Shown: one piece after another, positions 1 through 64,000 of the stretch | How positions within the stretch are numbered: the stretch's first letter is position 1 | How the letters are laid out: every line of letters starts with the position of its first letter | Assembly: GCA_028287235.1 (NCBI GenBank) | Contig: JAQBQB010000022.1 | Location: 124,001-188,000, forward strand | Source of the DNA: Gemmatimonadota bacterium | Lineage (GTDB): Bacteria > Gemmatimonadota > Gemmatimonadetes > Gemmatimonadales > Gemmatimonadaceae | Reading direction: 5' to 3' | Length of the DNA: 64,000 nucleotides | Notes under the pieces: generated by a model | Databases searched by the model: none | What the model saw: the letters and a program-made list of their open reading frames with translations, nothing else | Told to the model about the DNA's origin: nothing | Translations under genes and position numbers: made by a program

Positions 1-814
1 GCGCCCACAGCTCGGAGCGAGTCGCCCAGAATGGCGCGAATTGAAACGATGCCGGCATCACGCCGAGAATGGTGAACGGCTCTCCGTCGAGCGAGATCTG
101 CCGTCCGACGACCCCCGTGCTTCCAGCGAAGCGCCGCTGCCAGAGTCCGTAGCTGATGACCGCAACGTGATCGTTCCCCGCCGTCTCTTCCTCGGCAGTG
201 AACGTGCGGCCCAACAGCGGCTTCACGCCGAGCATGGGAATCATGCCGGCGCTCATGTGCAAACCGAAAACGTGTTCCGGCTCGTCCGCTCCGGTGAGAT
301 TCGGCGTCCAGTACTCGGCCGCCGAGATCTCGGTGAAGCTCCGCGTCTGCCGAGCCCACTCGACGATGTCCTCCGCCGAGACGGGATTGCGCTCATTGTG
401 CAGGATGACGACGAGCCGATCGCTGTCCTCGTAGGGAAGGGGACGGAGCAGCACGCCGTCGACGACGCTGAGAATGGCGGTCGTCGCGCCGATGCCGAGC
501 GCCAATGCCAGGGCGGCGGCGAAGGTGAACGCAGGCGCCTTGGCGAGCGACCTCAGTGCGAATCGAAGGTCGCGTATGACCAGGTCGATCGTGGCGCCGG
601 TGCGGACGTCGCGCACTTCCTCCTTCACCTGCTCGATGCCGCCCACCTCGAGCAGCGCTTCGCGCCGCGCTCGCTCCGGGGACTGGCCATGCCGGATCCG
701 CTCGGCAATGACCTGCTCGACGTATGCGCGCAGCTCGTCGTCGAGCTCCCGTTCGACACGAGGGCGTTTCAGAAGATTCCGTGCGGCGCTGCTGATCCGG
801 GAGACGAGCGACAT
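1..814 (-). CDS. ADOP-type ABC transporter permease, N-terminal part (truncated by window edge)
   Basis: Reading the minus strand from the ATG at 814 gives 271 uninterrupted codons running off the window start. The protein opens with a charged cytoplasmic region of about 85 residues containing RRPxVERELDDELRAYVEQ-like sequence, then a membrane segment at about residues 93-115 (core ALALALGIGATTAI), then the MacB-type periplasmic domain with VLLRPLPYED and DGEPFTILGVMPASF. This layout is that of the acidobacterial duplicated orphan permeases, MacB/FtsX-like proteins without a linked ATPase, and matches the complete copy at 36449-39142. No PadR gene is adjacent, unlike that copy. The inverted repeat at 844-891 lies just upstream. 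Family assignment is firm; substrate unknown. Confidence 0.9.
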   Translation of the reverse strand, partial: MSLVSRISSAARNLLKRPRVERELDDELRAYVEQVIAERIRHGQSPERARREALLEVGGIEQVKEEVRDVRTGATIDLVIRDLRFALRSLAKAPAFTFAAALALALGIGATTAILSVVDGVLLRPLPYEDSDRLVVILHNERNPVSAEDIVEWARQTRSFTEISAAEYWTPNLTGADEPEHVFGLHMSAGMIPMLGVKPLLGRTFTAEEETAGNDHVAVISYGLWQRRFAGSTGVVGRQISLDGEPFTILGVMPASFQFAPFWATRSELWA

Positions 815-843
815 GGTCGATCCGAGAAAGGGGTCACTCCTAC

Positions 844-891
844 AGACATTCTATACGAGTAAAACGTTGGGTGGTTTCGTATCGAATGTCT
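844..891. promoter_or_regulatory. inverted repeat upstream of the ADOP gene
   Basis: Two 15-base arms (844-858, AGACATTCTATACGA; 877-891, TCGTATCGAATGTCT) are complementary at 14 of 15 positions, separated by 18 bases. They sit 30 bases upstream of the permease start. Each arm carries a GACATTC/GAATGTC half, reminiscent of the ATGT/ACAT half-sites of PadR regulators, which commonly control ADOP genes. Function as an operator is inferred. Confidence 0.5.
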
Positions 892-926
892 ATAGGGGAG
901 CCCATTTTCAGCATGTCTTTGGGCGG

Positions 927-1781
927 CTAGTCGCGCTCCATGAGCACGAAGCCGTTGAACCGCTTGAAGTCCTCGCGCATCCGCTTCGGATAGAAATTGC
1001 TGAGGAAGCGCCAGAACCACATGCCCTTCATCTCGCGCCGCAGTCGGCGGGCCTCGTCCAAGGCGGAGCGAAAGGACAGCTCGCGCCAGCCGAATGGCTC
1101 GAAGAACTTCGTGCTCTCCGACGGCGCGAACTGAAATGGCGCGTTCCCCGCCGCCAGGTTCTTGCCCCATGACTTCTCCATGATCGCGAGCAGCCGGGGA
1201 TTCGCCAGATCGAACAACCACCAAGCAAAGCTCGGCACCGCATGCAGATCGCGCGTGAGCTGCTCGACCTGCTCGGCGTTCAGGTAGATCAGCAGCCCTT
1301 CCGTCACCACGAGCACGCGCGACGATTGGGCGCCGACCTGCGCGAACAGCGCCTGCCGCCGCGCCGGGTCGGTGAGGTCCACGCGGATCGCTTCATAATT
1401 GCACACCGGCTTTTCGTCGCGCAGCATGTCGAGCTTGTAGTCGAGGATGCCGGGCAGGTCCACGTCGATCCAGCGGAGCGAGGGAGGCAACGGCATGCGC
1501 CACGCGCGCGCGTCGAGCCCCGCGGCGAGGTTCAGCACGGTGTCTACGCCGCCGTTCCGAACGCGGTCGAGAATGATCTCGTCGAAGATCGCCGTGCGTA
1601 CGATCATCGCCCACGCCATTTTCCGGCCGTGCTTCATCGTATCGACGATCGACTGGCCGCGCTCCCCGGCGAGCCGGGCGGCGAACGGATCGCGAAAGAC
1701 GGCGTCCTTGCGCTCCGTTTCCATTGCGCGGTAGACGGCCACCCATCGGGCGGTGTCGGAGATGTTTTCGATCTGGGCCAT
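927..1781 (-). CDS. class I SAM-dependent methyltransferase, leucine carboxyl methyltransferase-like
   Basis: A 284-residue cytoplasmic protein of the TIGR00027/LCMT-like methyltransferase group. Visible hallmarks are the SAM-binding stretch NLAAGLDARAWRM, the acidic DVDLPGILDYK strand, and the LVVTEGLLIYL motif after the second nucleotide-binding half. I chose the ATG at 1781 (MAQIENISDT) because GAGGAA lies just upstream; an in-frame start 60 bases further out would add a low-complexity extension unlike the family. The methyl acceptor is unknown: relatives include polyketide and carboxyl O-methyltransferases. It is followed in the same direction, after 112 bases, by the ADOP gene, but that gap holds a separate regulatory repeat, so co-transcription is uncertain. 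Confidence 0.85.
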   Translation of the reverse strand: MAQIENISDTARWVAVYRAMETERKDAVFRDPFAARLAGERGQSIVDTMKHGRKMAWAMIVRTAIFDEIILDRVRNGGVDTVLNLAAGLDARAWRMPLPPSLRWIDVDLPGILDYKLDMLRDEKPVCNYEAIRVDLTDPARRQALFAQVGAQSSRVLVVTEGLLIYLNAEQVEQLTRDLHAVPSFAWWLFDLANPRLLAIMEKSWGKNLAAGNAPFQFAPSESTKFFEPFGWRELSFRSALDEARRLRREMKGMWFWRFLSNFYPKRMREDFKRFNGFVLMERD

Positions 1782-1963
1782 TCGTTCCTCGTGGGCTGGC
1801 TGCGGCGACCGTGACTTATGCGCGCCAGCCGGTCCAGTCAATGCCGCGCGCCAAGGATTGGCCGGCGGCTCTAGCCGAACGGTGCTCCGCGAGCAATTTC
1901 TAGGGCGGCGCCTCCGCCATCGTGGGGCGCACCATCCGTCTCACACCGGCCAGGGCCCCTTCG

Positions 1964-4900
1964 ATGTCTCGATTGCACGTGCTTGTCTCCCTCCCGCTTG
2001 CCGCCATGCTCGCGGCTCCCGCGGCCGCGAACGCGCAAACGCGCATGCTTCGCACGCCGACGGTCAGCAAGACCCAGATCGCCTTCGCCTACGCGAACAA
2101 CATCTGGACGGTCGACCGATCGGGCGGCACGGCGCGCCGGATCACGAGCTTCCAGGGCACGTCGGAAAATCCGAAATTCTCGCCCGACGGAAAGCTCATC
2201 GCGTTCAGCGCGCAATACGGCGGCAACGTCGACGTGTACATCGTGTCCGCCGAGGGTGGTGAGCCGAAGCGGCTCACGTGGCATCCGGGCGCCGACATCG
2301 TGCAGGGTTGGACGCCCGACGGAAAGACCATCGTCTTCCAATCGTCGCGCGCGTCGGCCGCCCCGAGCGCGGTGCCGCGCTTCTGGACCGTGTCGGTCGA
2401 CGGCGGACCGGAGACGCCCATGCCGCTGCCGCGGGCATTTCAGGGCAAGATCTCGCCCGACGGCAAGCGCCTGGCGTATCGCATGAACAACTCGTGGGAC
2501 GAAGAGCGCCGCAACTATCGCGGCGGGCAGAATCGTCCCATCTGGATCGTCGATCTCAAGACGTGGGATCTCGAGACCACGCCGAAGGTGACGTCGGACC
2601 TCGTCGTTGCGCAGGCGGGTGGGCCGCGCGGCGCGACGAACGTGCAGGTGCCGCTCAACCCCGATTCCAAAGACATGGATCCGGTGTGGGTGGGCGACGA
2701 CGTGTACTACATCTCCGACCGCGACGGCGTCGCGAACGTCTGGGACTACGACACGAAGTCGAAGAAGCTCACCCAGCTCACGAGCTTCAGCGACTACGAC
2801 GTGAAGGCGCTCGACGCCTCGAGCGACGGAGAGGCCGTGGTGTTCGAGCAGGCCGGCTACGTCCATCTGCTCGACACCAGGTTGAAGAAGGAGCACATCG
2901 TCAACGTCAACGCGACAGGCGATTTTTCGTGGATGATGCCGGAGTGGAAGGACGTGAGCGCGAACATCGCGAACCTCACGCTCTCGCCCACGGGCAAGCG
3001 CGCCGCCGTGGAAGCGCGCGGAGAGATCTTCACGATCCCGGCTGAGAAGGGCGACGTCCGCAACCTCACCAACTCGAGTGGATCCGCCGAGCACGAGCCG
3101 GCGTGGTCGCCCGACGGCAAACAGATCTCGTACTTCAGCGACAAGTCCGGCGAGTACGCGCTCTACATCGAAGCTCAGGACGGCCAGACGCCGGCACGCG
3201 AGATCAAGATTCCAACGACGGGCCACTTCTACACGGCCGCGTGGTCGCCCGACGGAAAGCGCATCATGTTCCACGACACGAACCTCAAGCTCTGGGTCGT
3301 GGACGTCGCGACGGGACAAGCGAAAGTCGTTGGCAACGATCCGTGGATGGTGCCGGCGCGCACGATGAATCCCGCGTGGTCGCCCGACGGCAAGTGGATC
3401 GCCTACGCGAAGCACTTGAACTCGCTGTATAAGGTGATTCAGGTCGTCAACGTCGAGACGGGCGAGAGCAAGCAAGTCACCGACGGTCTCGCCGACGCGA
3501 TGTCGCCGGCGTGGGACGCGAGCGGCAAGTACCTCTGGTTCCTCGCCTCGACCGACTTCGCGCTCAAGTCGCAGTGGCTCGACATGTCGCAGAGCGATCA
3601 CACGGAGACGTTCGGTCTGTACGCGGCAGTGCTGCGGAAGACCGATCCGTCGCCGTTCCTGGCGGAGAGCGATGAAGAGGACGGGGGACGAGGGAATGCA
3701 GGTGGTCGTGGCGGCCGAGGTGGCGCGCCCGCCGCGGGCGATAGCTCGAATGCCAACCCGCTTCCCGCGCCCCGCCTCCCCCTTCCTTCAGTGCAGATCG
3801 ACTTCGACGGCCTGCAACACCGGCTCCTCTCGGTGCCGGGCATCGTCGACCGCCCGTACACGAACCTCCGCGCCGGCACGGCGGGCATGGTGTACTTCCT
3901 CGAGCCGGGGGGAGCCGGCGGCGGTCGCGGCGGCGCGGGCGGTGGTTCGGCGATGCATCGGTATTCACTGCGCGATCATCGCGACATTCCGTTCATCACG
4001 GGCGTGGCCGATTACACGCTGAGCCTCGACGGACACAAGCTGCTCTATCGCGGTGCGGGCGGCGGTGCGGGTGGCCGAGGTGGCCGCGGCGGTGCCGCGG
4101 CCGGCGGACCGGCACTTTTCCTCGTGGACGCGGATCGCGCTGCGCCCGCGGCCGGAACTGGCCGACTCAACGTCGAGCTGCGCGCCAACATCGATCCCAA
4201 GGCCGAGTTCAAGCAGATCTTCAACGAGGGGTGGCGCAACCAGCGCGACTACCTGTACGTCACGAACCAACACGGCGCCGACTGGCCGAAGGCGAAGGAG
4301 ATGTACGGGGCGTTGCTGCCGTACATCAACCATCGCGCCGATTTGAATTATCTCATCGACATGATGGGCTCCGAGATCGCGGTCGGACACTCGTTCGTGC
4401 GCGGCGGCGACATGCCGGACGTTCCCGTCGTGAACGGCGGTCTGCTCGGCGCGGATTTCGCGGTGGAGAATGGACGCTATCGCATCACGAAGATCTACGA
4501 CAACGAGAACTGGAATCCCGATCTGCGCGCCCCGCTCGCCGCGCCCGGCGTGGACGTTCGCGTCGGCGACTATCTGCTGGCGGTGAACGGCGTAGAGCTC
4601 AAGGCGCCGGACAACGTGTATCGCTTGCTCGACGGTACGGCGAATCGCCAAACCAACCTCACGGTGAGCTCAACGCCGGTGATCGACGGCGCTCGGCATG
4701 TCGTCGTGACGCCGATCGCGAACGAACAGACGTTGCGCAGCCGCGCTTGGGTCGAGAACAACCGGCGCGTCGTCGATTCGCTGTCGCACGGGCAGTTGGC
4801 GTACGTCTATCTGCCGAGCACCGCGGGCCCAGGCTTCACGAGCTTCAACCGCTACTACTTCGCGCAGCAGGACAAGCTCGGCGCGGTGATCGACGAGCGG

Positions 4901-5422
4901 TACAACAGCGGCGGCCAGGCCGCTGACTACATCATCGACGTGCTCCAGCGAAAGTTCGACGGCTACTTCAACAACGTGGCCGGCGATCGCATGCCGTTCA
5001 CGAGTCCCGCCGCGGGTATCTGGGGACCGAAGGTGATGATCATCAACGAGATGGCCGGCTCGGGCGGCGACCTCATGCCGTACATGTTCCACCTGCGCAA
5101 GGTCGGCACGCTGGTCGGCAAGCGCACGTGGGGTGGTCTCGTGCACACGGCAGACACGCCGGGCTTTGTCGACGGCGGCTCCATGATCGCACCGCGCGGC
5201 GGCTTCTTCACGATCGACGGCAAGTGGGCCGTGGAGAACGAAGGCACGCCGCCGGACATCGACGTGGAGAACACACCGAAGGAAGTGATCGCCGGGCATG
5301 ACCCGCAGCTCGAGCGTGCGGTCTCGATTGCGCTGCAACAGCTCAAGGATCATCCGGTCGTTCGCGCCACGAAGGAACCGCCGTCGCCGACGTGGGGCAA
5401 GCGAGTGAAACCGCCGGTTTAA
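1964..5422 (+). CDS. exported tricorn-like serine protease (beta-propellers, PDZ, S41 domain)
   Basis: A 1152-residue exported peptidase. The ATG at 1964 begins a signal peptide (MSRLHVLVSLPLAAMLAAP, cleaved near AANAQ); an upstream in-frame ATG at 1922 gives no better N-terminus. Residues to about 540 carry repeated WSPDGK/FSPDGK blades of TolB/WD40-like propellers. A PDZ domain follows at about 859-906 (VRVGDYLLAVNGVELK), then an S41 domain from about 942 with the nucleophile motif EMAGSGGD (Ser1033). Family members trim peptides, here presumably in the periplasm. Three Gly/Arg/Ala-rich insertions interrupt the middle (near 575, 655 and 695), unusual for archaeal tricorn. An upstream RBS is weak. 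Confidence 0.92.
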   Translation: MSRLHVLVSLPLAAMLAAPAAANAQTRMLRTPTVSKTQIAFAYANNIWTVDRSGGTARRITSFQGTSENPKFSPDGKLIAFSAQYGGNVDVYIVSAEGGEPKRLTWHPGADIVQGWTPDGKTIVFQSSRASAAPSAVPRFWTVSVDGGPETPMPLPRAFQGKISPDGKRLAYRMNNSWDEERRNYRGGQNRPIWIVDLKTWDLETTPKVTSDLVVAQAGGPRGATNVQVPLNPDSKDMDPVWVGDDVYYISDRDGVANVWDYDTKSKKLTQLTSFSDYDVKALDASSDGEAVVFEQAGYVHLLDTRLKKEHIVNVNATGDFSWMMPEWKDVSANIANLTLSPTGKRAAVEARGEIFTIPAEKGDVRNLTNSSGSAEHEPAWSPDGKQISYFSDKSGEYALYIEAQDGQTPAREIKIPTTGHFYTAAWSPDGKRIMFHDTNLKLWVVDVATGQAKVVGNDPWMVPARTMNPAWSPDGKWIAYAKHLNSLYKVIQVVNVETGESKQVTDGLADAMSPAWDASGKYLWFLASTDFALKSQWLDMSQSDHTETFGLYAAVLRKTDPSPFLAESDEEDGGRGNAGGRGGRGGAPAAGDSSNANPLPAPRLPLPSVQIDFDGLQHRLLSVPGIVDRPYTNLRAGTAGMVYFLEPGGAGGGRGGAGGGSAMHRYSLRDHRDIPFITGVADYTLSLDGHKLLYRGAGGGAGGRGGRGGAAAGGPALFLVDADRAAPAAGTGRLNVELRANIDPKAEFKQIFNEGWRNQRDYLYVTNQHGADWPKAKEMYGALLPYINHRADLNYLIDMMGSEIAVGHSFVRGGDMPDVPVVNGGLLGADFAVENGRYRITKIYDNENWNPDLRAPLAAPGVDVRVGDYLLAVNGVELKAPDNVYRLLDGTANRQTNLTVSSTPVIDGARHVVVTPIANEQTLRSRAWVENNRRVVDSLSHGQLAYVYLPSTAGPGFTSFNRYYFAQQDKLGAVIDERYNSGGQAADYIIDVLQRKFDGYFNNVAGDRMPFTSPAAGIWGPKVMIINEMAGSGGDLMPYMFHLRKVGTLVGKRTWGGLVHTADTPGFVDGGSMIAPRGGFFTIDGKWAVENEGTPPDIDVENTPKEVIAGHDPQLERAVSIALQQLKDHPVVRATKEPPSPTWGKRVKPPV

Positions 5423-5453
5423 AGGCTCGAAAAAAGCTTGATAAAAGCTTGAA

Positions 5454-5483
5454 CCGCGGAGGGCGCCTCGGCGTTCTCCGCGG
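5454..5483. terminator. hairpin between convergent tricorn and LigD genes
   Basis: CCGCGGAG (5454-5461) pairs with CTCCGCGG (5476-5483) around a further GC-rich inner stem. It lies between the ends of two convergent genes. There is no clear T-run, so it is a weak terminator candidate. Two AAAAGCTTGA direct repeats precede it. Confidence 0.4.
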
Positions 5484-5526
5484 AACAGCACCGTTGTGTC
5501 CGTGCCAAGCAGTCAAACGATGCATG

Positions 5527-6465
5527 CTATAACAACTTCTCGAGCTTGAACCGCCCCTTCGCCGCGAGCAGCGGCTTCCACAGATCGCCGAGCTTCGCCA
5601 CGCGCGCCGGAACGTTGTCGATGCGGAAGTCGGCGATGGCGAACCCTTTCTCCACCTCCGCCCACGTCACGGGGGTCGATACCGGCGCCCGCGGCTTGGG
5701 ACGCGGCGAATAGATCGACGCGAGCGTACGGCCCCACGCATTCTGGTTGTAGTCCACGAGCACCCTGCCGCGCGGCCGCTTCGCGATCTTGTACTCAGCC
5801 GTGAGCAACTTCGGATGCTGCGACGCAAGCTGTCGGGCAAGTGCCTTCGCGAAGGTCCACACCTGCTTCTGCAGCGGGCCGCGAACGATTCCCACATAGA
5901 TGTGCACGCCCGACGATCCTGTCGTCTTCACCAGCGGCTTCATGCCGAGCGACTCGAGTGCGCCACGAACGACGAGCGCGGCATCGAGCACCTTGGCGAA
6001 CGACGCTCCGGGTACGGGGTCGAGATCGAAGTGCACGTAGTCGGGCCGGTCGACGTCGTCACAAGTGGCGTACCACTGATTGAGATCGATGCACCCGAGG
6101 TTCACGATCCAGAGCAGCGACGCGAGATCCTGCACCATCGGGAAGTCGATGATGTTGCCCGAGTCGTGCTCGATCGCGCAGGTCTCGATCCACTCCGGCC
6201 GCGGCGACGGCGCGCGCTTCATGAAAAAGCATTTGCCCGCGGCGCCGTTCGGATAGCGCTTCATCACCATCGCGCGGTCGCGCAGGTGCGGCAGCAGCCA
6301 GCGCGACACGTCGGCGTAGTACTGCAGCAGGTCGCGTTTCGTGATTCCGCTCTCCTTCCAGAACACTTTCGGAAGGTTCGTGAGCTTGACCTGTTTTCCA
6401 TCCACCGTGAGCTCGACGTCCCGTTCTCCCTCGGGAATCACGAGCGCGCGCGTACGTGGCGTCAT
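5527..6465 (-). CDS. stand-alone LigD-type polymerase/primase domain protein
   Basis: A 312-residue archaeo-eukaryotic primase-fold polymerase of the LigD PolDom type, which fills gaps and adds nucleotides at double-strand breaks in bacterial non-homologous end joining. The two catalytic aspartates are seen in HFDLDP (Asp147, Asp149), the nucleotide-binding SSGVHIY motif at about 184-190, and the third carboxylate in VLVDYNQN (Asp238). There is no ligase or phosphoesterase domain, so this is the single-domain form. The ATG at 6465 overlaps the TGA of the upstream gene (ATGA), indicating translational coupling; longer in-frame readings upstream are out-of-frame sequence of that neighbour. No Ku gene is in the window. 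Confidence 0.93.
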   Translation of the reverse strand: MTPRTRALVIPEGERDVELTVDGKQVKLTNLPKVFWKESGITKRDLLQYYADVSRWLLPHLRDRAMVMKRYPNGAAGKCFFMKRAPSPRPEWIETCAIEHDSGNIIDFPMVQDLASLLWIVNLGCIDLNQWYATCDDVDRPDYVHFDLDPVPGASFAKVLDAALVVRGALESLGMKPLVKTTGSSGVHIYVGIVRGPLQKQVWTFAKALARQLASQHPKLLTAEYKIAKRPRGRVLVDYNQNAWGRTLASIYSPRPKPRAPVSTPVTWAEVEKGFAIADFRIDNVPARVAKLGDLWKPLLAAKGRFKLEKLL

Positions 6466-7019
6466 CGGCTCCGCTCCAATCTTGGTGGCCGTTTTCCCCG
6501 GCGCACGGCGCCGAGCACGGGTTGGTATTCGAGCTCGCAGGCGTCGCGCACGCAACGCAACAGCAGTCCGCCGCGGCTCATGTCGCCGCGACCCACGAAA
6601 TCCACCGGGAACACGAGCCAGTCGCCGAAGATGTCGAGCAGCACGTCCGCATACTTTCCCGTCGCGATGCTTCCGAGCAGCACGACGCGAGTCGTGGGTC
6701 CAATTCTCTTGGCCAAACGCGCCGCGCTTCGCTTGAGTGGAGCGAGATATCGCTCGTCGCCCGCCGCAATGTCGACGGAGGCGAAGGAGAGCAGGTCGTC
6801 GCGATGCACGCGCTCGTCGGGCGAAACGAGCCCGCGATCGGTGGTGATGATCCACGATTCCGGCGCGCCGCCGGCCCGTCGCGCGTAGGCGCGGGCGTAC
6901 GCCAGCTTGCCGCGAAAATACAGCCCGCTCAAGAAGGCGAACACGTCCCCCAACGCGGCGCCCTCGGAGGTGCGCAGCTGCTCGGCCATGTCGAAGGTGG
7001 CGGCGGGGTTGAGCAGCAT
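6462..7019 (-). CDS. unknown protein translationally coupled to the LigD polymerase gene
   Basis: A 185-residue protein that I cannot assign to a named family. It begins MLLNPAATFDMAEQL, has conserved-looking stretches such as FLSGLYFRGKLAYARA, ITTDRGLVSPDE, VVLLGSIATGKY and FPVDFVGRGDMSRGG, and ends in an Arg/Lys-rich tail. There is no signal peptide or membrane segment, so it should be cytoplasmic. Its stop overlaps the start of the LigD-type polymerase, so the two are made from one mRNA and a shared DNA-repair role is a reasonable inference. The VLLGSIATGKY segment hints at a nucleotide-binding loop but lacks a proper Walker A. The start at 7019 is chosen as the first good Met; the N-terminus could be slightly longer. 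Confidence 0.75.
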   Translation of the reverse strand: MLLNPAATFDMAEQLRTSEGAALGDVFAFLSGLYFRGKLAYARAYARRAGGAPESWIITTDRGLVSPDERVHRDDLLSFASVDIAAGDERYLAPLKRSAARLAKRIGPTTRVVLLGSIATGKYADVLLDIFGDWLVFPVDFVGRGDMSRGGLLLRCVRDACELEYQPVLGAVRRGKRPPRLERSR

Positions 7020-7134
7020 CCGTGCGCGCTGGCCGTCGCACCGAGCGGGCGAAAGTAGAAAAATCTGATTAGAATGAGAGAGGTCCTTGCCCGAACGCCT
7101 CACCGTCGAGTCCGCAGCAGATTTGGAGGTGCCC

Positions 7135-7446
7135 ATGCGTGGTCGAATCGGGTTGATCGTGTTGATCGGGTTGTCGAGCGTCGGCTGTACCCACATCCAC
7201 TCAGGGGCAGGGAGCGCGCCAGTCGATCGGCGCATGCCGCCGTCGATGATCCCGCCCAGCGCGGCCGACAGGGATCAGCGCTCGGCCACCAAGCGTGTCT
7301 CGGATAAGGAAGCGCCAAGCGACCTGGTTGCCACGGACGCGTCCCGGTGCTCGGTGTCCGAAGAGGATTTCCGCCTTGCGGAGATCGGAAAATCATTCAC
7401 CTGCGACTGGCGAAAGGCCGCGGGCAAACCAGGCAAACCGCTCTAG
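7135..7446 (+). CDS. small hypothetical lipoprotein
   Basis: A 103-residue predicted lipoprotein. A strong GGAGGT lies five bases before the ATG at 7135. The N-terminus (MRGRIGLIVLIGLSSVGC) is a type II signal with Cys18 as the lipidation site. The remainder is hydrophilic, Pro/Ser-rich, with two cysteines (RCSVSEED, FTCDWRK) near the C-terminus that could form a disulfide. No recognisable domain. Its TAG stop shares a base with the GTG start of the following YaeQ gene, so they are probably co-translated. Confidence 0.7.
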   Translation: MRGRIGLIVLIGLSSVGCTHIHSGAGSAPVDRRMPPSMIPPSAADRDQRSATKRVSDKEAPSDLVATDASRCSVSEEDFRLAEIGKSFTCDWRKAAGKPGKPL

Positions 7447-7997
7447 TGGCTCTTTCTTCGACGATCTACAACTTCGACATCCAGGTCTCCGACGTCGACC
7501 GGAACGTCTACGAGACCCTCCCTCTCCGCGTCGCGCGGCATCCGTCGGAGACGGAGGAGTACCTCGTCACCCGCGTGCTCGCCTACTGTCTCGAGTACAC
7601 CGAGGGCATCGCGTTTTCCAAAGGACTCGCGCAGGCCGACGAGCCGGCGCTCGTCGTGCGCGACCTGACTGGAGAGCTCCAGGCGTGGATCGAAGTCGGC
7701 GCGCCCGACGCTGACCGCCTGCACAAGGCGAGCAAGGCGTCGCCGCGCGTCGCGGTCTACATCCTCAAGGAGCCGCGAATCTTCCTCGGCCAGCTCGCCG
7801 GCGCGCGCATTCATCAGGCCGAATCGATCGAGATCTACGCCATCGACCGCGCCCTCGTCGAAGGGCTCGTCACGCGGCTCGATCGCCGGACGTCGCTCGA
7901 GCTGGCGGTCACCGATCGGCACATCTACGCCACGATCAACGGCGAGACCCTGGATGGCCGGGTCGAGCCTCACGTTCTCGCCCCGGCCGACCGCTAG
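7446..7997 (+). CDS. yaeQ: YaeQ family protein
   Basis: A 183-residue cytoplasmic protein matching the YaeQ family (usual length about 180), with a PD-(D/E)XK-nuclease-like fold but no proven activity. Typical segments are STIYNFDIQVSDVDRNVYETL at the N-terminus, RVLAYCLEYTEGIAFSKGL, LTGELQAWIEVGAPDADRLH and LELAVTDRHIYATI. The start is the GTG overlapping the preceding TAG; this gives the family-typical N-terminus. Escherichia coli YaeQ was once linked to suppression of RfaH loss, but the role remains unclear. Confidence 0.92.
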   Translation: MALSSTIYNFDIQVSDVDRNVYETLPLRVARHPSETEEYLVTRVLAYCLEYTEGIAFSKGLAQADEPALVVRDLTGELQAWIEVGAPDADRLHKASKASPRVAVYILKEPRIFLGQLAGARIHQAESIEIYAIDRALVEGLVTRLDRRTSLELAVTDRHIYATINGETLDGRVEPHVLAPADR

Positions 7998-8075
7998 AAC
8001 GGTATATTCGGCGAAACCTGTCGAGGCCGCCGAACGTCGTTCTATGTAGGTCTACCATCTGAGAGAGAGAAGCTC

Positions 8076-8279
8076 GTGCAACTGTCGATTCTCGCGTTGA
8101 ATCTCATCTATGCAGCGTTGGGCGTCGTCCTGATGTACACGAGCTACCGGATCATCGACCGCCTCACGCCGCAAGTCGACTTTCCCGCCGAGCTCAAACG
8201 CGGCAACGTGGCGGTCGCGATCTTCATCGCGGCGTTGTTCGTCTCCATCGCGCTGATCGTTGGGCGCGCGATTGGATAG
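8076..8279 (+). CDS. DUF350 family small membrane protein
   Basis: A 67-residue inner-membrane protein starting at GTG 8076 behind a GAGAGAGAGA purine tract. Two hydrophobic helices (about residues 5-22 and 45-63) flank a polar loop with ELKRGNVAVAIF, which is the DUF350 pattern. Function unknown. Its stop lies inside the 5' end of the lytic transglycosylase gene, so the pair is likely translationally coupled and may act together at the envelope. Confidence 0.8.
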   Translation: MQLSILALNLIYAALGVVLMYTSYRIIDRLTPQVDFPAELKRGNVAVAIFIAALFVSIALIVGRAIG

Positions 8280-8922
8280 CGCACTGTTCGCACGCGCTCG
8301 CGTCGCGTTGCTGCTGGTCGCGCTGTCCGCCGCCGGACGCGCGTCCGCACAGGACGACTCGCCGGTGAAGAAGGCGGGCAAGGCGGTCGAGCGCGTCGCC
8401 GCGGCGCGTGCGTCGAGGAAGATCAGCCAGGCGTACGATCCGGCGTTCCGCAAATACACCAAGCGCTTCTTCGGACCGCTCTTCGACTGGCGGTACTTCA
8501 AGGCGCAGGGCTTTGCCGAGAGCGGGTTGACGGCGAACGCGAAGAGCTGGGTGGGCGCGCGCGGCGTGATGCAGCTCATGCCGTCGACGTATCAACAGAT
8601 CGCGTCGCACCGCCCGGAGTTCGGCACCATCGACCAACCGGAGTGGAACATCGCCGCCGGCATCATGCACGACCGGTATCTGTGGGAGCTCTGGGGCAAG
8701 GAAGTGCCCGAGTCCGAGCGGCATCGGTTCATGTTCGCCAGCTACAACGCTGGGGAAGGCACCATCACGCGCGCGCGTGCAGTGGCGAGGACCAAGCTCG
8801 GCGACCCGGCGTGGCCGAACATCGAGCAAGTGGCGCCCACCGTGCAGCGGTGGCGGTACTCCGAGACGCTCGGCTACGTGCGGCGGATCGATTCGACGTA
8901 TGCGAGGTTGATCGCGCCCTGA
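8260..8922 (+). CDS. lytic transglycosylase (SLT domain)
   Basis: An exported murein-cleaving enzyme of about 220 residues. After a signal peptide (core ARVALLLVALSAAGRASAQ) comes an SLT domain: the catalytic glutamate is Glu87 in GFAESGL, followed by GARGVMQLMPSTYQQI, and the conserved FASYNAGEGTI segment. A YSETLGYVRRI ending matches the family. Start is a TTG, at 8260 or more likely 8272; either overlaps the end of the DUF350 gene, and no ATG or GTG is available before the signal peptide. Similar to the MltF/Slt group. Confidence 0.9.
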   Translation: MGARLDSALFARARVALLLVALSAAGRASAQDDSPVKKAGKAVERVAAARASRKISQAYDPAFRKYTKRFFGPLFDWRYFKAQGFAESGLTANAKSWVGARGVMQLMPSTYQQIASHRPEFGTIDQPEWNIAAGIMHDRYLWELWGKEVPESERHRFMFASYNAGEGTITRARAVARTKLGDPAWPNIEQVAPTVQRWRYSETLGYVRRIDSTYARLIAP

Positions 8923-8943
8923 ACTGTCTGCGTTGGCCTTGCT

Positions 8944-10215
8944 TCATACCGCCCTCTCAATCGACGGGCTCTGCGGCGTGAACAGCTTCGGCCCGCTCTC
9001 CGTGATGTGCAGACAATCTTCCAGCCGAATCCCGAACTCCCCATAGATCGCAATGGTGGGCTCGTCGCTGAAGCACATGCCGGGCTGAATCTTCGTGGTG
9101 TTCCCGCGAACGAAGTTCGTCCATTCATGCCCGTCGAGCCCGATGCCGTGGCCGGTGCGGTGCGGTAGCCCAGGCACCTTGTAGTCCGGTCCGAAGCCGG
9201 CGGCGGCGATGACCTTTCGTGCCGCGGCATCGACCGACTCGCATGTCGCGCCGATCTGCGCGGCGGCGAACGCCGCGCTCTGGGCGCGCTTCTCCACCTC
9301 CCACACGTCGCGTTGCCGTTGCGTCGGCTTGCCAAACACCGTGGTGCGCGTGATGTCGGAGGTGTAGCCGTCCACCGTGCACCCGGCGTCGACGAGCACG
9401 ATGTCGCCCTCGCGCAGCTTCTGCGGCTGCACGCTGCCGTGCGGGAACGCGCTGTACTTGCCGAAGATCACGAGCGCGCCGTCGCCCTTGCCGCCGAGCT
9501 TCGTCGTCGCGTCGCCGACGTTCCCCGACAGCTGCTGCGTCGTCATCCCCTCCTTCAGTGTCTTGAACGACGCGCCGATCGCCTGCAGCGTGATGTCGTT
9601 CGCCTGCTGCATCAACGCGATTTCGGCGGGCGACTTGATCATGCGGCAGCCGGCCGTGATCGGCGTGGCGCTCACGAATTGCGCGCCTGGCAGCTCCTGG
9701 CGCACCCCGTCGTAGATGAAGAAGCGCACCCGCTCCTCCATGCCGATCTTCCCGCCGCCGACACCCCGGTCGCGCAAAATTCCGGCGATGACCTTGTACG
9801 GACTCTCGTCCTCCTGCCAGACGCGAACGTCGTTGGAGAACTTGATCAGCTCGCGCGCCCGCTGCTCCTCGAAGCCTGGCGTGACCCAGGCCAGCTCGCC
9901 CTTGGCGGGAATGACCACGCCGAACGTCCGCTCGCTGTTCCCCCACCGCACTCCGGTGAAGTAGAACATGCTGGTGCCGCCCTCGAGGAAGATCGCGCCA
10001 ATGCCGTTTTGCGTCATCAGCCGGCGCGCCTTCTCGATGCGCCCCTGGCGCTCGTCGTCGGTGATCGCTGGAGCGGACAAACCGACCGAACGAGACGTGG
10101 CGAGGTCGGCCGACAACGTTTCCGCGAAGGCGGTCGTAGGATCGATGATGCTTGGGCCGATCGCGGCGGCGCCGATCAAGCCGCTCGACCGGTTGACGAA
10201 TTGGCGTCTATTCAT
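8944..10215 (-). CDS. secreted M24 family metallopeptidase (Xaa-Pro aminopeptidase type)
   Basis: A 423-residue protein whose N-terminus (MNRRQFVNRSSGLIGAAAI) looks like a Tat or Sec export signal. The C-terminal pita-bread domain has all five metal ligands of M24 peptidases: Asp276 and Asp287 in VDAGCTVDGYTSDITRT, His356 in HRTGHGIG, Glu385 in SDEPT and Glu399 in RLED. Such enzymes release N-terminal residues before proline. It is divergent from the S9 peptidase gene, with 99 bases between starts, so the two may share control and act in peptide scavenging. The ATG at 10215 is chosen because it begins the export signal. Confidence 0.92.
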   Translation of the reverse strand: MNRRQFVNRSSGLIGAAAIGPSIIDPTTAFAETLSADLATSRSVGLSAPAITDDERQGRIEKARRLMTQNGIGAIFLEGGTSMFYFTGVRWGNSERTFGVVIPAKGELAWVTPGFEEQRARELIKFSNDVRVWQEDESPYKVIAGILRDRGVGGGKIGMEERVRFFIYDGVRQELPGAQFVSATPITAGCRMIKSPAEIALMQQANDITLQAIGASFKTLKEGMTTQQLSGNVGDATTKLGGKGDGALVIFGKYSAFPHGSVQPQKLREGDIVLVDAGCTVDGYTSDITRTTVFGKPTQRQRDVWEVEKRAQSAAFAAAQIGATCESVDAAARKVIAAAGFGPDYKVPGLPHRTGHGIGLDGHEWTNFVRGNTTKIQPGMCFSDEPTIAIYGEFGIRLEDCLHITESGPKLFTPQSPSIERAV

Positions 10216-10314
10216 GGGGCGTCCAGAGAGGCGGGAACCTATGGGAGATCGACGAACATAGCGCCCGCCACGACCGCCCACCATGTTTGACCCAGGCCCC
10301 TCCGGAGGATTCCC

Positions 10315-12666
10315 GTGATTCGCACGTCGCTCCTCGTCGCTGTCACTGCAGGCGCATCCCTCAGCGCCCAGTCACAACGGCCGATGACATTTCTCGACGC
10401 TCAAAACATGAAGCAGGTCAGCGGTCAGGACATCAGTCCCGACGGCCGACAGATGCTGTATGCGCTGAGCACCCCCGACTGGAACAACGCGCGTCGCCAG
10501 TCCGACATCTATCTGGTCTCGACGGACAAAGGTCTGCCGAGCACACGGCAGCTCACGTTCACGAAGGACAAGAACGAAGCGAGCCCGCGCTGGTCGCGCG
10601 ACGGGCAATTCATCGCGTTCCTGTCCGATCGCGACGCGACGACAGCCGCTGCGCCGGGTGGCGCTGGCGGCCGCGGCGCGGCAGCCGGCGGTGCCGGCGG
10701 TGCGCGCAACCAACTCTTCGTCATGCGTCTCGACGGCGGCGAAGCGAAGCGCGTCACCGACGCGCGTGAAGGCGTCTCGAACTTCTCCTTCACGAAGGAC
10801 GGCCGCTCGATCGCCTACACGTCGGGCCGCGCCGGCGATGAGCAAATCTTTACGATTCCCACGGGCGAGCTGTGGACCGGCGAAGTGCCAAAGCCCGCGC
10901 AGCTGACGCGCCACGCCACCGGCGTCGGCCAATGGCAGTGGTCGCCCGACGGCAAGACGATCTACTTCGTCACGCCCGACAGCATCGACCGCGAAGACCG
11001 CACGCGCAACGAGAAGCAGTTCACGGTCAAGCCGCGCAACCCGGCGTCGTCGGTGTCCAGCCTCTGGTCGTTCGACGTCGCGTCGCGTCAGGAAAAGCGG
11101 CTCACGAACGACCCGAAGTACAGCGTCGGCGACGTGACCGCCTCGGCCGACGGCAAGTGGCTCGGCTTCCACGGGCTCTCGGCGAACCGGTACGAGCGCG
11201 GTATCCTCGAGCAGAACGACTACGCCGAGGTGTACCTGCTGAACCTCGCGAGCGGCAACATCGAGCGGCTGACGACGAACACGGACATCGGCGAAGGCTC
11301 GGTGAGCTTCTCCCCGAACAGCAAGCTCGTCGCCTTCTCGGCGCCCGACGATTTCAAGTTCATGCACAACGAGCGCGTCTACGTGCGCCCGGTGGATCAG
11401 CCGACGGCGGCCTGGAGAAAGCTCGGCGGTAACTTCGACGGCGACGTCCGCATCGGCGGCCGTGGCGGCGCCGCCGCCGACGGCGGCGTCGAGTCGTCGT
11501 TCTGGTCGGCGAACAGCGACACGATCTATTTCGGCACCGGCGTGCACGCGACGACGCAGTTCTTCGCGTTGCCCGTCGCCAGCGGTGTCGCCCAGCAGGT
11601 CACGAACGTGAAGGGCACGATCGCCGTCTCGCGCGATGAAGAGACGGGACGCTTCCTCATCACCTTCGCCGATCCCAAGTCGCCGCCGTCGACGTACACG
11701 GTCTCGACGCTGCGCGACGTGAACGACCGGTCGAAGTGGACGCAGATCTCCGACCCGAACGCCTGGGCGCGCCGCGAGATCGCCGTGGGCGACGAAGAGG
11801 AAGTCACCTGGAAGTCCGCCGACGGCACGATGATCTCCGGTGTGCTGATGAAGCCCGTCGGCTATCAGCCGGGCAAGAAGTATCCGCTCATCGTCGCCAT
11901 TCATGGTGGACCGGCGGCCGCTGACATGCTCGGCTATAGCGGCGGGTACAACTCGCAGGTGTACGCCGGCGCGGGGTACGTGGTGCTGCTGCCGAACTAC
12001 CGCGGCTCCACGCAGTACGGCCAGAAAGTGAAGATCGAGAGCCAGGGCGACTACTTCACCAAGGGCTATCAGGACATCATGACGGGCGTCGACTACCTGA
12101 TCGCTCAGGGCATGGTCGACAGCACGAAGATGGGCGCGCTGGGCTGGAGCGCTGGCGGCCATTACTCGAACTGGATCGAAACGCACACTAACCGCTTCAA
12201 GGCGATCAGCTCCGGCGCCGGCGTGGCGAACTGGGTCTCGATGTGGTCGCAGAGCGACACCCAGCGTCTCCGCCAGTGGTACCTTGGCGACAAGATGTAC
12301 TGGGAAGACAATCAGTACGCGAACTGGTGGAAGCAGTCGCCGATCGCGACGATCAAGACCGCGAAGACGCCGATGTTCATTCACGTGGTCGACGGCGATC
12401 CGCGCGTACCGCGCCCGCAGAGCGAAGAGATGCACATGGCACTCTCGAAGCTCGGCGTTCCGAACGAATTCTGGGTCTACCCGGGCAACACGCACGGTAT
12501 CCCTGATCCGCGCAACCAGTACGCGAAAGCCGTGGCCGAGATGTCGTGGATGGACTACTACGTGCGCGGCAGCGGAAAGCAGTTCGCGTGGAGAGACGTG
12601 CTGAAGTCGGTCGAGGCGGGCGGACCGCAGCTCGCCGGTGAAGCGTCGCCGACTCCGCAGCCGTAA
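10315..12666 (+). CDS. secreted S9 family peptidase (acylaminoacyl/dipeptidyl peptidase type)
   Basis: A 783-residue exported prolyl-oligopeptidase-family enzyme. GTG start at 10315 follows a good GGAGGA. Signal peptide MIRTSLLVAVTAGASLSAQ. The N-terminal half is a beta-propeller (ISPDGRQM, WSRDGQFIAFLSD, WSPDGKTIYF). The C-terminal alpha/beta hydrolase has Ser612 in GWSAGG, Asp695 in VDGDPRVP and His727 in NTHGIPDP as the catalytic triad. A Gly/Ala-rich insert at about residues 113-130 interrupts a propeller blade. A strong terminator follows. With the neighbouring M24 and tricorn-like enzymes it suggests a proteolytic, peptide-feeding lifestyle. Confidence 0.94.
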   Translation: MIRTSLLVAVTAGASLSAQSQRPMTFLDAQNMKQVSGQDISPDGRQMLYALSTPDWNNARRQSDIYLVSTDKGLPSTRQLTFTKDKNEASPRWSRDGQFIAFLSDRDATTAAAPGGAGGRGAAAGGAGGARNQLFVMRLDGGEAKRVTDAREGVSNFSFTKDGRSIAYTSGRAGDEQIFTIPTGELWTGEVPKPAQLTRHATGVGQWQWSPDGKTIYFVTPDSIDREDRTRNEKQFTVKPRNPASSVSSLWSFDVASRQEKRLTNDPKYSVGDVTASADGKWLGFHGLSANRYERGILEQNDYAEVYLLNLASGNIERLTTNTDIGEGSVSFSPNSKLVAFSAPDDFKFMHNERVYVRPVDQPTAAWRKLGGNFDGDVRIGGRGGAAADGGVESSFWSANSDTIYFGTGVHATTQFFALPVASGVAQQVTNVKGTIAVSRDEETGRFLITFADPKSPPSTYTVSTLRDVNDRSKWTQISDPNAWARREIAVGDEEEVTWKSADGTMISGVLMKPVGYQPGKKYPLIVAIHGGPAAADMLGYSGGYNSQVYAGAGYVVLLPNYRGSTQYGQKVKIESQGDYFTKGYQDIMTGVDYLIAQGMVDSTKMGALGWSAGGHYSNWIETHTNRFKAISSGAGVANWVSMWSQSDTQRLRQWYLGDKMYWEDNQYANWWKQSPIATIKTAKTPMFIHVVDGDPRVPRPQSEEMHMALSKLGVPNEFWVYPGNTHGIPDPRNQYAKAVAEMSWMDYYVRGSGKQFAWRDVLKSVEAGGPQLAGEASPTPQP

Positions 12667-12687
12667 TACGGGTTCAGAGAAGTGGAA

Positions 12688-12722
12688 AGAGGGGCCGGCG
12701 TGATGCCGGCCCCTCTTCTTTT
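12688..12722 (+). terminator. rho-independent terminator after the S9 peptidase gene
   Basis: A perfect 12-bp stem (12688-12699 with 12705-12716), loop GTGAT, followed by a T-rich tail. Confidence 0.85.
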
Positions 12723-12728
12723 GCGGTC

Positions 12729-12764
12729 GTCATCCCGACGCTGGCTCCGGTCGTGCGGGATGAC
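12729..12764. repeat. dispersed GTCATCCC...GGGATGAC palindromic repeat
   Basis: GTCATCCCG at 12729 and CGGGATGAC ending at 12764 are inverted copies flanking a 17-base centre. A related half occurs at 40951-40978. It lies between a terminator and the convergent DUF3830 gene. Confidence 0.5.
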
Positions 12765-12771
12765 AATCGCC

Positions 12772-13191
12772 TCAGTCCGCGAAACTAGCGAACCTGACGT
12801 CCTGCGCGCCCTCCCAGAGCACCCGTCGCCCCACTTCGGCCAACTGCTCGGCACCCTCGACGATCGTGAGGAAATGGTTGCCGGCGAGCTGGCCCAGCTT
12901 GCTCGCGAACATCGCGGCTCCGTACGGAAACAGAATCTCCGTCTCGCTGTAGCCCCCAGGGTACAGCAGGATCTCGCCCGGCGCCGGGTGGCTCGTGTGA
13001 TTTTCGAAGCCCACGCCGAACTGGAGATCGCCGAGCGGAATCCACGCCGACTCACCGCTCCATCGCGCTTGCACCAGCTTGCTCTCGAAGGGCAGCGCGG
13101 CGAAAAAGGCGGCGCACGTCTTTGGGGCGCGATCGAGCTCCGCTCGTGCAACGAAGCGGAGGTCGCCGACGGTGATGATGAGTTGGGTCAT
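12772..13191 (-). CDS. DUF3830 family protein (cyclophilin-like fold)
   Basis: A 139-residue cytoplasmic protein starting at ATG 13191 ([13 protein letters not shown]). The pattern [45 protein letters not shown] and [14 protein letters not shown] is that of DUF3830, a small family with a cyclophilin-like barrel. No enzymatic activity is established. It is a single gene convergent with the S9 peptidase. Confidence 0.75.
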
Positions 13192-13408
13192 GGTCGCCGG
13201 CAAATGTAGAAGATTGTCCGCTGTTCCGTTAGCGCCCTTTGCCGCGATGTATCGGAATTAGTCGACGTGAAAACAATTGACAGTTGTTGGATTGTCGGTG
13301 CGCGTTAAAAAGTTTTCTTAGCGTTCCGATCGATGACTGTCGATGACGCCACGCGGTATTGCGTGGGTTTGAGCAGTGCCGTCGACCCTACATCAAGGAT
13401 ACAGAACC

Positions 13409-16400
13409 ATGAGAAGTTCTTGGACAGGCCTGCTCGCGGCCTTGGCATGCTCGTCGATCCTCGCCGCCAACTCCGCCAACGCCGGTGCGCAGCAGCCACC
13501 GCGAGCGGCGATCACCGGACGAATCACCGAGAGCGGAACGAACAATCCGCTCCCCGACGCCAACATCGTCATAGCAGGCACGCAACACGGCGCGCGGTCG
13601 GATGCGCGCGGTCAATACCGCATCTCCGACGTCTCGCCCGGTACCTATACCATCCGCGTGACCCGACTCGGGTACGCCGCCGCCAACCGCCAGATCACGA
13701 TCGCCGGGGCGGAAAACGCCGTGGCCGATTTCATTCTCCAGTCGGCCGCTGTTCAGATCGATCAGGTCGTCGTCACCGCGACCGGCGCTACGGAACGCAA
13801 GCGCGAGAACGGGAACGACGTCGGCATCATCAAGCCCGGTGACAACGTCGCACTGGCCGCGACGCCAACGTTGACCTCGGCGCTTCAGGGCAAGGAAGCG
13901 GGACTGACGATCACGTCGTCTTCGGGCACTCCGGGTGCCGGCTCGCGCATTCGTATTCGCGGCGCCAACTCCATCTCGCTCTCCAACGAGCCGCTGCTCA
14001 TCGTCGACGGCGTTCGCATCGACAACAACCCGAACGGCAGCGCGAGCTTCGTCGGCGGCCAGGTCGTCAGCCGCTTCGACGACATCAACCCGGAAGAGAT
14101 CGAGAGCGTGGAGGTCCTGAAGGGACCGGCCGCGTCTGCACTCTATGGAACCGCGGCCGCGAACGGCGTTCTCCAGATCACGACGAAGCGCGGCCGCTCG
14201 GGCAAGACGAGCTGGCGTGCGTACGCCGATTACGGCCAGATGTGGGATCCGACGAGGTATCCCGACAACTACTACGTGATGGGAACGAGCCTGGCGACGG
14301 GCGCGCTGTACTCTTCCTCGTGCACGCTCGATCGCCGCACGCTCGGCCTGTGCCGTCCGGATTCGACGTTCACCTTCAATCCGATCAGCCACTACAACGT
14401 CCAGGGCACCGGCAACCAGGCGAGCTACGGTATCAGCACGTCGGGCGGCGGCGACGCGGCGCAGTACTACATCTCGGGCGACATTCAGCGCGCGCAGGGA
14501 ATCGTCACGCCGAGCCGCACGCACAACGTGAGCTTGCGCGCCAACGTGACCACGCAGCTTCGCCAGAATCTGACGGCGACGTTCACGTCGAACTACATCG
14601 ACCGCGGCGTGGCGTTCCCGATCAACGACAACAACATCTACGGCGTGGTGCCGAACGGCATCCTCGGTCACGCGTTCAACTGCACGTCGGGCGCGACCGG
14701 CGGCACGAAGACGTTCTGCGGCGCCGACACGCTGAGCCAGGGCTTCTACAGCCGGAACCCGTCGACCTTCTTCTTTCAGAAGAGCCAGCAGATCATCAAC
14801 CGCTTCATTGGCGGCACGAACATCACCTGGCAGCCACAGTCGTGGCTCACCGCGCTCGTCGTGGGCGGTCTCGACGTCGACAACGGCGTGGATCAGTCGA
14901 TCACCCCGTCGAACATCGTGACGGACATCAACAGCACGTTGGCCCAGGGGTCGGTCACCGAGTACCGCCGCCAGATTCCAACGTACAGCGCGAGTGGAAC
15001 GCTCACGGCGCGCCGCGGCTTGGGCAGCACGCTCTCGAGCAACACCTCGATCGGCACGCAGTACATCAACGAGCAGAATCACTACGAGTACGCGTTCGGC
15101 CGGAACCTCGTGCCCGGCACGGGCTCGCTCGCCGGCGCGACTGCCGGCGCCGCCGTGTCCGACAACAACCAGACGGTCATCACCCTCGGCACGTACGGCA
15201 ACGAGCAGCTCGCGTGGCGCGATCGTCTCTTTCTCACCGGCGGCCTCCGCGCCGATCGCAACAGTGCGTTCGGTAGCACCGTGACGTGGGCATATTACCC
15301 CTCGGCCTCGCTCTCGTGGGTTGCGTCGGAAGAATCATTCATCCGCGATCACGCGCCGTCATGGCTCGACCAGCTCCGCCTGCGCGCCGCGTACGGACAG
15401 TCCGGCCAACGTCCGGCATTCCGTCAGGCCGAGACCTATCTCAACTCTGCGGCCGTGGCGCAGGGCTCGAGCGAATCGCCGGCCGTCGTCATCGGCGGCA
15501 CGGGCAACGTCGGCCTCTCGCCGGAAATCTCGGTGGAGGGCGAAGGCGGCGTCGACGCCAGCTTCTTCAACAACAAGCTCAGTGCGCAGTACACGTACTA
15601 CCACAAGATCACGCGCGATGCGCTGATCGCCGCCGTGCTCGCGCCGTCGCTCGGCGTCAGCAGCTCGCAGTTCGTGAACCTGGGTCGCGTGCTCAACGCC
15701 GGACACGAGCTCACGCTGAACGTGACCGCGCTCGACATGCGCAGGGGGCCGCGGCTCGACATCAGCTTCGCCGCCTCGACCAACACCAACAAGCTGGTCG
15801 ACCTCGGCGGACAGCCGGCGATCTTCTTCAATCCGCAGCGCCACTTTCAAGGCTACCCGCTCGGCGCGTACTTCCAGCAGAAGTACACGTACAAGGACGC
15901 GAACAACGATCACATCATCAGCCGCAGCGAGATCACGTACGGCGACACGGCGACAGCATCCGAGTTCATTGGTCCGGTGCTGCCGACCCGCCAGCTCGCA
16001 ATCACGCCAACGCTCAAGTACCGGGCGATCCAGATCGGCGCGTTGTTCGACATCCGCGCCGGGAACTACCTCTACAACGACACCGAGGAGTTCCGCTGCA
16101 CGTCGTCCGCATTCTCGAACTGCAAGTCCGTGAGCGACAGCACCGCATCGCTGGACGAGCAGGCCGCGGCGGTCGCGAAGGCCGCCAACGGAACGAGCTA
16201 CGGCTACATCCAGCCGGCCGGCTTCACCAAGCTGCGCGAGCTCTCGGCCACGATCAACCTGCCGTCGCGCTTCGCGTCGCGCGCGAACTTCAGCAACGTC
16301 GCGTTTACGATCGCCGGCCACAACCTCAAGACGTGGACGAAATACAAGGGGTACGATCCGGAAGTGCAGGGCACGTCGGGCACGACGGCCAACTTCACGA

Positions 16401-16465
16401 CGGTCGACTTCCTCACACAGCCGCCGCTCCGCACCTGGACCGCGCGCCTCGACTTCACTTTCTGA
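13409..16465 (+). CDS. SusC/RagA-type TonB-dependent outer-membrane receptor
   Basis: A 1018-residue outer-membrane transporter. ATG 13409 starts a signal peptide (MRSSWTGLLAALACSSILAA, cleaved after NAGAQ). Residues about 37-115 form a carboxypeptidase-regulatory-like beta-sandwich (ITGRITESGTNNPLPDANI). The plug follows with the SusC signature LLIVDGVRIDNN and IESVEVLKGPAASALYG, then the beta-barrel ending in RTWTARLDFTF with the terminal Phe typical of barrel assembly. It imports a polymer or peptide captured by the SusD partner, whose start overlaps its stop (TGATG). The ligand is not evident; the neighbouring peptidases make peptides plausible. An earlier in-frame ATG at 13376 lacks a signal-like start. 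Confidence 0.93.
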   Translation: MRSSWTGLLAALACSSILAANSANAGAQQPPRAAITGRITESGTNNPLPDANIVIAGTQHGARSDARGQYRISDVSPGTYTIRVTRLGYAAANRQITIAGAENAVADFILQSAAVQIDQVVVTATGATERKRENGNDVGIIKPGDNVALAATPTLTSALQGKEAGLTITSSSGTPGAGSRIRIRGANSISLSNEPLLIVDGVRIDNNPNGSASFVGGQVVSRFDDINPEEIESVEVLKGPAASALYGTAAANGVLQITTKRGRSGKTSWRAYADYGQMWDPTRYPDNYYVMGTSLATGALYSSSCTLDRRTLGLCRPDSTFTFNPISHYNVQGTGNQASYGISTSGGGDAAQYYISGDIQRAQGIVTPSRTHNVSLRANVTTQLRQNLTATFTSNYIDRGVAFPINDNNIYGVVPNGILGHAFNCTSGATGGTKTFCGADTLSQGFYSRNPSTFFFQKSQQIINRFIGGTNITWQPQSWLTALVVGGLDVDNGVDQSITPSNIVTDINSTLAQGSVTEYRRQIPTYSASGTLTARRGLGSTLSSNTSIGTQYINEQNHYEYAFGRNLVPGTGSLAGATAGAAVSDNNQTVITLGTYGNEQLAWRDRLFLTGGLRADRNSAFGSTVTWAYYPSASLSWVASEESFIRDHAPSWLDQLRLRAAYGQSGQRPAFRQAETYLNSAAVAQGSSESPAVVIGGTGNVGLSPEISVEGEGGVDASFFNNKLSAQYTYYHKITRDALIAAVLAPSLGVSSSQFVNLGRVLNAGHELTLNVTALDMRRGPRLDISFAASTNTNKLVDLGGQPAIFFNPQRHFQGYPLGAYFQQKYTYKDANNDHIISRSEITYGDTATASEFIGPVLPTRQLAITPTLKYRAIQIGALFDIRAGNYLYNDTEEFRCTSSAFSNCKSVSDSTASLDEQAAAVAKAANGTSYGYIQPAGFTKLRELSATINLPSRFASRANFSNVAFTIAGHNLKTWTKYKGYDPEVQGTSGTTANFTTVDFLTQPPLRTWTARLDFTF

Positions 16466-17892
16466 TGAATAGACTCATGAACGACACCAGCCGCAGCGCG
16501 CGCGTCGCCCGCTGCTTCGTTGCCGGCGTCGCCGCACTGAGCGGCATCGCGCTGGGCGCGTGCAGTGTGGACAGAGCTCTCGCCGTCTCCGACGTCGACG
16601 TCGCGACGGTCGACAACCTCAACTCCGCCGCCGGCCTGCCGGTGCTGTACGGCGGCGGCCTGTCGGATTTCCAGCAGGCGCTCACCGGCACCGACGCCGC
16701 CATCACCATGCCCGGTCTGCTGACCGACGAGCTGCGCGACATCGACACCTTCCCTACGCGCATCGAAGTGGACCAGCGGAACACCCAGCTCACCAATGGA
16801 ACGGTGCAGACCTGGTATCGCCAGATGCACAAGGCGCGCGCGTCGCTGGAGCGCGCCATCACCGCGTTCGGCAAGTTCGGCCCAACCGACACGCGGCTCG
16901 CCGAGTCGCACGCCGTGGACGGCTTCGTGTACGCGATGTTCGCCGAGGATTTCTGCAACGGCGTTCCGTACAGCACCTTCAGCGGTGCGGCCATCTACGG
17001 CGGTCCGAACAGCGGGATGTCGTCGCTCAAGATCGCGGTGTCGCAGTTCGACTCTGCGCTCGCTCTCGCGCCGTCGGGAACGAACCACTACCTGGCGGAG
17101 ATCGGCAAGGCGCGCGCGCTGCTCGACATGAACCAGCCCGCCCAGGCCGCCGCCGCGGTCGCGGACGTGCCAGTGACGTTTCAATATCTGGTATACAACT
17201 CTACTAATACGCCGAACGAGCAGAGCGGCTTGTACACCAACATTGGACCGCCGAGCAAGCGGTTCGCCATCGCCGACAACGACGGCAAGAACGGTCTGTT
17301 CTTTCGGACGGAGGGGCAGGACTCGAGCTCGAAGACCAACCCGACCAAGGCCGGTGACACGCGGGTGCGGTACTACTTGCTGGGCAACGGACAGGACGGC
17401 AAGTCGCCCGCATACTATGAGCTCAAGTCGCCCGACTACACGGCGAAGGTCGTTCTCGCCGACGGTATCGAGGCGCAGTTGATCATCGCCGAGGCACAGC
17501 TCGCCGCCGGTAACCCGGCGTGGCTGGCAACGCTGAACGCACTTCGTGGCAACTCGACGTTGTTGAACACGGCGCCATACACGAACATCGGCCAGAGTGC
17601 GGGCAAGACGCTGCCGGCGCTGGTGGATCCGGGCACGAAATCGGCGCAGGTGGACATGCTCTTCCACGAGCGCGCGTTCTGGATGTTCCTCACCGGCCAT
17701 CGGCTCGGCGACATGCGCCGGTTGGTGTGGCAGTACGGTCGCGATGCGGAAACTGTATTTCCGACTGGTACGTACCAGGGCGCCGCGGGTGGCCTGATCG
17801 GGAAGGACACGAACTTCCCGATCACGGTGGACGAGAACAACAACCCGAAGGCGTCGGCGTGCACGGATCGGAGCGCGAACTTCGGGACGTGA
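16465..17892 (+). CDS. SusD/RagB-type nutrient-binding outer-membrane lipoprotein
   Basis: A 475-residue lipoprotein, translationally coupled to SusC through overlapping TGATG. Lipobox GIALGAC gives Cys33. The body is the tetratricopeptide-like SusD fold: early YGGGLSDFQQAL, ESHAVDGFVYAMFAEDFCNGVPYS, a central KAGDTRVRYYLL, and the C-terminal RAFWMFLTGHRLGDMRRLVWQYGRD followed by PTG..YQG, which is the family's signature. It sits on the SusC barrel as a lid and delivers ligand. A second Met five codons in could be the true start. A terminator follows the gene. Confidence 0.93.
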   Translation: MNRLMNDTSRSARVARCFVAGVAALSGIALGACSVDRALAVSDVDVATVDNLNSAAGLPVLYGGGLSDFQQALTGTDAAITMPGLLTDELRDIDTFPTRIEVDQRNTQLTNGTVQTWYRQMHKARASLERAITAFGKFGPTDTRLAESHAVDGFVYAMFAEDFCNGVPYSTFSGAAIYGGPNSGMSSLKIAVSQFDSALALAPSGTNHYLAEIGKARALLDMNQPAQAAAAVADVPVTFQYLVYNSTNTPNEQSGLYTNIGPPSKRFAIADNDGKNGLFFRTEGQDSSSKTNPTKAGDTRVRYYLLGNGQDGKSPAYYELKSPDYTAKVVLADGIEAQLIIAEAQLAAGNPAWLATLNALRGNSTLLNTAPYTNIGQSAGKTLPALVDPGTKSAQVDMLFHERAFWMFLTGHRLGDMRRLVWQYGRDAETVFPTGTYQGAAGGLIGKDTNFPITVDENNNPKASACTDRSANFGT

Positions 17893-17928
17893 TGCGGTAG
17901 CGTTGCGAGCAGGGTGGGGATGAACGAG

Positions 17929-17966
17929 AGCCCGCCAGCGTCGTTGGACGCCGGCGGGCTGTTTCA
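17929..17966. terminator. terminator between convergent SusD and NlpC/P60 genes
   Basis: A 14-bp stem with one mismatch (17929-17942 with 17947-17960), loop GTTG, then GTTTCATT on the plus strand. Confidence 0.75.
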
Positions 17967-17971
17967 TTCGC

Positions 17972-18568
17972 CTACAGCAGCCGGCGCGCGGCGACGAAAT
18001 ACTGCACGAACCACTCGCCGCCGGTATTGAGGTCGGTGTACCCCACGCCACCGACCGCGCTCGACGCATGAAGGATTCGTCCGTTGCCGGCGTAGATCGC
18101 GACGTGCGAGATCGCCTGGCCCGGCTCGGCGAAGAGCATGATGTCGCCAGGGATCAATGCGCGAAAATCCCGCGCGACCGCCGTGCCGGACCGCACCTGC
18201 TCGCGCGCCGTCCTCGGCAGCGCGATCCCGTATTTCGCGAATACGAACTTCGTGAAGCCGGAGCAGTCGAATCCTTCGCTTGGCGTGTTGCCACCCCAGA
18301 CGTACTTCACCCCGACGTATGCGTCCGCCGTGTGAAGTACGTGCGCCGCCGCTGACGACGGTGCAGGCGACTCCGGAATTCGCGCGCGCGTCCGCGCGGT
18401 GCCGCCGCTACCACCGCCGCCGCCATCGGCGGATCGTGGAATGTTCGCGACGACCGTCGCGAGAATGCTGCCTGGCGACACGCCGAGCCCTGTCGTCGCA
18501 CACCCCGCGACGGGCATGAGGGACAGGGTGGTGATCGCGCGAACTCGAAAGACGGAGCGCCTACTCAT
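17972..18568 (-). CDS. NlpC/P60 family peptidoglycan endopeptidase lipoprotein
   Basis: A 198-residue predicted lipoprotein (lipobox MPVAGC, Cys23) with a low-complexity Gly/Ser linker at 49-56 and a C-terminal NlpC/P60 domain. The catalytic Cys102 is in FDCSGF, His155 in ISHVAIY, and the third polar residue His167 in ILHAS. The preceding YVWGGNTPSEG is typical. Such enzymes cut peptide cross-links of the cell wall. The ATG at 18568 is chosen because it begins the lipoprotein signal. Convergent with SusD. Confidence 0.92.
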   Translation of the reverse strand: MSRRSVFRVRAITTLSLMPVAGCATTGLGVSPGSILATVVANIPRSADGGGGGSGGTARTRARIPESPAPSSAAAHVLHTADAYVGVKYVWGGNTPSEGFDCSGFTKFVFAKYGIALPRTAREQVRSGTAVARDFRALIPGDIMLFAEPGQAISHVAIYAGNGRILHASSAVGGVGYTDLNTGGEWFVQYFVAARRLL

Positions 18569-18719
18569 GCCGCGGTACAAGGCACCATTGGCGCCAAGTG
18601 TTTGTCGATCGACAACCGCTTGGCGCGCAACGGCTTGGAAACACGCACGGTGCCGGTGCCGACCGCTTCGTGTCCGCAATCGGCGACAGATCAGTGGCGC
18701 GGAGGAGGACAGAGTTTGA

Positions 18720-19154
18720 TCACACCGTGGCCTGCGGCTGCCAGAGTTCCCGAATCTCCGCGGGAAGCGCCTGCCGCACGTCCGCTATCTCACCCTCGCT
18801 GATCCTGTGCGACAGCACGCCGAACACGGCGCTCGCGACGGACTCGGCGTCGTCGGTGCCGAACACCAGCGCGATGCGCGCCAGGAACTCCTCGCGATGC
18901 CGCACGGCCGACGGCGGAGTGTCGCCCGGATTCCATCCCTCGTAGTAGATGCCGCGCACGAGCATCGGGAGCTGCGCGCCGCGCTGGGCCACCTCGTCCA
19001 CGGTGAGCCGGTCGCGCAACGCGTGAAGCGTCGTGCGTAACGCGAGATATGCGCGCTCGCGCTCAGCCCACCCGAGTGAAGACATGATATCCTTCAGCCA
19101 GCCATTCGCTTTCTGGACCGTGGTGTCGAATACTTCGAGTCCGTTTGCGCTCAT
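18720..19154 (-). CDS. DUF2267 domain protein
   Basis: A 144-residue soluble protein starting MSANGLEVFDTT behind GGGGAGATGCATC. It has the DUF2267 pattern: KANGWLKDIMSSLGW, AYLALRTTLHALRDRLTVDE, LPMLVRGIYYEGWNPGDTP, and a C-terminal helical half with VFGVLSHRISEGEIADVRQALP. The family resembles a small helical bundle found in stress-associated contexts; its function is not known. It stands alone, with a short gap to the NlpC gene in the same direction. Confidence 0.85.
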   Translation of the reverse strand: MSANGLEVFDTTVQKANGWLKDIMSSLGWAERERAYLALRTTLHALRDRLTVDEVAQRGAQLPMLVRGIYYEGWNPGDTPPSAVRHREEFLARIALVFGTDDAESVASAVFGVLSHRISEGEIADVRQALPAEIRELWQPQATV

Positions 19155-19558
19155 GATGCATCTCCCCGCCAGCGAGCTCCCAGACGATCGCGGCGACGGG
19201 TGTCGCCGAACTGGGGAGGGGGGCGGCTGCATCGCGCATGCCGCAACGTCAAACGCCCGCACTCTCACGCGGGCGATCGACGTTCTGATTCGACGGCGTC
19301 CCCGGCGGATTCAGCGCCGAGCCCGCCGTCGGTCCGGTTGATCCAGCGCACTTCGCTGCTAATTAGGATTATGCTATTAGAATTCGTGAATCAGCCCTCA
19401 ACCCACGATCAGCGACGCGTGGCTCGAGCCCTACCGCCGCCTCCGGCGCGGCAAGCTCAAATCGCTGCAGCGCCACCGCGACAAGCACGGCTGCCCTTCG
19501 CTCACACCCAGGGAGACCGTCCGTTGCATTCATTCCGTGAGAGTCTATATAGTGGATC
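19155..19558. other. 404-base stretch without a supported gene
   Basis: Between the divergent DUF2267 and ArsR genes. One stop-bounded reading of about 58 codons (19390-19567, plus) contains ISDAWLEPYRRLRRGKLK but has no start or recognisable family. An AT-rich spot near 19355-19380 could hold a promoter. Nothing else is supported. Confidence 0.5.
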
Positions 19559-19588
19559 TTGACAGGTGACCAAACAGTCACCTATTAT
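19559..19588 (+). promoter_or_regulatory. ArsR-type operator inside its own promoter
   Basis: TTGACA (19559-19564) and TATTAT (19583-19588) are 18 bases apart. Between and overlapping them lies a perfect dyad AGGTGAC-N6-GTCACCT (19564-19583). The ArsR gene starts 8 bases after the -10. This is the expected layout for autorepression. Confidence 0.75.
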
Positions 19589-19595
19589 TCGGCCC

Positions 19596-19919
19596 ATGAC
19601 AGACGACGACCGCGTGTTCAAGGCGCTCGCCGACCCTACGCGACGATTCCTCCTCGACCGGCTCTTCGAGCGCAGCGGCCGCACGCTCACGGAGCTGGAA
19701 TCCGATCTGGAGATGACGCGCTTCGGTGTCATGAAGCATCTCCGCATCCTCGAGGATGCGGGGTTGGTGGTGAGCCGTAAGGAGGGCCGAGAGAAGCTGC
19801 ACTTCCTCAACGTCGTCCCGATCCGGCTCGTCCACGACCGATGGATCGACAAGTTCACGGAGCGCCGCGTATCGGCACTCACCGATCTGAAGCGCCAACT
19901 AGAGGAGGACTCGGCATGA
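19596..19919 (+). CDS. ArsR family winged-helix repressor
   Basis: A 107-residue DNA-binding protein starting MTDDDRVFKALADPTRRFLL. It has the ArsR/SmtB helix-turn-helix (RTLTELESDLEMTRFGVMKHLRIL) and wing (VVSRKEGREKLHFLN). No metal-binding cysteines are present, as in the group that regulates SRPBCC/AHSA1 genes. The ATG at 19596 is preferred over a GTG at 19566 that would lie inside the operator. Its stop overlaps the start of the SRPBCC gene (ATGA), so the two form one operon, repressed by the dyad at 19564-19583. Confidence 0.92.
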   Translation: MTDDDRVFKALADPTRRFLLDRLFERSGRTLTELESDLEMTRFGVMKHLRILEDAGLVVSRKEGREKLHFLNVVPIRLVHDRWIDKFTERRVSALTDLKRQLEEDSA

Positions 19920-20464
19920 CGAGCACCGCAGCGAACAACGCCGGCAGAGCCGGTAACATCGGCGGCACGAGCGACACGACGCAGATCTATCGCATCTTCA
20001 TCAAGGCGACTCCGCAGGCCATCTGGGACGCGATCACGAAACCGGAATGGACGCAGCGCTTCGGCTACGGGTTGCGCGACGACTTCGATCTCCGCCCCGG
20101 CGGCAAGTATCGAGGATTCGCCAATGAGGGAATGCTCGCGATGGGGATGCCGGAAGTCGCGGTCGACGGCGAAGTCATCGAATCCGATCCGCCGCGCAAG
20201 CTCGTCGTGACGTGGCGCATGGCGATGGATCCGCGGATGGCCGCCGAGGGCTTCACGCGTCTCACGTATGAGATCAATGAAGGGAGAGACGGCGTGAGCC
20301 GCCTCAGCGTCATCCACGATCTCGCCGGCCGGCCTGGCCACGCCGCGATGGTCGCGGGCGATCAGCAGGGACCGGGAGCAGGCGGTGGTTGGATTTGGAT
20401 TTTGAGCGATCTCAAATCGGTGTTGGAAAGCGGGAATCCGATGTCGACGAGCAAGGGGTGGTAG
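19916..20464 (+). CDS. SRPBCC/AHSA1 family protein
   Basis: A 182-residue soluble protein with a START-like (SRPBCC) fold of the Aha1-C-terminal type. Seen are YRIFIKATPQAIWDAITKPEWTQRFGY, DLRPGGKYRGFA, VDGEVIESDPPRKLVVTWR and a closing GWIWILSDLKSVLE. Relatives bind hydrophobic ligands in a deep cavity; the ligand is unknown. It is coupled to the ArsR gene, a very common pairing in which the repressor controls the SRPBCC protein. A terminator follows. Confidence 0.9.
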   Translation: MTSTAANNAGRAGNIGGTSDTTQIYRIFIKATPQAIWDAITKPEWTQRFGYGLRDDFDLRPGGKYRGFANEGMLAMGMPEVAVDGEVIESDPPRKLVVTWRMAMDPRMAAEGFTRLTYEINEGRDGVSRLSVIHDLAGRPGHAAMVAGDQQGPGAGGGWIWILSDLKSVLESGNPMSTSKGW

Positions 20465-20480
20465 CAGCGAGTTAGAGGAA

Positions 20481-20518
20481 AGCCCGCCGGCGTCTCGTAC
20501 GCCGGCGGGCTGTGTGTT
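20481..20518 (+). terminator. terminator after the ArsR-SRPBCC operon
   Basis: A perfect 13-bp stem (20481-20493 with 20499-20511), loop CTCGT, followed by GTGTGTTT. Confidence 0.8.
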
Positions 20519-20532
20519 TCCATGACGACCGT

Positions 20533-20776
20533 TCAGTGCACCCGCGATCCGATCACACAGCGGAACCCGGCATTCGGCAAGTCCGCCGGCGACACGGCTG
20601 CATTCAAATAGCCGCTGCGCGACCGACCGGCGTGCGACGGCGGTCCCTCGGCATGGAGGCAGCCGGCCGCTGGGACACTGAGCTGTTGCACGCTGTTGAA
20701 AAGGCGATTTGGAATCGTGCCCTGATCCACACGAAACCCGTACGAATTCATAGGCCCTCGCGGCGCCGTTTTCGGT
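20533..20776 (-). pseudogene. possible C-terminal remnant of a formylglycine-generating-enzyme-like gene
   Basis: An open minus-strand reading of about 80 codons with no good start or RBS. Its end, GYLNAAVSPADLPNAGFRCV, resembles the C-terminal strand of FGE/SUMF1-type domains, where an R..A.....GFRCV pattern is typical. No upstream domain remains, because the DinB gene begins on the other strand immediately beyond. It occupies most of the 358-base gap between the SRPBCC terminator and DinB. Could also be coincidence; the resemblance rests on about 20 residues. Confidence 0.3.
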
Positions 20777-20822
20777 TAAGCTCTACCTCTGCCGTTGCCA
20801 CCACTTTCTGGAGCTCCGATCC

Positions 20823-21404
20823 ATGAAGACAACTCGCATTCTCCTGCTGGCAATCGCCCTTCCGCTCGGCGTTGCCGCGGCGCAAGCGCCGATCACCAAT
20901 CCGGTCGCGACAGCCTTTCGCAACCGGACGACGGCTCTTCGCCGCAACATCGCCCAGGCGTTCGACTCCATCCCCGAGTCGAAGTTCGGATACAAGCCCA
21001 CGCCGGCGCAGTTGAGCTTCGGCTACATCGCCCAGCACGTCGCCTCCGACAATTATTTCTTCTGCAACAACTTCGGCGACAAGAAGGCGACGCTGTCGAG
21101 CGAGGAGACCACCACGCCGGACTCGATCAAGGCGAAGTGGCCGAAGGACAAGCTGGTCGCGAACCTGAAGGCGTCGATCGCCTTCTGCGACGACGCAATG
21201 GGTCAGCTCGACGACGCGAAGGTCGCCGAAGTGATCACCGTGCCCGGTCCCAATGGCACCACGCGACAGGCGGGGCGCGCCACCTACGTCCTCGGCCACG
21301 CGATCGATCTCGCCGATCACTACAGCCAGCTGGCGAATTACATGCGGCTCAACGGCATGGTGCCGCCAAGCGCGCTGCCGCGGCCGGGCCGGGGTGGGAA
21401 CTAG
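20823..21404 (+). CDS. exported DinB-like protein
   Basis: A 193-residue protein with a signal peptide (MKTTRILLLAIALPLGVAAA) and a DinB-like four-helix bundle. Candidate metal-binding histidines are in IAQHVASDNYF and in GHAIDLADHYSQL, the usual three-His arrangement. DinB-fold enzymes include thiol-dependent transferases, but most, like this one, have no known substrate. Export is less common in this family and several Gemmatimonadota/Acidobacteriota paralogues share it. A Pro/Gly/Arg-rich C-terminal tail follows the domain. Confidence 0.85.
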   Translation: MKTTRILLLAIALPLGVAAAQAPITNPVATAFRNRTTALRRNIAQAFDSIPESKFGYKPTPAQLSFGYIAQHVASDNYFFCNNFGDKKATLSSEETTTPDSIKAKWPKDKLVANLKASIAFCDDAMGQLDDAKVAEVITVPGPNGTTRQAGRATYVLGHAIDLADHYSQLANYMRLNGMVPPSALPRPGRGGN

Positions 21405-21442
21405 ATCGGTCGAAAATGAACGGTGAGCAACGGTGAAACCAC

Positions 21443-21480
21443 AAAGGCCCGCCGAGAGTCGCGACTCTCGGCGGGCCTTT
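21443..21480. terminator. bidirectional terminator between DinB and lectin genes
   Basis: A perfect 18-bp stem (21443-21460 with 21463-21480) with A and T runs at its two ends, placed between convergent genes. Confidence 0.85.
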
Positions 21481-21510
21481 GCGTTCAGGTCGTGGTGCCG
21501 ACCTCTCTCA

Positions 21511-22353
21511 TCACAACGTATTGAGAATGGCGGTGATCGGGTCGGTGATCGCCTTCGCCTGCGCGGCGCTCAAACGGCCCGAGTGAACGAGGGCATTCGT
21601 CTTGTTCACCGCCGCACCGAGCTGTCCCTTCGCAGCGCTCGTCTTGCCGTTTGTCAGCGACGTCACCGCCTGCGACAACGACGTGGTGATGGGGCCCGCG
21701 TCGCTCGCGCTCAACGCACCGCTGGAGACGAGCGAGCTCACGGTCGTGATCACGGCCTGCGTTTGCCCTTGCGGCGTCGGCGGCGTGCAGCCCTCGAACT
21801 CCACGACATAGCCGTCCAGGTCCGAGCCGCCCGCCGGATAGTCGACGAACAGCGCGCCGCTCGTGCCGAGATTCACATAAATCGCATCCTCGAACAAAGC
21901 GCCGTATGCGTTGCTTGGCGAGTTGTTGGGCTCACCGCCGCGCCAGTTGGCGTAGGTCCAGTTTTCGCCCGTCGTCCACGTCCACCCGTCGGTGGTGCTC
22001 GGAGTCCAGCCATACTTTCGCCCAGCAACCCACCACCCGCCTTCGTCGCCTAGGCTGCCGATGAACGCGCCTTCTTCGGCCGAGGTGATCGAAGCGAGAT
22101 GTGCCGACGTGCACCCGGCGATGGACTGTGCGCTCGCAGCAGCGTCGGCATTGAACCAGTTGGTCCCACCCGTCACGCGGACGACCTGGTAATAGTGATT
22201 GCTCGCCGGATCGACGGCGGGGGTGCTGACGATCGTGCGATTCGGGGCCCGGGGCGTGAGCCCCCGTTCCGGCACCGTAAGCGTGGTTGCGCTCTCGCAC
22301 CCCACAAGTGTGGCAATTGTCAGAGCAGCGGCGACCGAGCGCGCGAAGGGCAT
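21511..22353 (-). CDS. lipoprotein with C-type lectin domain and FIMAH-like helical tail
   Basis: A 280-residue surface lipoprotein: lipobox IATLVGC (Cys18), then a C-type lectin-like domain at about 50-195 (AHLASITSAEEGAFI, DGWTWTTGENWTYANW, GGEPNNS, and the closing DLDGYVVEFEGC). EPN is the mannose-type calcium-binding motif, so carbohydrate binding is plausible. The last 85 residues form Ala/Ser/Thr-rich helices (SSLVSSGALSASDAG, LVHSGRLSAAQAKAI) resembling the FIMAH domain of secreted enzymes. GGAG precedes the ATG at 22353. Confidence 0.82.
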   Translation of the reverse strand: MPFARSVAAALTIATLVGCESATTLTVPERGLTPRAPNRTIVSTPAVDPASNHYYQVVRVTGGTNWFNADAAASAQSIAGCTSAHLASITSAEEGAFIGSLGDEGGWWVAGRKYGWTPSTTDGWTWTTGENWTYANWRGGEPNNSPSNAYGALFEDAIYVNLGTSGALFVDYPAGGSDLDGYVVEFEGCTPPTPQGQTQAVITTVSSLVSSGALSASDAGPITTSLSQAVTSLTNGKTSAAKGQLGAAVNKTNALVHSGRLSAAQAKAITDPITAILNTL

Positions 22354-22529
22354 GGGGAAGCTCCGGGAGGGGCGGGGAGGAGAAGACAAGAAGGAGGGCA
22401 GAACTGGCGCAGAAAAGTGGAGGCCCCGGAGCGGCAGCGATAGCATCCAGTGTTCTTCTTTGTGTAACGCGATACACGCCGAGCTTCGCTGGGCGGAGCT
22501 GGCCGACAGAAACGTTCCATTTGCATTCG

Positions 22530-22731
22530 CTACTCGCCGCGGAGCACCACAGCGGGATGCGTACGCGCCGCTCGGCGGGCGGGGAGGTGCGTCGCGAACA
22601 GCGTTACCACGACGAGCAATGCCGTCGCGAGCCCGAACTCCGCGACGCTGTTCGGCTTCACCACATTATAGACGGCCGCGCAGAAACTTCGTCGCGCCGA
22701 GCGCCAGCCGAATGCCGAACTCTCGCATCCG
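22530..22731 (-). pseudogene. remnant of an ADOP-type permease gene
   Basis: Two adjacent minus-strand readings in different frames match the end of ADOP permeases. The first contains REFGIRLALGAT followed by a stop; the second contains LATALLVVVTLFATHLP, then ARRAARTHPAVVLRGE and the normal C-terminal stop. Compared with the intact gene at 36449-39142, about 45 codons between the two motifs are deleted and the frame is shifted. It directly abuts the methyltransferase gene ending at 22742, suggesting insertion or deletion events at this site. Confidence 0.8.
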
Positions 22732-22741
22732 TCCGGACGTT

Positions 22742-23458
22742 CTACCAGACGCCAGGAATCAGCCGATGGGGCACGCGCAACATGTACGCGTGGTAACCAG
22801 GCAACTCGCGTTCGAGAAAGCGCTCCTCCAAGCAGAGTCGGACGACCATGAACGCGAGCGGGATGCCGACGACTAGGACCGCAAGGTAGGACTCGAGCCA
22901 CAACCCGAGGCCGACGAGGATCAGCGGATCCGCGGCGTAGAACGGATGACGAATGACGCCGTACACGCCCGAGTCGACAAGCGCATGCGCGCGCTCACGC
23001 TGCAGGCGCACGACCGGGACGGCGAAAGCGTTCGCGCGGAGCGCCAGGCTCTTGAGACCCCACCCTAGCGCGAACAGCACGAGGCCGAGGTCCCTGAGCA
23101 GCGGCGCAGGCCGAGGGAGCGCGTGCCAGCGGAACGCATCGAGTGCAGCGACCATCGGAAGTCCGAGTATCCCTGTCGACAGTACCGCGATCAAGAGGAG
23201 CCGGTCGGCCCAGGGCTGATCGGCGTGGATCGGCAACTTGGCGCGGTCGTGAAGCAGGCCAGGGTTGACGCGGTACACGGCCCAGGCGCCGACGGCCCTG
23301 ACGAATAGCAGCACCGCCAGCAGCACCCAGGCACTCTCCCACGCGAGAGTTCGGGCCGTCACGAACATGACGATCCCGACTAGCGTTGCGTCCGCGATAA
23401 GCCGGGCCATGATTCTGTGCATGGGAAGTGCGACGGTTGGTAGAACTACGCGGCTCAT
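22742..23458 (-). CDS. isoprenylcysteine carboxyl methyltransferase-like membrane protein
   Basis: A 238-residue inner-membrane protein with about five hydrophobic segments and a C-terminal ICMT/PEMT-type catalytic region: GVYGVIRHPFYAADPLI, GLGLWLESYLAV, and the terminal EERFLERELPGYHAYMLRVP. The RHP and EE motifs bind S-adenosylmethionine in the family. The bacterial substrate is unknown; relatives methylate lipids or small molecules. A 40-codon membrane-protein reading lies 36 bases upstream in the same direction. Confidence 0.87.
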   Translation of the reverse strand: MSRVVLPTVALPMHRIMARLIADATLVGIVMFVTARTLAWESAWVLLAVLLFVRAVGAWAVYRVNPGLLHDRAKLPIHADQPWADRLLLIAVLSTGILGLPMVAALDAFRWHALPRPAPLLRDLGLVLFALGWGLKSLALRANAFAVPVVRLQRERAHALVDSGVYGVIRHPFYAADPLILVGLGLWLESYLAVLVVGIPLAFMVVRLCLEERFLERELPGYHAYMLRVPHRLIPGVW

Positions 23459-23493
23459 CGGCGTACCGCGCGTGAGCTCAGTTGCAGCGTTCG

Positions 23494-23616
23494 TTAAGCG
23501 CCCGCCTCACGATCGGGATCTCGGGTCAGTGCTGCCTTGCCGAGACAGACGAGCGTCCACACCGCCGCCATGGTCATTCCGAGAGCCGACCCGAACCAGA
23601 TCCCCATGAGAATCAT
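23494..23616 (-). CDS. possible small membrane protein (40 residues)
   Basis: An ATG-to-TAA reading on the minus strand encoding 40 residues with one hydrophobic helix (GIWFGSALGMTMAAVWTLVC) and a charged tail (TRDPDREAGA). It lies 36 bases upstream of, and parallel to, the ICMT-like gene. The Shine-Dalgarno is weak. It could be a real small partner, or the relic of a larger transporter. Too short for family recognition. Confidence 0.4.
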   Translation of the reverse strand: MILMGIWFGSALGMTMAAVWTLVCLGKAALTRDPDREAGA

Positions 23617-23890
23617 CCCGTGAGTGGACGTATCGCCGAATCTCTGGGAGCGGTCGAAAGCGACAGCGGTAACACCAAAGCAGCATTGATGTCCGTTGGG
23701 CCTCTAACGCTCAAGTTCAACACTCTGGGAAGGCTCGACATCGATCCGCACGGCGCGCAGTTCCGCGTCGTAGAGGTTAACGGACTCGAAAACAGCGAGC
23801 TACGGCTCGGCATATTCGAGCAACTCGAACGATGGGAGAGGAAAGCGTCTTACAGGTGTCGCAGATTCGTGTCGAGGCCGAATGCCGCGA
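23617..23890. other. 274-base stretch with only broken readings
   Basis: The minus strand has a 31-codon stop-to-stop stretch (LAVFESVNLYDAELRAVRID) that looks protein-like but is closed by TAG on both sides; the plus strand has an open reading without an RBS. I see no supportable gene. It may be decayed coding sequence. Confidence 0.4.
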
Positions 23891-24277
23891 TCATTGGCCG
23901 GCGAGCGGTTGCCAAAGTTCTACCTTGTTTCCTTCGGGATCGATGACCCAGCCAAACTTTCCGTACTCGGAATCGTCGACCTTCTCGAGAACGTTGCAGC
24001 CTTCTTCACGCAAGGCTTTGATCAGGGCGTGGAGATCCTCCACCCGGTAGTTGACCATGAATGTTGCCGTGCTGGGCGCAAACTGGTCACTTTGCGCCGA
24101 AGCAATTGACCAGGCGGTCGTTCCGGCAAACGGCTTACCTTCACCGTCGGTCCACGTGAAGGCCGCGCCACCCCATTCTTGGACGTCGATTCCAAGGTGC
24201 CGCTTGTACCAAGCCTGTAGTGCCGGAGCGTCTTTGGCTTTGAAGAAGATGCCGCCAATGCCAGTGACTCGCTTCAT
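23891..24277 (-). CDS. VOC (glyoxalase/bleomycin-resistance fold) family protein
   Basis: A 128-residue vicinal-oxygen-chelate protein starting MKRVTGIGGIFFKAKD with GAGGT upstream. Features are ALQAWYKRHLGIDVQEWGG, the central strand STATFMVNYRVEDLHALIKAL and the closing GKFGWVIDPEGNKVELWQP, where DPEGN..ELW is the family signature and the Glu is the usual metal ligand. Specific activity is unknown. It lies in the patchy region between the ADOP remnant and the IS110 fragment. Confidence 0.92.
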   Translation of the reverse strand: MKRVTGIGGIFFKAKDAPALQAWYKRHLGIDVQEWGGAAFTWTDGEGKPFAGTTAWSIASAQSDQFAPSTATFMVNYRVEDLHALIKALREEGCNVLEKVDDSEYGKFGWVIDPEGNKVELWQPLAGQ

Positions 24278-24428
24278 ACAACCTCGGGGTCGGTCGTGGT
24301 GGGGAGAGTGTGTTCTGCGGTCTAATGCGCCTAGTTCAGCTGTGGGAGAGTCAAATAGGAGCGCATGGGGAGCATGCGCAATCCTTAGCCGGGTGGGCCG
24401 GCATGCGGCCCCCCCGTTCGAGCACAGG

Positions 24429-25025
24429 TCACCGTGAATACATACCAAGTTTCGCCTTTCGCTCGATGTCGGCCGCGAACGCCGGCGTCTCCAAGGCGCA
24501 GTGCACTTGCACCGGGTTCGGCACGTTCGCCGGCCGCTGTGCCGCCCGCGTAGCCAACGCGCTGTCGGCGGTCTCCACGAGAATGTCACAAACGACGCGA
24601 CTGGCGACCGCAGATACGGCCTCGAGCTGCACGTCCCAGGTGACTCGCATCGACGCCGATTCGCCGGGGCTCAGCCAAATCTGCGACGCCGACGATATCA
24701 TCCGCACGTGCGCCGGCGTGGCAATCTCCGCGACGTACTGGTGCGCCATGAAGTTGCCATCGATCGTCTCCACACTGACAAACACGCGTCGACCGTCGGG
24801 CAGGGCCGCCTGGACGCTCCCGTGATGTTGCGGCGCACACCGGTTGTACTCGTCAGAGGTGAGGTGCGATACCCAAGCCGCGAGGTCCACGCGCTCGAGT
24901 GGTGCGGCGACCGGCGCGGTCGCCGAGACGTGGTGCAAGACGTATCGGGGTGCGGCCGACGTCAGGGCGAGTGGCAAGCCGGGAAGTGATACGGCGAGGC
25001 TAGCCAGCATGTCACGACGGTTCAT
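24429..25025 (-). CDS. unknown exported protein with twin-arginine-like signal
   Basis: A 198-residue protein beginning MNRRDMLASLAVSLPGLPLAL, a short Tat-like signal. The mature part has a predicted beta-rich look: APLERVDLAAWVSHLTSDEYNRC, DGRRVFVSVETIDGNFMAHQYV, MRVTWDVQLEAVSAVASRVVC. I recognise no family. The start at 25025 gives the signal; a longer in-frame reading upstream is not signal-like. It sits alone between the VOC gene and the IS110 fragment. Confidence 0.65.
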   Translation of the reverse strand: MNRRDMLASLAVSLPGLPLALTSAAPRYVLHHVSATAPVAAPLERVDLAAWVSHLTSDEYNRCAPQHHGSVQAALPDGRRVFVSVETIDGNFMAHQYVAEIATPAHVRMISSASQIWLSPGESASMRVTWDVQLEAVSAVASRVVCDILVETADSALATRAAQRPANVPNPVQVHCALETPAFAADIERKAKLGMYSR

Positions 25026-25200
25026 CGGTGCCCACCTCGGGGAATGTTGGGACGGCGACGCGGCTCGGTGGGCGGCATAACGCCCGAGCTGGTTGGTATG
25101 AAGTGGCTGGAACTCCGCGGTCACGTGGTGGCACGTTCGCCCCACATTACATCAACGTGCTCATCGCCGAACCGCGAGGCACACACCGGAGGGCCAGCGA

Positions 25201-25277
25201 TGGATATCATAGGAATCGATCTCCACAAACGCGAGAGGCAATTGTGCACGTTCGCGACCAGTCGCGAGCAGTCGTGA
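25201..25277 (+). mobile_element. IS110-family transposase N-terminal fragment
   Basis: ATG at 25201 opens MDIIGIDLHKRERQLCTFAT, the characteristic start of IS110 transposases, whose first catalytic Asp is in GIDLHKRE. The reading stops after 25 codons, and no RuvC-like core or C-terminal Ser motif follows. The 329-base gap 25026-25354 holds this fragment and nothing else I can support. It marks a decayed insertion beside the RidA gene. Confidence 0.75.
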
Positions 25278-25354
25278 GCAATCCCTGAGCGTCACCACGA
25301 ATGCACTGGCCGTCGAACATCTTGCCGAAGCCTACCATCTCTCCGCCCGCGCAC

Positions 25355-25741
25355 TTACGCTCGGTACGCAATACAATCGATCTCCACCCTGAGCCCTTCC
25401 CCCGGCAACCCCGCCGCCTGAATCGTCGTCCGCGCCGGCCGATGTTCCCCGAACACCCGCTCGTACACCGCGTTCATCTCCCCGAACTCGTTCATATCGA
25501 GCAGGAATACCCCGCACCGCAACACGTACTGCAGATCCGAGCCGCCAGCGCGCAGAATGGTTTGCAGATTCTTCAAGCACTGCTCCGTCTGCGCAGCCGC
25601 TCCGGCGCCGGCGAGCTTGCCGGTGGCCGGGTCAGTCGCACCCTGTCCGGACACGATGATGAGACGCTCGAATTCAATACCCGGCGAGTAGGGTCCGACG
25701 GGCTTCGGAAGATCGGGGCTATGAATGAAATGGTGGGTCAT
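25355..25741 (-). CDS. RidA family protein
   Basis: A 128-residue YjgF/YER057c/UK114 (RidA) protein, a trimeric imine/enamine hydrolase type that removes reactive products of amino-acid metabolism. Seen are KPVGPYSPGIEFERLIIVSGQ, TEQCLKNLQTILRAGGSDLQYV, FGEMNAVYERVFGEHRPART, and IQAAGLPGEGLRVEIDCIA. The catalytic arginine in the PxRT motif (HRPART) is present; the usual CxxL..LP.G ending is varied (AAGLPGEG). Single gene with its own short gap upstream carrying dispersed repeats. Confidence 0.93.
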   Translation of the reverse strand: MTHHFIHSPDLPKPVGPYSPGIEFERLIIVSGQGATDPATGKLAGAGAAAQTEQCLKNLQTILRAGGSDLQYVLRCGVFLLDMNEFGEMNAVYERVFGEHRPARTTIQAAGLPGEGLRVEIDCIAYRA

Positions 25742-25763
25742 GTGAGTTTGGTGGTGGGGGAAA

Positions 25764-25810
25764 GAGATCCTTCGCTGCGCTCAGGATGACCGGGTATGCT
25801 CAGGATGACA
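25764..25810. repeat. dispersed repeat (CTTCGCTGCGCTCAGGATGA type)
   Basis: A 27-base unit at 25764-25790 is identical to 61245-61271. A second partial copy (CTCAGGATGAC) follows at 25800-25809. Related copies are at 29668-29755. Confidence 0.75.
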
Positions 25811-25824
25811 AGCGACCGATGACA

Positions 25825-25856
25825 AAGAGGGCCGGCGCACCAGCGCCGGCCCTCTT
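25825..25856 (-). terminator. terminator of glnN
   Basis: A perfect 14-bp stem (25825-25838 with 25843-25856), 4-base loop. Read on the minus strand it is followed by TTTG, just after the glnN stop... the order is glnN end, hairpin, T-tract. Confidence 0.75.
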
Positions 25857-25877
25857 CAATATGATAGCGCCGCAAAA

Positions 25878-28100
25878 TCAAACCGGGAACAACATCTCGC
25901 GATACTTCGGCAACGGCCACATCTCGTCGCTGATCGAGCTCTCCAGCGCGTCGGAGCACTTGCGCACCTCGAGCATCGTGTCGGCGCCGGCGGCCGTCAG
26001 GAGCTCCGCCTGCTTCACCGGATCCTCGTGCATCCCCTCGGCCTTGTCGATCACCTTGCCGAGTGCCGTGCGATGCTTCTGCAGGTTGGCGATCAGGTCG
26101 CCGATCTTGTTCGCCGCGTCGATCGCCGGAATCGACTTGATCCCCGCGCTCTTCGCCTGGGCGGCGCCCTGCGCCAGGCTGCTCGAATACTGGAACGCCG
26201 CCGGCAGCACGAACGTGTCGACGAGCTCGCGCAGCGTGTGCAGCTCGATGAGCATGTCCTTGATGTACCGCTCGAGACGCACGTGATACCGCGAGTGCAG
26301 CTCCTCCTCGCTCAGAATGCCGAGCGACGTGAACAGGGTGTGCGACTGCTTGGTCATCAACTGCTCCAACGCTTCCGGCGTGCGGCGAAGGTTGAGCAGC
26401 TTGCGCTTGCTCGCTTCCTTCACCCACTCCTCGGAGTAGTTGTTCCCCTCGAAGCGAACGGCCGACGTCTCCTTGAAGATCGGACGCACCACCTTGAGCA
26501 CGGCGTCGTCCACCTTCTTCGTCTTCTTGAGCTCCGCCTTGAGCGCGGTCGTGATCTCACCAATCGCCTCGGCCACGGCGGCGTTGAGCAGCATCACCGG
26601 AAAGGCGATCGACTGCGACGAGCCCACCGCGCGGAATTCGAACTTGTTGCCCGTGAACGCGAACGGCGACGTGCGATTTCTGTCGGTGTTGTCCTTCTCG
26701 ATCTCCGGTAGGCGCGCGACGCCCAACTTGATCATTTCCTGTTCGGCGTTCGCCGTGGTTTTGCCGGCGGCGATCGCGTCGATGACCTTCGTCAGCATTC
26801 CGCCCATGAACACCGAGATGATCGCCGGCGGCGCTTCGTTCGCGCCCAGGCGATGCTCGTTGCCGCTCGTGCCGATGCCCGCGCGCAGCAGGCCCGCGTG
26901 CTTGTGCACGGCCTGCAACACCGCGGCGAGGAAGACAAGGAAGCGAATGTTCTGATGCGGAGTCTGGCCCGGCTTGAGCAGGTTGGTGCCGTCGATCTCC
27001 GGGTTGTCCGCGGCGATGCCCATGGCCCAGTTGCAATGCTTGCCGCTGCCGTTGATGCCGGCGAACGGCTTCTCGTGCAACACCGCCTGCAGGCCGTGGC
27101 GCAGCGCCACGCGGCGCAGCGTCGCCATCACGAGCTGGTTGTGATCGCTCGCGACGTCGGTCTCCTCGAACCGCGGCGCCATCTCGAACTGGCAGGGCGC
27201 TACTTCATTGTGTCGCGTGATGATCGGCACGCCCAGGCGATAGAGCTCGTACTCGACTTCGGCGATGCACGCCTGGATGCGCTCCGGAATGCCGCCGAAG
27301 TAGTGATCCTCGAGCTGCTGTCCGCGCGAGGGCGGAGCACCGAGCAGCGTGCGGCCGGCCATGACGAGGTCGGGGCGCATCGCGAAGTGCGCGCGGTCGA
27401 TGAGGAAATACTCCTGCTCTGCGCCGAGCGTGGTGTAGACGCGATAGACGCCCTTGTCGCCGAGGAGCTCGAGGAGCTCGATCGACTTGGTGGAGAGCGC
27501 GTCGGAGCTGCGCAGCAGCGGAGTCGTCTCGTCGAGCGCTTCGCCGTTGTAGCCCACGAACACCGATGGGATGCAGAGCGTCTTGACGCCGGCCCACTCG
27601 GCGATGAAGACCGGGCTGGCCGGATTCCATGCCGTGTAGCCGCGCGCTTCCCACGTGGCGCGCAGTCCGCCGCTCGGGAAGCTCGACGCGTCGGGCTCGC
27701 TCTGAATGAGCTGCGATGCGCCGAACGCTTCCATTGGCTGCCCGTCGTCGAACGAGAGGAAGGCGTCGTGCTTCTCCGCCGTGAGTCCGGTCTGCGGCTG
27801 GAACCAGTGCGTGAAGTGCGTGGCGCCGTGGCCGATCGCCCATTCCTTGATCGCCTGCGCGACACGCGGCGCCACGTCGAGGTCGAGCTTCTTTCCATGC
27901 TTCACGGCGTCGACGAGCTTCGCGTAGATGTCCCGCGGAAGCTTGTCGCGCATCTGACGCACGCCGAACGTGTTGATTCCGAAGTACTCGGAGATCCGGC
28001 CCAACCCGCCCGACTCGTCGGCGGTCGGCAGGAGACGGACTTCGCGCTCGGTGATTTCCCGGATGACCGCTTTGCGCGGAGACAGGGGGGACGCGGACAT
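25878..28100 (-). CDS. glnN: glutamine synthetase type III (GlnN)
   Basis: A 740-residue cytoplasmic enzyme making glutamine from glutamate, ammonia and ATP. Length and sequence are those of the type III family (about 720 residues), not GSI or GSII. Signatures are ISEYFGINTFGVRQM near the N-terminus, the metal-binding TLGAEQEYFLID, HNEVAPCQFEMAP, the GINGSGKHCNWAMG segment and NRTSPFAFTGNKFEFRA. No adenylylation Tyr motif of GSI is expected here. A well-placed promoter with an overlapping inverted repeat lies upstream at 28150-28203, and a terminator follows. No glnB or ntr genes are in the window. Confidence 0.96.
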   Translation of the reverse strand: MSASPLSPRKAVIREITEREVRLLPTADESGGLGRISEYFGINTFGVRQMRDKLPRDIYAKLVDAVKHGKKLDLDVAPRVAQAIKEWAIGHGATHFTHWFQPQTGLTAEKHDAFLSFDDGQPMEAFGASQLIQSEPDASSFPSGGLRATWEARGYTAWNPASPVFIAEWAGVKTLCIPSVFVGYNGEALDETTPLLRSSDALSTKSIELLELLGDKGVYRVYTTLGAEQEYFLIDRAHFAMRPDLVMAGRTLLGAPPSRGQQLEDHYFGGIPERIQACIAEVEYELYRLGVPIITRHNEVAPCQFEMAPRFEETDVASDHNQLVMATLRRVALRHGLQAVLHEKPFAGINGSGKHCNWAMGIAADNPEIDGTNLLKPGQTPHQNIRFLVFLAAVLQAVHKHAGLLRAGIGTSGNEHRLGANEAPPAIISVFMGGMLTKVIDAIAAGKTTANAEQEMIKLGVARLPEIEKDNTDRNRTSPFAFTGNKFEFRAVGSSQSIAFPVMLLNAAVAEAIGEITTALKAELKKTKKVDDAVLKVVRPIFKETSAVRFEGNNYSEEWVKEASKRKLLNLRRTPEALEQLMTKQSHTLFTSLGILSEEELHSRYHVRLERYIKDMLIELHTLRELVDTFVLPAAFQYSSSLAQGAAQAKSAGIKSIPAIDAANKIGDLIANLQKHRTALGKVIDKAEGMHEDPVKQAELLTAAGADTMLEVRKCSDALESSISDEMWPLPKYREMLFPV

Positions 28101-28149
28101 GTGCTGGCGGGCCTCAGGCTATGGTTGGACGTGCTCCGGAGAAGCTCGA

Positions 28150-28203
28150 AATGTACTCGGATTCGTGCAGAAAATGCAATTTTTTGGCGACATTTTGCAC
28201 GAA
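28150..28203 (-). promoter_or_regulatory. glnN promoter with inverted repeat
   Basis: On the minus strand TTGCAT (28179-28174) and TACATT (28155-28150) are 18 bases apart, 50 bases from the glnN ATG. An imperfect dyad overlaps the -35: TTCGTGCAGAAAATG (28162-28176) against CATTTTGCACGAA (28191-28203). This could be a nitrogen-control operator; the regulator is unknown. Confidence 0.55.
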
Positions 28204-28362
28204 CAGCGGCAATTCTTGTCGGATTGTTCCGGCAGTGATGCAGAAGAGGCGGCTGGGCGTGCCGGTTAACCTCGTTGAATGCAGCATTTTAGGGACCGCT
28301 ACGAGGGGATGATTGCATCGTGTCTGAGTTGCCCGCCGCCTGCGTCCGGGCCTCGTGCTGGC

Positions 28363-29619
28363 CTACACAGCCGTCTGCGTCGGCGTGAGTTCCTCGATCG
28401 CCCCGAGCTTCCTCAGTCGCGGTACCTTCACGGCGATCACTCCAACCACGCCGAGCGACGCCAGCCCGCCCAGCACCACCGACGTGACCGTGCCCAGCAG
28501 CTTCGCCGCCACGCCGGATTCGAACGCCCCGAGCTCGTTCGACGAGCCGACGAAGATCGAGTTCACCGACGACACGCGTCCGAGCAGGTGTTCCGGCGTG
28601 AGCACCTGCAGGAGCGTCGAGCGAATGAGCACGCTGACGTTGTCGGCCATGCCGCTGATGCCGAGCAGCAGGAGCGAGAGCACGAAGCTCCGCGAGATGC
28701 CGAAGCCGATGATGCACAGCGCGAACGTCGCGACAGCATATAGAAGCGTCTTGCCCGCGCGCTTGAACGGCGGGCGATGTGCCAGGTACACCGACGCGAT
28801 CACCGCCCCCGCTGCCGGCGCCGCGCGCAAAATGCCGAGTCCCTGCGGGCCGACGTGGAGGATCTGGTCGGCGAACACCGGCAGCAGCGCTTCGGCACCG
28901 CCGAGCAGCACCGAGAACAGGTCGAGCGTGAGCGCCGAGAGGAGCACGGACTCGCGAAAGACGAAGCGCAGTCCCAGTCGCAGGCTCTCGCCGATCGACT
29001 CGCGTGTTTCGGCCACGATGCGCGGCTCGTAGTCGATCCACCAGAAGGTGAGCAGGGCCACCATCATCATGATCGCGTCGGCCACGTAGGCGACGCGCGG
29101 CGACGTGTAGCCGTAGATCAATCCGCCGAGCGCGGGGCCGGCGACGGCGGCGGTCTGCCACGTCGACGTCCGCCACGCCACGGCGTTCGCGTACAACGGC
29201 CGCTCGATGAGCTCCGCGCCCAGTGCGTTGCGCGCCGGCTGGAGGAAGCTGCGCGCGATGCCGCTGGTGAAGATCACCGCGTAGAAGGGCCACGCGCCGT
29301 GCTTCGCGAGAAAGCCCGGAATGAGATTGAACGTGAGCAGCGTGATCGAACACAGGAAGAGCACGCCGAGCGCGGCGATGGACACGCGATGGCGGTTCAG
29401 CCGGTCGGCGATGTGCCCCGCGTACAGCGCCACCGTGATGAACGGCAGCGCTTCGGCCAATCCCATGAGCCCGAGCGACAGCGGGTCGCGCGTGATGTCG
29501 TAGATCTGCCAGGCGACGACGACGCCCTGAATCTGCGACGAGATGGTCATCGTCAGCAGCGAGACGATGAACCAGCGGTAGCTCTTTACGCGGAGTGCGG
29601 CATAGGGGTCATGGGCCAC
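28363..29619 (-). CDS. MFS exporter (EntS-like)
   Basis: A 418-residue membrane transporter with about twelve hydrophobic segments. The pattern MSSYRWF-like start (RVKSYRWFIVSLLTM), GLMGLAEALPFITVALYAGHIADRLNRH loop with the MFS A-like motif, and FLQPARNALGAELI are those of the enterobactin exporter EntS/TIGR00900 group, which export siderophores or macrolides. Substrate is unknown. It starts at a GTG without a clear Shine-Dalgarno, so the first residues are uncertain. It lies upstream of glnN in the same direction but is separated by the glnN promoter. Confidence 0.9.
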   Translation of the reverse strand: MAHDPYAALRVKSYRWFIVSLLTMTISSQIQGVVVAWQIYDITRDPLSLGLMGLAEALPFITVALYAGHIADRLNRHRVSIAALGVLFLCSITLLTFNLIPGFLAKHGAWPFYAVIFTSGIARSFLQPARNALGAELIERPLYANAVAWRTSTWQTAAVAGPALGGLIYGYTSPRVAYVADAIMMMVALLTFWWIDYEPRIVAETRESIGESLRLGLRFVFRESVLLSALTLDLFSVLLGGAEALLPVFADQILHVGPQGLGILRAAPAAGAVIASVYLAHRPPFKRAGKTLLYAVATFALCIIGFGISRSFVLSLLLLGISGMADNVSVLIRSTLLQVLTPEHLLGRVSSVNSIFVGSSNELGAFESGVAAKLLGTVTSVVLGGLASLGVVGVIAVKVPRLRKLGAIEELTPTQTAV

Positions 29620-29667
29620 GGAGAGGGAAATGTAATGACCTCTCGCTTTTTGATTGTGAGCAGGTGT

Positions 29668-29755
29668 GTCATCCTGAGCGCAGCGAAGGATCCCTTTCCG
29701 TGGCGGAGAGATCCTTCGCTTCGCTCAGGATGACAATTACTTCGCTCAGGATGAC
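29668..29755. repeat. cluster of dispersed GGATGAC-type repeats
   Basis: An inverted pair: GTCATCCTGAGCGCAGCGAA... (29668-29692) and its near-complement 29708-29734, followed by a second TTCGCTCAGGATGAC at 29741-29755. Same family as 25764-25790 and 61245-61271. It fills the gap between the MFS and SDYE-repeat genes. Confidence 0.75.
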
Positions 29756-29778
29756 AATTGCTGCGCCCCCCACGCCAA

Positions 29779-30906
29779 CTATCTCGCCTCCTGCCGGACC
29801 AGCGCCGCCAACACACGGCGGTTCTCGTAGTCGGAGTGAATCGTGTCGGCGGCGCGCAGATAGGCTTTTCGGCCCGCGCCCGAGAGCGTCCACTTGCCGG
29901 CCACGGCGAGGAGCACGCGCGACTTCTCGTAGTCGGACGTCGAGCGCGTGATGGTCTCGAGCACCGGGATGACGTCGTCGCCCGCGAGCGCCTTGCTCTC
30001 GATCGCCGCGAGCAGCACGCGGCTGCGCTCGTAATCGGAGCTGAAGCTCCCGGCGGCGCGTACCGCGGCGGTGGCGACTTCGTTGTTCGTCGAGGACTTG
30101 GCGAACAGCGTCTGCAGCACGCGGCTCCGCTCGTAGTCGGACGACATCCGGCCCACGGCGGCGAGGTACGACGTACGCATGGCGGCGTTCTCGAGCGACG
30201 CGCGGTCGGCCACGGCGCGGAGGATGCGCGACATCTCGTAGTCGGAGCTGATGTCGCGCGACGCGACGGCGACCACCCGCTGGAACTCGACGTCGCTGAG
30301 CCGCTCGGAGTCGATGAGCCGACGGAGATACACGCTTCGCGCGTAGTCGCCGTGCATCTTTTCGACTTCGTCCAACACGGCGCGCGGTCCGCCGGCGCGC
30401 ACCAGCGCCGGATACCGATACTCGACCCCCTCGGCCGAGATTCTGTCGAGCTCGATCAGGATGCCGGCGAGCCAGCGGCGGCCCTGGTCGTCCCACGGCT
30501 GGTTGTGACCGTTCACCGACCAACTCCGAACCAGTCCCCCCGAGCCGTCGTGCTCGAGTCTCAGCCGGCGGGTGGTGTTGCCGTCGACGTCGGTGACGTC
30601 GAGCCGGCCGCCGTTGGAGATTCCGACGACGTCGGTGAAGTCAGAGTTGAAGGTGACCTTGCCGTTCGCGCGAAAATCGACGCTGCACCGGTCGCCCGAC
30701 CAGCTGGCGCGCCAACGCATTGTCTGGCCGTCGCGTTGCTCGTGGGAGTCCTCCATCGAGCCATTGTCGCGCTTGCAAGACGCCACTTGTCCAGTTTCCG
30801 CATCCGCTGGTCGCAGCGCGTTCGGAAGCGGGAGATTCGCCACCCAAACGCTCGCAATGGGCGCGATGATGAGGCGCGGGACGAGGAACGCGAGGCTGGC
30901 GAGCAT
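29779..30906 (-). CDS. SDYE-repeat protein of unknown function
   Basis: A 375-residue protein. A hydrophobic N-terminus (MLASLAFLVPRLIIAPIASV) is a signal or anchor. Residues about 63-130 form a beta-rich region with two cysteines. From about 160 to the end run six repeats of 34-35 residues, each built as a helix pair with the hallmark SDYE(R/K)SRVL; the Asp-Tyr pairs fall at 187, 222, 257, 291, 326 and 360. Such HEAT-like repeats are known to me only as uncharacterised tails or proteins in Acidobacteriota/Gemmatimonadota, often near BlaR-type genes. GGAGGT precedes the ATG, and two tandem dyads (30923-30957) overlap its promoter region. Confidence 0.8.
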   Translation of the reverse strand: MLASLAFLVPRLIIAPIASVWVANLPLPNALRPADAETGQVASCKRDNGSMEDSHEQRDGQTMRWRASWSGDRCSVDFRANGKVTFNSDFTDVVGISNGGRLDVTDVDGNTTRRLRLEHDGSGGLVRSWSVNGHNQPWDDQGRRWLAGILIELDRISAEGVEYRYPALVRAGGPRAVLDEVEKMHGDYARSVYLRRLIDSERLSDVEFQRVVAVASRDISSDYEMSRILRAVADRASLENAAMRTSYLAAVGRMSSDYERSRVLQTLFAKSSTNNEVATAAVRAAGSFSSDYERSRVLLAAIESKALAGDDVIPVLETITRSTSDYEKSRVLLAVAGKWTLSGAGRKAYLRAADTIHSDYENRRVLAALVRQEAR

Positions 30907-30922
30907 GAGACCTCCGATGAAG

Positions 30923-30957
30923 TGCTAAAAATATAGCATACTGCTAAATTATTAGCA
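30923..30957 (-). promoter_or_regulatory. tandem dyad operators upstream of the SDYE-repeat gene
   Basis: Two palindromes, TGCTAAAAATATAGCA (30923-30938) and TGCTAAATTATTAGCA (30942-30957), share TGCTA/TAGCA arms and are 19 bases apart centre to centre, 17 bases upstream of the start codon. The AT-rich block stands out from its GC-rich surroundings. This fits a dimeric winged-helix repressor of the BlaI/MecI type, but no such gene is in the window. Confidence 0.7.
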
Positions 30958-31091
30958 CACGGTCGGTATCTGTCAAGCGCGTAGTCATTTCGAGGGTGTC
31001 GGCGGTGGCTGCAGCTACAGAACACCGGCCACCCAAAAGGGTATAACCTCTCGGACAGTGTCGACTTCAGACTGGATTGGGAGCAGGGAAC

Positions 31092-31391
31092 ATGACCGAC
31101 GTGATACTCATCGATTTCGACGCGGCCGGTGGCGTCGACCTCGACCGATTGGAGCGGAGCCTCGGGCTTCGCGGCGAGCGACTCGGCGGCGGCCGATATC
31201 GCGTGACCGGAGGTGCTCAGGACCACTGGGTCGACCTCTACACCGCCGACCACCCGCGCTGCGACTGCGGCGATCACCTGTGGCGGGAGCGGATCTGCAA
31301 ACACATTCTGGCCGCACTCCTGCGTGAGGGTAACGAGCGCGTCCTGACGGCGCTGCCTAGTCTCATTGCCCGAGCAAACACGGCTGCGTGA
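31092..31391 (+). CDS. SWIM zinc-finger protein
   Basis: A 99-residue soluble protein starting MTDVILIDFDAAGG with AGGG upstream. The C-terminal half holds a SWIM finger, CxCxnCxH: Cys57, Cys59, Cys69 and His71 (RCDCGDHLWRERICKH). SWIM domains bind DNA or proteins. Its stop overlaps the GTG start of the endonuclease III homologue (GTGA), so they are co-translated and may act together in DNA repair. Confidence 0.88.
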   Translation: MTDVILIDFDAAGGVDLDRLERSLGLRGERLGGGRYRVTGGAQDHWVDLYTADHPRCDCGDHLWRERICKHILAALLREGNERVLTALPSLIARANTAA

Positions 31392-32056
31392 AAAAACCAT
31401 TCTCGTTCGGCGTCGTGTTGCGCCGGATCAGAGAACACTTACGAACCACCACGCTCGCCGACGCCGCGATGTTCGAGCTGGCCGAGCGCGGGCATGGCTC
31501 GCTGTTCGAGCAGCTGGTGGGGTGCATCATCTCCATTCGCACGCGCGACGAGGTGTCGCTGCCGGTGGCGCTCGCGCTCCTCGAGCGCGCGCCCACACCG
31601 GCGGCGATGGTGAAGCTCGGCGCGGCGCGCATTGACCGGCTCATCCGCGCGAGCTCCTTCCATACTGCGAAGGCGCACCAGATCCTCGCGATTGCACGGC
31701 GCACCGTCGACGAGTTCGACGGCAAGCTGCCCTGCGACGCCGAGGTGCTCATGTCGTTCAAGGGCGTTGGGCCCAAGTGCGCGAATCTCGCGCTGGGCGT
31801 CGCCTGCGGCCAGGCGCGCATCGGCGTGGACATCCACGTGCATCGCGTCACGAACCGCTGGGGCGTGGTGCGCGCGCCGACGCCAGAGCAGACGATGGTG
31901 CAGCTCGAGCGCGTGCTTCCCAAGCGCTACTGGATCGAGATCAATCGCCTGCTCGTGCCGTTCGGCAAGCACGTGTGTACGGGGCGGCTGCCGAAATGCT
32001 CGACATGCCCGGTGTTGGAGTATTGCCGGCAGGTTGGCGTGGCCGCGCATCGGTGA
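31388..32056 (+). CDS. nth: endonuclease III-like base-excision DNA glycosylase
   Basis: A 222-residue Nth-type glycosylase/AP lyase. The helix-hairpin-helix is SFKGVGPKCANLAL with the catalytic Lys130, and the catalytic Asp148 sits in GVDIHVHRVTNRWG. The 4Fe-4S cluster motif C-x6-C-x2-C-x5-C is complete (Cys197, 204, 207, 213; CTGRLPKCSTCPVLEYC). It removes oxidised pyrimidines and cuts at abasic sites. GTG start, overlapping the SWIM gene. Length matches the family. Confidence 0.94.
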   Translation: MKKPFSFGVVLRRIREHLRTTTLADAAMFELAERGHGSLFEQLVGCIISIRTRDEVSLPVALALLERAPTPAAMVKLGAARIDRLIRASSFHTAKAHQILAIARRTVDEFDGKLPCDAEVLMSFKGVGPKCANLALGVACGQARIGVDIHVHRVTNRWGVVRAPTPEQTMVQLERVLPKRYWIEINRLLVPFGKHVCTGRLPKCSTCPVLEYCRQVGVAAHR

Positions 32057-32103
32057 TACCTGGAGCAAAGCGATCGCGAACCATGCGAATGGAACGGCCT
32101 CGC

Positions 32104-32964
32104 CTACTGCGGCCGTAGCCGAATCGTGCCCTTGAACGTGCGCACCGTGATCTGCGCGTCACCGCGGCCGAGGTTGAGCCGGAGCGAATGCGGACCGGCG
32201 GCCACCGGGCGAACCTGGGTGAAGCCGTTCGCGATCTCGCCGCTCACCGTGGAGAGGTCGAACCGGCCGGAGACGGTCTTCGGCAACAGGAAATCGACGG
32301 CGCCGCCGTGGTTGGAGAATTCGAATAGCGATCCGGATGCCGGAGCGGCGGCATAGCGGATGTCGCCGGTGACGGAAGCGAACCGGCCGCGAAGGATTGT
32401 CGGCGAGGCGACGTCGAGCGAGCCGTCGATCGTGGACGCGTCGACGTCCTGCGGGCTGCCGCGAATCAGCAGATGGCCGGCGCCCGTTCGCGCGCGCACC
32501 CACGGAGTGCTGACCTCGAGATCGATGTTCCCGTTCATAGCTTCTGCCTCCACGGAGCTCGCGGCGCCGCTGACGCGGATGGTGCCCGCGACGGTGTAGT
32601 ACGAGCCGGCCACATCGCTCGACGTGACGTCGCCGGTCGCCGTCTTGACGCTGATGGTGCCGCGCCGCGGATAGTAGATCACGATATTGATCGCGGCGGC
32701 CGTGCCGGCCCGTGTCGAGCCGTCGATGGACATCTTGCCCCCGTGCCGGCCGCCGCCGAACGCGATGTCGCCGCGCGATGCGTGGCCGCGAACGACCATC
32801 GAATCGAGATCCCATCCGACGATCCGAACCGAGCCGGCCGAATTGAAAAGGAAAAGCGAGGCCGTAGGCTCGAGGCCAAGCGCGATCAGCACCGGACCGT
32901 CGGACGGCGATTGCGCGAGGGCCCGCGAAGCGACGAGCACGAGACAGCAGATGAGAGTTTTCAT
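32104..32964 (-). CDS. exported DUF4097-like beta-helix protein
   Basis: A 286-residue exported protein: signal peptide MKTLICCLVLVASRALAQ, then repeating short beta-strands with GDV/GDI/GNI turns (KTATGDVTSSDVAG, AEAMNGNIDLEVSTPW, SVTGDIRYAA, STVSGEIANG), the DUF4097 putative-adhesin pattern. It probably resides in the periplasm or on the surface. It is the third gene after an ECF sigma and its anti-sigma (1-base gap to the latter), a recurring arrangement in which DUF4097 proteins follow such regulators. Confidence 0.85.
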   Translation of the reverse strand: MKTLICCLVLVASRALAQSPSDGPVLIALGLEPTASLFLFNSAGSVRIVGWDLDSMVVRGHASRGDIAFGGGRHGGKMSIDGSTRAGTAAAINIVIYYPRRGTISVKTATGDVTSSDVAGSYYTVAGTIRVSGAASSVEAEAMNGNIDLEVSTPWVRARTGAGHLLIRGSPQDVDASTIDGSLDVASPTILRGRFASVTGDIRYAAAPASGSLFEFSNHGGAVDFLLPKTVSGRFDLSTVSGEIANGFTQVRPVAAGPHSLRLNLGRGDAQITVRTFKGTIRLRPQ

Positions 32965-32965
32965 A

Positions 32966-33628
32966 TCAACCGGCGTTGCTCGCGCGTTTCAACAGCTCGA
33001 CCTTCTGGCGGTACGACGAAGCGAGCAGCCGTCGCAGCGCCGGATTGTTCGGGTCGCGCACGAGCGCGTCCTTGACCTCGGCGATGGCCTGATCGACGAC
33101 GCGCAGGTCGCGGTCGATCGACGCGCTCGTCTGCGGGCGCATCATGGCGCGCCGCATCTGCAGCTCGTTCAGCAGGGTGTTTGCTTCCTGCTCGTAGGCG
33201 CTCGTCGAGTCGGCGACGTTGATGAGTCCGGGTTCGCTGTCGGCCGGTGCGATGCGCGCAGCGCCGGCGCGGAGGTACTGCAGCTGCGGCACGGAATACA
33301 TGAAGATCAAACCGGCGGCGACCACTCCGACGGCAACCCACAGCCTCTTTCGCTGGACCCGCGGCGAGCTAGCCGCCGGCTGGGCCTCGATCGGAATCAC
33401 CTTCGATGCCTCGATCCGCGACTGAATATCCGGCCACAGATCGTCCAACTCTTCCGCCGGGGCTGGCGCGTGAATGCGTGTCATGAGCGTTCTCAAACTG
33501 GCTACGTCGACGGCGCACGCGCCGCACTCCGCCATGTGCGTCTCGGCGTCGTGCATCTGCTCCGCGGCGAGCGTGCCGTCGGCCGCGCCCTGTCGTTCGC
33601 CTTCGGTGAGGTGTCGTGTCGTCGTCAT
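32966..33628 (-). CDS. membrane anti-sigma factor with zinc-binding ZAS motif
   Basis: A 220-residue inner-membrane protein. The N-terminal cytoplasmic domain has the HxxxCxxC zinc motif (THMAECGACAVD) of ZAS anti-sigma factors; a single membrane helix follows (LWVAVGVVAAGLIFMYSV), then a periplasmic region of about 90 residues ending in a helical DRDLRVVDQAIAEVKDAL segment. The ATG at 33628 overlaps the stop of the sigma gene (ATGA). It should hold the upstream sigma factor inactive until a periplasmic signal. Confidence 0.92.
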   Translation of the reverse strand: MTTTRHLTEGERQGAADGTLAAEQMHDAETHMAECGACAVDVASLRTLMTRIHAPAPAEELDDLWPDIQSRIEASKVIPIEAQPAASSPRVQRKRLWVAVGVVAAGLIFMYSVPQLQYLRAGAARIAPADSEPGLINVADSTSAYEQEANTLLNELQMRRAMMRPQTSASIDRDLRVVDQAIAEVKDALVRDPNNPALRRLLASSYRQKVELLKRASNAG

Positions 33629-34200
33629 AGGTCCAGCAACCTCGTGAGGGCGCGGCGTGCTCGCCACAGCTGGGCGCGCGCCGTTCCGGCCGCGATCCCC
33701 GTCATCTGCGCGATCTCGTCGTGCGAGTAACCGTGCACGTCGTGAAGCACGAACACCGTGCGCGCTCCAGCCGGGAGCTGCGCGACGGCCCAGTCGATGT
33801 CCATCGCGGCGTCGAGCGTCGCGTCGGCCGACTTGCCGCCGAACGCCGCGTCATCCGAATCGTCGATCAACCGCAGCGCATCGCGCTTTGTGGTGCGCAG
33901 GTGGTTGAGCACCACGTTCACGGCGAGCCGGTGCATCCAGGTGGCTAGCGCGCTCTGTCCGCGAAAGGACTCGAGCTTTTCCCACGCGCGAACGAAGACG
34001 TCCTGCACCAGCTCGCGGGCCTCGCCATCGCTCCCGCTCATGCGCCGGCAGAGGGCGTAGATAGCCGGCGCGTGCGCGCGATAGAGCGTCTCGAACGCGG
34101 ACACGTCGCCGAGCTGCGCGCGGCGGACGACGTCGTCGATGTGACCGGCGTCGCCCGCGACGGGAACGGTGTCGATTGGTCCGTCCGTTCGTGAGTGCAT
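33625..34200 (-). CDS. ECF RNA polymerase sigma factor
   Basis: A 191-residue sigma-70-family factor with region 2 (ETLYRAHAPAIYALCRRM, VQDVFVRAWEKLESFRG, LATWMHRLAVNVVLNHLR) and region 4 (LPAGARTVFVLHDVHGYSHDEIAQMTGIAAGTARAQLWRARRALTR). It directs RNA polymerase to its own regulon, under control of the co-translated anti-sigma. I chose ATG 34200; a GTG 30 bases upstream, right after the stop of the preceding gene, is also possible. The operon continues with the anti-sigma and DUF4097 genes. Confidence 0.92.
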   Translation of the reverse strand: MHSRTDGPIDTVPVAGDAGHIDDVVRRAQLGDVSAFETLYRAHAPAIYALCRRMSGSDGEARELVQDVFVRAWEKLESFRGQSALATWMHRLAVNVVLNHLRTTKRDALRLIDDSDDAAFGGKSADATLDAAMDIDWAVAQLPAGARTVFVLHDVHGYSHDEIAQMTGIAAGTARAQLWRARRALTRLLDL

Positions 34201-34230
34201 GTTGGCCCGAGCGCCCGGGGAGCGAGCCAC

Positions 34231-34728
34231 CTACCGTTTTGCCGCGTCCGCGAGGAGTGCGTCGATCTCGCGCGGCGCGACCGTCCGTGGAATCTGCATC
34301 CCCGATTGTGCCACGGTAGGAATGCTCGTGCGCAATACGTTTCCCGCCTTGTCGAGCGTCACGATGGCGGTGGTCGAAAAGAGCGAGACCCGGAGGAGCC
34401 AGGTGCCGTCAGTCGGCCACTGCTTGCGGACAGCGAAGACCGCGGGGCGCGAGGTCGTGTCGATGTGGATCGCGACCGTCTTCCGCACTCCGCCGACCAA
34501 GCCCTCGGCCGTTACGATCACGTCGGAGACAGTTGGGGTGCCCTCGCGGACCATTGCGTGGATCAGGAACGCGGCGCCGCGCGCCGAGTTGTCGAACGGG
34601 TTGACGGGCGATTCGATCGAGATCCAGGGCGGCCATTTCGCGAGCGAGCGCGAGATCGGCGCGGCCACCGAGGTGGAAACGACGGCAAAGGTGAGAGCGA
34701 GCGTGGGGAACAGCGCGCGGTGAAGCAT
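34231..34728 (-). CDS. exported protein of unknown function upstream of the ECF sigma gene
   Basis: A 165-residue protein with a signal peptide (MLHRALFPTLALTFAVVSTSVAA) behind a strong GGAGGT. The mature part is beta-rich (PPWISIESPVNPFD, AAFLIHAMVREGTPTVSDVIVTAEGL, GTWLLRVSLFS, IVTLDKAGNVLRTSIPTV) and may be an Ig-like fold. No family recognised. Its stop abuts the sigma gene, so it is likely the first gene of the sigma operon and could supply the periplasmic signal. Confidence 0.7.
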   Translation of the reverse strand: MLHRALFPTLALTFAVVSTSVAAPISRSLAKWPPWISIESPVNPFDNSARGAAFLIHAMVREGTPTVSDVIVTAEGLVGGVRKTVAIHIDTTSRPAVFAVRKQWPTDGTWLLRVSLFSTTAIVTLDKAGNVLRTSIPTVAQSGMQIPRTVAPREIDALLADAAKR

Positions 34729-34792
34729 GGGACCTCCAATCAGGTGATGTCGTGATCCTCACCTGATTGGATGGTCGGCTTATGCTCGTTGC

Positions 34793-35074
34793 TTACGACG
34801 ACTTCTTACGCGTGGACTTTTTCCGGCCGCCCTTCTTGCCCGTCTTCTTGCCCGTCTTCTTGCGCGGGACCTTGGCGCCCTTGGCGCGGGCTTCCGACAG
34901 ACCAATGGCGATCGCCTGCTTGCGGTTCTTCACCGTGCCGCCTTTGCCGCCCTTTCCGCTCTTGAGCGTGCCCTTTTTCCGGCGGCGCATGGCGCTCGCG
35001 ACCTTCTTGCCGGCGGCTTTGCCGTACTTACGACCGCCAGATTTCTTACGACCACTCGATTTCTTTGCAGCCAT
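34793..35074 (-). CDS. Lys-rich DUF6496-like basic protein
   Basis: A 93-residue, extremely basic protein with AGGAG seven bases before its ATG. The core GGTVKNRKQAIAIGLSEAR resembles the DUF6496 motif; on both sides are Lys/Arg/Gly/Ser blocks (KKSSGRKKSGGRKYGK, PRKKTGKKTGKKGGRKK) resembling histone H1-like tails. It could bind DNA or RNA nonspecifically; this is inferred from composition. It follows the PAP2 gene in the same direction but after a hairpin. Confidence 0.75.
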   Translation of the reverse strand: MAAKKSSGRKKSGGRKYGKAAGKKVASAMRRRKKGTLKSGKGGKGGTVKNRKQAIAIGLSEARAKGAKVPRKKTGKKTGKKGGRKKSTRKKSS

Positions 35075-35163
35075 GTGTGGCTCCTGGCGCAGGTCAGTTG
35101 TCGCCCGCGAATCCCCGGTGATCGTGGGCTGGCCGGGTGCGCTTCAAGAGCCGTTCCAAACAC

Positions 35164-35224
35164 TGCAGGCCGCCGTTTTCCGTTGATCGTTTGCCGTTAT
35201 CCGTTCGGAGAACGGCAGCCTGCA
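35164..35224. repeat. inverted repeat enclosing short CCGTT tandem units
   Basis: Arms 35164-35177 and 35211-35224 are complementary except for one mismatch. The loop holds repeated CCGTT units (CCGTTTTCCGTTGATCGTT). It lies just beyond the PAP2 stop and could end its transcript, but has no T-run. Confidence 0.5.
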
Positions 35225-35225
35225 A

Positions 35226-36056
35226 TCACGATGATGGTGACGCCCCCGGCGGCGCCGGCCGTTCGTCTTTCAGCATCTGCGGCGCGTTGAACTTGGCGTA
35301 GAGCTGCGCCGCCTCCAGCACCGCCATGCAGAACCCCGCCCACGCCAGCCCGATCACCAAGCCCGCCAGCACGTCCGACGGATAGTGCACCCCGAGGTAC
35401 AACCGGCTGAAACAGATCGCCCCGATCATGAGCGCCGCGATGGTCATCGTGAGCACCCGCGACGCGAGGTTCTGTTGCAACCGCGCCGCCAGGTATGCCA
35501 CCGTGCCGTACACGATCACTGAGCTCATCGCGTGGCCGGATGGAAAGGACGAGCTCAGGGCGTACGTGCCCCACTCGAATACCTTGGGCCGCGGGCGATT
35601 GAAGCCCACCTTGAGCAGATTGTCGAGCACGATTCCGCCGAGCGTGGCGGCGATGAGCAGAATGGCCGAGTGGCGGTGGTGATTGAGCCAGAGGAACATG
35701 CCGGCGACGAGCACGATCATGCCGACGACCACCCCGGTGCCCAGCGACGTGATCTCGACCATGGCCGTCTGAATGGCCTTGCTCTGATGGTCCGCCATCC
35801 AGTGCATGACGGTGTCGTCGAACTGTTGGGTGCGCCCCTTCCGGACCGTGTTGGCGATCTTCGAGAAGGCGTAGGTGCCCGCGACGGCAATCCCGGCGCC
35901 CCCCAACAGGAAGATCCCGAACACCGCGTACGCGTTGCGCACGTGCCGCCGAATGAGGCGGAGGACGCCGAAAATGACGTCCCAGATGACGTGGAGATGG
36001 CCACGTGTCTGGGTCGTCGAGCGGTCGCGGCGTTCGCTATCGAGGGGTGTGGCCAC
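35226..36056 (-). CDS. PAP2 family membrane phosphatase
   Basis: A 276-residue inner-membrane protein with about six hydrophobic segments and the three acid-phosphatase motifs of the PAP2 superfamily: KVGFNRPRP, SFPSGHAMS, and SRLYLGVHYPSD. Relatives dephosphorylate undecaprenyl pyrophosphate or phosphatidylglycerol phosphate. The GTG at 36056 is used because no ATG precedes the conserved part nearby. An N-terminal charged extension of about 40 residues precedes the first helix. Substrate not determined. Confidence 0.92.
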   Translation of the reverse strand: MATPLDSERRDRSTTQTRGHLHVIWDVIFGVLRLIRRHVRNAYAVFGIFLLGGAGIAVAGTYAFSKIANTVRKGRTQQFDDTVMHWMADHQSKAIQTAMVEITSLGTGVVVGMIVLVAGMFLWLNHHRHSAILLIAATLGGIVLDNLLKVGFNRPRPKVFEWGTYALSSSFPSGHAMSSVIVYGTVAYLAARLQQNLASRVLTMTIAALMIGAICFSRLYLGVHYPSDVLAGLVIGLAWAGFCMAVLEAAQLYAKFNAPQMLKDERPAPPGASPSS

Positions 36057-36111
36057 GAGGGTATTCTAGTACAAGACGCGAGCCGGGGGCGGGCGGCCGT
36101 AAACGGTCGTC

Positions 36112-36140
36112 TTGAGGAAGCCTCTACGGGTGAATAACTT
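36112..36140 (+). promoter_or_regulatory. probable tRNA-Cys promoter
   Basis: TTGAGG (36112-36117) and TAACTT (36135-36140) are 17 bases apart and end 9 bases before the tRNA. Confidence 0.4.
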
Positions 36141-36149
36141 GAAGCCTCT

Positions 36150-36221
36150 GGTGCGGTAGCCAAGTGGTAAGGCAGCGGTCTGCAAAACCGCTATTCGCGA
36201 GTTCGATTCTCGCCCGCACCT
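36150..36221 (+). tRNA. tRNA-Cys (anticodon GCA)
   Basis: A 72-base cloverleaf: acceptor GGTGCGG (36150-36156) pairs with CCGCACC (36214-36220); D stem GCC/GGC; anticodon stem GCGGT/ACCGC with loop CTGCAAA, anticodon GCA at 36182-36184; T arm GCGAG-TTCGATT-CTCGC. The discriminator base is T, as required by cysteinyl-tRNA synthetase. CCA is not encoded. A strong terminator follows. Confidence 0.97.
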
Positions 36222-36254
36222 CTGGAAGCCTCGTCTCTGAGGGACGCATAGGCA

Positions 36255-36294
36255 CGAACGCCCCGTGACCCAGTCACGGGGCGTTCGCGTTTTT
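36255..36294 (+). terminator. terminator after tRNA-Cys
   Basis: A perfect 15-bp stem (36255-36269 with 36273-36287), 3-base loop, then GCG and TTTTT nearby. Confidence 0.85.
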
Positions 36295-36448
36295 GGACTC
36301 GACCCGCCCACCGGCGCTGGAAGGGACGTGCCCCATCGCGCCGTCGCGAGCGTCGTGTGGACTCGGGACATCTCGTTCACAGCGATCTGAGCTTGACGCC
36401 AAGGGATGCGACGTGCTCCAGAAGGGCTTCGTCGGCGTGCACCCGAAC

Positions 36449-39142
36449 TTACGACGCGTTGAGCGCCACCACCGGTGCCACGCGCATCGCGCGCCGCGCC
36501 GGAACGTAGGTCGCCGCGAGCGACACCAGCAGCAACAGCACAGCCACGCTGCCGAACGTTTGTGGGTCTGTGGTCGCCACGCCAAAGAGCTGGCTGCGCA
36601 ACACGTTCGCCGTGAAGAGCGACAGCGCGAAGCCGATCGCGACACCGACGACGATCGGCGCCAGTCCGCGCCGTACCACGTGCTTCCAGATCTGCTGCGG
36701 CGTCGCGCCGAGGGCCATGCGAATGCCAATCTCCTGCGTGCGCTGCGCGACGAAGTACGACACCACTCCGTACACGCCGACCATCGCCAACACGAGGGCG
36801 ATGAACCCGAGTGTGCTGAGCAGCAGCGTGCTGAATCGCGCCGCCGCCAGCGAGGTGCCGATCAGGTCGGTCATGGAGTGCGCGTCGGCGAGAGGAAGCG
36901 AATGGTCGACGGCGGCGACAACCTGCTGCAGCGGCTTCTTGAACGTCATGACGTCGACGTTCGGGTTCGCGGCGCGCATCACGACGACGAGCGAGCGTTG
37001 GATGTACGGCCATAGCACGGCCGGCGTCTGCGGAATCGGAATGTAGAATTCCGGATCGTTCGGCTTGCTCAACGCGGCGTCGTGCAGGTTGCCGACGATG
37101 CCCACCACCTCACGGAAGTCGGGAACGTCGCGCTTCTCGGCGATCGCGTCGATGCGCTTGCCGAGGATCTCGGTGAGACTCGACGTGGGCCACAGCAGGT
37201 GCGCGAGCGCTTCGTTGATGACGACCACCTTGGGTGTTCCCGCGTCGTCGCGCGTGCTCAGGCCGCGGCCCGTTCGTTTGGGAATGCTCATCACCGTGAA
37301 ATACTCGGGCGACACGAGCCGCAAATTCGCTTGATGCGACGTCTCGGCGCTCACCGTTCCCTCGGCGCGTACCGACGACTGCATCGAACTGCCCGACAGC
37401 GGAACAACGGAGCCGAGCGCCGCGGAGCGAATGCCGGGAATGGCCGCGGCGTCCTGGCGAATGCGCTCGAAGGTTCGCGTGATGATGGGGGCGTCGGGAT
37501 ACTGGGGTGCCGGAAGCATGATGCGCGCCGCGAGCACGCCGTGCGGATCGAAGCCGGGATCGACGTGCTGCACGAGCCACGCGCTTCGAATGAGCAGACC
37601 GGCTCCGGTGAGCAGCGTCATCGCCATCGCCACTTCGGCGGCGATGAGCATGCCGCGGAGCCGGTCGCGCTGCGACCCACTCGACGACGTGCGTCCCGAT
37701 TCGCGCAGCGTGCCTTGCAGCGACGGACCGGCTGCGCGCAGCGCCGGCACGAGTCCGAAGATGACGCTGCACGCGATGGCGAGCGCGAAGGTGAACGCGA
37801 GCACACGCCAGTCGATCGCGGCCTGGTCGAGTCGCGGAATGCCTTCGGGGCTGATGGCGTGTACGCCGCGCACGATCGCGTAGGCGACGCCTAGCCCGAG
37901 CACCGCGCCAGCGAATGCGAGGACGAGGCTTTCCGTCAGCAGCTGGCGGAGCAGGCGTCCACGTCCGGCGCCGAGTGCGGCGCGAATCGCCAGCTCCTTG
38001 GCGCGCGACGTTCCGCGCGACAGGAGCAGGTTCGCCACGTTGGTGCAGGCGATGAGCAACACGAAGCTCACGGCGCCGAGCAGCACGAAGAAGCGCGCGC
38101 GGTAGTCGCCGACGAACCGCTCGACGTACGGCGTGAGCGCGACGCCGTAGTCGCTGATCGGAAGCGAGCGGTCGTCGAGCCGCGCGGCGAGTCCCTGGTT
38201 CACCGTCGTAGCCTGAGCGCGCGCCTGGGCCAGCGTCACACCGGGTTTGAGACGGGCGAATGCGCCCAAGTAGTGCGCGCCCGTGCGCTCGACGTCGGCA
38301 GACGTGATGACGAGCGGCGTCCAGAGATCGTCGCCGTCCTTCGTGAGATCGAACGACGCGGGCATGACGCCGATGACCGTGTACGGCTCGCCCTCGAGAC
38401 GAATGGACCGGCCGACCACGCGCTCGTCGCCGTTCATGTGGGAGATCCAGAAACGGTGGCTGAGCACGACGACGTGCGAGTTGCCCGGCGTATCGTCGGT
38501 CGCCGCGAAGGTGCGGCCAAGTAGGGGATGGACGCCGAACACCGCGAAGTAGTCGTGGGTGACACGACTGCCGGCGATCATCTCCGGAACGTCGCTCGAG
38601 AGCGTGGCACCGGACTGCAGTGTGCCGACGGCGATGTGCGCGAAGCCCGCCGCGTGATCGCGAAACTCCACGTACTCGGCGGGCGACAGTGCGTCCGCTT
38701 CGCCCTTTCGCGTACGCTGGACCGCGACGACGCGCTCGGGATTCGGGAACGGGAGCGGCCGCAACACCACCGCGTACAGCGCGCTGAACACCGCGGCGGT
38801 TGCGCCGACGCCCAGGGCGAGCGTGAGGACCGCGACGGCGGTGAACGAGCGCGCGCGGGCGAGCTGTCTGATCGCGAATGAAACGTCCTGCCGCAGCTCG
38901 GTGCGCAGCTCGGCGCGGTTGGCGTTGCGATCTCGCGCGCGCGCGAGCTGCTCGCACTGCGCGGTGACTGTCTCGACGTTGCCGAAGCGGCGCGCGGCTT
39001 CGGCGCGTGCCTGCTCGCGCGTCATTCCTGCCTCCATCAATTCGCGGACGGTCATGTCGAAATGGAACGCGAGCTCGGCGTCGACTTCCTGTTCGACGGC
39101 GACACGCCAGAAGGGAGACCTGCGCTTTCCCGCGGGCTTCAC
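36449..39142 (-). CDS. ADOP-type ABC transporter permease (complete)
   Basis: An 897-residue inner-membrane protein with the duplicated MacB/FtsX architecture: an N-terminal cytoplasmic region with ELAFHFDMTVRELMEAGM, TM1 with TLALGVGATAAVFS, a MacB-type periplasmic domain (GEPYTVIGVMPASF), an FtsX domain near 360-480 (NVANLLLSRGTSRAKELAIR), a second periplasmic domain, and a final FtsX domain ending IGIRMALGATPQQIW and VPARRAMRVAPVVALNA. No ATPase gene accompanies it, as usual for the family; function unknown. It starts at GTG 39142, four bases after the PadR stop, so it is in the PadR operon. Confidence 0.95.
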   Translation of the reverse strand: MKPAGKRRSPFWRVAVEQEVDAELAFHFDMTVRELMEAGMTREQARAEAARRFGNVETVTAQCEQLARARDRNANRAELRTELRQDVSFAIRQLARARSFTAVAVLTLALGVGATAAVFSALYAVVLRPLPFPNPERVVAVQRTRKGEADALSPAEYVEFRDHAAGFAHIAVGTLQSGATLSSDVPEMIAGSRVTHDYFAVFGVHPLLGRTFAATDDTPGNSHVVVLSHRFWISHMNGDERVVGRSIRLEGEPYTVIGVMPASFDLTKDGDDLWTPLVITSADVERTGAHYLGAFARLKPGVTLAQARAQATTVNQGLAARLDDRSLPISDYGVALTPYVERFVGDYRARFFVLLGAVSFVLLIACTNVANLLLSRGTSRAKELAIRAALGAGRGRLLRQLLTESLVLAFAGAVLGLGVAYAIVRGVHAISPEGIPRLDQAAIDWRVLAFTFALAIACSVIFGLVPALRAAGPSLQGTLRESGRTSSSGSQRDRLRGMLIAAEVAMAMTLLTGAGLLIRSAWLVQHVDPGFDPHGVLAARIMLPAPQYPDAPIITRTFERIRQDAAAIPGIRSAALGSVVPLSGSSMQSSVRAEGTVSAETSHQANLRLVSPEYFTVMSIPKRTGRGLSTRDDAGTPKVVVINEALAHLLWPTSSLTEILGKRIDAIAEKRDVPDFREVVGIVGNLHDAALSKPNDPEFYIPIPQTPAVLWPYIQRSLVVVMRAANPNVDVMTFKKPLQQVVAAVDHSLPLADAHSMTDLIGTSLAAARFSTLLLSTLGFIALVLAMVGVYGVVSYFVAQRTQEIGIRMALGATPQQIWKHVVRRGLAPIVVGVAIGFALSLFTANVLRSQLFGVATTDPQTFGSVAVLLLLVSLAATYVPARRAMRVAPVVALNAS

Positions 39143-39146
39143 GGCG

Positions 39147-39476
39147 CTACGCTGGAAGCAGCAGCGGTGCGACGAGATTCACGAACGACGCGAACTCCTC
39201 GGCTTCGGCACGGAGCTGGAGCCGGCCCTTGGCGGTGAGACTGTAGACCTTGGCTTTGCGGCCGAGGTCCGAGGTTCCCCAGTCGGCGTCGATCCAACCG
39301 TCGCGCTCCATGCGGTAGAGGGCGGGATACACGGAGCCCTCCTCGACGGGGAGCTCGTTGCGCGTCTGCTCGCGGAGCCAGCGCACGATTCCGTAGCCGT
39401 GCCGCGGGCCGAAGGAGAGGGTCTTGAGGACCAGTGCGTCGAGGGTGCCGTGGAGGCGATCGGTGGGGCCGGGCAT
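39147..39476 (-). CDS. PadR family transcriptional regulator
   Basis: A 109-residue winged-helix protein: LHGTLDALVLKTLSFGPRHGYGIVRWLREQ and the wing VEEGSVYPALYRMERDGWIDADW, followed by a C-terminal dimerisation helix. It is the usual partner of ADOP permeases and probably represses this operon through the duplicated CCTAGGTG sites. ATG at 39476 is used rather than a TTG 24 bases upstream. No Shine-Dalgarno is obvious. Confidence 0.93.
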   Translation of the reverse strand: MPGPTDRLHGTLDALVLKTLSFGPRHGYGIVRWLREQTRNELPVEEGSVYPALYRMERDGWIDADWGTSDLGRKAKVYSLTAKGRLQLRAEAEEFASFVNLVAPLLLPA

Positions 39477-39503
39477 AGATGGCGGTGTCGGGTGACTCAA
39501 CAG

Positions 39504-39548
39504 CCTAGGTGGCTAGGCTATAATGCGATATCGTACCCTAGGTGTCAA
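39504..39548 (-). promoter_or_regulatory. PadR-ADOP promoter with duplicated CCTAGGTG operator
   Basis: Minus-strand TTGACA (39548-39543) and CATTAT (39525-39520) are 17 bases apart. CCTAGGTG occurs at 39537-39544 and again at 39504-39511, so one copy abuts the -35 and the other falls at the expected start of transcription. CCTAGG is itself palindromic. Autoregulation by PadR is inferred. Confidence 0.65.
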
Positions 39549-39566
39549 GGTATATTTGACCGGGTC

Positions 39567-39595
39567 TTGCATTGCGACCGATCGGTTTCTTATTC
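39567..39595 (+). promoter_or_regulatory. TetR promoter with palindromic operator
   Basis: TTGCAT (39567-39572) and TTATTC (39590-39595) are 17 bases apart. The perfect palindrome ACCGATCGGT (39577-39586) is centred in the spacer, typical of TetR autoregulation, 37 bases before the tetR start. Confidence 0.6.
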
Positions 39596-39632
39596 TTCGA
39601 GACCAATTAGTCGCAAACGTTCAGGAGGCGCT

Positions 39633-40247
39633 ATGCGCCGCGTCATGACGAAGGGCGAGGAAACGCGCGAGCGCATCATCGCCAGCGCGGCGCCGGTGTT
39701 CAACACGCGCGGTTACGCCGGCACCACGATGGCCGATCTGATGGCCGCGTCGGGGCTGGAGAAGGGCGGCATCTACCGGCACTTCGAGAGCAAGGACGAG
39801 CTGGCGCTCGCGGCGTTCGACCATGCGTGGGCGGCGTCGCGCGACCGCGTGCAGTCGTACGTCAACGTCGAAACGACCTCGGTAGGACGACTGATCGCCG
39901 TCGCTCGCGGCATGGCGAGCCTTGGCGACGATCCGCCAATCGCGGGCGGATGTCCGTTGCTCAATACGGCAACGGAGTCGGATAGCGCGGAAGGCGACAC
40001 GTACGACGCGCTTCGCGAACGCAGCCGCCGCGGCCTTCGCGCGCTGATCGCGTTCACGCGAAAGCTCATTCAGGCGGGTATGACGAGCGGCGAGCTCCAC
40101 GCGCATCTCGACGCCGAGGCGGAAGCCAACGTCATCATGGCGACGCTCGAAGGAGGGGTGATGCTGTCGATGTTGTATGGCGACGGGAGTTATGCCAGCC
40201 AAGCGGCGCAGCACGTGACGACGCACGTGCGGTCGATGGCGCGCTAG
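39633..40247 (+). CDS. TetR/AcrR family repressor
   Basis: A 204-residue regulator with a strong AGGAGG before its ATG. The N-terminal helix-turn-helix is complete (RERIIASAAPVFNTRGYAGTTMADLMAASGLEKGGIYRHFESKDELALAAF). The ligand-binding half contains GGCPLLNTATESD, as in the TetR_C_6-type group that responds to electrophiles or aromatic compounds. It is divergent from PadR-ADOP and convergent with the MerB-like gene. Its likely targets include itself. Confidence 0.93.
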   Translation: MRRVMTKGEETRERIIASAAPVFNTRGYAGTTMADLMAASGLEKGGIYRHFESKDELALAAFDHAWAASRDRVQSYVNVETTSVGRLIAVARGMASLGDDPPIAGGCPLLNTATESDSAEGDTYDALRERSRRGLRALIAFTRKLIQAGMTSGELHAHLDAEAEANVIMATLEGGVMLSMLYGDGSYASQAAQHVTTHVRSMAR

Positions 40248-40286
40248 GGAGTGCAGCTCATGCCCATACGTTCGCGCACGCGCTGA

Positions 40287-40952
40287 CTAGGGCTTCAACC
40301 GCCAAAAGTCATCCGTCAATCCGACACTGTCGAGCACCGTTTGCGCTTCATCTGCTGCGCGCGGCCGCCACGAAGCTTCGCGGCGGTCCACGTACCAGGC
40401 TTTCGACAAGCGCCAGGTTTGCTCGAGCGACAGCACGTAGCCGCGCGGTTTCTTGTTCGCTGCGAGCCATGCATCCAGGTGTTCTTCCGACCGGAAGAAG
40501 AGCATGGTGCTTCACGTGAAGCCGATGTCGTCGTACCACCGGCGCGCGGGCAGCAGGATGTGAACGAGGCCGTCCGACGACCGCGGGCCGTCGCGTGCGT
40601 CGACGTCGATCTCGACGTGTTCATTGCAATCGGCGCACATGGCATCGATGCGAACGGACTCCGACAGGAACGCGGGAATTCCGAACATGTCCCAGGCGCA
40701 GTTGGCCCACCACGAGGCGCGTGCGCCATGTACGCGGAAGCGTGTCGAAACCGCCGAGAAAGGCGCGGCCATCCAGATTTCGCGCGACGCCGGGTGCAGG
40801 ATCACCGCGCGCGATTTGCCGAGTGCCACGAGAGCTTCTCGCGCATCGTCGGGCGTGGTGCCGAAGTGCGAGGCGATCGCGTCGGACGTCGGTGCCGCGC
40901 CGTGGTCGGCGAGCTGCGCGTAGATGAAGATGCGGAGCTGGTCTAGTTCCAT
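40287..40952 (-). CDS. MerB-like (alkylmercury lyase family) protein, probable selenoprotein with in-frame TGA
   Basis: Read through one TGA, this is a 221-residue protein. Residues 1-60 are a winged-helix-like N-terminus (YAQLADHGAAPTSDAIASHFG). The catalytic part has ANCAWDMFGIPA with Cys85 and Asp88, matching Cys96-x-x-Asp99 of mercury-cleaving MerB, and an LLPARRWYDDIGFT strand leading straight into the TGA (codon 147, 40514-40512), then STMLFFRSEEHL. In MerB this place is Cys159 of SFCCHVHFFAS. The Cys-to-Cys spacing is 62 here and 63 in MerB. The C-terminal 74 residues (YVLSLEQTWRLSKAWY, VGLTDDFWRL) stay in frame. A SECIS-like hairpin follows the TGA. A nonsense-mutated pseudogene is the alternative. 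The start abuts a dispersed repeat. Confidence 0.75.
40482..40514 (-). promoter_or_regulatory. candidate bacterial SECIS element and Sec codon
   Basis: Minus strand: TGA (40514-40512), 12 bases, then TTCTTCC (40499-40493), loop GGTC (40492-40489) and GGAAGAA (40488-40482), a perfect 7-bp stem. The loop begins 19 bases after the TGA; in Escherichia coli fdhF the GGUC loop begins about 18 bases after its TGA. Two GAA codons form the 3' arm although GAG prevails in this GC-rich genome. Confidence 0.65.
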
Positions 40953-40978
40953 CGCTCGCTTCGTTCGTGCGGGATGAC
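40951..40978. repeat. dispersed repeat half (CGTGCGGGATGAC type)
   Basis: GCTCGCTTCGTTCGTGCGGGATGAC-like segment, sharing GTGCGGGATGAC with 12753-12764. It overlaps the start of the MerB-like gene, which may displace its ribosome-binding site. Confidence 0.5.
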
Positions 40979-40985
40979 CATCGTA

Positions 40986-43100
40986 TCAGTTCCACCGCTC
41001 AATCGAATCGTGCAGCATCCGAAGCTGCCGCGCGAGACGATTGACGCGCGTACGCACGGCGGGAGACACGCTTTCATTGGGCATGGCGACCGTGCCCACG
41101 GCGGGAAACGGCGCGGGAGGTCGGCCATTGGTCACCGCCTCGGCCAGATCATCGAGTATCTGGTCGGCCGAGCCGGCGAAGGCGGCGAGCGATGCAGGCG
41201 GCGTCCGTCCGCCGGCGTTCGCGGTAAGCGCGAGCGCCGCGGTAGACGCGGCGAAGCGGCGCGTGTACGTGAGGAACGCCATGATCGGTTCGAGACGCTC
41301 GGCAGGGCCGGAGTACTCGCCGAGCAGACGTTGAAAGGATTCCTCGGCGTTGCTCGCGGCGAGGGCGATGTCGCGGCGCGCGTCGCGCAGCACGCCGGCG
41401 GGGAGCTCGGTGTCGCTCGTCGCCACGCGAATCGCGAGGCGGAGAAACTCCCTGCTCGCACGCAGCGCGGCCGCGGCGTGCTCAGGAAGGCGCTTCCATT
41501 CCTCCGACGGCCAGAGCAGGCGCGACCCGGCGAGCGCCAACGCACCGCCGATGAGCGTATTGGTAATTCGAATGCCGGCGAGATGCCAATCGCCGATGCT
41601 CGATTCGGCGAGCAGCACGAACGCCGGCGCCCCGAACACCGCGTACGCGCCGTAGTTGAGCGGCAGCAGCGCGACGCAGAGCGCCGTGAAGATGGCGATG
41701 AGAATGAGGACCGCGGCGAAGTTGTGAAAGAGCGCGCTCAATCCTGCCGCGACCACTCCGCCGAGTATCGTGCCGAAGACGCGTTGGAGCGCTTTCTGGG
41801 TGGTCGCGCCGCTGTACGGCTGGAGGATGACCACCGCCGTGAGCGTGACCCAGTAGCCGTGATCGAGATGGAGCAGGCCTGTCACGAGCACCGCGGTGCT
41901 CGTGACGATCGCGATGCGCAGCGCGTGCTGGAGGACGACCGAATCGGCGCGCGCGACGGCGCGGAGGGAGAAGAGTCGCAGGCGGGGCGCGCGGAGCTCG
42001 CCGACGGAGATGAGCTCCTCGTCTTCCGTCGATTGGCCGCCGCTGTTGAGCGTGGCGACCGTGGCGCTGGCGGCGACGGCGTAGTCGGCCATGCGGTCGA
42101 GCAGGGCGGCGACCGGTTCGTAGCGCGGATCCCCGGAGCTACGCAGTGCGGCGCCGCTCCATTCCACGGGAACGCGCCGGTCGTCGTCCTCCGACTCGAT
42201 CTCCTCGGCGATTGCGCGCACGGTGTTGGCGATGGCCCTCAGCGTATCGAGGAAGGTGCGCTGCTCCGGCGCGTCCGGCGCGCCCGTGGGCAAGACGTCG
42301 ACGACATCCATGAGCGCGATGAGATGGGCGTAGAGCTGGTCGGCGAGCTCGTGGAGCATGAGCAGTCGTTCGCCACGGCCGGTCTCGCCGGAGCGGCCGC
42401 GGCGAGAGACGGCGAGGGAGCTCCGCGCCGCCTCGATCGCCATGCGCGTGGCGACGAGGTGTTCCTTGAACTCCCAGGTATCGTGCGGCTGCCCCAGTTC
42501 GCTCTTCGCGACGACATCGGCGAGGTACGCCACGATCTCCCGGTAGCATGCCGCGACGCTCAACCGCACAGGGCGGTAGGGGCGGAGCGGCCACACGACG
42601 ATCGCGATCAGAAGCGCCCAGAGTCCACCGATCAGGATGTAGACCGGGCGCATGAGCGCGGCGGCGACGCTTCCGGACGGGATGGCGAGGGAGATAGCGA
42701 AGGTCACTAGGACCGTCACACCAAAGCCGGCGCCGATGTCGGGCCAGACTCGGACCATTCCGCAGGCGAAGGCGACCGCAAAGGCGACGGGGACGGCCAG
42801 GAGGAAATGGCCGGACACGGCCGCTCCGATCAGCGCAACCGTCGCGCTCGCCAACGCGAGCACGGTCATGGTGATGGCCCGGGTGCGATAGGGGCCGCCG
42901 CGATCGATCAACGCGCCGTTCAAGCCGGCGAGGCTCATCCACGCTCCGCCGCCGGTTCCGAACCATCGGTCGACCAAAAGGGGAGTGACCGTGGCGACGG
43001 CGGCGCGGAATCCGGCGGCGTAGGCCGGCCGGGCCTTGGCAACCACGGAGGCGACCCGGGCGTCGTGCAGCGCGCGCTTTGTGAAGTTCGTTCGAAGCAT
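40986..43100 (-). CDS. FUSC family membrane transporter
   Basis: A 704-residue inner-membrane protein with the two-half FUSC architecture seen in aromatic-acid exporters (AaeB/YccC). The first half carries five or six helices ending near PVYILIGGLWALLIAIVVWPLRPY, a cytoplasmic helical domain follows, and the second half repeats helices with HGYWVTLTAVVILQPYSGATTQKALQRVFGTILGG, the family signature, and LNYGAYAVFGAPAFVLL. ATG 43100 follows CTGGAG. It may export organic anions. It ends 33 bases upstream of the MerB-like start, in the same direction, so the two may be co-transcribed. Confidence 0.9.
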   Translation of the reverse strand: MLRTNFTKRALHDARVASVVAKARPAYAAGFRAAVATVTPLLVDRWFGTGGGAWMSLAGLNGALIDRGGPYRTRAITMTVLALASATVALIGAAVSGHFLLAVPVAFAVAFACGMVRVWPDIGAGFGVTVLVTFAISLAIPSGSVAAALMRPVYILIGGLWALLIAIVVWPLRPYRPVRLSVAACYREIVAYLADVVAKSELGQPHDTWEFKEHLVATRMAIEAARSSLAVSRRGRSGETGRGERLLMLHELADQLYAHLIALMDVVDVLPTGAPDAPEQRTFLDTLRAIANTVRAIAEEIESEDDDRRVPVEWSGAALRSSGDPRYEPVAALLDRMADYAVAASATVATLNSGGQSTEDEELISVGELRAPRLRLFSLRAVARADSVVLQHALRIAIVTSTAVLVTGLLHLDHGYWVTLTAVVILQPYSGATTQKALQRVFGTILGGVVAAGLSALFHNFAAVLILIAIFTALCVALLPLNYGAYAVFGAPAFVLLAESSIGDWHLAGIRITNTLIGGALALAGSRLLWPSEEWKRLPEHAAAALRASREFLRLAIRVATSDTELPAGVLRDARRDIALAASNAEESFQRLLGEYSGPAERLEPIMAFLTYTRRFAASTAALALTANAGGRTPPASLAAFAGSADQILDDLAEAVTNGRPPAPFPAVGTVAMPNESVSPAVRTRVNRLARQLRMLHDSIERWN

Positions 43101-43184
43101 GCTCTCCAGGCGGCCAACCCTCACGGGCAGGCGGTCTTACAACGCTCCAGCGGCCGCCCGCGTAAGCTCAAGTGGATGAACGTG

Positions 43185-43211
43185 GCGGCGCCTTCCGTTC
43201 GGAGGCGCCGC
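43185..43211 (+). terminator. orphan hairpin between divergent FUSC and sigma genes
   Basis: GCGGCGCCTTCCG pairs with CGGAGGCGCCGC with one bulged T, followed by TTTGCTT. It lies between divergent genes, where no annotated transcript should end, so it may belong to an unannotated short RNA or be an upstream boundary. Confidence 0.45.
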
Positions 43212-43315
43212 TTTGCTTCCCAGCCGGCCCTCGCCCACGCCGTTGCTACCAAACGACATGTGCTGGGTGGCCGTACCTTCTATAGTAAATGAGAAGCCCT
43301 CTCGGGAGTGGCCGC

Positions 43316-43927
43316 ATGGAATCGGCCCAGGCATCCGCGCCGCAGCGCGAATTTCTCCGCCCCGTCCTGCTATCGGACGCGGCGGTCGAAGAGCAGCGCA
43401 TCATCGAGTCGATTCGTGACGGCAACACCGCGGCGTTCGGACAGCTCATCGAACGCTATCTTCCCCGCGCGCTCGGCCTCGCCATGCGAATTCTTCGCCA
43501 TCACGAAGATGCCGAAGATTTGGTCCAGGACGCCTTCCTGTCGGCGCTCAAGCACATCGACGACTTCGATCCGGCGCGACCCTTCTGGCCGTGGATGTCG
43601 CGAATCATCGTGAACCGCGGGCTCGACCTGTCGGCCGCGCGCTCCATTCGCTCTACGGAAATCCTCGGCGACTACGTGGCGGATCGAGGCAGCTCGCCGG
43701 CGATGGACGCCGAGCGGTCGGACATCTTCGCGCACGTGCGCGTGGCGATGTTGGCGCTGCCGCCGCGCCGCCGATTGGTGATCGAGCTGTTCGAGCTGGA
43801 AGGATTCTCGATCGCCGAGATCGCGCGGCTGCTCGATTCCGCGCCGTCGACGATTCGCTGGCACCTGCACGTGGCGCGGCATCAGTTGCGCGGCGCGCTG
43901 GCGCATCTGCACGGAGCGAGCGCGTGA
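43316..43927 (+). CDS. ECF sigma factor heading the efflux operon
   Basis: A 203-residue sigma-70-family factor. Region 2: NTAAFGQLIERYLPRALGLAMRI, EDAEDLVQDAFLSALKHI, RPFWPWMSRIIVNRGLD. Region 4: LPPRRRLVIELFELEGFSIAEIARLLDSAPSTIRWHLHVAR. ATG 43316 follows GGGAGTGG; an earlier ATG at 43289 is possible. A TATAGT lies at 43281-43286. Its stop overlaps the next gene (GTGA), beginning a chain of six further genes that ends with the RND pump, so it probably autoregulates the operon. Confidence 0.92.
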   Translation: MESAQASAPQREFLRPVLLSDAAVEEQRIIESIRDGNTAAFGQLIERYLPRALGLAMRILRHHEDAEDLVQDAFLSALKHIDDFDPARPFWPWMSRIIVNRGLDLSAARSIRSTEILGDYVADRGSSPAMDAERSDIFAHVRVAMLALPPRRRLVIELFELEGFSIAEIARLLDSAPSTIRWHLHVARHQLRGALAHLHGASA

Positions 43928-44334
43928 GCTCGGCGGACCCGCGCCGCGACGAAGCGCTCGCGCACGTGCTGCGCGAGAGTCGTCTGTCGGCACCGGTGAC
44001 GCCGGCTCGTGTGCGCGCGCTGAGCGAGCGCATCGCTGCCGCCGCGGCGCCGTTGCTCGCCGAGCGGGCCGGGGCGGGCGAGGTTCGCCAGCGCACGGTG
44101 TGGGATTATGCCGCGAGCTGGTCGGGCGTGTTGCTGCCGGCGGGTGTGTTGACCGCGCTGGCGGCCGGACTCTGTCTGTTCGTGTTGTCGGCGCAGCGTG
44201 AGCCGTCGGCGCCGAAGTTGTCGCGGTCGCGCATCGCGCTCATGGGCGCGGCGACCAACCGCGTATCGTCGCAGAATCTCATCGACTTCCTCGTCGCGAG
44301 CGATCCGGTCGCGGCGCGCGGGAGCGTGCGATGA
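43924..44334 (+). CDS. single-pass membrane protein, candidate anti-sigma factor
   Basis: A 136-residue protein with an N-terminal cytoplasmic segment of about 65 residues (RRDEALAHVLRESRLSAPVTP), one membrane helix (GVLLPAGVLTALAAGLCLFVL) and a short periplasmic tail ending in SSQNLIDFLVASDPVA. Position directly after the sigma gene, with overlapping GTGA, argues for an anti-sigma factor, like CnrY in the cobalt-nickel system. No ZAS zinc motif is present. The following gene overlaps again. Confidence 0.7.
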   Translation: MSSADPRRDEALAHVLRESRLSAPVTPARVRALSERIAAAAAPLLAERAGAGEVRQRTVWDYAASWSGVLLPAGVLTALAAGLCLFVLSAQREPSAPKLSRSRIALMGAATNRVSSQNLIDFLVASDPVAARGSVR

Positions 44335-44783
44335 ACGAGCCGAACGCGAGGCAGTCCTCGTCGAGGGCAAAGGCGATCGGCGTGCTCGTGGCGCTCGTGC
44401 TGTCGAGCGGCATTGCCGGTGCGGCGATCGACCGCGCCGTGGTTCGCGCCGAGCGGCGCGACACGCTGTCCGACACCGCGTTCCATCCGTTGTCGTCGAT
44501 GCTGCGGTCCCCCACCGCGGCCGATCGGCTGTTGTTCCGCGAGCAGCTGAAGCGCGCGCTCAACTTGTCGGCGAGCCAGGACAGCGCAATCGAGCGCGTG
44601 ATGTCCGAGCGGGCCGGCCAGTTCAGCGCATTGCGCGACGAGCTGCGTCCTCGCGTGGATCACCTCGTGACCGACTTCCGCGCGGACATCGAGAAAGTTC
44701 TGACCGACCGTCAGCGCGACGAGTTCCGCCGGCTGCAGCAGCGCGGCCGCGAACAACTCGTGTCGAACGGGCAAGCTCCCTAA
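44331..44783 (+). CDS. periplasmic Spy/CpxP/CnrX-like sensor protein
   Basis: A 150-residue protein with an N-terminal membrane anchor (AIGVLVALVLSSGIAGAAI) and a periplasmic helical hairpin: REQLKRALNLSASQDSAIERVM, DELRPRVDHLVTDFRADIEKVLTDRQRDEFRRL. The LTxxQ-like LTDRQRDEF turn is the Spy/CpxP/ZraP pattern, also shared by the CnrX metal sensor. Only two histidines (52 and 110) are present, so metal sensing as in CnrX is not evident. Its place behind sigma and anti-sigma fits a signal sensor for the operon. Confidence 0.8.
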   Translation: MNEPNARQSSSRAKAIGVLVALVLSSGIAGAAIDRAVVRAERRDTLSDTAFHPLSSMLRSPTAADRLLFREQLKRALNLSASQDSAIERVMSERAGQFSALRDELRPRVDHLVTDFRADIEKVLTDRQRDEFRRLQQRGREQLVSNGQAP

Positions 44784-44794
44784 CACTCCCCACC

Positions 44795-46027
44795 ATGTCC
44801 TCTCGTTCCATTCCGGTCGTACTCATTGCGACGGCGCTCGTCGTCGCGTGCCAGAGCAAGTCCGCCAGCACCACCGTACTGCCCACGACGAGCGTGACGC
44901 GCGGCGACATCAACGTGCGTGTGCAGGCCACGGGCGTCCTCGAGCCGATCAATCCGGTCGATGTGAAATCGAAGGCGTCGGGCCAGATCATCCAAATGCC
45001 CGTGGAAGTCGGCGCGTTGGTGAAGCGCGGCGATCTCTTGGCGCAGGTGGATCCGCGGGACGTGAAGAACCAGTACGACCAGGCGATGGGCGACGACCTC
45101 GTGTCGACGGCGGCCCTCCAGACCGCGATGAGGGATCGTGCGCGCAAGGACTCGCTGTTCGCCCGTCACGTGATCACGATTTCCGAGCACGACAGCACGA
45201 AGTCGGCGATCGCCGCGGCGATCTCCAACATGATTGGGTCGCGTTCGGCGCTCGATCTCGCGCGGCAGAAGCTGGAAGACGCGACGGTCCGCGCACCCAT
45301 CGTGGGTACGATCGTGAGCCGCCCGGTGACCAACGGCATGCTCATCACGTCGGCGACGTCGGCGAACGGCGGCACCACGCTCATGACCGTGGCCGATCTC
45401 GGCCGCGTGCGCATGCGCGTGACGATCGACGAAGTGGAGATGGCGAACGTGCGCGTGGGGCTGCCGGCAAGCGTGGCGGTGGACGCGTTCCCCGACCGGA
45501 CGTTCGACGGCGTGATCGAGAAGATCGAGCCGCAGGCGGTGGTGACGCAGGGCGTCACGTTCTTTCCGGTGATGGTGAACATCAGCAACAAGGACGGCGC
45601 GCTGATGCCTGGAATGAACGGCGAAGTCACGATCAAGGCGGCGGACCTGTCGAAGGTGGTGCAGATTCCAATTGACGCGATGCGGGCGACGAACGAGCTC
45701 GCGCCGGTGTCGCGCATGTTCGCGATTCCGGTCGACACGCTGACGAACCTACTGCGCCGCGATCTCGTCGCGGGTGAAGGGACGACGGGAATTCCCGGGC
45801 GGTACGTGATCGTCGCGCTGCCGAACGATGGATACGAGATGCGCCTCATCAAGGTCGGCCCCACCGACTTGCGCGTCGTGGAAGTGCTCGACGGTCTCAA
45901 GGAAGGCGAGAAGGTGGTGATGCTTGGCGCGATCATGACGTCGAGGCCGGCCGTGCCGCCGAAGTTGCAGATCGCCGAGAACATGAAGCGCGGTGCTCCC
46001 GCCACGCGGGCTGCATCGAAGCCGTGA
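44795..46027 (+). CDS. periplasmic adaptor (membrane fusion) lipoprotein, first of two
   Basis: A 410-residue HlyD/MacA-type adaptor. Lipobox ALVVAC (Cys19). N-terminal lipoyl half VRVQATGVLEPINPVDVKSKASGQI, a coiled-coil hairpin at about 90-160, second lipoyl half LEDATVRAPIVGTIVSRPV, and beta-barrel FPVMVNISNKDGALMPGMNGEV. It bridges an inner-membrane pump to TolC. Sequence is closer to MacA-type than to the second adaptor. No second pump gene follows, so its partner may be elsewhere. Its end overlaps the TolC gene. Confidence 0.9.
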   Translation: MSSRSIPVVLIATALVVACQSKSASTTVLPTTSVTRGDINVRVQATGVLEPINPVDVKSKASGQIIQMPVEVGALVKRGDLLAQVDPRDVKNQYDQAMGDDLVSTAALQTAMRDRARKDSLFARHVITISEHDSTKSAIAAAISNMIGSRSALDLARQKLEDATVRAPIVGTIVSRPVTNGMLITSATSANGGTTLMTVADLGRVRMRVTIDEVEMANVRVGLPASVAVDAFPDRTFDGVIEKIEPQAVVTQGVTFFPVMVNISNKDGALMPGMNGEVTIKAADLSKVVQIPIDAMRATNELAPVSRMFAIPVDTLTNLLRRDLVAGEGTTGIPGRYVIVALPNDGYEMRLIKVGPTDLRVVEVLDGLKEGEKVVMLGAIMTSRPAVPPKLQIAENMKRGAPATRAASKP

Positions 46028-47484
46028 CGCGTTCGAGCATCGCGGTCGTATTGTTGGCCGGTGTGGCGTGCGCGCACGGACGTAGCGCGCCGAAGATCGA
46101 GGGAGCGGCGCCGACTCCGGCGACGTCGAGCTCGTTGTGGCGTCCGACGCCGAGCGTGGTCGAGGCAGCGCGGCGCGACACGATGGGCGTGACGCTGTCG
46201 ATGACCACGCCGCGACAACTATCGCTGCCCGAAGTGGTCGACCTCGCGCTGCGCAACAGCCCGTTGACGCGCCAGTCGTGGACGCAGGCGCGCGCCGCGG
46301 CGGACGTATATGGATCGACGCAAGGGCGGCTGTTTCCAACGGTCACGGCCGGCGTGGGCTTGAATCAGACGCAGTCGCTGGCGCAGGTGGGCCGTCCGCC
46401 GATCGCGCGGGCGCAGTATGGTCCGTCGCTCAATCTCGCGTACACGGTGCTCGATTTCGGCGGCCGCTCGGGCACGATCGACGTGGCGCGGCAGACGGCG
46501 ATCGCCGCCGACCTGACGCACAACGCGACAGTGGAGAATACGATTCTCCAGGTCGAAGCCGCGGCGTTCACGTATCTGTCCACGCGTGCGCAGCGCGACG
46601 GGCAGCGCTCGTCGGTGGAGCTCGCGACGGCCGCGCTCGACGCGGCGAACGAGCGGCATCGCGTGGGCCTGGCAACGATCGCGGACGTTTTGCAGGCGCG
46701 CACGGCGCGCTCGCAGGCCGAGCTGCAGTTGGAGACGCTCGAAGGATCGCTACAGATCACCCGCGGCGCGCTGGCGGTGGCGATGGGCGTGCCGGCGAAC
46801 ACGCCATTCGACATTCCCGACATGCCGGCGGTGGATTCCGTGCACTTCGTGACGCAGTCGGTGGACTCGCTGATCGACATGGCCGTGCGCACACGTCCGG
46901 AACTGGCGACCGCGCGTGCGCAGTCGGCGGCGGCGCAGTCGCAGATTCGTATCGCACGGTCGGCGGCGATGCCTGCGTTGGCGCTGGGCGCCACCGGCGC
47001 GTCGAACGGCTCGAACACTCCGAGCTTCTCGGGGCAGACGTACGCCCTCAGCCTCGGTGTGGCGATTCCGGTGTTCACCGGCTTCTCCACGCAGTACGAC
47101 GTGCAGGCGGCGTCGGAGCAGTACCAGGCGGCGCAGGCGCGCGCCGCCGCGGCCAAGCAGCAGGTCATCCAGCAGGTGTTCACGGCGTACTACACGCTGC
47201 GTACTTCGACCGACCGGGTGCGCACGTCTCGCGACCTGCTGGCCAGCGCCACGCAATCGGAGACGGTGGCGCGCGAGCGGTATCGCGAGGGCGTGGGGAG
47301 CATCGTCGATCTGTTGATCGCCCAGAGCGCGTTGGCAAGCGCGCGGGCGCAAGAGATCGACGCGCGCTGGCAATGGCGCACGGCACTCGCCCAGTTGGCC
47401 CACGACGTCGGCGTGCTCAACGCGCGCGGCGACACGACTTTCACCAACCTCACGCCGGCACCGGATGTGAGGCCGGAACGATGA
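46024..47484 (+). CDS. TolC-type outer-membrane efflux channel
   Basis: A 486-residue OMF lipoprotein (lipobox LAGVAC, Cys16). It has the two repeated helical hairpins of TolC: LSLPEVVDLALRNSPLTRQSW, YGPSLNLAYTVLDFGGRSG, and later YALSLGVAIPVFTGFSTQYDV, EQYQAAQARAAAAKQQVIQQVFTAYYTLR, with YREGVGSIVDLLIAQSALASAR near the end. GTG start overlaps the adaptor stop; its own stop overlaps the next start (ATGA). It forms the exit duct for the efflux complex. Confidence 0.94.
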   Translation: MTRSSIAVVLLAGVACAHGRSAPKIEGAAPTPATSSSLWRPTPSVVEAARRDTMGVTLSMTTPRQLSLPEVVDLALRNSPLTRQSWTQARAAADVYGSTQGRLFPTVTAGVGLNQTQSLAQVGRPPIARAQYGPSLNLAYTVLDFGGRSGTIDVARQTAIAADLTHNATVENTILQVEAAAFTYLSTRAQRDGQRSSVELATAALDAANERHRVGLATIADVLQARTARSQAELQLETLEGSLQITRGALAVAMGVPANTPFDIPDMPAVDSVHFVTQSVDSLIDMAVRTRPELATARAQSAAAQSQIRIARSAAMPALALGATGASNGSNTPSFSGQTYALSLGVAIPVFTGFSTQYDVQAASEQYQAAQARAAAAKQQVIQQVFTAYYTLRTSTDRVRTSRDLLASATQSETVARERYREGVGSIVDLLIAQSALASARAQEIDARWQWRTALAQLAHDVGVLNARGDTTFTNLTPAPDVRPER

Positions 47485-48608
47485 GCATTCATAAATACTG
47501 GTTTTATATACTCGCGGCCGCGGCCGCCTGCTCCAAGCCGCCGGCCCAACAGACGCCGGTGGTGCCGGTGCAGATGGCCAGCGTGACGAAGATCGCCGCG
47601 CCGCTGACGATCCAGGCCAACGGATCGGTCGAGCCGCTGCAGACGGTGGCCGTGCAGGCCCAGGTGGGCGCGACGTTGGACGCCGTGATGTTCCATGAAG
47701 GCGACGACGTGCAGGCGGGACAGGTGTTGTTCCGCCTCGACGCCCGCCCCTTCGAGGCAGCGCTTCGCCAGGCCGAAGCCGCGCTGGCACGCGACGAGGC
47801 CCAGGCGCAGAATGCGCAACGCGAGGCCGAGCGGTACAAGGCGCTCGTCGAGAAGGACTACGTCACGAAGTCGCAGGCCGATCAGGCGGTTTCCGCCGCC
47901 GCGGCCACGCAGGCGACGGTGATGTCCGACCACGCCGCGGTGGACAACGCGAAGTTGAACCTCAACTACACGACGATTCGCGCGCCGATCTCCGGCCGCA
48001 CCGGGCGGCTGCTGGTGCGGCAGGGAAATCTCGTGAAGCCGAGCTCGGATCCGCTCGTCGTCATCAACCAGCTTCGGCCGATTCTCGTCCGCTTCCCCGT
48101 GCTGCAGCACGATTTCCCGGCGCTCCAACGCCGGAACGCGCGGAGCCCCGTGCCGGTTCGTGTGGTGACGGCCGACAGTGGAAAAGTAGGCGAAGTGGGC
48201 ACGCTCGCCTTTCTCGACAACGCGGTGGATTCGCTCACCGGCACGGTGACGGCGAAGGCGCGCTTCGAGAACCAGACGAACGGACTGTGGCCGGGTGAAT
48301 ACGTGCGGGTGAGCGTGGAGCTCGACGTGCAGCCGGACGCGCTGGCAATTCCCACGCGTGCCGTGCTGGCGGGACAACAGGGGAGTTACGTGTTCGTCGT
48401 GGGGGCGGACAAGCTGGCGAAGGTGCGCCAGGTGTCGCTCGGTCGCGCCGTGGGCGATCTGACGACGATCGACAAAGGTCTCGAGGTGGGCGAGCAGGTC
48501 GTGGTCGACGGCCAGTCTCGATTGACGCCGAACGCGAAGGTGGTGGAATCGAAGGCGGCGCCCGCCCAGACCGCAACGACGCAGGGCGCGGGAGGCACGT
48601 CTCGATGA
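47481..48608 (+). CDS. RND efflux periplasmic adaptor lipoprotein, second of two
   Basis: A 375-residue adaptor starting MSIHKYWFYILAAAAAC (Cys17 as lipidation site). Typical AcrA/MdtA-type elements: QANGSVEPLQTVAVQAQVGATLDAVMFHEGDDVQAGQVLFRLD, a coiled coil ALARDEAQAQNAQREAERYKALVEKDYVTKSQ, LNYTTIRAPISGRTG and NGLWPGEYVRVSVELDV. It directly precedes and overlaps the RND pump gene, so it is its cognate adaptor. Confidence 0.95.
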   Translation: MSIHKYWFYILAAAAACSKPPAQQTPVVPVQMASVTKIAAPLTIQANGSVEPLQTVAVQAQVGATLDAVMFHEGDDVQAGQVLFRLDARPFEAALRQAEAALARDEAQAQNAQREAERYKALVEKDYVTKSQADQAVSAAAATQATVMSDHAAVDNAKLNLNYTTIRAPISGRTGRLLVRQGNLVKPSSDPLVVINQLRPILVRFPVLQHDFPALQRRNARSPVPVRVVTADSGKVGEVGTLAFLDNAVDSLTGTVTAKARFENQTNGLWPGEYVRVSVELDVQPDALAIPTRAVLAGQQGSYVFVVGADKLAKVRQVSLGRAVGDLTTIDKGLEVGEQVVVDGQSRLTPNAKVVESKAAPAQTATTQGAGGTSR

Positions 48609-51600
48609 ATTTCTCGGAGCTGTTCATTCGACGGCCGGTCACGACGGTACTCGTGATGACGGGGATTCTCTTCTTCGGCATCACGGCGTACCGGCGACTG
48701 CCGGTGAGCGATCTGCCGACGGTCGACTTCCCGACCATCACCGTGAGCGCGAGCCTCCCCGGCGCGAGCCCGGAGACGATGGCCTCGGCGGTCGCGACCC
48801 CGCTCGAAAAACAGTTCTCGACGATCGCCGGCATCGACAACATGACGTCGACGTCGAACCTCGGTTCGACCGGCATCACGATGCAGTTCGCGCTCGACCG
48901 CAACATCGACGCCGCCGCGCAGGACGTGCAGGCGATGATTGCCAAGACGCTGCGCGATCTGCCGAACGGCATGATTCCGCCGTCGTATCAGAAGGTGAAC
49001 CCCGCCGACCAGCCGATCGTCTACTTCGCTTTCACGTCGCCGCTCATGCGGCTCTCCGATCTCGACGAGATCGCCGAGACGATGATGGCGCAGCGCATCT
49101 CGATGATCGACGGCGTGGCGCAGGTGAACGTGTTCGGCGCGCAGAAGTACGCGGTGCGGGCACAGCTCGATCCCAGCGCGCTGGCGCAGCGCAAGATCGG
49201 CATCGACGAAGTGGCGAACGCCATTACGTCGCAGAACGTCAATCTGCCCACCGGGATCCTGAACGGGCCGAACAAGACGTACACGCTGCAAGCGAACGGA
49301 CAGCTCCAGGATGCAGCCGGCTTCCGGCAGATGGTCGTCGCCTATCGCAATGGCGCTCCGGTGCACCTCGGAGAGCTCGGCCGCGTGCTCGACGACGTGC
49401 AGAACAACCGCTCGGCGGCCTGGTTCGGCACGACGCGCGGAATGATCCTGGCCGTGCAAAAGCAGCCGGGCGTGAACACCGTGGCCACCGCCGACGCGGT
49501 GATCGCGCTGATCGACAAGCTCAAGACGCAGCTCCCGGCCGGCGTCGACGTCCGGTTGCTGTACAACCGCGCCGAGGTGATTCGCGAGTCGGTGCACGAC
49601 GTGAAGTTCACGCTGATGCTCACGCTCGTGCTCGTCGTGCTCGTGATCTTCCTTTTCCTGCGGAACGTCTCGGCGACGCTCATTCCGAGTTTGGCGCTGC
49701 CGATCTCGGTGATCGGCACCTTCGCAGTGATGTACACGCTCGGCTACAGTCTCGACAACCTCTCGCTCATGGCGCTCACGCTCGCCGTGGGCTTCGTGGT
49801 CGACGACGCGATCGTGATGCTCGAGAACATCGTCCGCCACATGGAGATGGGAAAGCCGCCGATGCGCGCGGCCGTGGACGGCGCGGCCGAGGTGGGGTTC
49901 ACGATCATCTCGATGACGATCTCGCTGACGGCGGTCTTCATCCCGATCCTGTTCCTCGGCGGAATCGTGGGCCGGTTGTTCCACGAGTTCGCCGTGACGA
50001 TCGCCGCGTCGATTCTCGTGTCGGGCTTCGTGTCGCTGACGCTGACGCCGATGCTGTCGAGCCGCTTTCTGCGCCCGCACGGCAACGAGAAGCATGGCCG
50101 CGCCTATCAGATCACCGAGGCGGGGTACGAATGGCTGCTCAAGCGGTATGAGAACAGTCTAATGTGGGTAATGCGCCACCGCCGCTCCACGATGGTGTTC
50201 TCGTTCGCCATTCTCGCCGGCACGGTCGGACTCTTCCTGATCATCCCGAAGGGATTCATTCCGAGCCAGGACGTGGGGCAGTTGGGCGCGACGACCGAGG
50301 CAGCGCAGGGAACGGCGTTCGACGACATGGTCATGCACCAGCGGCAGATCGCGGCGATTCTCCAGGCGGATACCAACGTCGCCAACTTCATGTCGTCGGT
50401 GGGCAGCAGCACCACCGCCAACGGCGCGAACCAGGGCCGCTTGTTCATCGCCCTCAAGCCGCGCAACGAGCGGCTCGGCGTGGACGACATCATCAAGGAG
50501 CTCCGGCCGAAGCTGGGGAAGGTGCCGGGCATGGTGGTGTACTTGCAGAACCCGCCGGCGATCCAGATCGGCGGCCGCGTGTCGAAGAGTCTGTATCAGT
50601 TCGTGATGCAGAGCTCCGACGTGGCGACGCTGTACCCGGCGGCGCTGGCGCTCATCGACCAGGCGCGCGTGTCGAAGCTGCTGCAGGACGTGACGAGCGA
50701 TTTGCAACTCGGCAATCCGCAGGCGACGGTGCAGATCGATCGCGAGCGCGCTTCGTCATTGGGCGTGAACGCGCAGCAGGTCGAGATGGCGTTGTACAAC
50801 GCGTACGGCTCGCGCCAGGTGTCGACGATCTACACGCCGACCAACGCGTACTGGGTGGTGATGGAGCTGCTGCCGCAGTACCAGCTCGACCTGTCGGCGC
50901 TCGACCTGCTCTACATCCGATCGAGCGGCGGCACGCTGGTGCCGCTCAGCGCGGTGGCAACGATCACGCAGACCGCGGGACCGCTGAGCGTGAACCACTC
51001 CGGGCAGCTGCCGTCGGTGACGTTGTCGTTCAACCTGCGGCCTGGTGTCGCGCTCGGCGACGCGAATGCCGAAGTGAAGCAGCTCGCCGCCAAGACGCTG
51101 CCGGCGGGGATCACGACGGGCTTCTCCGGCGCCGCGCAGGCGTTCGAGTCGACGCAGGCGGGCATGCTCGCGCTGCTCGGCATCGCGATTTTTGTGATCT
51201 ACGTGGTGCTCGGCATTCTGTACGAGAGCTTCATTCACCCGATCACGATTCTGTCGGGTCTGCCGTTCGCGGCATTCGGCGCGCTGCTCACGCTGATGAT
51301 CTTCAAGATCGATCTGAGCATCTACGCGTTCGTGGGCATCATTCTGCTCGTGGGCCTCGTGAAGAAGAACGCGATCATGATGATCGACTTCGCGCTCGAG
51401 GCTGAGCGGAGCGAAGGCCGAGCGCCGGCCGACGCCATCGTGCATGCGTGCTTGATTCGGTTCCGTCCCATCATGATGACGACGATGGCCGCGCTCATGG
51501 GAACGCTGCCGATCGCGCTGTCGATGGGCGCCGGCGCCGAGTCGCGGCGGCCGCTGGGTGTGGCGGTGGTGGGCGGCCTCGCGTTCTCGCAGCTCATTAC

Positions 51601-51778
51601 GCTGTACGTGACGCCGGTGGTGTACACCTACATGGACACGGCGCGCGAAAATGCGGGGCACTTCTTCAGCCGCTTTGGGCGGAAGGACGAGCATCTGGTG
51701 CCGGTGCCGGCCGGCGGCGGCGCGGTGGTGCTCGACGGGCATGTGGCCGCAAAGTCGAGCGGAGACGCGGCGGACTGA
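48605..51778 (+). CDS. RND efflux pump, HAE-1 type inner-membrane transporter
   Basis: A 1057-residue proton-driven exporter of the AcrB/MdtB group. N-terminus MNFSELFIRRPVTTVL; periplasmic domains with LPTVDFPTITVSASLPGASP; TM4 with the proton-relay pair Asp400-Asp401 in GFVVDDAIVMLENI; second half with GFIPSQDVGQ and LLVGLVKKNAIMMIDFALE. These residues mark a multidrug (HAE-1) rather than heavy-metal (HME) pump. It ends the seven-gene operon. Substrate range is not visible. Confidence 0.96.
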   Translation: MNFSELFIRRPVTTVLVMTGILFFGITAYRRLPVSDLPTVDFPTITVSASLPGASPETMASAVATPLEKQFSTIAGIDNMTSTSNLGSTGITMQFALDRNIDAAAQDVQAMIAKTLRDLPNGMIPPSYQKVNPADQPIVYFAFTSPLMRLSDLDEIAETMMAQRISMIDGVAQVNVFGAQKYAVRAQLDPSALAQRKIGIDEVANAITSQNVNLPTGILNGPNKTYTLQANGQLQDAAGFRQMVVAYRNGAPVHLGELGRVLDDVQNNRSAAWFGTTRGMILAVQKQPGVNTVATADAVIALIDKLKTQLPAGVDVRLLYNRAEVIRESVHDVKFTLMLTLVLVVLVIFLFLRNVSATLIPSLALPISVIGTFAVMYTLGYSLDNLSLMALTLAVGFVVDDAIVMLENIVRHMEMGKPPMRAAVDGAAEVGFTIISMTISLTAVFIPILFLGGIVGRLFHEFAVTIAASILVSGFVSLTLTPMLSSRFLRPHGNEKHGRAYQITEAGYEWLLKRYENSLMWVMRHRRSTMVFSFAILAGTVGLFLIIPKGFIPSQDVGQLGATTEAAQGTAFDDMVMHQRQIAAILQADTNVANFMSSVGSSTTANGANQGRLFIALKPRNERLGVDDIIKELRPKLGKVPGMVVYLQNPPAIQIGGRVSKSLYQFVMQSSDVATLYPAALALIDQARVSKLLQDVTSDLQLGNPQATVQIDRERASSLGVNAQQVEMALYNAYGSRQVSTIYTPTNAYWVVMELLPQYQLDLSALDLLYIRSSGGTLVPLSAVATITQTAGPLSVNHSGQLPSVTLSFNLRPGVALGDANAEVKQLAAKTLPAGITTGFSGAAQAFESTQAGMLALLGIAIFVIYVVLGILYESFIHPITILSGLPFAAFGALLTLMIFKIDLSIYAFVGIILLVGLVKKNAIMMIDFALEAERSEGRAPADAIVHACLIRFRPIMMTTMAALMGTLPIALSMGAGAESRRPLGVAVVGGLAFSQLITLYVTPVVYTYMDTARENAGHFFSRFGRKDEHLVPVPAGGGAVVLDGHVAAKSSGDAAD

Positions 51779-51884
51779 TGAACGGCAAGATGAACGCGGC
51801 CAACAAGCGGACGTGATTTCATTGGTTCGCTCGTGTCGGCGTTCGTCTTGCAGTTTTGACCTGCCCAACTAGACCGAGACGCCA

Positions 51885-52037
51885 ATGATTCGAAAGCTCA
51901 AGAGCGGCGAATTTCGTCTGTATTCGCGAAAGAAGAATCCGAAGACGGGCAAGCGCCGCAACCTTGGCACGTTCAAGTCACGTGCGGCGGCGGAGAAGCA
52001 CGAAAAGGCCGTGCAGTTCTTCAAGCGGCAGGGCTGA
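51885..52037 (+). CDS. 50-residue basic protein, integrase-arm-like
   Basis: A short gene at ATG 51885: MIRKLKSGEFRLYSRKKNPK at the N-terminus, then GKRRNLGTFKSRAAAEKHEK and an FFKRQG ending. The pattern resembles the AP2-like arm-binding strand motif (sheet that reads a DNA groove) found in integrases and in small conserved proteins. Highly basic, so nucleic-acid binding is plausible. It ends 7 bases before the next gene, with which it may be co-translated. Confidence 0.7.
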   Translation: MIRKLKSGEFRLYSRKKNPKTGKRRNLGTFKSRAAAEKHEKAVQFFKRQG

Positions 52038-52044
52038 GCGCCGC

Positions 52045-52602
52045 ATGGCGGAAGCGCACGTCGTGCGCGGTTTTCAGGTCGTTCTCGAGAATGAACGGCC
52101 CGACATCGACAGCGCCGTGGTACTCGCTCGGCTCGACGAAGCGCTCGCGCTCATCGAGCGCCATCAGCCCTGGCGATTCGCGCACCTGCGGCGCGACGTC
52201 GCGCAGTTCTGGGTCGTGCGCTATCCCTGTCGCGGCGCGTACTTCCCCGACACACACACGTGTATGACGGAGCTGACGTTCCTGGCGCGGACCGACATCA
52301 CCGCGGCGCCCGTGGCATCGTCGATCGTGCACGAAGGGATGCACGCGCGCACGTATGAGATGGTGCGGCCGGAATCACATGATCCGGCGCGCGAAGAGCG
52401 AATCTGCCGCCGCGCCGAGCTGGATTTTGGATTCGCTCTGCCCACGGAACTCGGTGCGCCGGTGATCGAGCGCGCGTTGCAGAGCCTCGAGTTGTCGGAC
52501 CAGGACGTCGCGCCTACGATCGATTGGGCGGAAGCGCAACGCCGGCAGAACGCGATAGACCGCGAAGCAGCGCAGCGTCACGAGCGCGGTCGCTCCAACT
52601 AA
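52045..52602 (+). CDS. unknown protein with HExxH motif
   Basis: A 185-residue soluble protein starting MAEAHVVRGFQVVLENERPD. It contains SSIVHEGMHARTYE, a His96-Glu97-x-x-His100 zinc-peptidase-like motif, followed by AREERICRRAELDFG where a third ligand could lie. No signal peptide. It is not a family I can name. It follows the 50-residue basic protein after 7 bases and precedes a lipoprotein gene, so the three may form an operon. Confidence 0.7.
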   Translation: MAEAHVVRGFQVVLENERPDIDSAVVLARLDEALALIERHQPWRFAHLRRDVAQFWVVRYPCRGAYFPDTHTCMTELTFLARTDITAAPVASSIVHEGMHARTYEMVRPESHDPAREERICRRAELDFGFALPTELGAPVIERALQSLELSDQDVAPTIDWAEAQRRQNAIDREAAQRHERGRSN

Positions 52603-52616
52603 GAGAAGGAGAACGG

Positions 52617-53183
52617 ATGGATATTGGTCGACGACGAGCGTTGGTCGCGCTCGCGCTGTGTAGCGCGTGCAGCAAGAGTCAGCAGCGAAACACCGACACC
52701 CCGGCGGCCACCGCCAGCGCGCCGGATCCACACACCAGCGCAACCGTTACACCCGACGGTTACGGGCCGGTGCGAATCGGTGCGAGCCTCGCGCAGCTCA
52801 GCACGGCGATCGGCACCAACGTGCCGGCGGCGAGGACGGCCGACGAGAAGAGCTGCCGGCTCGTGTTCCTCGGGGCGTTGCCGCGGGGCGTTCGTGCGAT
52901 GCTGGTCAACGACAGCGTCGCGCGAATCGATGTAGACGCCGCCGGCGCGCGAACGGCCGAAGGCGCCGGGGTCGGCGACGCGGAGTCGCGCGTCGTCAAG
53001 CTGTACGGTGGGCGCGCAACGGTGACGCCGCACAAATACACCGGTCCGGTCGGCCACTATGTCACGGTCATAGTGCCCGGAGACTCGCTTCGTCGTTTGG
53101 TATTCGAGACCGACGGTCAAAAAATTTTGCGCTTTCGCGCCGGTCGAGTCCCCGCGGTCGAGCTCGTCGAAGGATGCGCGTAA
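52617..53183 (+). CDS. lipoprotein of unknown function
   Basis: A 188-residue lipoprotein with AAGGAG before ATG 52617 and lipobox ALCSAC (Cys18). The mature part has TPDGYGPVRIGASLAQLSTAIG, then a repeated beta-turn pattern with GVGDAESRVVKLYGGRATVTPHKY and a final FETDGQKILRFRAGRVPAVEL. This recalls small periplasmic proteins with a PASTA/lectin-like sandwich, but I do not recognise a family. Last gene of the small group; nothing supported until 53381. Confidence 0.75.
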   Translation: MDIGRRRALVALALCSACSKSQQRNTDTPAATASAPDPHTSATVTPDGYGPVRIGASLAQLSTAIGTNVPAARTADEKSCRLVFLGALPRGVRAMLVNDSVARIDVDAAGARTAEGAGVGDAESRVVKLYGGRATVTPHKYTGPVGHYVTVIVPGDSLRRLVFETDGQKILRFRAGRVPAVELVEGCA

Positions 53184-53380
53184 CGATTAGACTTTCTTCG
53201 TGCGAGAACGCGGAAGCTCGTTCACATTCGCGCGGCGCGGATTATTTTTCGACTCGGTCCGCCTCGTTACTCGACTGACCAAATTTCTGCGCGCGCGCGT
53301 GACGCCGCCGAGACACGGGGCATGCACTGTTCGGCCGCGCCTCCGACGACGGGGGTTCACCCACCCCTAGTCTCGGACTC

Positions 53381-56300
53381 GTGCTCTCTCTCCGCTCGTC
53401 ATCCCTCCGGATGGCCGCGCTCGTTTTTGCGCTGGCCGCATGTTCCTCCACGGTCGATCAAGTCTCCGGACCGCGACTGAACCCCAACGGTGCGGCGAGC
53501 TTTGCCGTGACGGCTTCGGGACCCGACGTCGTCATCAGCCAGCTGTACGGCGGCGGCGGCAATTCGGGCGCATCGATCAAGAACGACTTCATCGAGCTGC
53601 TCAATCGCAGCGGCCAGCCGGTGAACGTGACCGGTTGGAGCGTGCAATATGCGTCGGCCGCCGGCACGACGTGGGCGGTGACTCCGCTCTCCGGCACCAT
53701 TCCGCCGGGTGGGTACTATCTCGTACAAGAAGCGGTTGGAGCCGGTGGTACGGTGGCGCTGGCGCCCGACGCGACCGGCAGCATCGCGATGAGCGCGACG
53801 GCCGGCAAGGTCGCGGTGGTCGCGGCGACGACCGCGCTGAGCGGAACATGCCCCACCGCGTCGGCGATCGATCTGGTGAGCTTCGGCAGCACCGGCTGCA
53901 GTCCGCAAACGACGCCCACGTTGACGAACACCACGGCCGCGTTGCGTGGGAGCTCCGGGTGTAAGTACACCGGCGATCTCACCGCTGACTTTGCCACCGG
54001 CGCCCCCGCGCCGCGGAACAGCGCGACCGCGGCGAATGTCTGCGCTGCCGTGGTGCCGGCAGGTCCGCTCGATCACGTGGTCATCGCGGGCGCCGCGACG
54101 GTGAATGCGGGTAACACGATCCAACTCACGGCAACGGGCCAGGACCAGACCAACAAGGCTGTCACGTCGGCCGTGATCACATGGACGTCGAGCGACCCGT
54201 CGATCGCGACCGTCGATGCGGCCGGCAAGGTCACCGGTGTTGCCGCCAACCCCACGGCGGTGACGATCACCGCGACGGCGACGGACAACGGCATCACGAA
54301 AACAGCGACACAGGCGGTGACGGTGATCGCGCCGGGCATCGGTTTCATCACCGTGAGCTCGTCGTCGACGAGCTTTCCGCCGGGCTTCCAGACGCAGATT
54401 TTCTTCACCGCGCTCACGCAGCAGACCGGCGGCAGCGTGGTTCCCGCGACGTTCACGTTCGAGGCGTTGAATCCCGAGCTGGCGACGATCACCAACGTCA
54501 ACGGCACCGGGATCGTCACCGCGGTCGCCGCGCCTGCCGACGGCGTTACGAAGCCGGGCTTCAAGATCACGGCGACGCCGGTCGGTGGAGGCACGCCGTT
54601 CAGCTTCACGACGCATCCGATTACCATCGAAGCGCCGACCTCCGCGCCGGCGACGATTTACGCGAAGAACGACGAGTTCGGTGATCCGACGCTGGCGAGC
54701 ACGTCGAACCCGAACGACCTGCTCATCGTGCGGCCGCAATACACGCTGTCGTATAACGAGTCGCGCGGTACGCCAAACTGGGTGTCCTACGAGCTCGATG
54801 CGCGGCAAATGGTGGCCGGCCAAGACCGCTGCAACTGCTTCACGGCCGATCCGAATCTGCCGGCCGACAAGCAGATTCTCACGTCGGACTACACCAACGG
54901 CGGTTTCGACCGCGGCCACATGACGCGCTCCGCCGATCGCACGGCGAGCAATGTCGAGAACGCGACGACGTTCTATCTGACCAACGTCGTGCCGCAGCAG
55001 GCGGATTTGAATCAGGGTGTGTGGGCGCAGTTCGAGAACGCATTGGCCGATTCCGCGAGGGCCGGACGCGCGGTCTACATCGTGACCGGTCCGCTCTACA
55101 GTCGGTCGCACGCCTTGACCTTCATCAAGAACGAAGGCAAGGTCGCGATTCCCGACAGCACGTGGAAGGTGGCGTTCATCGGGCCGATCAACGGCGGCGT
55201 GCCGTTCACGCACAACGGACTCCAGACGCTCACCGACGTGCAGGGCATCACCCTGCTCGCGGTGAACATGCCGAACGTGGCCGGTGTGCGAAACAATCCG
55301 TGGGCCATGTACCTCACGACGGTCGACAAGATCGAAGCGGCCACGGGTCTCGACTTTCTCTCGGTGCTGCCGGCGCAGTTGCAGGCGGTGCTCGAGTCGA
55401 ACGACCGTCCGCCCACGGCGAGCCTCGTCGCGGCCGTGTCGGGCAATGAAGGCGTGCGTATCGCGTTCGACGCGTCGGCGAGCAGCGATCCGGATGCCGG
55501 CGACGCGTTGAGCTACGACTGGGTTTTCGGCGACGGCACGACGGCGACGACGACCGATCCGCGTCCGACTCACGTGTTCGCGGACAACGGGACGTACACG
55601 GTGAAACTCACGGTGCGCGACGCGGCCGGTGCGACGAGCACCGCCACGGCGACCGTGACCGTCGCCAACGTTGCCCCGGTGATGGCGTTCTCGGCTCCGC
55701 AGTCGGTGGGTGAAGGCTCGCCAATTCAGATCTCGCTGGCCGGCCAAAGCGACGCTGCTGCCGACGTCGCCTCCGGACTCGGATTGGCGGTGGATTGCGG
55801 TGACGGCGCCGGCTACATGAACATCGCTATCGGGACGACGACCGCGTCGTGCGCCACGAGCGACAACGGCACGCGCGCCATCCGCGCGAAGATCACCGAC
55901 AAGGACGGCGGCACGACGGAGTACACGCAGACGGTGACGATCGCCAACGTCGCGCCGACGATGTCGTTCACGGCGACGCCGACGGTCGACGAAGGCTCCT
56001 CGATTCAGCTCACCATGAGCAGCCCGGCCGACGCGTCGCCTGCCGACGTTGCGGCGGGTCTCAAAGTCGCCGTCGACTGCGGCGCAGGTGCCGGGTACGT
56101 CGAGGTGCCGGTGTCGAACCCGATCTTCTGCCCAACGACTGACAACGGCACGCGTGCGGTCCGCGCGAAGATCACGGACAAGGACGGCGGCGTGAGCGAG
56201 TACACGCGCACCGTGACGATCGCCAACGTGGCGCCGACCGTGACGATCACCTTCACGACTCCGATGACGACCGTCTCGGGTCTCGGAGTTGGCGTGCTCG

Positions 56301-56824
56301 GAAAATTCACCGATCCGGGTGCCGACTCGCCGTGGGCGTACAGCTTCGATTGGGCCGACGGCACACCGCAGACTGGCACGCTCACGACGTCGGGCGCTTC
56401 GGTGATCGGCCTACACCGCTACCTCGCGGCGGGCCAGTACTCCGTGGCGTTTGCCGTCACCGACAAGGACGGCGCGACGACGACCCGGCTGTTGACGGTC
56501 ACGGTGAACCGCGCGCCAATCGACGGAGACGCGAATCCGGACAACATCAAGCTGAATGACAACGGCAACGGGAACATCAGCATCCGGTTGTCCTCGCCGG
56601 CGATCGACGAACGAACGATCGACGTGGAGTCGGTGCGAATCGGCACGGTGGCGCCGAACAAGGACAACATCGAGCACGGCGGGCAGCGGTTGTCACTCGA
56701 CTTCTCGCGGAAGGCTTTGATCGCGGCGGGAATGCTGACGGCGAATACGACGGAGCTGGTGCTGACGGCAAACCTCACGTCAGGCGTACAGGTGGTATCG
56801 CACATTCCGGTGAGTGTGCACTAA
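53381..56824 (+). CDS. large secreted nuclease lipoprotein (lamin-tail, Ig-like, DNA/RNA endonuclease, PKD domains)
   Basis: An 1147-residue surface lipoprotein. GTG start at 53381; lipobox FALAAC (Cys21). Order of domains: lamin-tail domain at about 47-215 (VVISQLYGGGGNSGA, DFIELLNRSGQPVNV), a Big2-type Ig domain at about 230-315 (VITWTSSDPSIATVDAAGKV), a DNA/RNA non-specific endonuclease at about 440-680 with the catalytic DRGH (Asp510-His513) in GGFDRGHMTRSADRT and VVPQQADLNQGVW, then PKD domains (YDWVFGDGTTATTTDPRP) and several Ig-like repeats. It probably degrades extracellular nucleic acid. The lamin-tail plus nuclease combination is seen in secreted biofilm nucleases. Confidence 0.93.
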   Translation: MLSLRSSSLRMAALVFALAACSSTVDQVSGPRLNPNGAASFAVTASGPDVVISQLYGGGGNSGASIKNDFIELLNRSGQPVNVTGWSVQYASAAGTTWAVTPLSGTIPPGGYYLVQEAVGAGGTVALAPDATGSIAMSATAGKVAVVAATTALSGTCPTASAIDLVSFGSTGCSPQTTPTLTNTTAALRGSSGCKYTGDLTADFATGAPAPRNSATAANVCAAVVPAGPLDHVVIAGAATVNAGNTIQLTATGQDQTNKAVTSAVITWTSSDPSIATVDAAGKVTGVAANPTAVTITATATDNGITKTATQAVTVIAPGIGFITVSSSSTSFPPGFQTQIFFTALTQQTGGSVVPATFTFEALNPELATITNVNGTGIVTAVAAPADGVTKPGFKITATPVGGGTPFSFTTHPITIEAPTSAPATIYAKNDEFGDPTLASTSNPNDLLIVRPQYTLSYNESRGTPNWVSYELDARQMVAGQDRCNCFTADPNLPADKQILTSDYTNGGFDRGHMTRSADRTASNVENATTFYLTNVVPQQADLNQGVWAQFENALADSARAGRAVYIVTGPLYSRSHALTFIKNEGKVAIPDSTWKVAFIGPINGGVPFTHNGLQTLTDVQGITLLAVNMPNVAGVRNNPWAMYLTTVDKIEAATGLDFLSVLPAQLQAVLESNDRPPTASLVAAVSGNEGVRIAFDASASSDPDAGDALSYDWVFGDGTTATTTDPRPTHVFADNGTYTVKLTVRDAAGATSTATATVTVANVAPVMAFSAPQSVGEGSPIQISLAGQSDAAADVASGLGLAVDCGDGAGYMNIAIGTTTASCATSDNGTRAIRAKITDKDGGTTEYTQTVTIANVAPTMSFTATPTVDEGSSIQLTMSSPADASPADVAAGLKVAVDCGAGAGYVEVPVSNPIFCPTTDNGTRAVRAKITDKDGGVSEYTRTVTIANVAPTVTITFTTPMTTVSGLGVGVLGKFTDPGADSPWAYSFDWADGTPQTGTLTTSGASVIGLHRYLAAGQYSVAFAVTDKDGATTTRLLTVTVNRAPIDGDANPDNIKLNDNGNGNISIRLSSPAIDERTIDVESVRIGTVAPNKDNIEHGGQRLSLDFSRKALIAAGMLTANTTELVLTANLTSGVQVVSHIPVSVH

Positions 56825-56840
56825 CAGGTTGCCTGCAGCT

Positions 56841-57722
56841 TTACACATCGCAGATCTCGTAGGCCTGCCTGAGCGACGCGAGCGGCTCTCGCTTCGGCAC
56901 GAACTCCTGCGCCACGAATCCCGTGAACCCGGTGTCCGCGATGGCCTGCATCACTCGGCGGTAGTTCAGCTCCTGCGTGTCGTCGATCTCCGCTCGCCCC
57001 GGCACTCCGCCAGTGTGGTAGTGCGCGATGTGCCGGGCGTTTGCGCGGATGGTCGCGATCACGTCGCCTTCCATGATCTGCATGTGGTAGATGTCGTACA
57101 GCAGCTTGAGGCGCGGTGACGCCACGCCTTCGACCACCTGCACACCCCACGCGGTGTGATCGGCCTGGTAGTCCTTGTGATCCACCTTGCTGTTGAGCAG
57201 CTCGAGGCAGAGCGTCACGCCGTGGCGCTCTGCCGTGGGCGCCACTCGCCTGAAGCCGGCGATGCAATTGGCGATGCCCTCGCCGTCCGACAGACCGCCG
57301 CGGTTACCGCTAAAGCACACGATGTTCGGCACGCCCGCCGCGGCGGCCAGGGGAATCATTCGCTCGGCGTCGGCCACGAGCCTGTCGTGATGGTCGGGCC
57401 GATTGAAGCCCACGGGGATCGTGCCGAACCCGTTGGCCATGGCGCACGCGAGCCCGTGCCGCCGCGGCACCGCCCAATCCGGCTCATCGAGCAGCTCGAC
57501 GGACTTGTACCCGATCGCCTTCGCCGACTCGCAGAGATCGTCGATCGGGATCTTGCCGTAGCACCAGCGCGAAACGGACTGCTTCAGGCGCCCAGCGACA
57601 GGAGCGAAACGCGAGGAGGGTGAGAACTTCGCGGCTGCGGCGATGGCGCCGAGTGCGACGACCGCTTCCCGGCGCGTGATGTCGCGCGGGGTGCCAGGAT
57701 TGTGGGCGGCCGAACTGGGCAT
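56841..57722 (-). CDS. hydroxypyruvate isomerase-like TIM-barrel protein with export signal
   Basis: A 293-residue protein starting MPSSAAHNPGTPRD with a Tat-like RREAVVALGAIAAAA signal. The rest is an AP-endonuclease-2/xylose-isomerase-like TIM barrel: SVSRWCYGKIPIDDLCESAKAIGY, GVTLCLELLNSKVDH, LLYDIYHMQIMEGD, IAHYHTGGVPGR and GFVAQEFVPK, which supply the metal ligands (Glu, Asp, His, Glu). Hydroxypyruvate isomerase or a related sugar isomerase is the likely chemistry. It is convergent with the nuclease gene. Confidence 0.9.
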   Translation of the reverse strand: MPSSAAHNPGTPRDITRREAVVALGAIAAAAKFSPSSRFAPVAGRLKQSVSRWCYGKIPIDDLCESAKAIGYKSVELLDEPDWAVPRRHGLACAMANGFGTIPVGFNRPDHHDRLVADAERMIPLAAAAGVPNIVCFSGNRGGLSDGEGIANCIAGFRRVAPTAERHGVTLCLELLNSKVDHKDYQADHTAWGVQVVEGVASPRLKLLYDIYHMQIMEGDVIATIRANARHIAHYHTGGVPGRAEIDDTQELNYRRVMQAIADTGFTGFVAQEFVPKREPLASLRQAYEICDV

Positions 57723-57889
57723 GGTGGAGACTCCGTCGCTGAGGAAGAGATTCTCACGCCGCGCGTTACACTCGCTCTCTGAACGCCGACGGTCAAGCGC
57801 GCGGCGCGAGGCCCGTGACAGACGAGGCGGCAACGCGTATGATCCTCGCGCGCTCGCTGCGACCGTATTCACGTGCTGAGGGAGGAGTC

Positions 57890-59716
57890 ATGAGTGTTCG
57901 CCAGGAGTTGGAGCTGCTCGACCAGGCGCAGTCGGACGCGGAGCTGATCGCCGACGAGGAAGGCCTCTCGGAGATCGGCCGCCGCGAGTTCGTCTTTCTG
58001 TCGCTCGTCACCGCCGCGGCCAGCACGTTCGGATTTGGCGCGCGGGCGTTGGCGCAGGCACCGGGAGGCGCACAGGCCGCGCAGCAGGCGCCGCTCCCGC
58101 CACTTGGCAACGGCGAGCCCGTGTCGTGGACGTTCCAGCCTTACCCGGGCGGCACCGGCGCGCTGATGGAGAAGCTGATTCACGAACGCGGAGCGGCGGC
58201 GTTCCAGCGGGCGACGTTCACGGTCGAGCCGTGGCATGGGCCGGTGCCAACGTCGGCGGAGGAGATCGCGTTCCTCCCCGCGCACCGGCTCTCGGCGCTG
58301 ATCAAGGCCCGAAAGCTCACGTCCACGCAGGTTACGAAGATCTATCTCGAGCGCATCAAGCGGCTCGACCCGGTGCTGCTCTGCGCCGTGACCATCATGG
58401 AGGATCAGGCGCTCGCCGATGCCGCGCGGGCCGACGCGGAGATCAAGGCCGGCAAATATCGCGGACCGCTGCACGGAATTCCGTACGGCGTGAAGGATCT
58501 CTTCTCCACGAAGGGCGTGCGCACGACGTGGGGCTCCAAAGACTTCGAGAATCGTGTCATCGACGAGGACGCCGAGGTCGTGGTGCGGTTGCGCGACGCC
58601 GGTGCGGTGCTGATGGCCAAGCTAGCGTCGGGATTGTTTGCGCAGGGCGATCAGTGGTATCGGGGCCGCACGAACAATCCGTGGGACATTCGCCGCGGCT
58701 CGAGCGGCTCGTCGGCCGGGCCGTCGTCGGCGACGGCGGCCGGATGCGTGGCGTTCGGCATCGGCACGGAGACGTCGGGCTCGATCGTCTCGCCGGCGCG
58801 CGAGTGCGGGCTCAGTGCATTGCGTCCCACCTTCGGCCGAGTCAGCCGGCAGGGCGGTATGGTGCTGGCATGGTCGCAGGATCGCGTGGGGCCCATCTGC
58901 CGGACGATCGAAGACTGCGCGATGGTGTTCAACGTGATCCACGGCGCGGATCCGAAGGATCCGTCGACGGTGACGACGCCGTTCCATTTCGATCACAACA
59001 TCAAGCTGGCGTCGGTCCGCCTCGGCGTCGATCCGGGCGCGCCGAAGGAGTTCGTCGACACGCTCCGCGAGCTCGGTGCAACACCGCGCGAGATTGGTCC
59101 GCGCCCGCAGATGCAGGGCGGCGGTCTGGGGGTCGAGTCGTCGGCGGCGTTCGATTCGTACGTGCAGTCGAAGGCGCGAGAGCTCGGCATCAACGTCGAT
59201 ACGCTGCCCGAGCCGCAACGCGGCGGTGGTGGCGGTCGCGGTGCCGGTGGCGGCGGGGGGGGCGGGGGAGCAGGTCGCGGAGGCGACCCCGGCAATCCAT
59301 CTGGAATTGCGGCGCTCACGCGATGGACGGGGGGACGATTTCCGCGGGGCTTCGACTTCATTCAGGCGCAGCGGCGCCGGTACGTCTTGATCAGCCAGAT
59401 GGCCGAGTTGCTCAAGGACTTCGACATGTACGTGCCGTCGACGGCGGGATGGGACGTGGGGCTGCATGCGCAGACGGGGCATCCGTGCGCGGTGGTGCAG
59501 TACAAGTTCGAGCCGCAGCAGCCCGCGGGGCGTGGAGGCCCGGGCGGCGGCCGTGCCGGGGCCGACACGATGGCGGCGCCGGCGCCGATCGTCTACAACC
59601 CGCAGCCTATTTGTGCGGTGCTCGCCGGCAATCTGTACAACGACGACATGATTCTATCGGTGGCGCACCAGTATCAGACGCACACGGCGTGGCATCTGAA
59701 GCATCCGAGTCTATAG
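57890..59716 (+). CDS. secreted amidase (amidase-signature family)
   Basis: A 608-residue enzyme with GGGAGGAG before ATG 57890. The N-terminal part carries a twin-arginine-like signal (GRREFVFLSLVTAAASTF). The amidase-signature core has the catalytic Lys202 in GVKDLF, the RGSSGSSAGPSSATAAG loop, and the nucleophile Ser298 in TETSGSIVSPA. Near residues 445-470 is a run of glycine and arginine (GGGGGRGAGGGGGGGGAGRG), and another Gly-rich stretch near 560. It hydrolyses an amide bond; the substrate is unknown. Divergent from the isomerase-like gene. Confidence 0.92.
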   Translation: MSVRQELELLDQAQSDAELIADEEGLSEIGRREFVFLSLVTAAASTFGFGARALAQAPGGAQAAQQAPLPPLGNGEPVSWTFQPYPGGTGALMEKLIHERGAAAFQRATFTVEPWHGPVPTSAEEIAFLPAHRLSALIKARKLTSTQVTKIYLERIKRLDPVLLCAVTIMEDQALADAARADAEIKAGKYRGPLHGIPYGVKDLFSTKGVRTTWGSKDFENRVIDEDAEVVVRLRDAGAVLMAKLASGLFAQGDQWYRGRTNNPWDIRRGSSGSSAGPSSATAAGCVAFGIGTETSGSIVSPARECGLSALRPTFGRVSRQGGMVLAWSQDRVGPICRTIEDCAMVFNVIHGADPKDPSTVTTPFHFDHNIKLASVRLGVDPGAPKEFVDTLRELGATPREIGPRPQMQGGGLGVESSAAFDSYVQSKARELGINVDTLPEPQRGGGGGRGAGGGGGGGGAGRGGDPGNPSGIAALTRWTGGRFPRGFDFIQAQRRRYVLISQMAELLKDFDMYVPSTAGWDVGLHAQTGHPCAVVQYKFEPQQPAGRGGPGGGRAGADTMAAPAPIVYNPQPICAVLAGNLYNDDMILSVAHQYQTHTAWHLKHPSL

Positions 59717-59941
59717 GGGGTCATCTACCGGGCTCGGCGTGGGGCGCCTCGGTATCGCACGAATGATTCAGTGCTGCCAGGAACAAAGTTCATCCGTTTG
59801 ATTCGGCGGATTTTTCTCTTGATTGCGGCGCCCCGGCAATCGTCGTCCTATGTCTGGCCGTGTGCGTCGCCGCGCCGTAATATCCATACGACGCGTCGCC
59901 GTACGAGGCGACGGCACATTCGCTCGATATTGGAGGTTCGC

Positions 59942-60958
59942 GTGGGTCGCGTATCCGTTGCTGGACTCGTTCTCTCGGCCGTTGTGTTCGCGACGGTTGC
60001 GTCGCCCGTTTCCATCTCGGCGCAAACGCCGCAGGGGGCGGCCGCCAAGAGCTCGATGAAGCCCGAGGAGATCACCGAATTCGCGAAGATCCAGATCGCG
60101 ATCGCTCAGGCGCACGACTCGGTGAGCGCGGAGATCGCGCAGCCTCGCAACAAGAAAGCGGAAACGCAGGACGCGCTACAGGCGAAGCTGCGCACGCAGG
60201 TCACCGAGATCCTGCACCATGGCGGCATGACGGAGGTCGACTACCGCCGGAAGACGTATGCCGTCAGCACCGAGCCCGAAACGCGGAAGTCCTTCGACAG
60301 CGTCGTGGCGAAGCTCACCGGCGTGCCGACGCCGGGACAGGTGGCGCCCAGCGCGCCGCCGCGCGTTCCGCCGGCCAGCTTGCCGGCTGGTGCCGTGGGC
60401 ACGCACATCGGGCACGTGATCAATGGCTTCGCCGACACGCCGAACGGAATGGGCTTGCTGCCCACGGCGATGGCCGAAGCGAAGACCGCGGCGCAGCACG
60501 CCGGGCTCGCGGCGCGCGACCCGAACAACCTCGACGCGATGAAGTTGCATGCGGGCCACGTCATCAACGCGCTCGACCCAACGATCGTCGCGGCGGGCCC
60601 AGGGCTCGGCTACGGCGTGAAGCGCGCTGCACTCGGCGCGGCCACGCACATCGAACTCGCCGCCAAGGCGCCGGGGGCATCGCCGAACGTGATCATGCAC
60701 GCGCAGCACGTCGCCACCGCGTCGCGCAATGCGGTGGCGCGGGCCGATCAGATGATCGCGATCGCGAAGCAGGTGCAGGCCGCGACGGCCGCTCCCGACG
60801 CAGCGGCGCTCATCAGCCAGCTCGTGTCGCTCTCGCAGCAGCTGATCGCCGGCGCAGACACGAATGGTGACGGCCGAATCGGTTGGGAAGAGGGCGGATT
60901 ACAACTCGCCGACGATCACGTGATGCTGATGATCGCCGGCGAAGCGAAGAAGCCCTGA
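59942..60958 (+). CDS. exported DUF4168-like protein with EF-hand tail
   Basis: A 338-residue exported protein. GTG start with GGAGGT upstream gives a good signal peptide (VGRVSVAGLVLSAVVFATVA). The N-terminal half resembles DUF4168 (KPEEITEFAKIQIAIAQAHDSV, LRTQVTEILHHGGMTEVDYR). A central helical region has repeated His-rich patches (THIGHVINGFADTPNG, MKLHAGHVINALDP, NVIMHAQHVATA). Near the C-terminus is an EF-hand calcium loop (DTNGDGRIGWEE). Function is unknown; a metal-binding periplasmic role is possible. Confidence 0.75.
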   Translation: MGRVSVAGLVLSAVVFATVASPVSISAQTPQGAAAKSSMKPEEITEFAKIQIAIAQAHDSVSAEIAQPRNKKAETQDALQAKLRTQVTEILHHGGMTEVDYRRKTYAVSTEPETRKSFDSVVAKLTGVPTPGQVAPSAPPRVPPASLPAGAVGTHIGHVINGFADTPNGMGLLPTAMAEAKTAAQHAGLAARDPNNLDAMKLHAGHVINALDPTIVAAGPGLGYGVKRAALGAATHIELAAKAPGASPNVIMHAQHVATASRNAVARADQMIAIAKQVQAATAAPDAAALISQLVSLSQQLIAGADTNGDGRIGWEEGGLQLADDHVMLMIAGEAKKP

Positions 60959-60980
60959 TTTTGTTGGTGGTAGCGCGGGT

Positions 60981-61010
60981 CGAACCACGACGATCAATCG
61001 TCGTGGTTCG
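60981..61010. terminator. bidirectional terminator between EF-hand and FmdB genes
   Basis: A perfect 14-bp stem (60981-60994 with 60997-61010), 2-base spacer, between convergent genes. It overlaps the FmdB stop. Confidence 0.7.
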
Positions 61011-61239
61011 CTTCGTATAGGCGCTGTGCGTGCGCCTGTTCGGCGCCCTGGCGCTGGTCGCGCCGCTTCGTCTCCCGCTTGATCAGGGAGCGCGTCGTCT
61101 CCGACTTCACGACGGGCATCGAAAGCAGCCGCTCGAGATCCTCGCTCTTACACTCGGGACAGACGGGGACCTTGGCGCCGCGCACCAGTGCTTCGAACTG
61201 GTGCGCGCAGGCGCGGCATGAGTAATCGTATAATGGCAT
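60994..61239 (-). CDS. FmdB family zinc-ribbon protein
   Basis: An 81-residue protein starting MPLYDYSCRACAHQFEALVR. Two CxxC pairs (Cys8, Cys11, Cys27, Cys30) form the zinc ribbon, and LERLLSMPVV follows, the FmdB/regulatory-protein pattern. The C-terminal half is Lys/Arg/Gln-rich and may bind nucleic acid. It is immediately preceded by a dispersed repeat that runs up to its Shine-Dalgarno region. Confidence 0.9.
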   Translation of the reverse strand: MPLYDYSCRACAHQFEALVRGAKVPVCPECKSEDLERLLSMPVVKSETTRSLIKRETKRRDQRQGAEQAHAQRLYEANHDD

Positions 61240-61244
61240 GGACG

Positions 61245-61271
61245 GAGATCCTTCGCTGCGCTCAGGATGAC
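61245..61271. repeat. dispersed repeat, identical to 25764-25790
   Basis: A 27-base unit containing CTTCGCTGCGCTCAGGATGA, sitting 6 bases upstream of the FmdB start. Confidence 0.8.
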
Positions 61272-61300
61272 ACGAGGCGCTCAGCAGGACACGAGGTGAT

Positions 61301-63385
61301 CTAGCAGGACACGCAGCGGTGTTGGTTCTTGGCGCCGAGCTTCTCGAGCAGCGCGATGGTCTCCGGGAACGGGCGCAGGCGTTGCACCGGCCCGTTCGCC
61401 ATGTCGACGACGGTGCGGCCATTTCGCGATACGGCCCGCACGTCGGCACCCTTCGACACGAGATATAGAATCATCTCGTTGTCGCCGCGCGCGGCGGCGT
61501 GGTGCAGCGGCGTGTAACCGGTGAGGTCGCGCGCGTTGACGTCGGCGTGCAGTTCTTCGACGAGGTAGCGCATGGCCGGCATCCAACCATCGGGTGCGTG
61601 GCGGTGCGAGTTGCCGGCGAAGCCATTGCCATAGCCGACGCCGGCGGCCGCATGGATCGGATAGACGCCGAGGCCGAGCGGAGCCGCCTTCGCGGCGGAA
61701 TCGATCGCGGGGTCGAGCGAAGGCGGAGCGATCTGACCGCGGCCGCCGCCGCCACCACCGCCGCCACCGCCAGCCGCGCCGCCCGCAGGCGCGAATGGAT
61801 TGGCGAGCGAGTCAGCGCCCGCGGCGCCCGCGCCGCCGCGACCCGTTCCACCTGCCCCGCCCGGGCCACCGCCTCGACCACCGCGTGCCACGCGCGCCAC
61901 CGGCGTGCGCAGCGACGGAAGATTCGCATCCGCGCCGTTCTTGACCAGCAAGCGCATGGCGTCGACGTCCACGGAGTACGCGGCGCGCCAGAATGGCGTG
62001 GTGCCTTCGATGTTCTCGAGGCCGCAGTTCGCGTTGCCGCAGTTGTTGAAGGCGAAGTACCAGGGCTGCTGGGTGATGCGAACGTTCGGGTTCGCGCCGG
62101 CCTTGAGCAGCGCTTCCATCAACGCGAGATGCGTGGTCTGCTGGTTCTGAATCGCCTGCGGCTGCGGGTAGCGCGACTTTGGCGCCCACTGCGCGTTGAT
62201 CGCCGCATAGAGCGGCGTCATGTTCACGTTGCTCGCGATGTTCACGTTCGCGCCGCGCGCGATCAGCTTCATCGCAACGTCGAACTGGCCGTTGATCGTG
62301 GCGAGCAGCAGCGGTGTGGTATGATCGACCGAGCTCGAGTCGTTGATGTTCGCGCCGCCGTCGAGCAGCGCCATCGCGGCCTCGATGTTTCCCTGGCGCA
62401 CCGCGTGGTGCAGCGCGCTCATGCCGCCGACGCCGCCGACCGATCCGAGGAAGCCCGCGACACCGCCGTTGAGCGTGTCGACTTCTTCAGTCACCGGGCC
62501 GTTGGAGACCGCCGCGGCGGCAACTCGCCCCGCTTCGATGGCCTGCTGCATTTGATCGGGCGTGAAGGGACCGACGGGAACCGGAGCCGCCGGACCACCA
62601 CCGCGTGCGCCCCGGCCACCCGCTGCCGGACCGGCGGCGAGTGCCGCCGCCGCCGCAGCCGCGGCGGCCTTGGCCACCGAGTCACGACGGGCGGGAGGCA
62701 TGAAGGAGACGAGGACTTCATTTCGCTTGCGCGTTCCCGCCTGCTCGTGGGCCGACTCCTCGGTGAGGTTCACGACCTTCGTGTGAATCGACGCATCCGC
62801 GCCGTGCTTGAGCAGCACGCGAATCGCCGCCGGCCGATCGTACTCCGCCGCGAAGACGAGTGGTGTTTGATCCCACTCCGACTCGCGCGCGTTGGCGTTG
62901 GCGCCGGCGTCGAGCAGCGCGGCCACGGCGTCAGGATTGCCAGCCGCGGAGGCGAGATGCAACGGCGCCGCGCCACTGGCCGTGAGGCCGTTGGCGTCGC
63001 TGCCGGCTTTGAGCAGCGCGCGCACCACGGCGGCGTTGCCGCTCTTGCTGGCGATGTGCAGCGGCGTGTAGCTGCCGATACGCGTTACGGCCTTCACGTT
63101 GGCGTGCGCGTGCAAGAGAGCGCCCGTCATCGCGGTATCGCCGCGATCCGCGGCCCAGTGCAGCGCGGTCATGCCGTCGCCCTGGGACACGTTCACGTCG
63201 GCGCCCTGCTCGATGAGCTTTTTCACGGCGGCGAGATCGCCGTGCATCGCCGCGTCGGCCACCGCCACGTTGCGCGCGGGCGGAAGCTTGAGCGCGGTCG
63301 AAGGCCGTTTGTCCTGCGCTGTCGCAACCACGGCCGAAACGACCAGGAATGCTGCGCTCAGGAGAGGAAGAGCAATGCGTCTCAT
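61301..63385 (-). CDS. secreted ankyrin-repeat protein
   Basis: A 694-residue exported protein: signal peptide MRRIALPLLSAAFLVVSAVV, then ankyrin repeats (GDGMTALHWAADRGDTAMT, GSYTPLHIASKSGNAAVV, GAAPLHLASAAGNPDAVA), a gap with Ala/Gly-rich linkers at about 235-275 and 500-570, and more repeats to the end. ATG 63385 follows GAGGA. It lies immediately downstream of the DUF1552 gene in the same direction. In Acidobacteriota and Gemmatimonadota such ankyrin proteins commonly accompany DUF1552/DUF1592 genes; the role is unknown. Confidence 0.9.
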   Translation of the reverse strand: MRRIALPLLSAAFLVVSAVVATAQDKRPSTALKLPPARNVAVADAAMHGDLAAVKKLIEQGADVNVSQGDGMTALHWAADRGDTAMTGALLHAHANVKAVTRIGSYTPLHIASKSGNAAVVRALLKAGSDANGLTASGAAPLHLASAAGNPDAVAALLDAGANANARESEWDQTPLVFAAEYDRPAAIRVLLKHGADASIHTKVVNLTEESAHEQAGTRKRNEVLVSFMPPARRDSVAKAAAAAAAAALAAGPAAGGRGARGGGPAAPVPVGPFTPDQMQQAIEAGRVAAAAVSNGPVTEEVDTLNGGVAGFLGSVGGVGGMSALHHAVRQGNIEAAMALLDGGANINDSSSVDHTTPLLLATINGQFDVAMKLIARGANVNIASNVNMTPLYAAINAQWAPKSRYPQPQAIQNQQTTHLALMEALLKAGANPNVRITQQPWYFAFNNCGNANCGLENIEGTTPFWRAAYSVDVDAMRLLVKNGADANLPSLRTPVARVARGGRGGGPGGAGGTGRGGAGAAGADSLANPFAPAGGAAGGGGGGGGGGRGQIAPPSLDPAIDSAAKAAPLGLGVYPIHAAAGVGYGNGFAGNSHRHAPDGWMPAMRYLVEELHADVNARDLTGYTPLHHAAARGDNEMILYLVSKGADVRAVSRNGRTVVDMANGPVQRLRPFPETIALLEKLGAKNQHRCVSC

Positions 63386-63396
63386 TTCAAAGTTCC

Positions 63397-64000
63397 TCAA
63401 ACGCTGAGGGCGAACTCGCCCGTGCTGTCGCCGAAGCTCTTCATGTCGTCGAGGCCGAGCTTGTGCATGAGCGAGAGCATCACGTTGGCCATCGGCGTTC
63501 CGTCGGGCGCCTTGAGGTGCATGTTGCCGGCGATTTGGCCGTTGCCGTGACCGAGGAGCAGGAGCGGGCAGCGGCGGTGGTTGTGCAGGTTGGCGTCGGC
63601 CATGGGCGATCCGTACATGATGACCGTCTTCTCGAGCAGGTCCTTGTCGCCTTCCATCGTGTTCTTGAGCTTGTCGAGGAAGTACGGCAGCATGCTCACG
63701 TGGTAGCGGTTGATCATGTTGAAGTCGAGAATCGCCGCTTCGCGGCCGCCGTGGTGCGACGCCGGATGGAAGCCCTTGTTCGTGCCGCTCTCAGGATAGG
63801 CGCGGCTCGAGGCGTCGCGGCCCGTCTTGAAGGAGAAGACGCGCGTCATGTCCGACTGGAAGGCGAGCACCTGGAAGTCGAACATCAGCTTCATGTGCTC
63901 TTCGAACGAGTCGGGAATGCCGGCGGCTGCCTCGGGCAGCTCGCGCACTTCGCCGGTGCTGTTCCGTGCTTCGACCGCCTGGATGCGGCGCTCGAGCTCG
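63397..64000 (-). CDS. DUF1552 family protein, C-terminal part (truncated by window edge)
   Basis: About 200 residues of the C-terminal end, continuous to the window edge. Seen are PDSFEEHMKLMFDFQVLAFQSD, MTRVFSFKTGRDASSRAYPES, FHPASHHG, VIMYGSPMADANLHNHRRCPLLLLGHGNG and the ending LGLDDMKSFGDSTGEFAL, all typical of DUF1552, a large secreted sulfatase-like family accompanied by DUF1592 cytochrome-like proteins in Planctomycetota, Acidobacteriota and relatives. It is followed by the ankyrin gene. The N-terminal signal is outside the window. Confidence 0.9.
   Translation of the reverse strand, partial: ELERRIQAVEARNSTGEVRELPEAAAGIPDSFEEHMKLMFDFQVLAFQSDMTRVFSFKTGRDASSRAYPESGTNKGFHPASHHGGREAAILDFNMINRYHVSMLPYFLDKLKNTMEGDKDLLEKTVIMYGSPMADANLHNHRRCPLLLLGHGNGQIAGNMHLKAPDGTPMANVMLSLMHKLGLDDMKSFGDSTGEFALSV

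Follow-up and report, generated by a model that had tools for sequence, protein, structure and literature searches.

MerB is among the closest described relatives of the protein studied here. The mercury ligands of MerB are Cys96 and Cys159, and its Asp99 acts in proton transfer (PMC4525700). One merB census, covering 80,925 genomes of bacteria, checked MerB homologues for Cys96, Asp99, and Cys159, and its table has few MerB entries from Chloroflexi (7) and Gemmatimonadetes (1) (PMC8261052). An "alkylmercury lyase MerB-like protein" was listed among selenium-containing proteins (PMC9312934). A later review names this protein SaoL, with the model NF040728 and the motif CU (PMC13188914), and the accession is identical to that of the PMC9312934 entry. 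The original prediction for the present locus, which knew of no described selenium version, was therefore too strong on this point. Selone mimics of organomercurial lyase were reported to be faster than their sulphur analogues, the thiones (PMC11639659).

The window analysed here is the whole 64,000-nucleotide stretch of the Gemmatimonadota contig JAQBQB010000022.1. It contains a MerB-family gene in which a single UGA interrupts the reading frame. The features of the locus are as follows:

40287..40952, minus strand: MerB-family gene with one UGA read through; 221 codons, ATG at 40952, TAG stop at 40289-40287.
40512..40514, minus strand: in-frame TGA, codon 147, very probably read as selenocysteine (Sec), at the place of MerB Cys159; the aligned rows have TGA in 92, TAG in 3 (Geodermatophilaceae), and Cys in 11.
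40482..40499, minus strand: SECIS-type hairpin UUCUUCC-GGUC-GGAAGAA, starting 12 nt past the UGA; supported by third-position invariance, compensatory changes, and the fold.
40698..40700, minus strand: Cys85 codon, equivalent of MerB Cys96; unchanged in all Sec (93) and Cys (11) forms.
40689..40691, minus strand: Asp88 codon, equivalent of MerB Asp99; Asp in 93/93 Sec forms, Cys in 11/11 Cys forms.
40635..40637, minus strand: Cys106 codon, probable equivalent of MerB Cys117; Cys in 72/93 Sec forms.
40986..43124, minus strand: FUSC-family (fusaric-acid-resistance-like) membrane protein, a possible operon partner (Pfam FUSC_2, 78 bits).

The FUSC-family gene ends 33 nt upstream of the ATG of the MerB-family gene on the same strand, and the two may possibly lie on a joint transcript. 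No conservation of this pairing was seen in the loci of relatives. The other neighbour in the window is a convergent TetR regulator. The sole tRNA found in the window was a tRNA-Cys(GCA) gene (36150-36222, plus strand), which gave a weak match to the tRNA-Sec model.

The frame of 221 codons with a lone internal stop, the TGA of codon 147 (40514-40512), was confirmed as predicted. The 74-codon open frame past the TGA is unremarkable alone at 66% GC (P about 0.29). The TGA shared by 92 rows (87 distinct), the purifying selection on both of its sides, and the conserved hairpin are far beyond chance. Within the same bacterial family, 30 of the 179 genomes searched hold a relative. Exactly one in-frame stop was present in 14 of these 30, and in each case it was the TGA of the shared column. 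The remaining relatives covering this column have Cys there. The close relatives of the same family showed no scattered stops besides the aligned TGA, and the variation between Sec and Cys at exactly codon 147 is that proposed as a check in the original prediction.

When 84,980 species genomes were scanned, 378 relatives were confirmed, of which 80 were kept. The kept loci were ranked by likeness to the Sec-form query, so the sample leans to Sec forms. The codon at the place of Cys159 was TGA in 79 and TAG in one (Geodermatophilus saharensis). According to the record titles, the kept relatives belong to Chloroflexota, Acidobacteriota, Actinomycetota, Calditrichota, KSB1, Marinimicrobia, and Gemmatimonadota. 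Taken over all aligned rows, the TGA at the shared column extends to six or more phyla, and the carriers are soil and water bacteria of several phyla. An assembly error, which the original prediction had named as a possible refutation, was ruled out because the same TGA occurs in many independent genomes.

Purifying selection was seen on both sides of the TGA. The window gene paired with its nearest relative (56%) gave a dN/dS of 0.40/2.19 before the TGA and 0.44/2.68 after it; the dS of this pair is near saturation. Pairs within the Geodermatophilaceae also showed dN < dS on either side of the Sec codon.

A separate downstream gene starting from the inner ATG (Met150, 40505) was considered and rejected: no recognisable ribosome-binding site lies ahead of it, and Ile replaces Met in 25/93 relatives. 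Some further loci are recorded here as side observations. The Rubrobacter radiotolerans plasmid NZ_CP007515.1 has at 3935-4204 (L140) a copy whose frameshifts and TAG around the Sec TGA suggest decay. The 90-aa "organomercurial lyase" WP_041338655.1 that RefSeq calls at this locus stops exactly at the Sec TGA of the family. Another MerB-like match, more distant and with a single internal TGA, lies in the genome of locus L086 (G276:C567:361-666, minus strand).

With the T of the TGA as nt 1, the hairpin occupies nt 16-33 (window 40499-40482) and has the loop GGUC. Third codon positions within the hairpin (18, 21, 24, and 27) were 92-99% invariant across the 87 distinct sequences, versus 32-71% for those outside it (6, 9, 12, 15, 36, 39, and 42). 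All five inner pairs were formed in 81/87 sequences. Pair 18-31 showed covariation, with C-G in 78, G-C in 4, A-U in 2, and U-A in 1. The Cys-form homologues have no hairpin, and even those encoding FRSEE use different codons. The folding energy of the hairpin region of the window copy alone was no better than that of synonymous shuffles, so the case for a SECIS element rests on the family alignment. A scan of the gene against Rfam gave no match, which is no evidence against the hairpin because the hairpin is short.

A close relative was found in 3 (L128, L149, and L150) of 79 Geodermatophilaceae genomes, and all three have TAG at the Sec codon. The tRNA-Sec of G. saharensis, the only one of the three TAG genomes checked for it, scored 65 bits and has the anticodon CUA. 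A tRNA-Sec with this anticodon and UAG-coded selenoproteins have been published for the Geodermatophilaceae (PMC5330540). The codon thus follows the anticodon of the tRNA-Sec, and therefore points to Sec and nothing else. The gene is also a further UAG-coded selenoprotein candidate for the Geodermatophilaceae, besides FDH, the UGSC-motif protein, and AhpC.

The selenium machinery was searched for in the genome of the window (5.73 Mb, 31 contigs). The tRNA-Sec (selC) scored 73.7 bits, with the anticodon UCA, on contig C21. The selD gene (378 bits) lies approximately 100 nt before it, and selB (345 bits) is on the same contig. The selA gene (449 bits) is on contig C11. All four genes that the original prediction proposed to look for were thus found. 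Among the genomes of Sec forms, selA was present in 12/14, and one of the other two had a tRNA-Sec. Either selA or tRNA-Sec was therefore found in 13/14 Sec-form genomes, versus 4/14 Cys-form genomes (Fisher P = 0.001). This P value is a guide only, since relatedness makes the genomes non-independent and many of them are not complete. Judged from its recoding signals, family, and machinery, the window gene is almost certainly a selenoprotein gene. The selenoprotein interpretation of the original prediction is supported in this way, while lyase activity remains inferred.

The read-through protein matched the Pfam family PF03243 (MerB) above the gathering score, with 100.2 bits (cut-off 27, E 1e-28). 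The segment ahead of the TGA reached 50.5 bits by itself, so the sequence past the TGA contributes about half of the domain score. The NCBIfam MerB models gave scores below both cut-offs, namely 41.5 of 193 bits for NF009710 and 34.4 of 200 bits for NF033555. No NCBIfam model except MerB and SaoL matched any of 22 family members.

With phmmer, Cys85 was aligned with the first catalytic Cys of the solved MerB2 (5c17) and codon 147 with the second; Asp88 fell on the Ser that MerB2 has at that place. A classical MerB (L147) reads WCALD and AFCCQVLFF where the window protein reads NCAWD and FTUSTMLFF, with equal spacing. The originally predicted equivalence of Cys85, Asp88, and codon 147 with MerB Cys96, Asp99, and Cys159 held in these alignments, and the spacing between the first and last residue is 62 versus 63 residues, as claimed. 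Cys85, Asp88, and Sec147 are jointly invariant in the 93 Sec forms, and Trp87 is likewise invariant in 93/93.

The AlphaFold model of the window protein had a pLDDT of 95.7 and a pTM of 0.91. The top solved Foldseek matches of the model were MerB2 and MerB (E 1e-10 to 1e-9). VIA-align gave Z 18.3 over 186 residues (rmsd 3.5) against MerB2 5c17, and Z 15.1 over 180 residues (rmsd 4.4) against MerB 3f2f_B. A MerB fold is thus predicted by the model for the window protein; likeness of fold alone is no proof of function.

Cys-form MerB-like proteins of Gemmatimonadota and Pseudomonadota, such as the "merB" of Sphingomonas panacis (WP_069207870.1), share the clade and rough length of the window family. 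Their identity is 30-38%. They differ in having Cys at 147 and Cys for Asp at 88 (CxxC...C), lack the hairpin, and mostly come from genomes without selA. A 105-sequence tree placed the Cys forms and two Pseudomonadota relatives in one group nested among the Sec forms. The support for this nesting was moderate (80-84), and the tree search was a quick one. The simplest reading is one loss of Sec together with the change of Asp to Cys; the Cys forms are then likely derived, within the limits of this support. The exchange of Sec for Cys was accompanied by that of the catalytic Asp for Cys without exception (CxxD...U versus CxxC...C; Cys forms L023-L036).

We consider it likely that the protein is an organomercurial lyase acting by the MerB mechanism. 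Recoding signals, family membership, the modelled fold, and the matching of the site residues are read from the sequence; the organomercurial substrate, the catalytic steps, and the activity are inferred, and there are no expression, selenium, or enzyme data. In the proposed mechanism, the UGA of codon 147 would be read as Sec by SelB and tRNA-Sec, helped by the hairpin that follows. The Sec selenol, Cys85, and Asp88 would form a three-residue S/Se/carboxylate site matching MerB Cys159, Cys96, and Asp99. The Cys/Sec pair would grip the organomercurial (R-Hg+), Asp88 would relay a proton to the carbon, and R-H would leave. Hg(II) may then remain bound by the S/Se pair until it is taken away by cellular thiols or a partner. 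Mercury has a higher affinity for selenium than for sulphur, and a selenol is deprotonated at neutral pH. The likely gain from Sec would be that organomercurials are captured and cleaved even at very low concentrations, and its price would be a harder release of Hg(II).

The surroundings of the gene showed no mercury context. No mer genes adjoin it in the window, and no MerA was found above the NCBIfam cut-off in the genome of the window (best 346 of 454 bits, not beside the gene). Neighbourhood clustering of 80 loci revealed no mercury-related partner. In many Chloroflexota loci, genes for HMG-CoA reductase, a peptidase, or a kinase are found close to the family gene. A reading as a resistance operon is not easy because of the FUSC and TetR neighbours, the absence of mercury neighbours in relatives, and the lack of a MerA above the cut-off.

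The rival explanation that survives best is a true MerB-fold selenoprotein whose natural substrate is not an organomercurial, and this remains possible. The options would be a different organometal or metalloid (organotin, organolead, or methylated As, Sb, or Se), or else a metal-binding or redox role. This rival is favoured by the lack of a mer operon in the loci examined, by the Chloroflexota neighbours described above, and by the lack of a clear MerA in the genome of the window. The NCBI name of the related SaoL is also "organometallic", not organomercurial, lyase. Against it, the full MerB residue set (Cys-x-x-Asp and a chalcogen at 159) does not vary among the 93 Sec forms and fits Hg-C protonolysis.

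A second rival is that the family is simply an orthologue of SaoL and hence already described. SaoL is itself a Sec MerB-like protein, and NF040728 weakly matches residues 6-132 of the window protein. However, this match reached only 33 bits of the 140-bit cut-off, and none of 49 further carrier genomes scored above the cut-off. The residue before Sec was T, N, A, or S in 93/93 sequences and never C. No SAO-like genes were present among the window neighbours of the MerB-family gene; the other loci were only clustered, without a scan with SAO models. On the scores and the residue before Sec, orthology with SaoL is very unlikely. The family is likely a branch apart from SaoL; an earlier mention of this branch is not excluded, and no SaoL sequence was compared.

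The remaining rivals are virtually eliminated. A dying gene in which UGA is a real stop could be supported by the decayed Rubrobacter plasmid copy with frameshifts and a TAG besides the TGA, but the single TGA common to 92 rows, dN < dS downstream of it, the conserved hairpin, and the absence of other stops in close relatives speak against a pseudogene. Many bacteria read through UGA at a low level, but a reading as Trp or by a near-cognate tRNA without selenium can hardly be maintained, as the homologues carry Cys and never Trp at 147, the SECIS-type hairpin is present, and the Geodermatophilaceae TAG with the CUA tRNA-Sec of G. saharensis is explained only by Sec.

The reading of the family as a Sec organomercurial lyase would have consequences for mercury surveys. 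Bacterial methylmercury breakdown is usually scored by counts of merB with Cys96, Asp99, and Cys159. Sec forms would not have been counted as canonical in the merB census because homologues were examined for Cys159 (PMC8261052), and gene callers and mercury-gene surveys demanding Cys159 would overlook them. If the organomercurial activity is true, the demethylation potential of soil and sediment is undercounted, and mercury breakdown would depend on selenium supply. The Sec family is also a natural test of the contribution of selenium to Hg-C cleavage; the Cys forms of the clade also differ at the catalytic Asp. On balance, we lean slightly towards a bolder reading. The family would be a large, previously unseparated group of selenium-dependent organomercurial lyases that degrade methylmercury in at least six phyla, missed because UGA or UAG ends the gene call and censuses require Cys159. 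Sec would be old in this group, and the loss of selenium would be joined with the change of Asp to Cys.

Compared with the known systems, the window protein shares with canonical MerB (R831b type, PDB 3F0O/3F2F) and MerB2 (PDB 5C17) a predicted fold over most of its length (Z 15 to 18). The positions of Cys96, Asp99, and Cys159 and a PF03243 score above the cut-off are common to MerB and the window family. The window family differs from canonical MerB in having Sec for Cys159, which is not a cysteine but probably does the same job, far lower NCBIfam scores, no mer operon, and an identity of only 15-21%. With SaoL, the MerB-like organometallic lyase of the SAO system, it shares the MerB superfamily and selenocysteine, whereas the reported motif is CU in SaoL and T/N/A/S-U in the window family. 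One Sec MerB-like protein, SaoL, was thus already known, and what is likely new is a widespread Sec variant of the MerB kind.

Follow-up and report, generated by a model that had tools for sequence, protein, structure and literature searches.

Locus and Reading Frame

The window analyzed in this work, i.e., the whole stretch of 64,000 nucleotides of Gemmatimonadota DNA, carries on its minus strand an open reading frame of 146 codons (40512-40952), which starts at 40952 and is interrupted by a TGA at 40512-40514. If this TGA is read as selenocysteine (Sec, U), the frame continues to a TAG codon and encodes a protein of the MerB family. The features of the locus are as follows (window coordinates).

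40287..40952, minus strand: complete putative selenoprotein CDS of the MerB family, 221 aa, Sec = residue 147 (translation with TGA = U)
40698..40700, minus strand: Cys85 codon, equivalent of MerB Cys96; WWANCAWD in 24/24 proteins, C-x-x-D as in MerB structures
40689..40691, minus strand: Asp88 codon, equivalent of MerB Asp99; invariant in 24/24 aligned proteins
40512..40514, minus strand: in-frame TGA, putative Sec codon at the MerB Cys159 position (placed via homologue L085); TGA in 75/87 and TGC in 12/87 loci
40482..40499, minus strand: predicted SECIS hairpin TTCTTCC-GGTC-GGAAGAA with a 7-bp stem, read from the sequence; conserved and covarying in 64 distinct sequences
40493-40499, minus strand: 5' arm of the hairpin, read from the sequence
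40489..40492, minus strand: GGUC apical loop, likely SelB contact; GGTC in 68/70 non-redundant TGA homologues, as well as at +18 in E. coli fdhF and in this genome's formate dehydrogenase gene
40482-40488, minus strand: 3' arm of the hairpin, read from the sequence
40287-40289, minus strand: TAG stop ending the read-through frame (translation with TGA = U)

Upstream, a neighbour gene on the same strand (40986-43124) stops 33 nt ahead of the MerB-like gene. A scan of the window against Rfam at gathering thresholds revealed tRNA only. A tRNA-Cys (GCA) gene is located at 36150-36222 on the plus strand.

Predicted Fold of the Read-Through Product

The read-through protein matches the Pfam family MerB (PF03243) with an E-value of 1e-28 and 100.2 bits, the gathering score being 27. 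Its AlphaFold2 model, built from an input of 24 aligned homologues, has a mean pLDDT of 96. Among solved structures the model matches MerB2 best (5c17; Z 18.0, 187 residues), with MerB (3f0o; Z about 14.5) in second place. As predicted by this model, the read-through product is a full-length protein of MerB fold.

According to PMC4525700, the mercury site of MerB is composed of Cys96, Cys159 and Asp99. The equivalents of Cys96 and Asp99, C85 and D88, lie in the motif W-W-A-N-C-A-W-D, which is invariant in all 24 aligned proteins, and the second metal ligand, at position 159, corresponds to U147, where Sec takes the place of the cysteine. The numbering is bridged by a Cys homologue, L085 from genome G079, whose cysteine aligns both with the TGA and with Cys159 of 1s6l; the number 159 was counted from the alignment of L085 to MerB structures. 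Past the TGA, the coding sequence is kept to its end, with F216 and W217 invariant in 24/24 aligned proteins. The cut-offs of the NCBIfam MerB equivalog models were not reached by the window protein (NF009710, 41.5 vs 193 bits; NF033555, 34.4 vs 200 bits).

Distribution of TGA and TGC Among Homologues

In total, 95 loci were collected, 23 of them from genome contigs by short query peptide patterns and the others by whole-protein searches of genomes of the same phylum. It should be mentioned that one of the patterns behind the 23 loci (SEEHLDAW) overlaps the stem and thereby biases the sampling. Six loci contained no match and two did not cover the site, which left 87; removal of six duplicates, recognized by their context, gave 81 non-redundant homologues.

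The codon at the site was TGA in 75 of the 87 loci and TGC (Cys) in 12, with no other codon found; in the non-redundant set the numbers were 70 and 11, and neither TAA nor TAG ever occurred. An in-frame TGA aligned with the Cys of homologues, as expected of a selenoprotein gene, was thus present. Judging by record titles, the TGA form occurs in Gemmatimonadota, Acidobacteriota, Chloroflexota, Actinomycetota and Planctomycetota. The Sec form of this enzyme family has a wide distribution, extending over several groups of bacteria.

The frame remained open for at least 64 codons past the TGA in 74 of the 75 TGA rows. The exception, L016 from Chloroflexota, has a second in-frame TGA at +16, a position where 22 of the 70 TGA homologues have Cys; this second TGA may be a second Sec codon, an error or a sign of decay. 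Another TGA homologue, L094 (genome G102), has a stem of 2 bp only, a change of Phe to Cys and a further in-frame TGA upstream, and looks like a decayed copy.

TGA is normally a stop, and the existence of a copy such as L094 would fit a truncated or decaying merB gene that ends at a genuine stop and is followed by an incidental hairpin. Against this, TGA occupies the same codon in 70 of the 81 non-redundant homologues and is replaced by TGC only, and the sequence behind it is conserved to the end of the gene, including the F216 and W217 pair. We consider a genuine stop very improbable.

The Hairpin Downstream of the TGA

The hairpin starts 12 nt after the TGA and its loop 19 nt after it. The first-pass annotation of this DNA had described a perfect 7-bp stem with a GGTC loop beginning 19 bases past the TGA, and both sequence and coordinates agree with that description. 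It had also likened the element to that of E. coli fdhF, with a GGUC loop about 18 bases past the TGA; in fdhF of MG1655 the GGTC does start 18 nt after the TGA. The two elements share an in-frame TGA, a hairpin located directly 3' of it and the GGTC loop, while they differ in the stem, which is imperfect and bulged in fdhF and consists of seven unbroken pairs here, as well as in the gene that carries them.

The legend of Fig. 2 in PMC13188914 gives a bacterial SECIS model with an apical loop of 3-9 nt and an upper stem of 4-16 bp; the present hairpin has a loop of 4 nt and a stem of 7 bp. The same model also asks for a G at loop position 1 or 2, a TGA-to-loop distance of 16-37 nt, and a free energy no higher than -7.5 kcal/mol. 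The loop is GGUC, with GGTC in 68 of 70 homologues and GG at the start, in register, in the remaining two; the distance is 19 nt; and the energy is -10.0 for 39 nt and exactly -7.5 for the bare 18-mer. As a SECIS element, the hairpin has nothing out of the ordinary.

Perfect stems of at least 7 bp with a GGTC loop occur twice in the window (both strands), whereas 60 sequences generated by an order-1 Markov model contained 0.13 on average. The other such stem lies near position 18455 on the minus strand. Folding z-scores were modest (-1.64 for 39 nt, -2.31 for 111 nt). Taken alone, the hairpin is moderately unusual, yet not decisive. Its identification as a SECIS element is secure because of its conservation, and not because of its rarity or folding.

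If the element served Sec insertion, TGA homologues were expected to have the hairpin and Cys homologues not to keep its codons. Among the 70 non-redundant TGA homologues, 68 have the GGTC loop in register, and the stem averages 6.2 bp. The two codons that span the loop are nearly fixed in these genes: codon +7 is CGG in 70/70 and codon +8 is TCG in 68/70, although elsewhere in the same genes CGG accounts for 29% of Arg codons and TCG for 35% of Ser codons. The 11 Cys homologues behave differently, with CGG in 2, TCG in 4, the GGTC loop in 2 and a mean stem of 1.3 bp. As to the TGA homologues that deviate, L044 has no GGTC loop and can form a 6-bp hairpin, CTCTTC-CGGGAC-GAAGAG, at the same place, and L057 has the loop GGGC.

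Covariation was studied in an alignment of 64 distinct 39-nt sequences, from which six further rows with identical 39 nt were omitted. The stem cells of this alignment were paired in 89.3%, a value reached by none of 500 shuffles and falling to at most 65% when the partner was slid. Cells changed on both sides numbered 43, with a shuffle mean of 19.0 and again 0/500 shuffles as high; cell counts of this kind are inflated by related rows. Neither the count of doubly changed pairs nor that of pair types exceeded the shuffles (130/500 and 208/500 as high, respectively). On the tree, independent double changes are few, though clean: two at pair 21-28 and three at pair 17-32, with one 5'-side change at 19-30. 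Compensatory changes in the stem, which the first-pass annotation proposed to look for among homologues, are best seen at pair 21-28, where U-A has replaced C-G twice, once in the Chloroflexota L013/14/16/20 and once, separately, in the Acidimicrobiaceae L022, both sides having changed together. This switch turns Glu into Lys; pairing was kept at the protein's cost.

The sequence might also have been conserved for the protein rather than the RNA, as TGA genes show hardly any variation in the motif Phe-Arg-Ser-Glu. Such conservation for an FRSE motif appears most unlikely: Cys homologues lose the motif (Arg at +7 in 4/11, Glu at +9 in 3/11), the codons of TGA genes are invariant where synonymous ones would serve, and the changes of Glu to Lys preserve pairing.

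Codon choice in the 3' arm, which uses two GAA codons, had been taken as a hint of selection on the RNA on the ground that GAG dominates in this genome. This holds for four other genes (GAG 91, GAA 32) but not for the gene itself, which has 8 GAA and 3 GAG. In the family as a whole, Glu at stem position +9 is encoded by GAA in 39 of 65 cases, compared with 259 of the 812 other Glu codons of these genes (Fisher p 9e-6).

Selenocysteine Machinery and a Second Client Gene

The genome of the window encodes SelA (531 bits), SelB (344 bits) and SelD (378 bits) and a tRNA-Sec (73.7 bits), all over curated cut-offs. The tRNA-Sec gene is located directly after selD: SelD ends at position 9199 of locus L032, and the tRNA is at C21:165207, which corresponds to position 9207 of L032.

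A second gene with an in-frame TGA was found in the same genome.

G000:C23:191561-193429, minus strand: formate dehydrogenase alpha (L134), one in-frame TGA in CNRT-U-HAPS

This gene was found by family search, with a family score of 654 bits, just below the family cut-off of 666. Past its TGA it has the hairpin GTCGTC-GGTCT-GACGAC with the loop at +18. The formate dehydrogenase and the MerB-like protein are unrelated enzymes, and their genes have in common an in-frame TGA and a hairpin with a GGTC loop. That two unrelated genes share this loop, at almost equal distances from the TGA, is expected if the SelB of this organism reads GGUC, and SelB would bind the GGUC loop in both. A covariance model of the hairpin scanned over the same genome gave 53.5 bits at the merB site, which is so by construction, and no other convincing site (next 18.6 bits, E 0.13); the formate dehydrogenase site was missed.

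We compared the occurrence of tRNA-Sec in genomes with the two forms of the gene. Of the 51 genomes that carry a TGA form, 49 have a strong tRNA-Sec (E<1e-10), as do 3 of the 11 Cys-only genomes (Fisher p 2e-6); at a looser threshold (5e-8) the contrast is weaker (50/51 vs 7/11, p 0.003). The table omits G152 (partial) and G032 (outside the sample) and counts G079 once, as TGA; G365, G301 and G382 were scored as being without tRNA-Sec, as they were not among the matching genomes listed. The two TGA genomes without a strong tRNA-Sec, G350 (1.0e-8) and G147 (none), are drafts, 93 and 94% complete, and the weak or absent match may reflect this incompleteness. The Cys-only genomes that keep a strong tRNA-Sec are G204, G176 and G302.

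An open frame past the TGA would also be produced by readthrough of another kind, namely near-cognate suppression or reassignment of TGA to Trp or Cys. The genome possesses, however, the complete Sec machinery, and a hairpin of Sec type is conserved only alongside TGA. As for reassignment, TGA appears to be the normal terminator of many homologous genes (e.g., L011, L044, L064), and we conclude for this reason that it was not reassigned in the lineages of the homologues. Readthrough by such a route is hardly credible. Thus, the TGA at 40512-40514 is almost certainly decoded as Sec, with the hairpin acting as a bacterial SECIS element; Sec insertion itself is an inference.

Relation to Known MerB Proteins and Possible Function

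With MerB (1s6l, 3f0o) and MerB2 (5c17), the window protein shares the fold over nearly the whole chain, as far as the predicted model goes, and the equivalents of Cys96 and Asp99. It differs from them in having Sec for Cys159 and in overall sequence, the identity being 16-20% in structural alignments to 5c17 and 3f0o; nor was a mer operon seen around its gene.

Another selenoprotein of this family is SaoL, which Haft and Gwadz reportedly described in 2023 as a MerB-like organometallic lyase. In the literature found by our search, outside which Haft and Gwadz 2023 and Haft and Tolstoy 2025 fell, no Sec form of MerB other than SaoL was met. SaoL is listed among selenoproteins in a table of PMC13188914, and an 'Alkylmercury lyase MerB-like protein' is listed under its accession in PMC9312934. 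Both SaoL and the present proteins belong to the MerB family and contain Sec, and 23 of 24 family members match the SaoL model (NF040728) at 1e-5 or less. The window protein, in contrast, does not reach the cut-off of that model (33 vs 140 bits) and aligns with it to residue 132 only, before the Sec. In addition, the motif of SaoL is CU as listed in the table of PMC13188914, whereas Thr stands at -1 in 70 of 70 TGA homologues here. The widespread Sec subfamily of MerB seems to be new; by model score and listed motif it is distinct from SaoL.

The following course of events can be proposed. SelB and Sec-tRNA-Sec would decode the TGA at 40512-40514 to give a full-length selenoprotein of the MerB family, in which Sec147 would stand in for Cys159, the second of the cysteines that bind mercury, next to Cys85 (Cys96) and Asp88 (Asp99). 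By homology, Cys85 and the selenolate of Sec147 may grip a metal such as mercury, and Asp88 may protonate the leaving carbon, whereby the carbon-metal bond would be cut. Selenolates bind mercury more strongly and are the stronger nucleophiles. In mimics of organomercurial lyase, selones are reported to outpace the sulfur analogues (PMC11639659). Lyase activity towards organomercury or another organometal has about even chances of being the true function, the substrate being a best guess.

In the 14 largest groups of neighbour genes no mer genes were recognized, the flanks comprising ~1-3 kb in most loci; each of these 14 groups is common to few loci only. The best match to MerA in the genome of the window scored 345.6 bits, below the cut-off of 454.

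The enzyme is of more interest than the hairpin, a signal of the textbook type. With selenium at a mercury-binding position, the question arises of speed versus product trapping. Surveys of merB that read TGA as a stop will end these genes within the active site, at residue 146, and may thus miscount how far Gemmatimonadota, Acidimicrobiia and Chloroflexota are able to break down methylmercury or other organometals.

Evolution of the Sec and Cys Forms

To relate the two forms, we used a tree of 78 proteins, i.e., the non-redundant set without three short rows (L083, L094, L114). Nine of the ten Cys rows form one clade (support 100/98) among Sec rows; L085, which is of canonical type, falls outside this clade and has a long branch. 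In the Cys clade the hairpin is lost and tRNA-Sec is mostly lost. If L085 is taken as the root, a placement chosen by us and not inferred by a program, the simplest history would be that Sec was gained once and given up once for Cys.

A wider proposal can be made, to which we give equal odds of being right or wrong: the proteins may represent an unnamed, widespread class of selenoenzymes in which a selenolate at the Cys159 position cuts carbon-metal bonds outside mer operons, here apparently without MerA, Sec having been gained once and exchanged for Cys again in one clade, for the most part where tRNA-Sec has disappeared. Genome G079 has both types of MerB, the Sec type (L065) and the canonical Cys type (L085).
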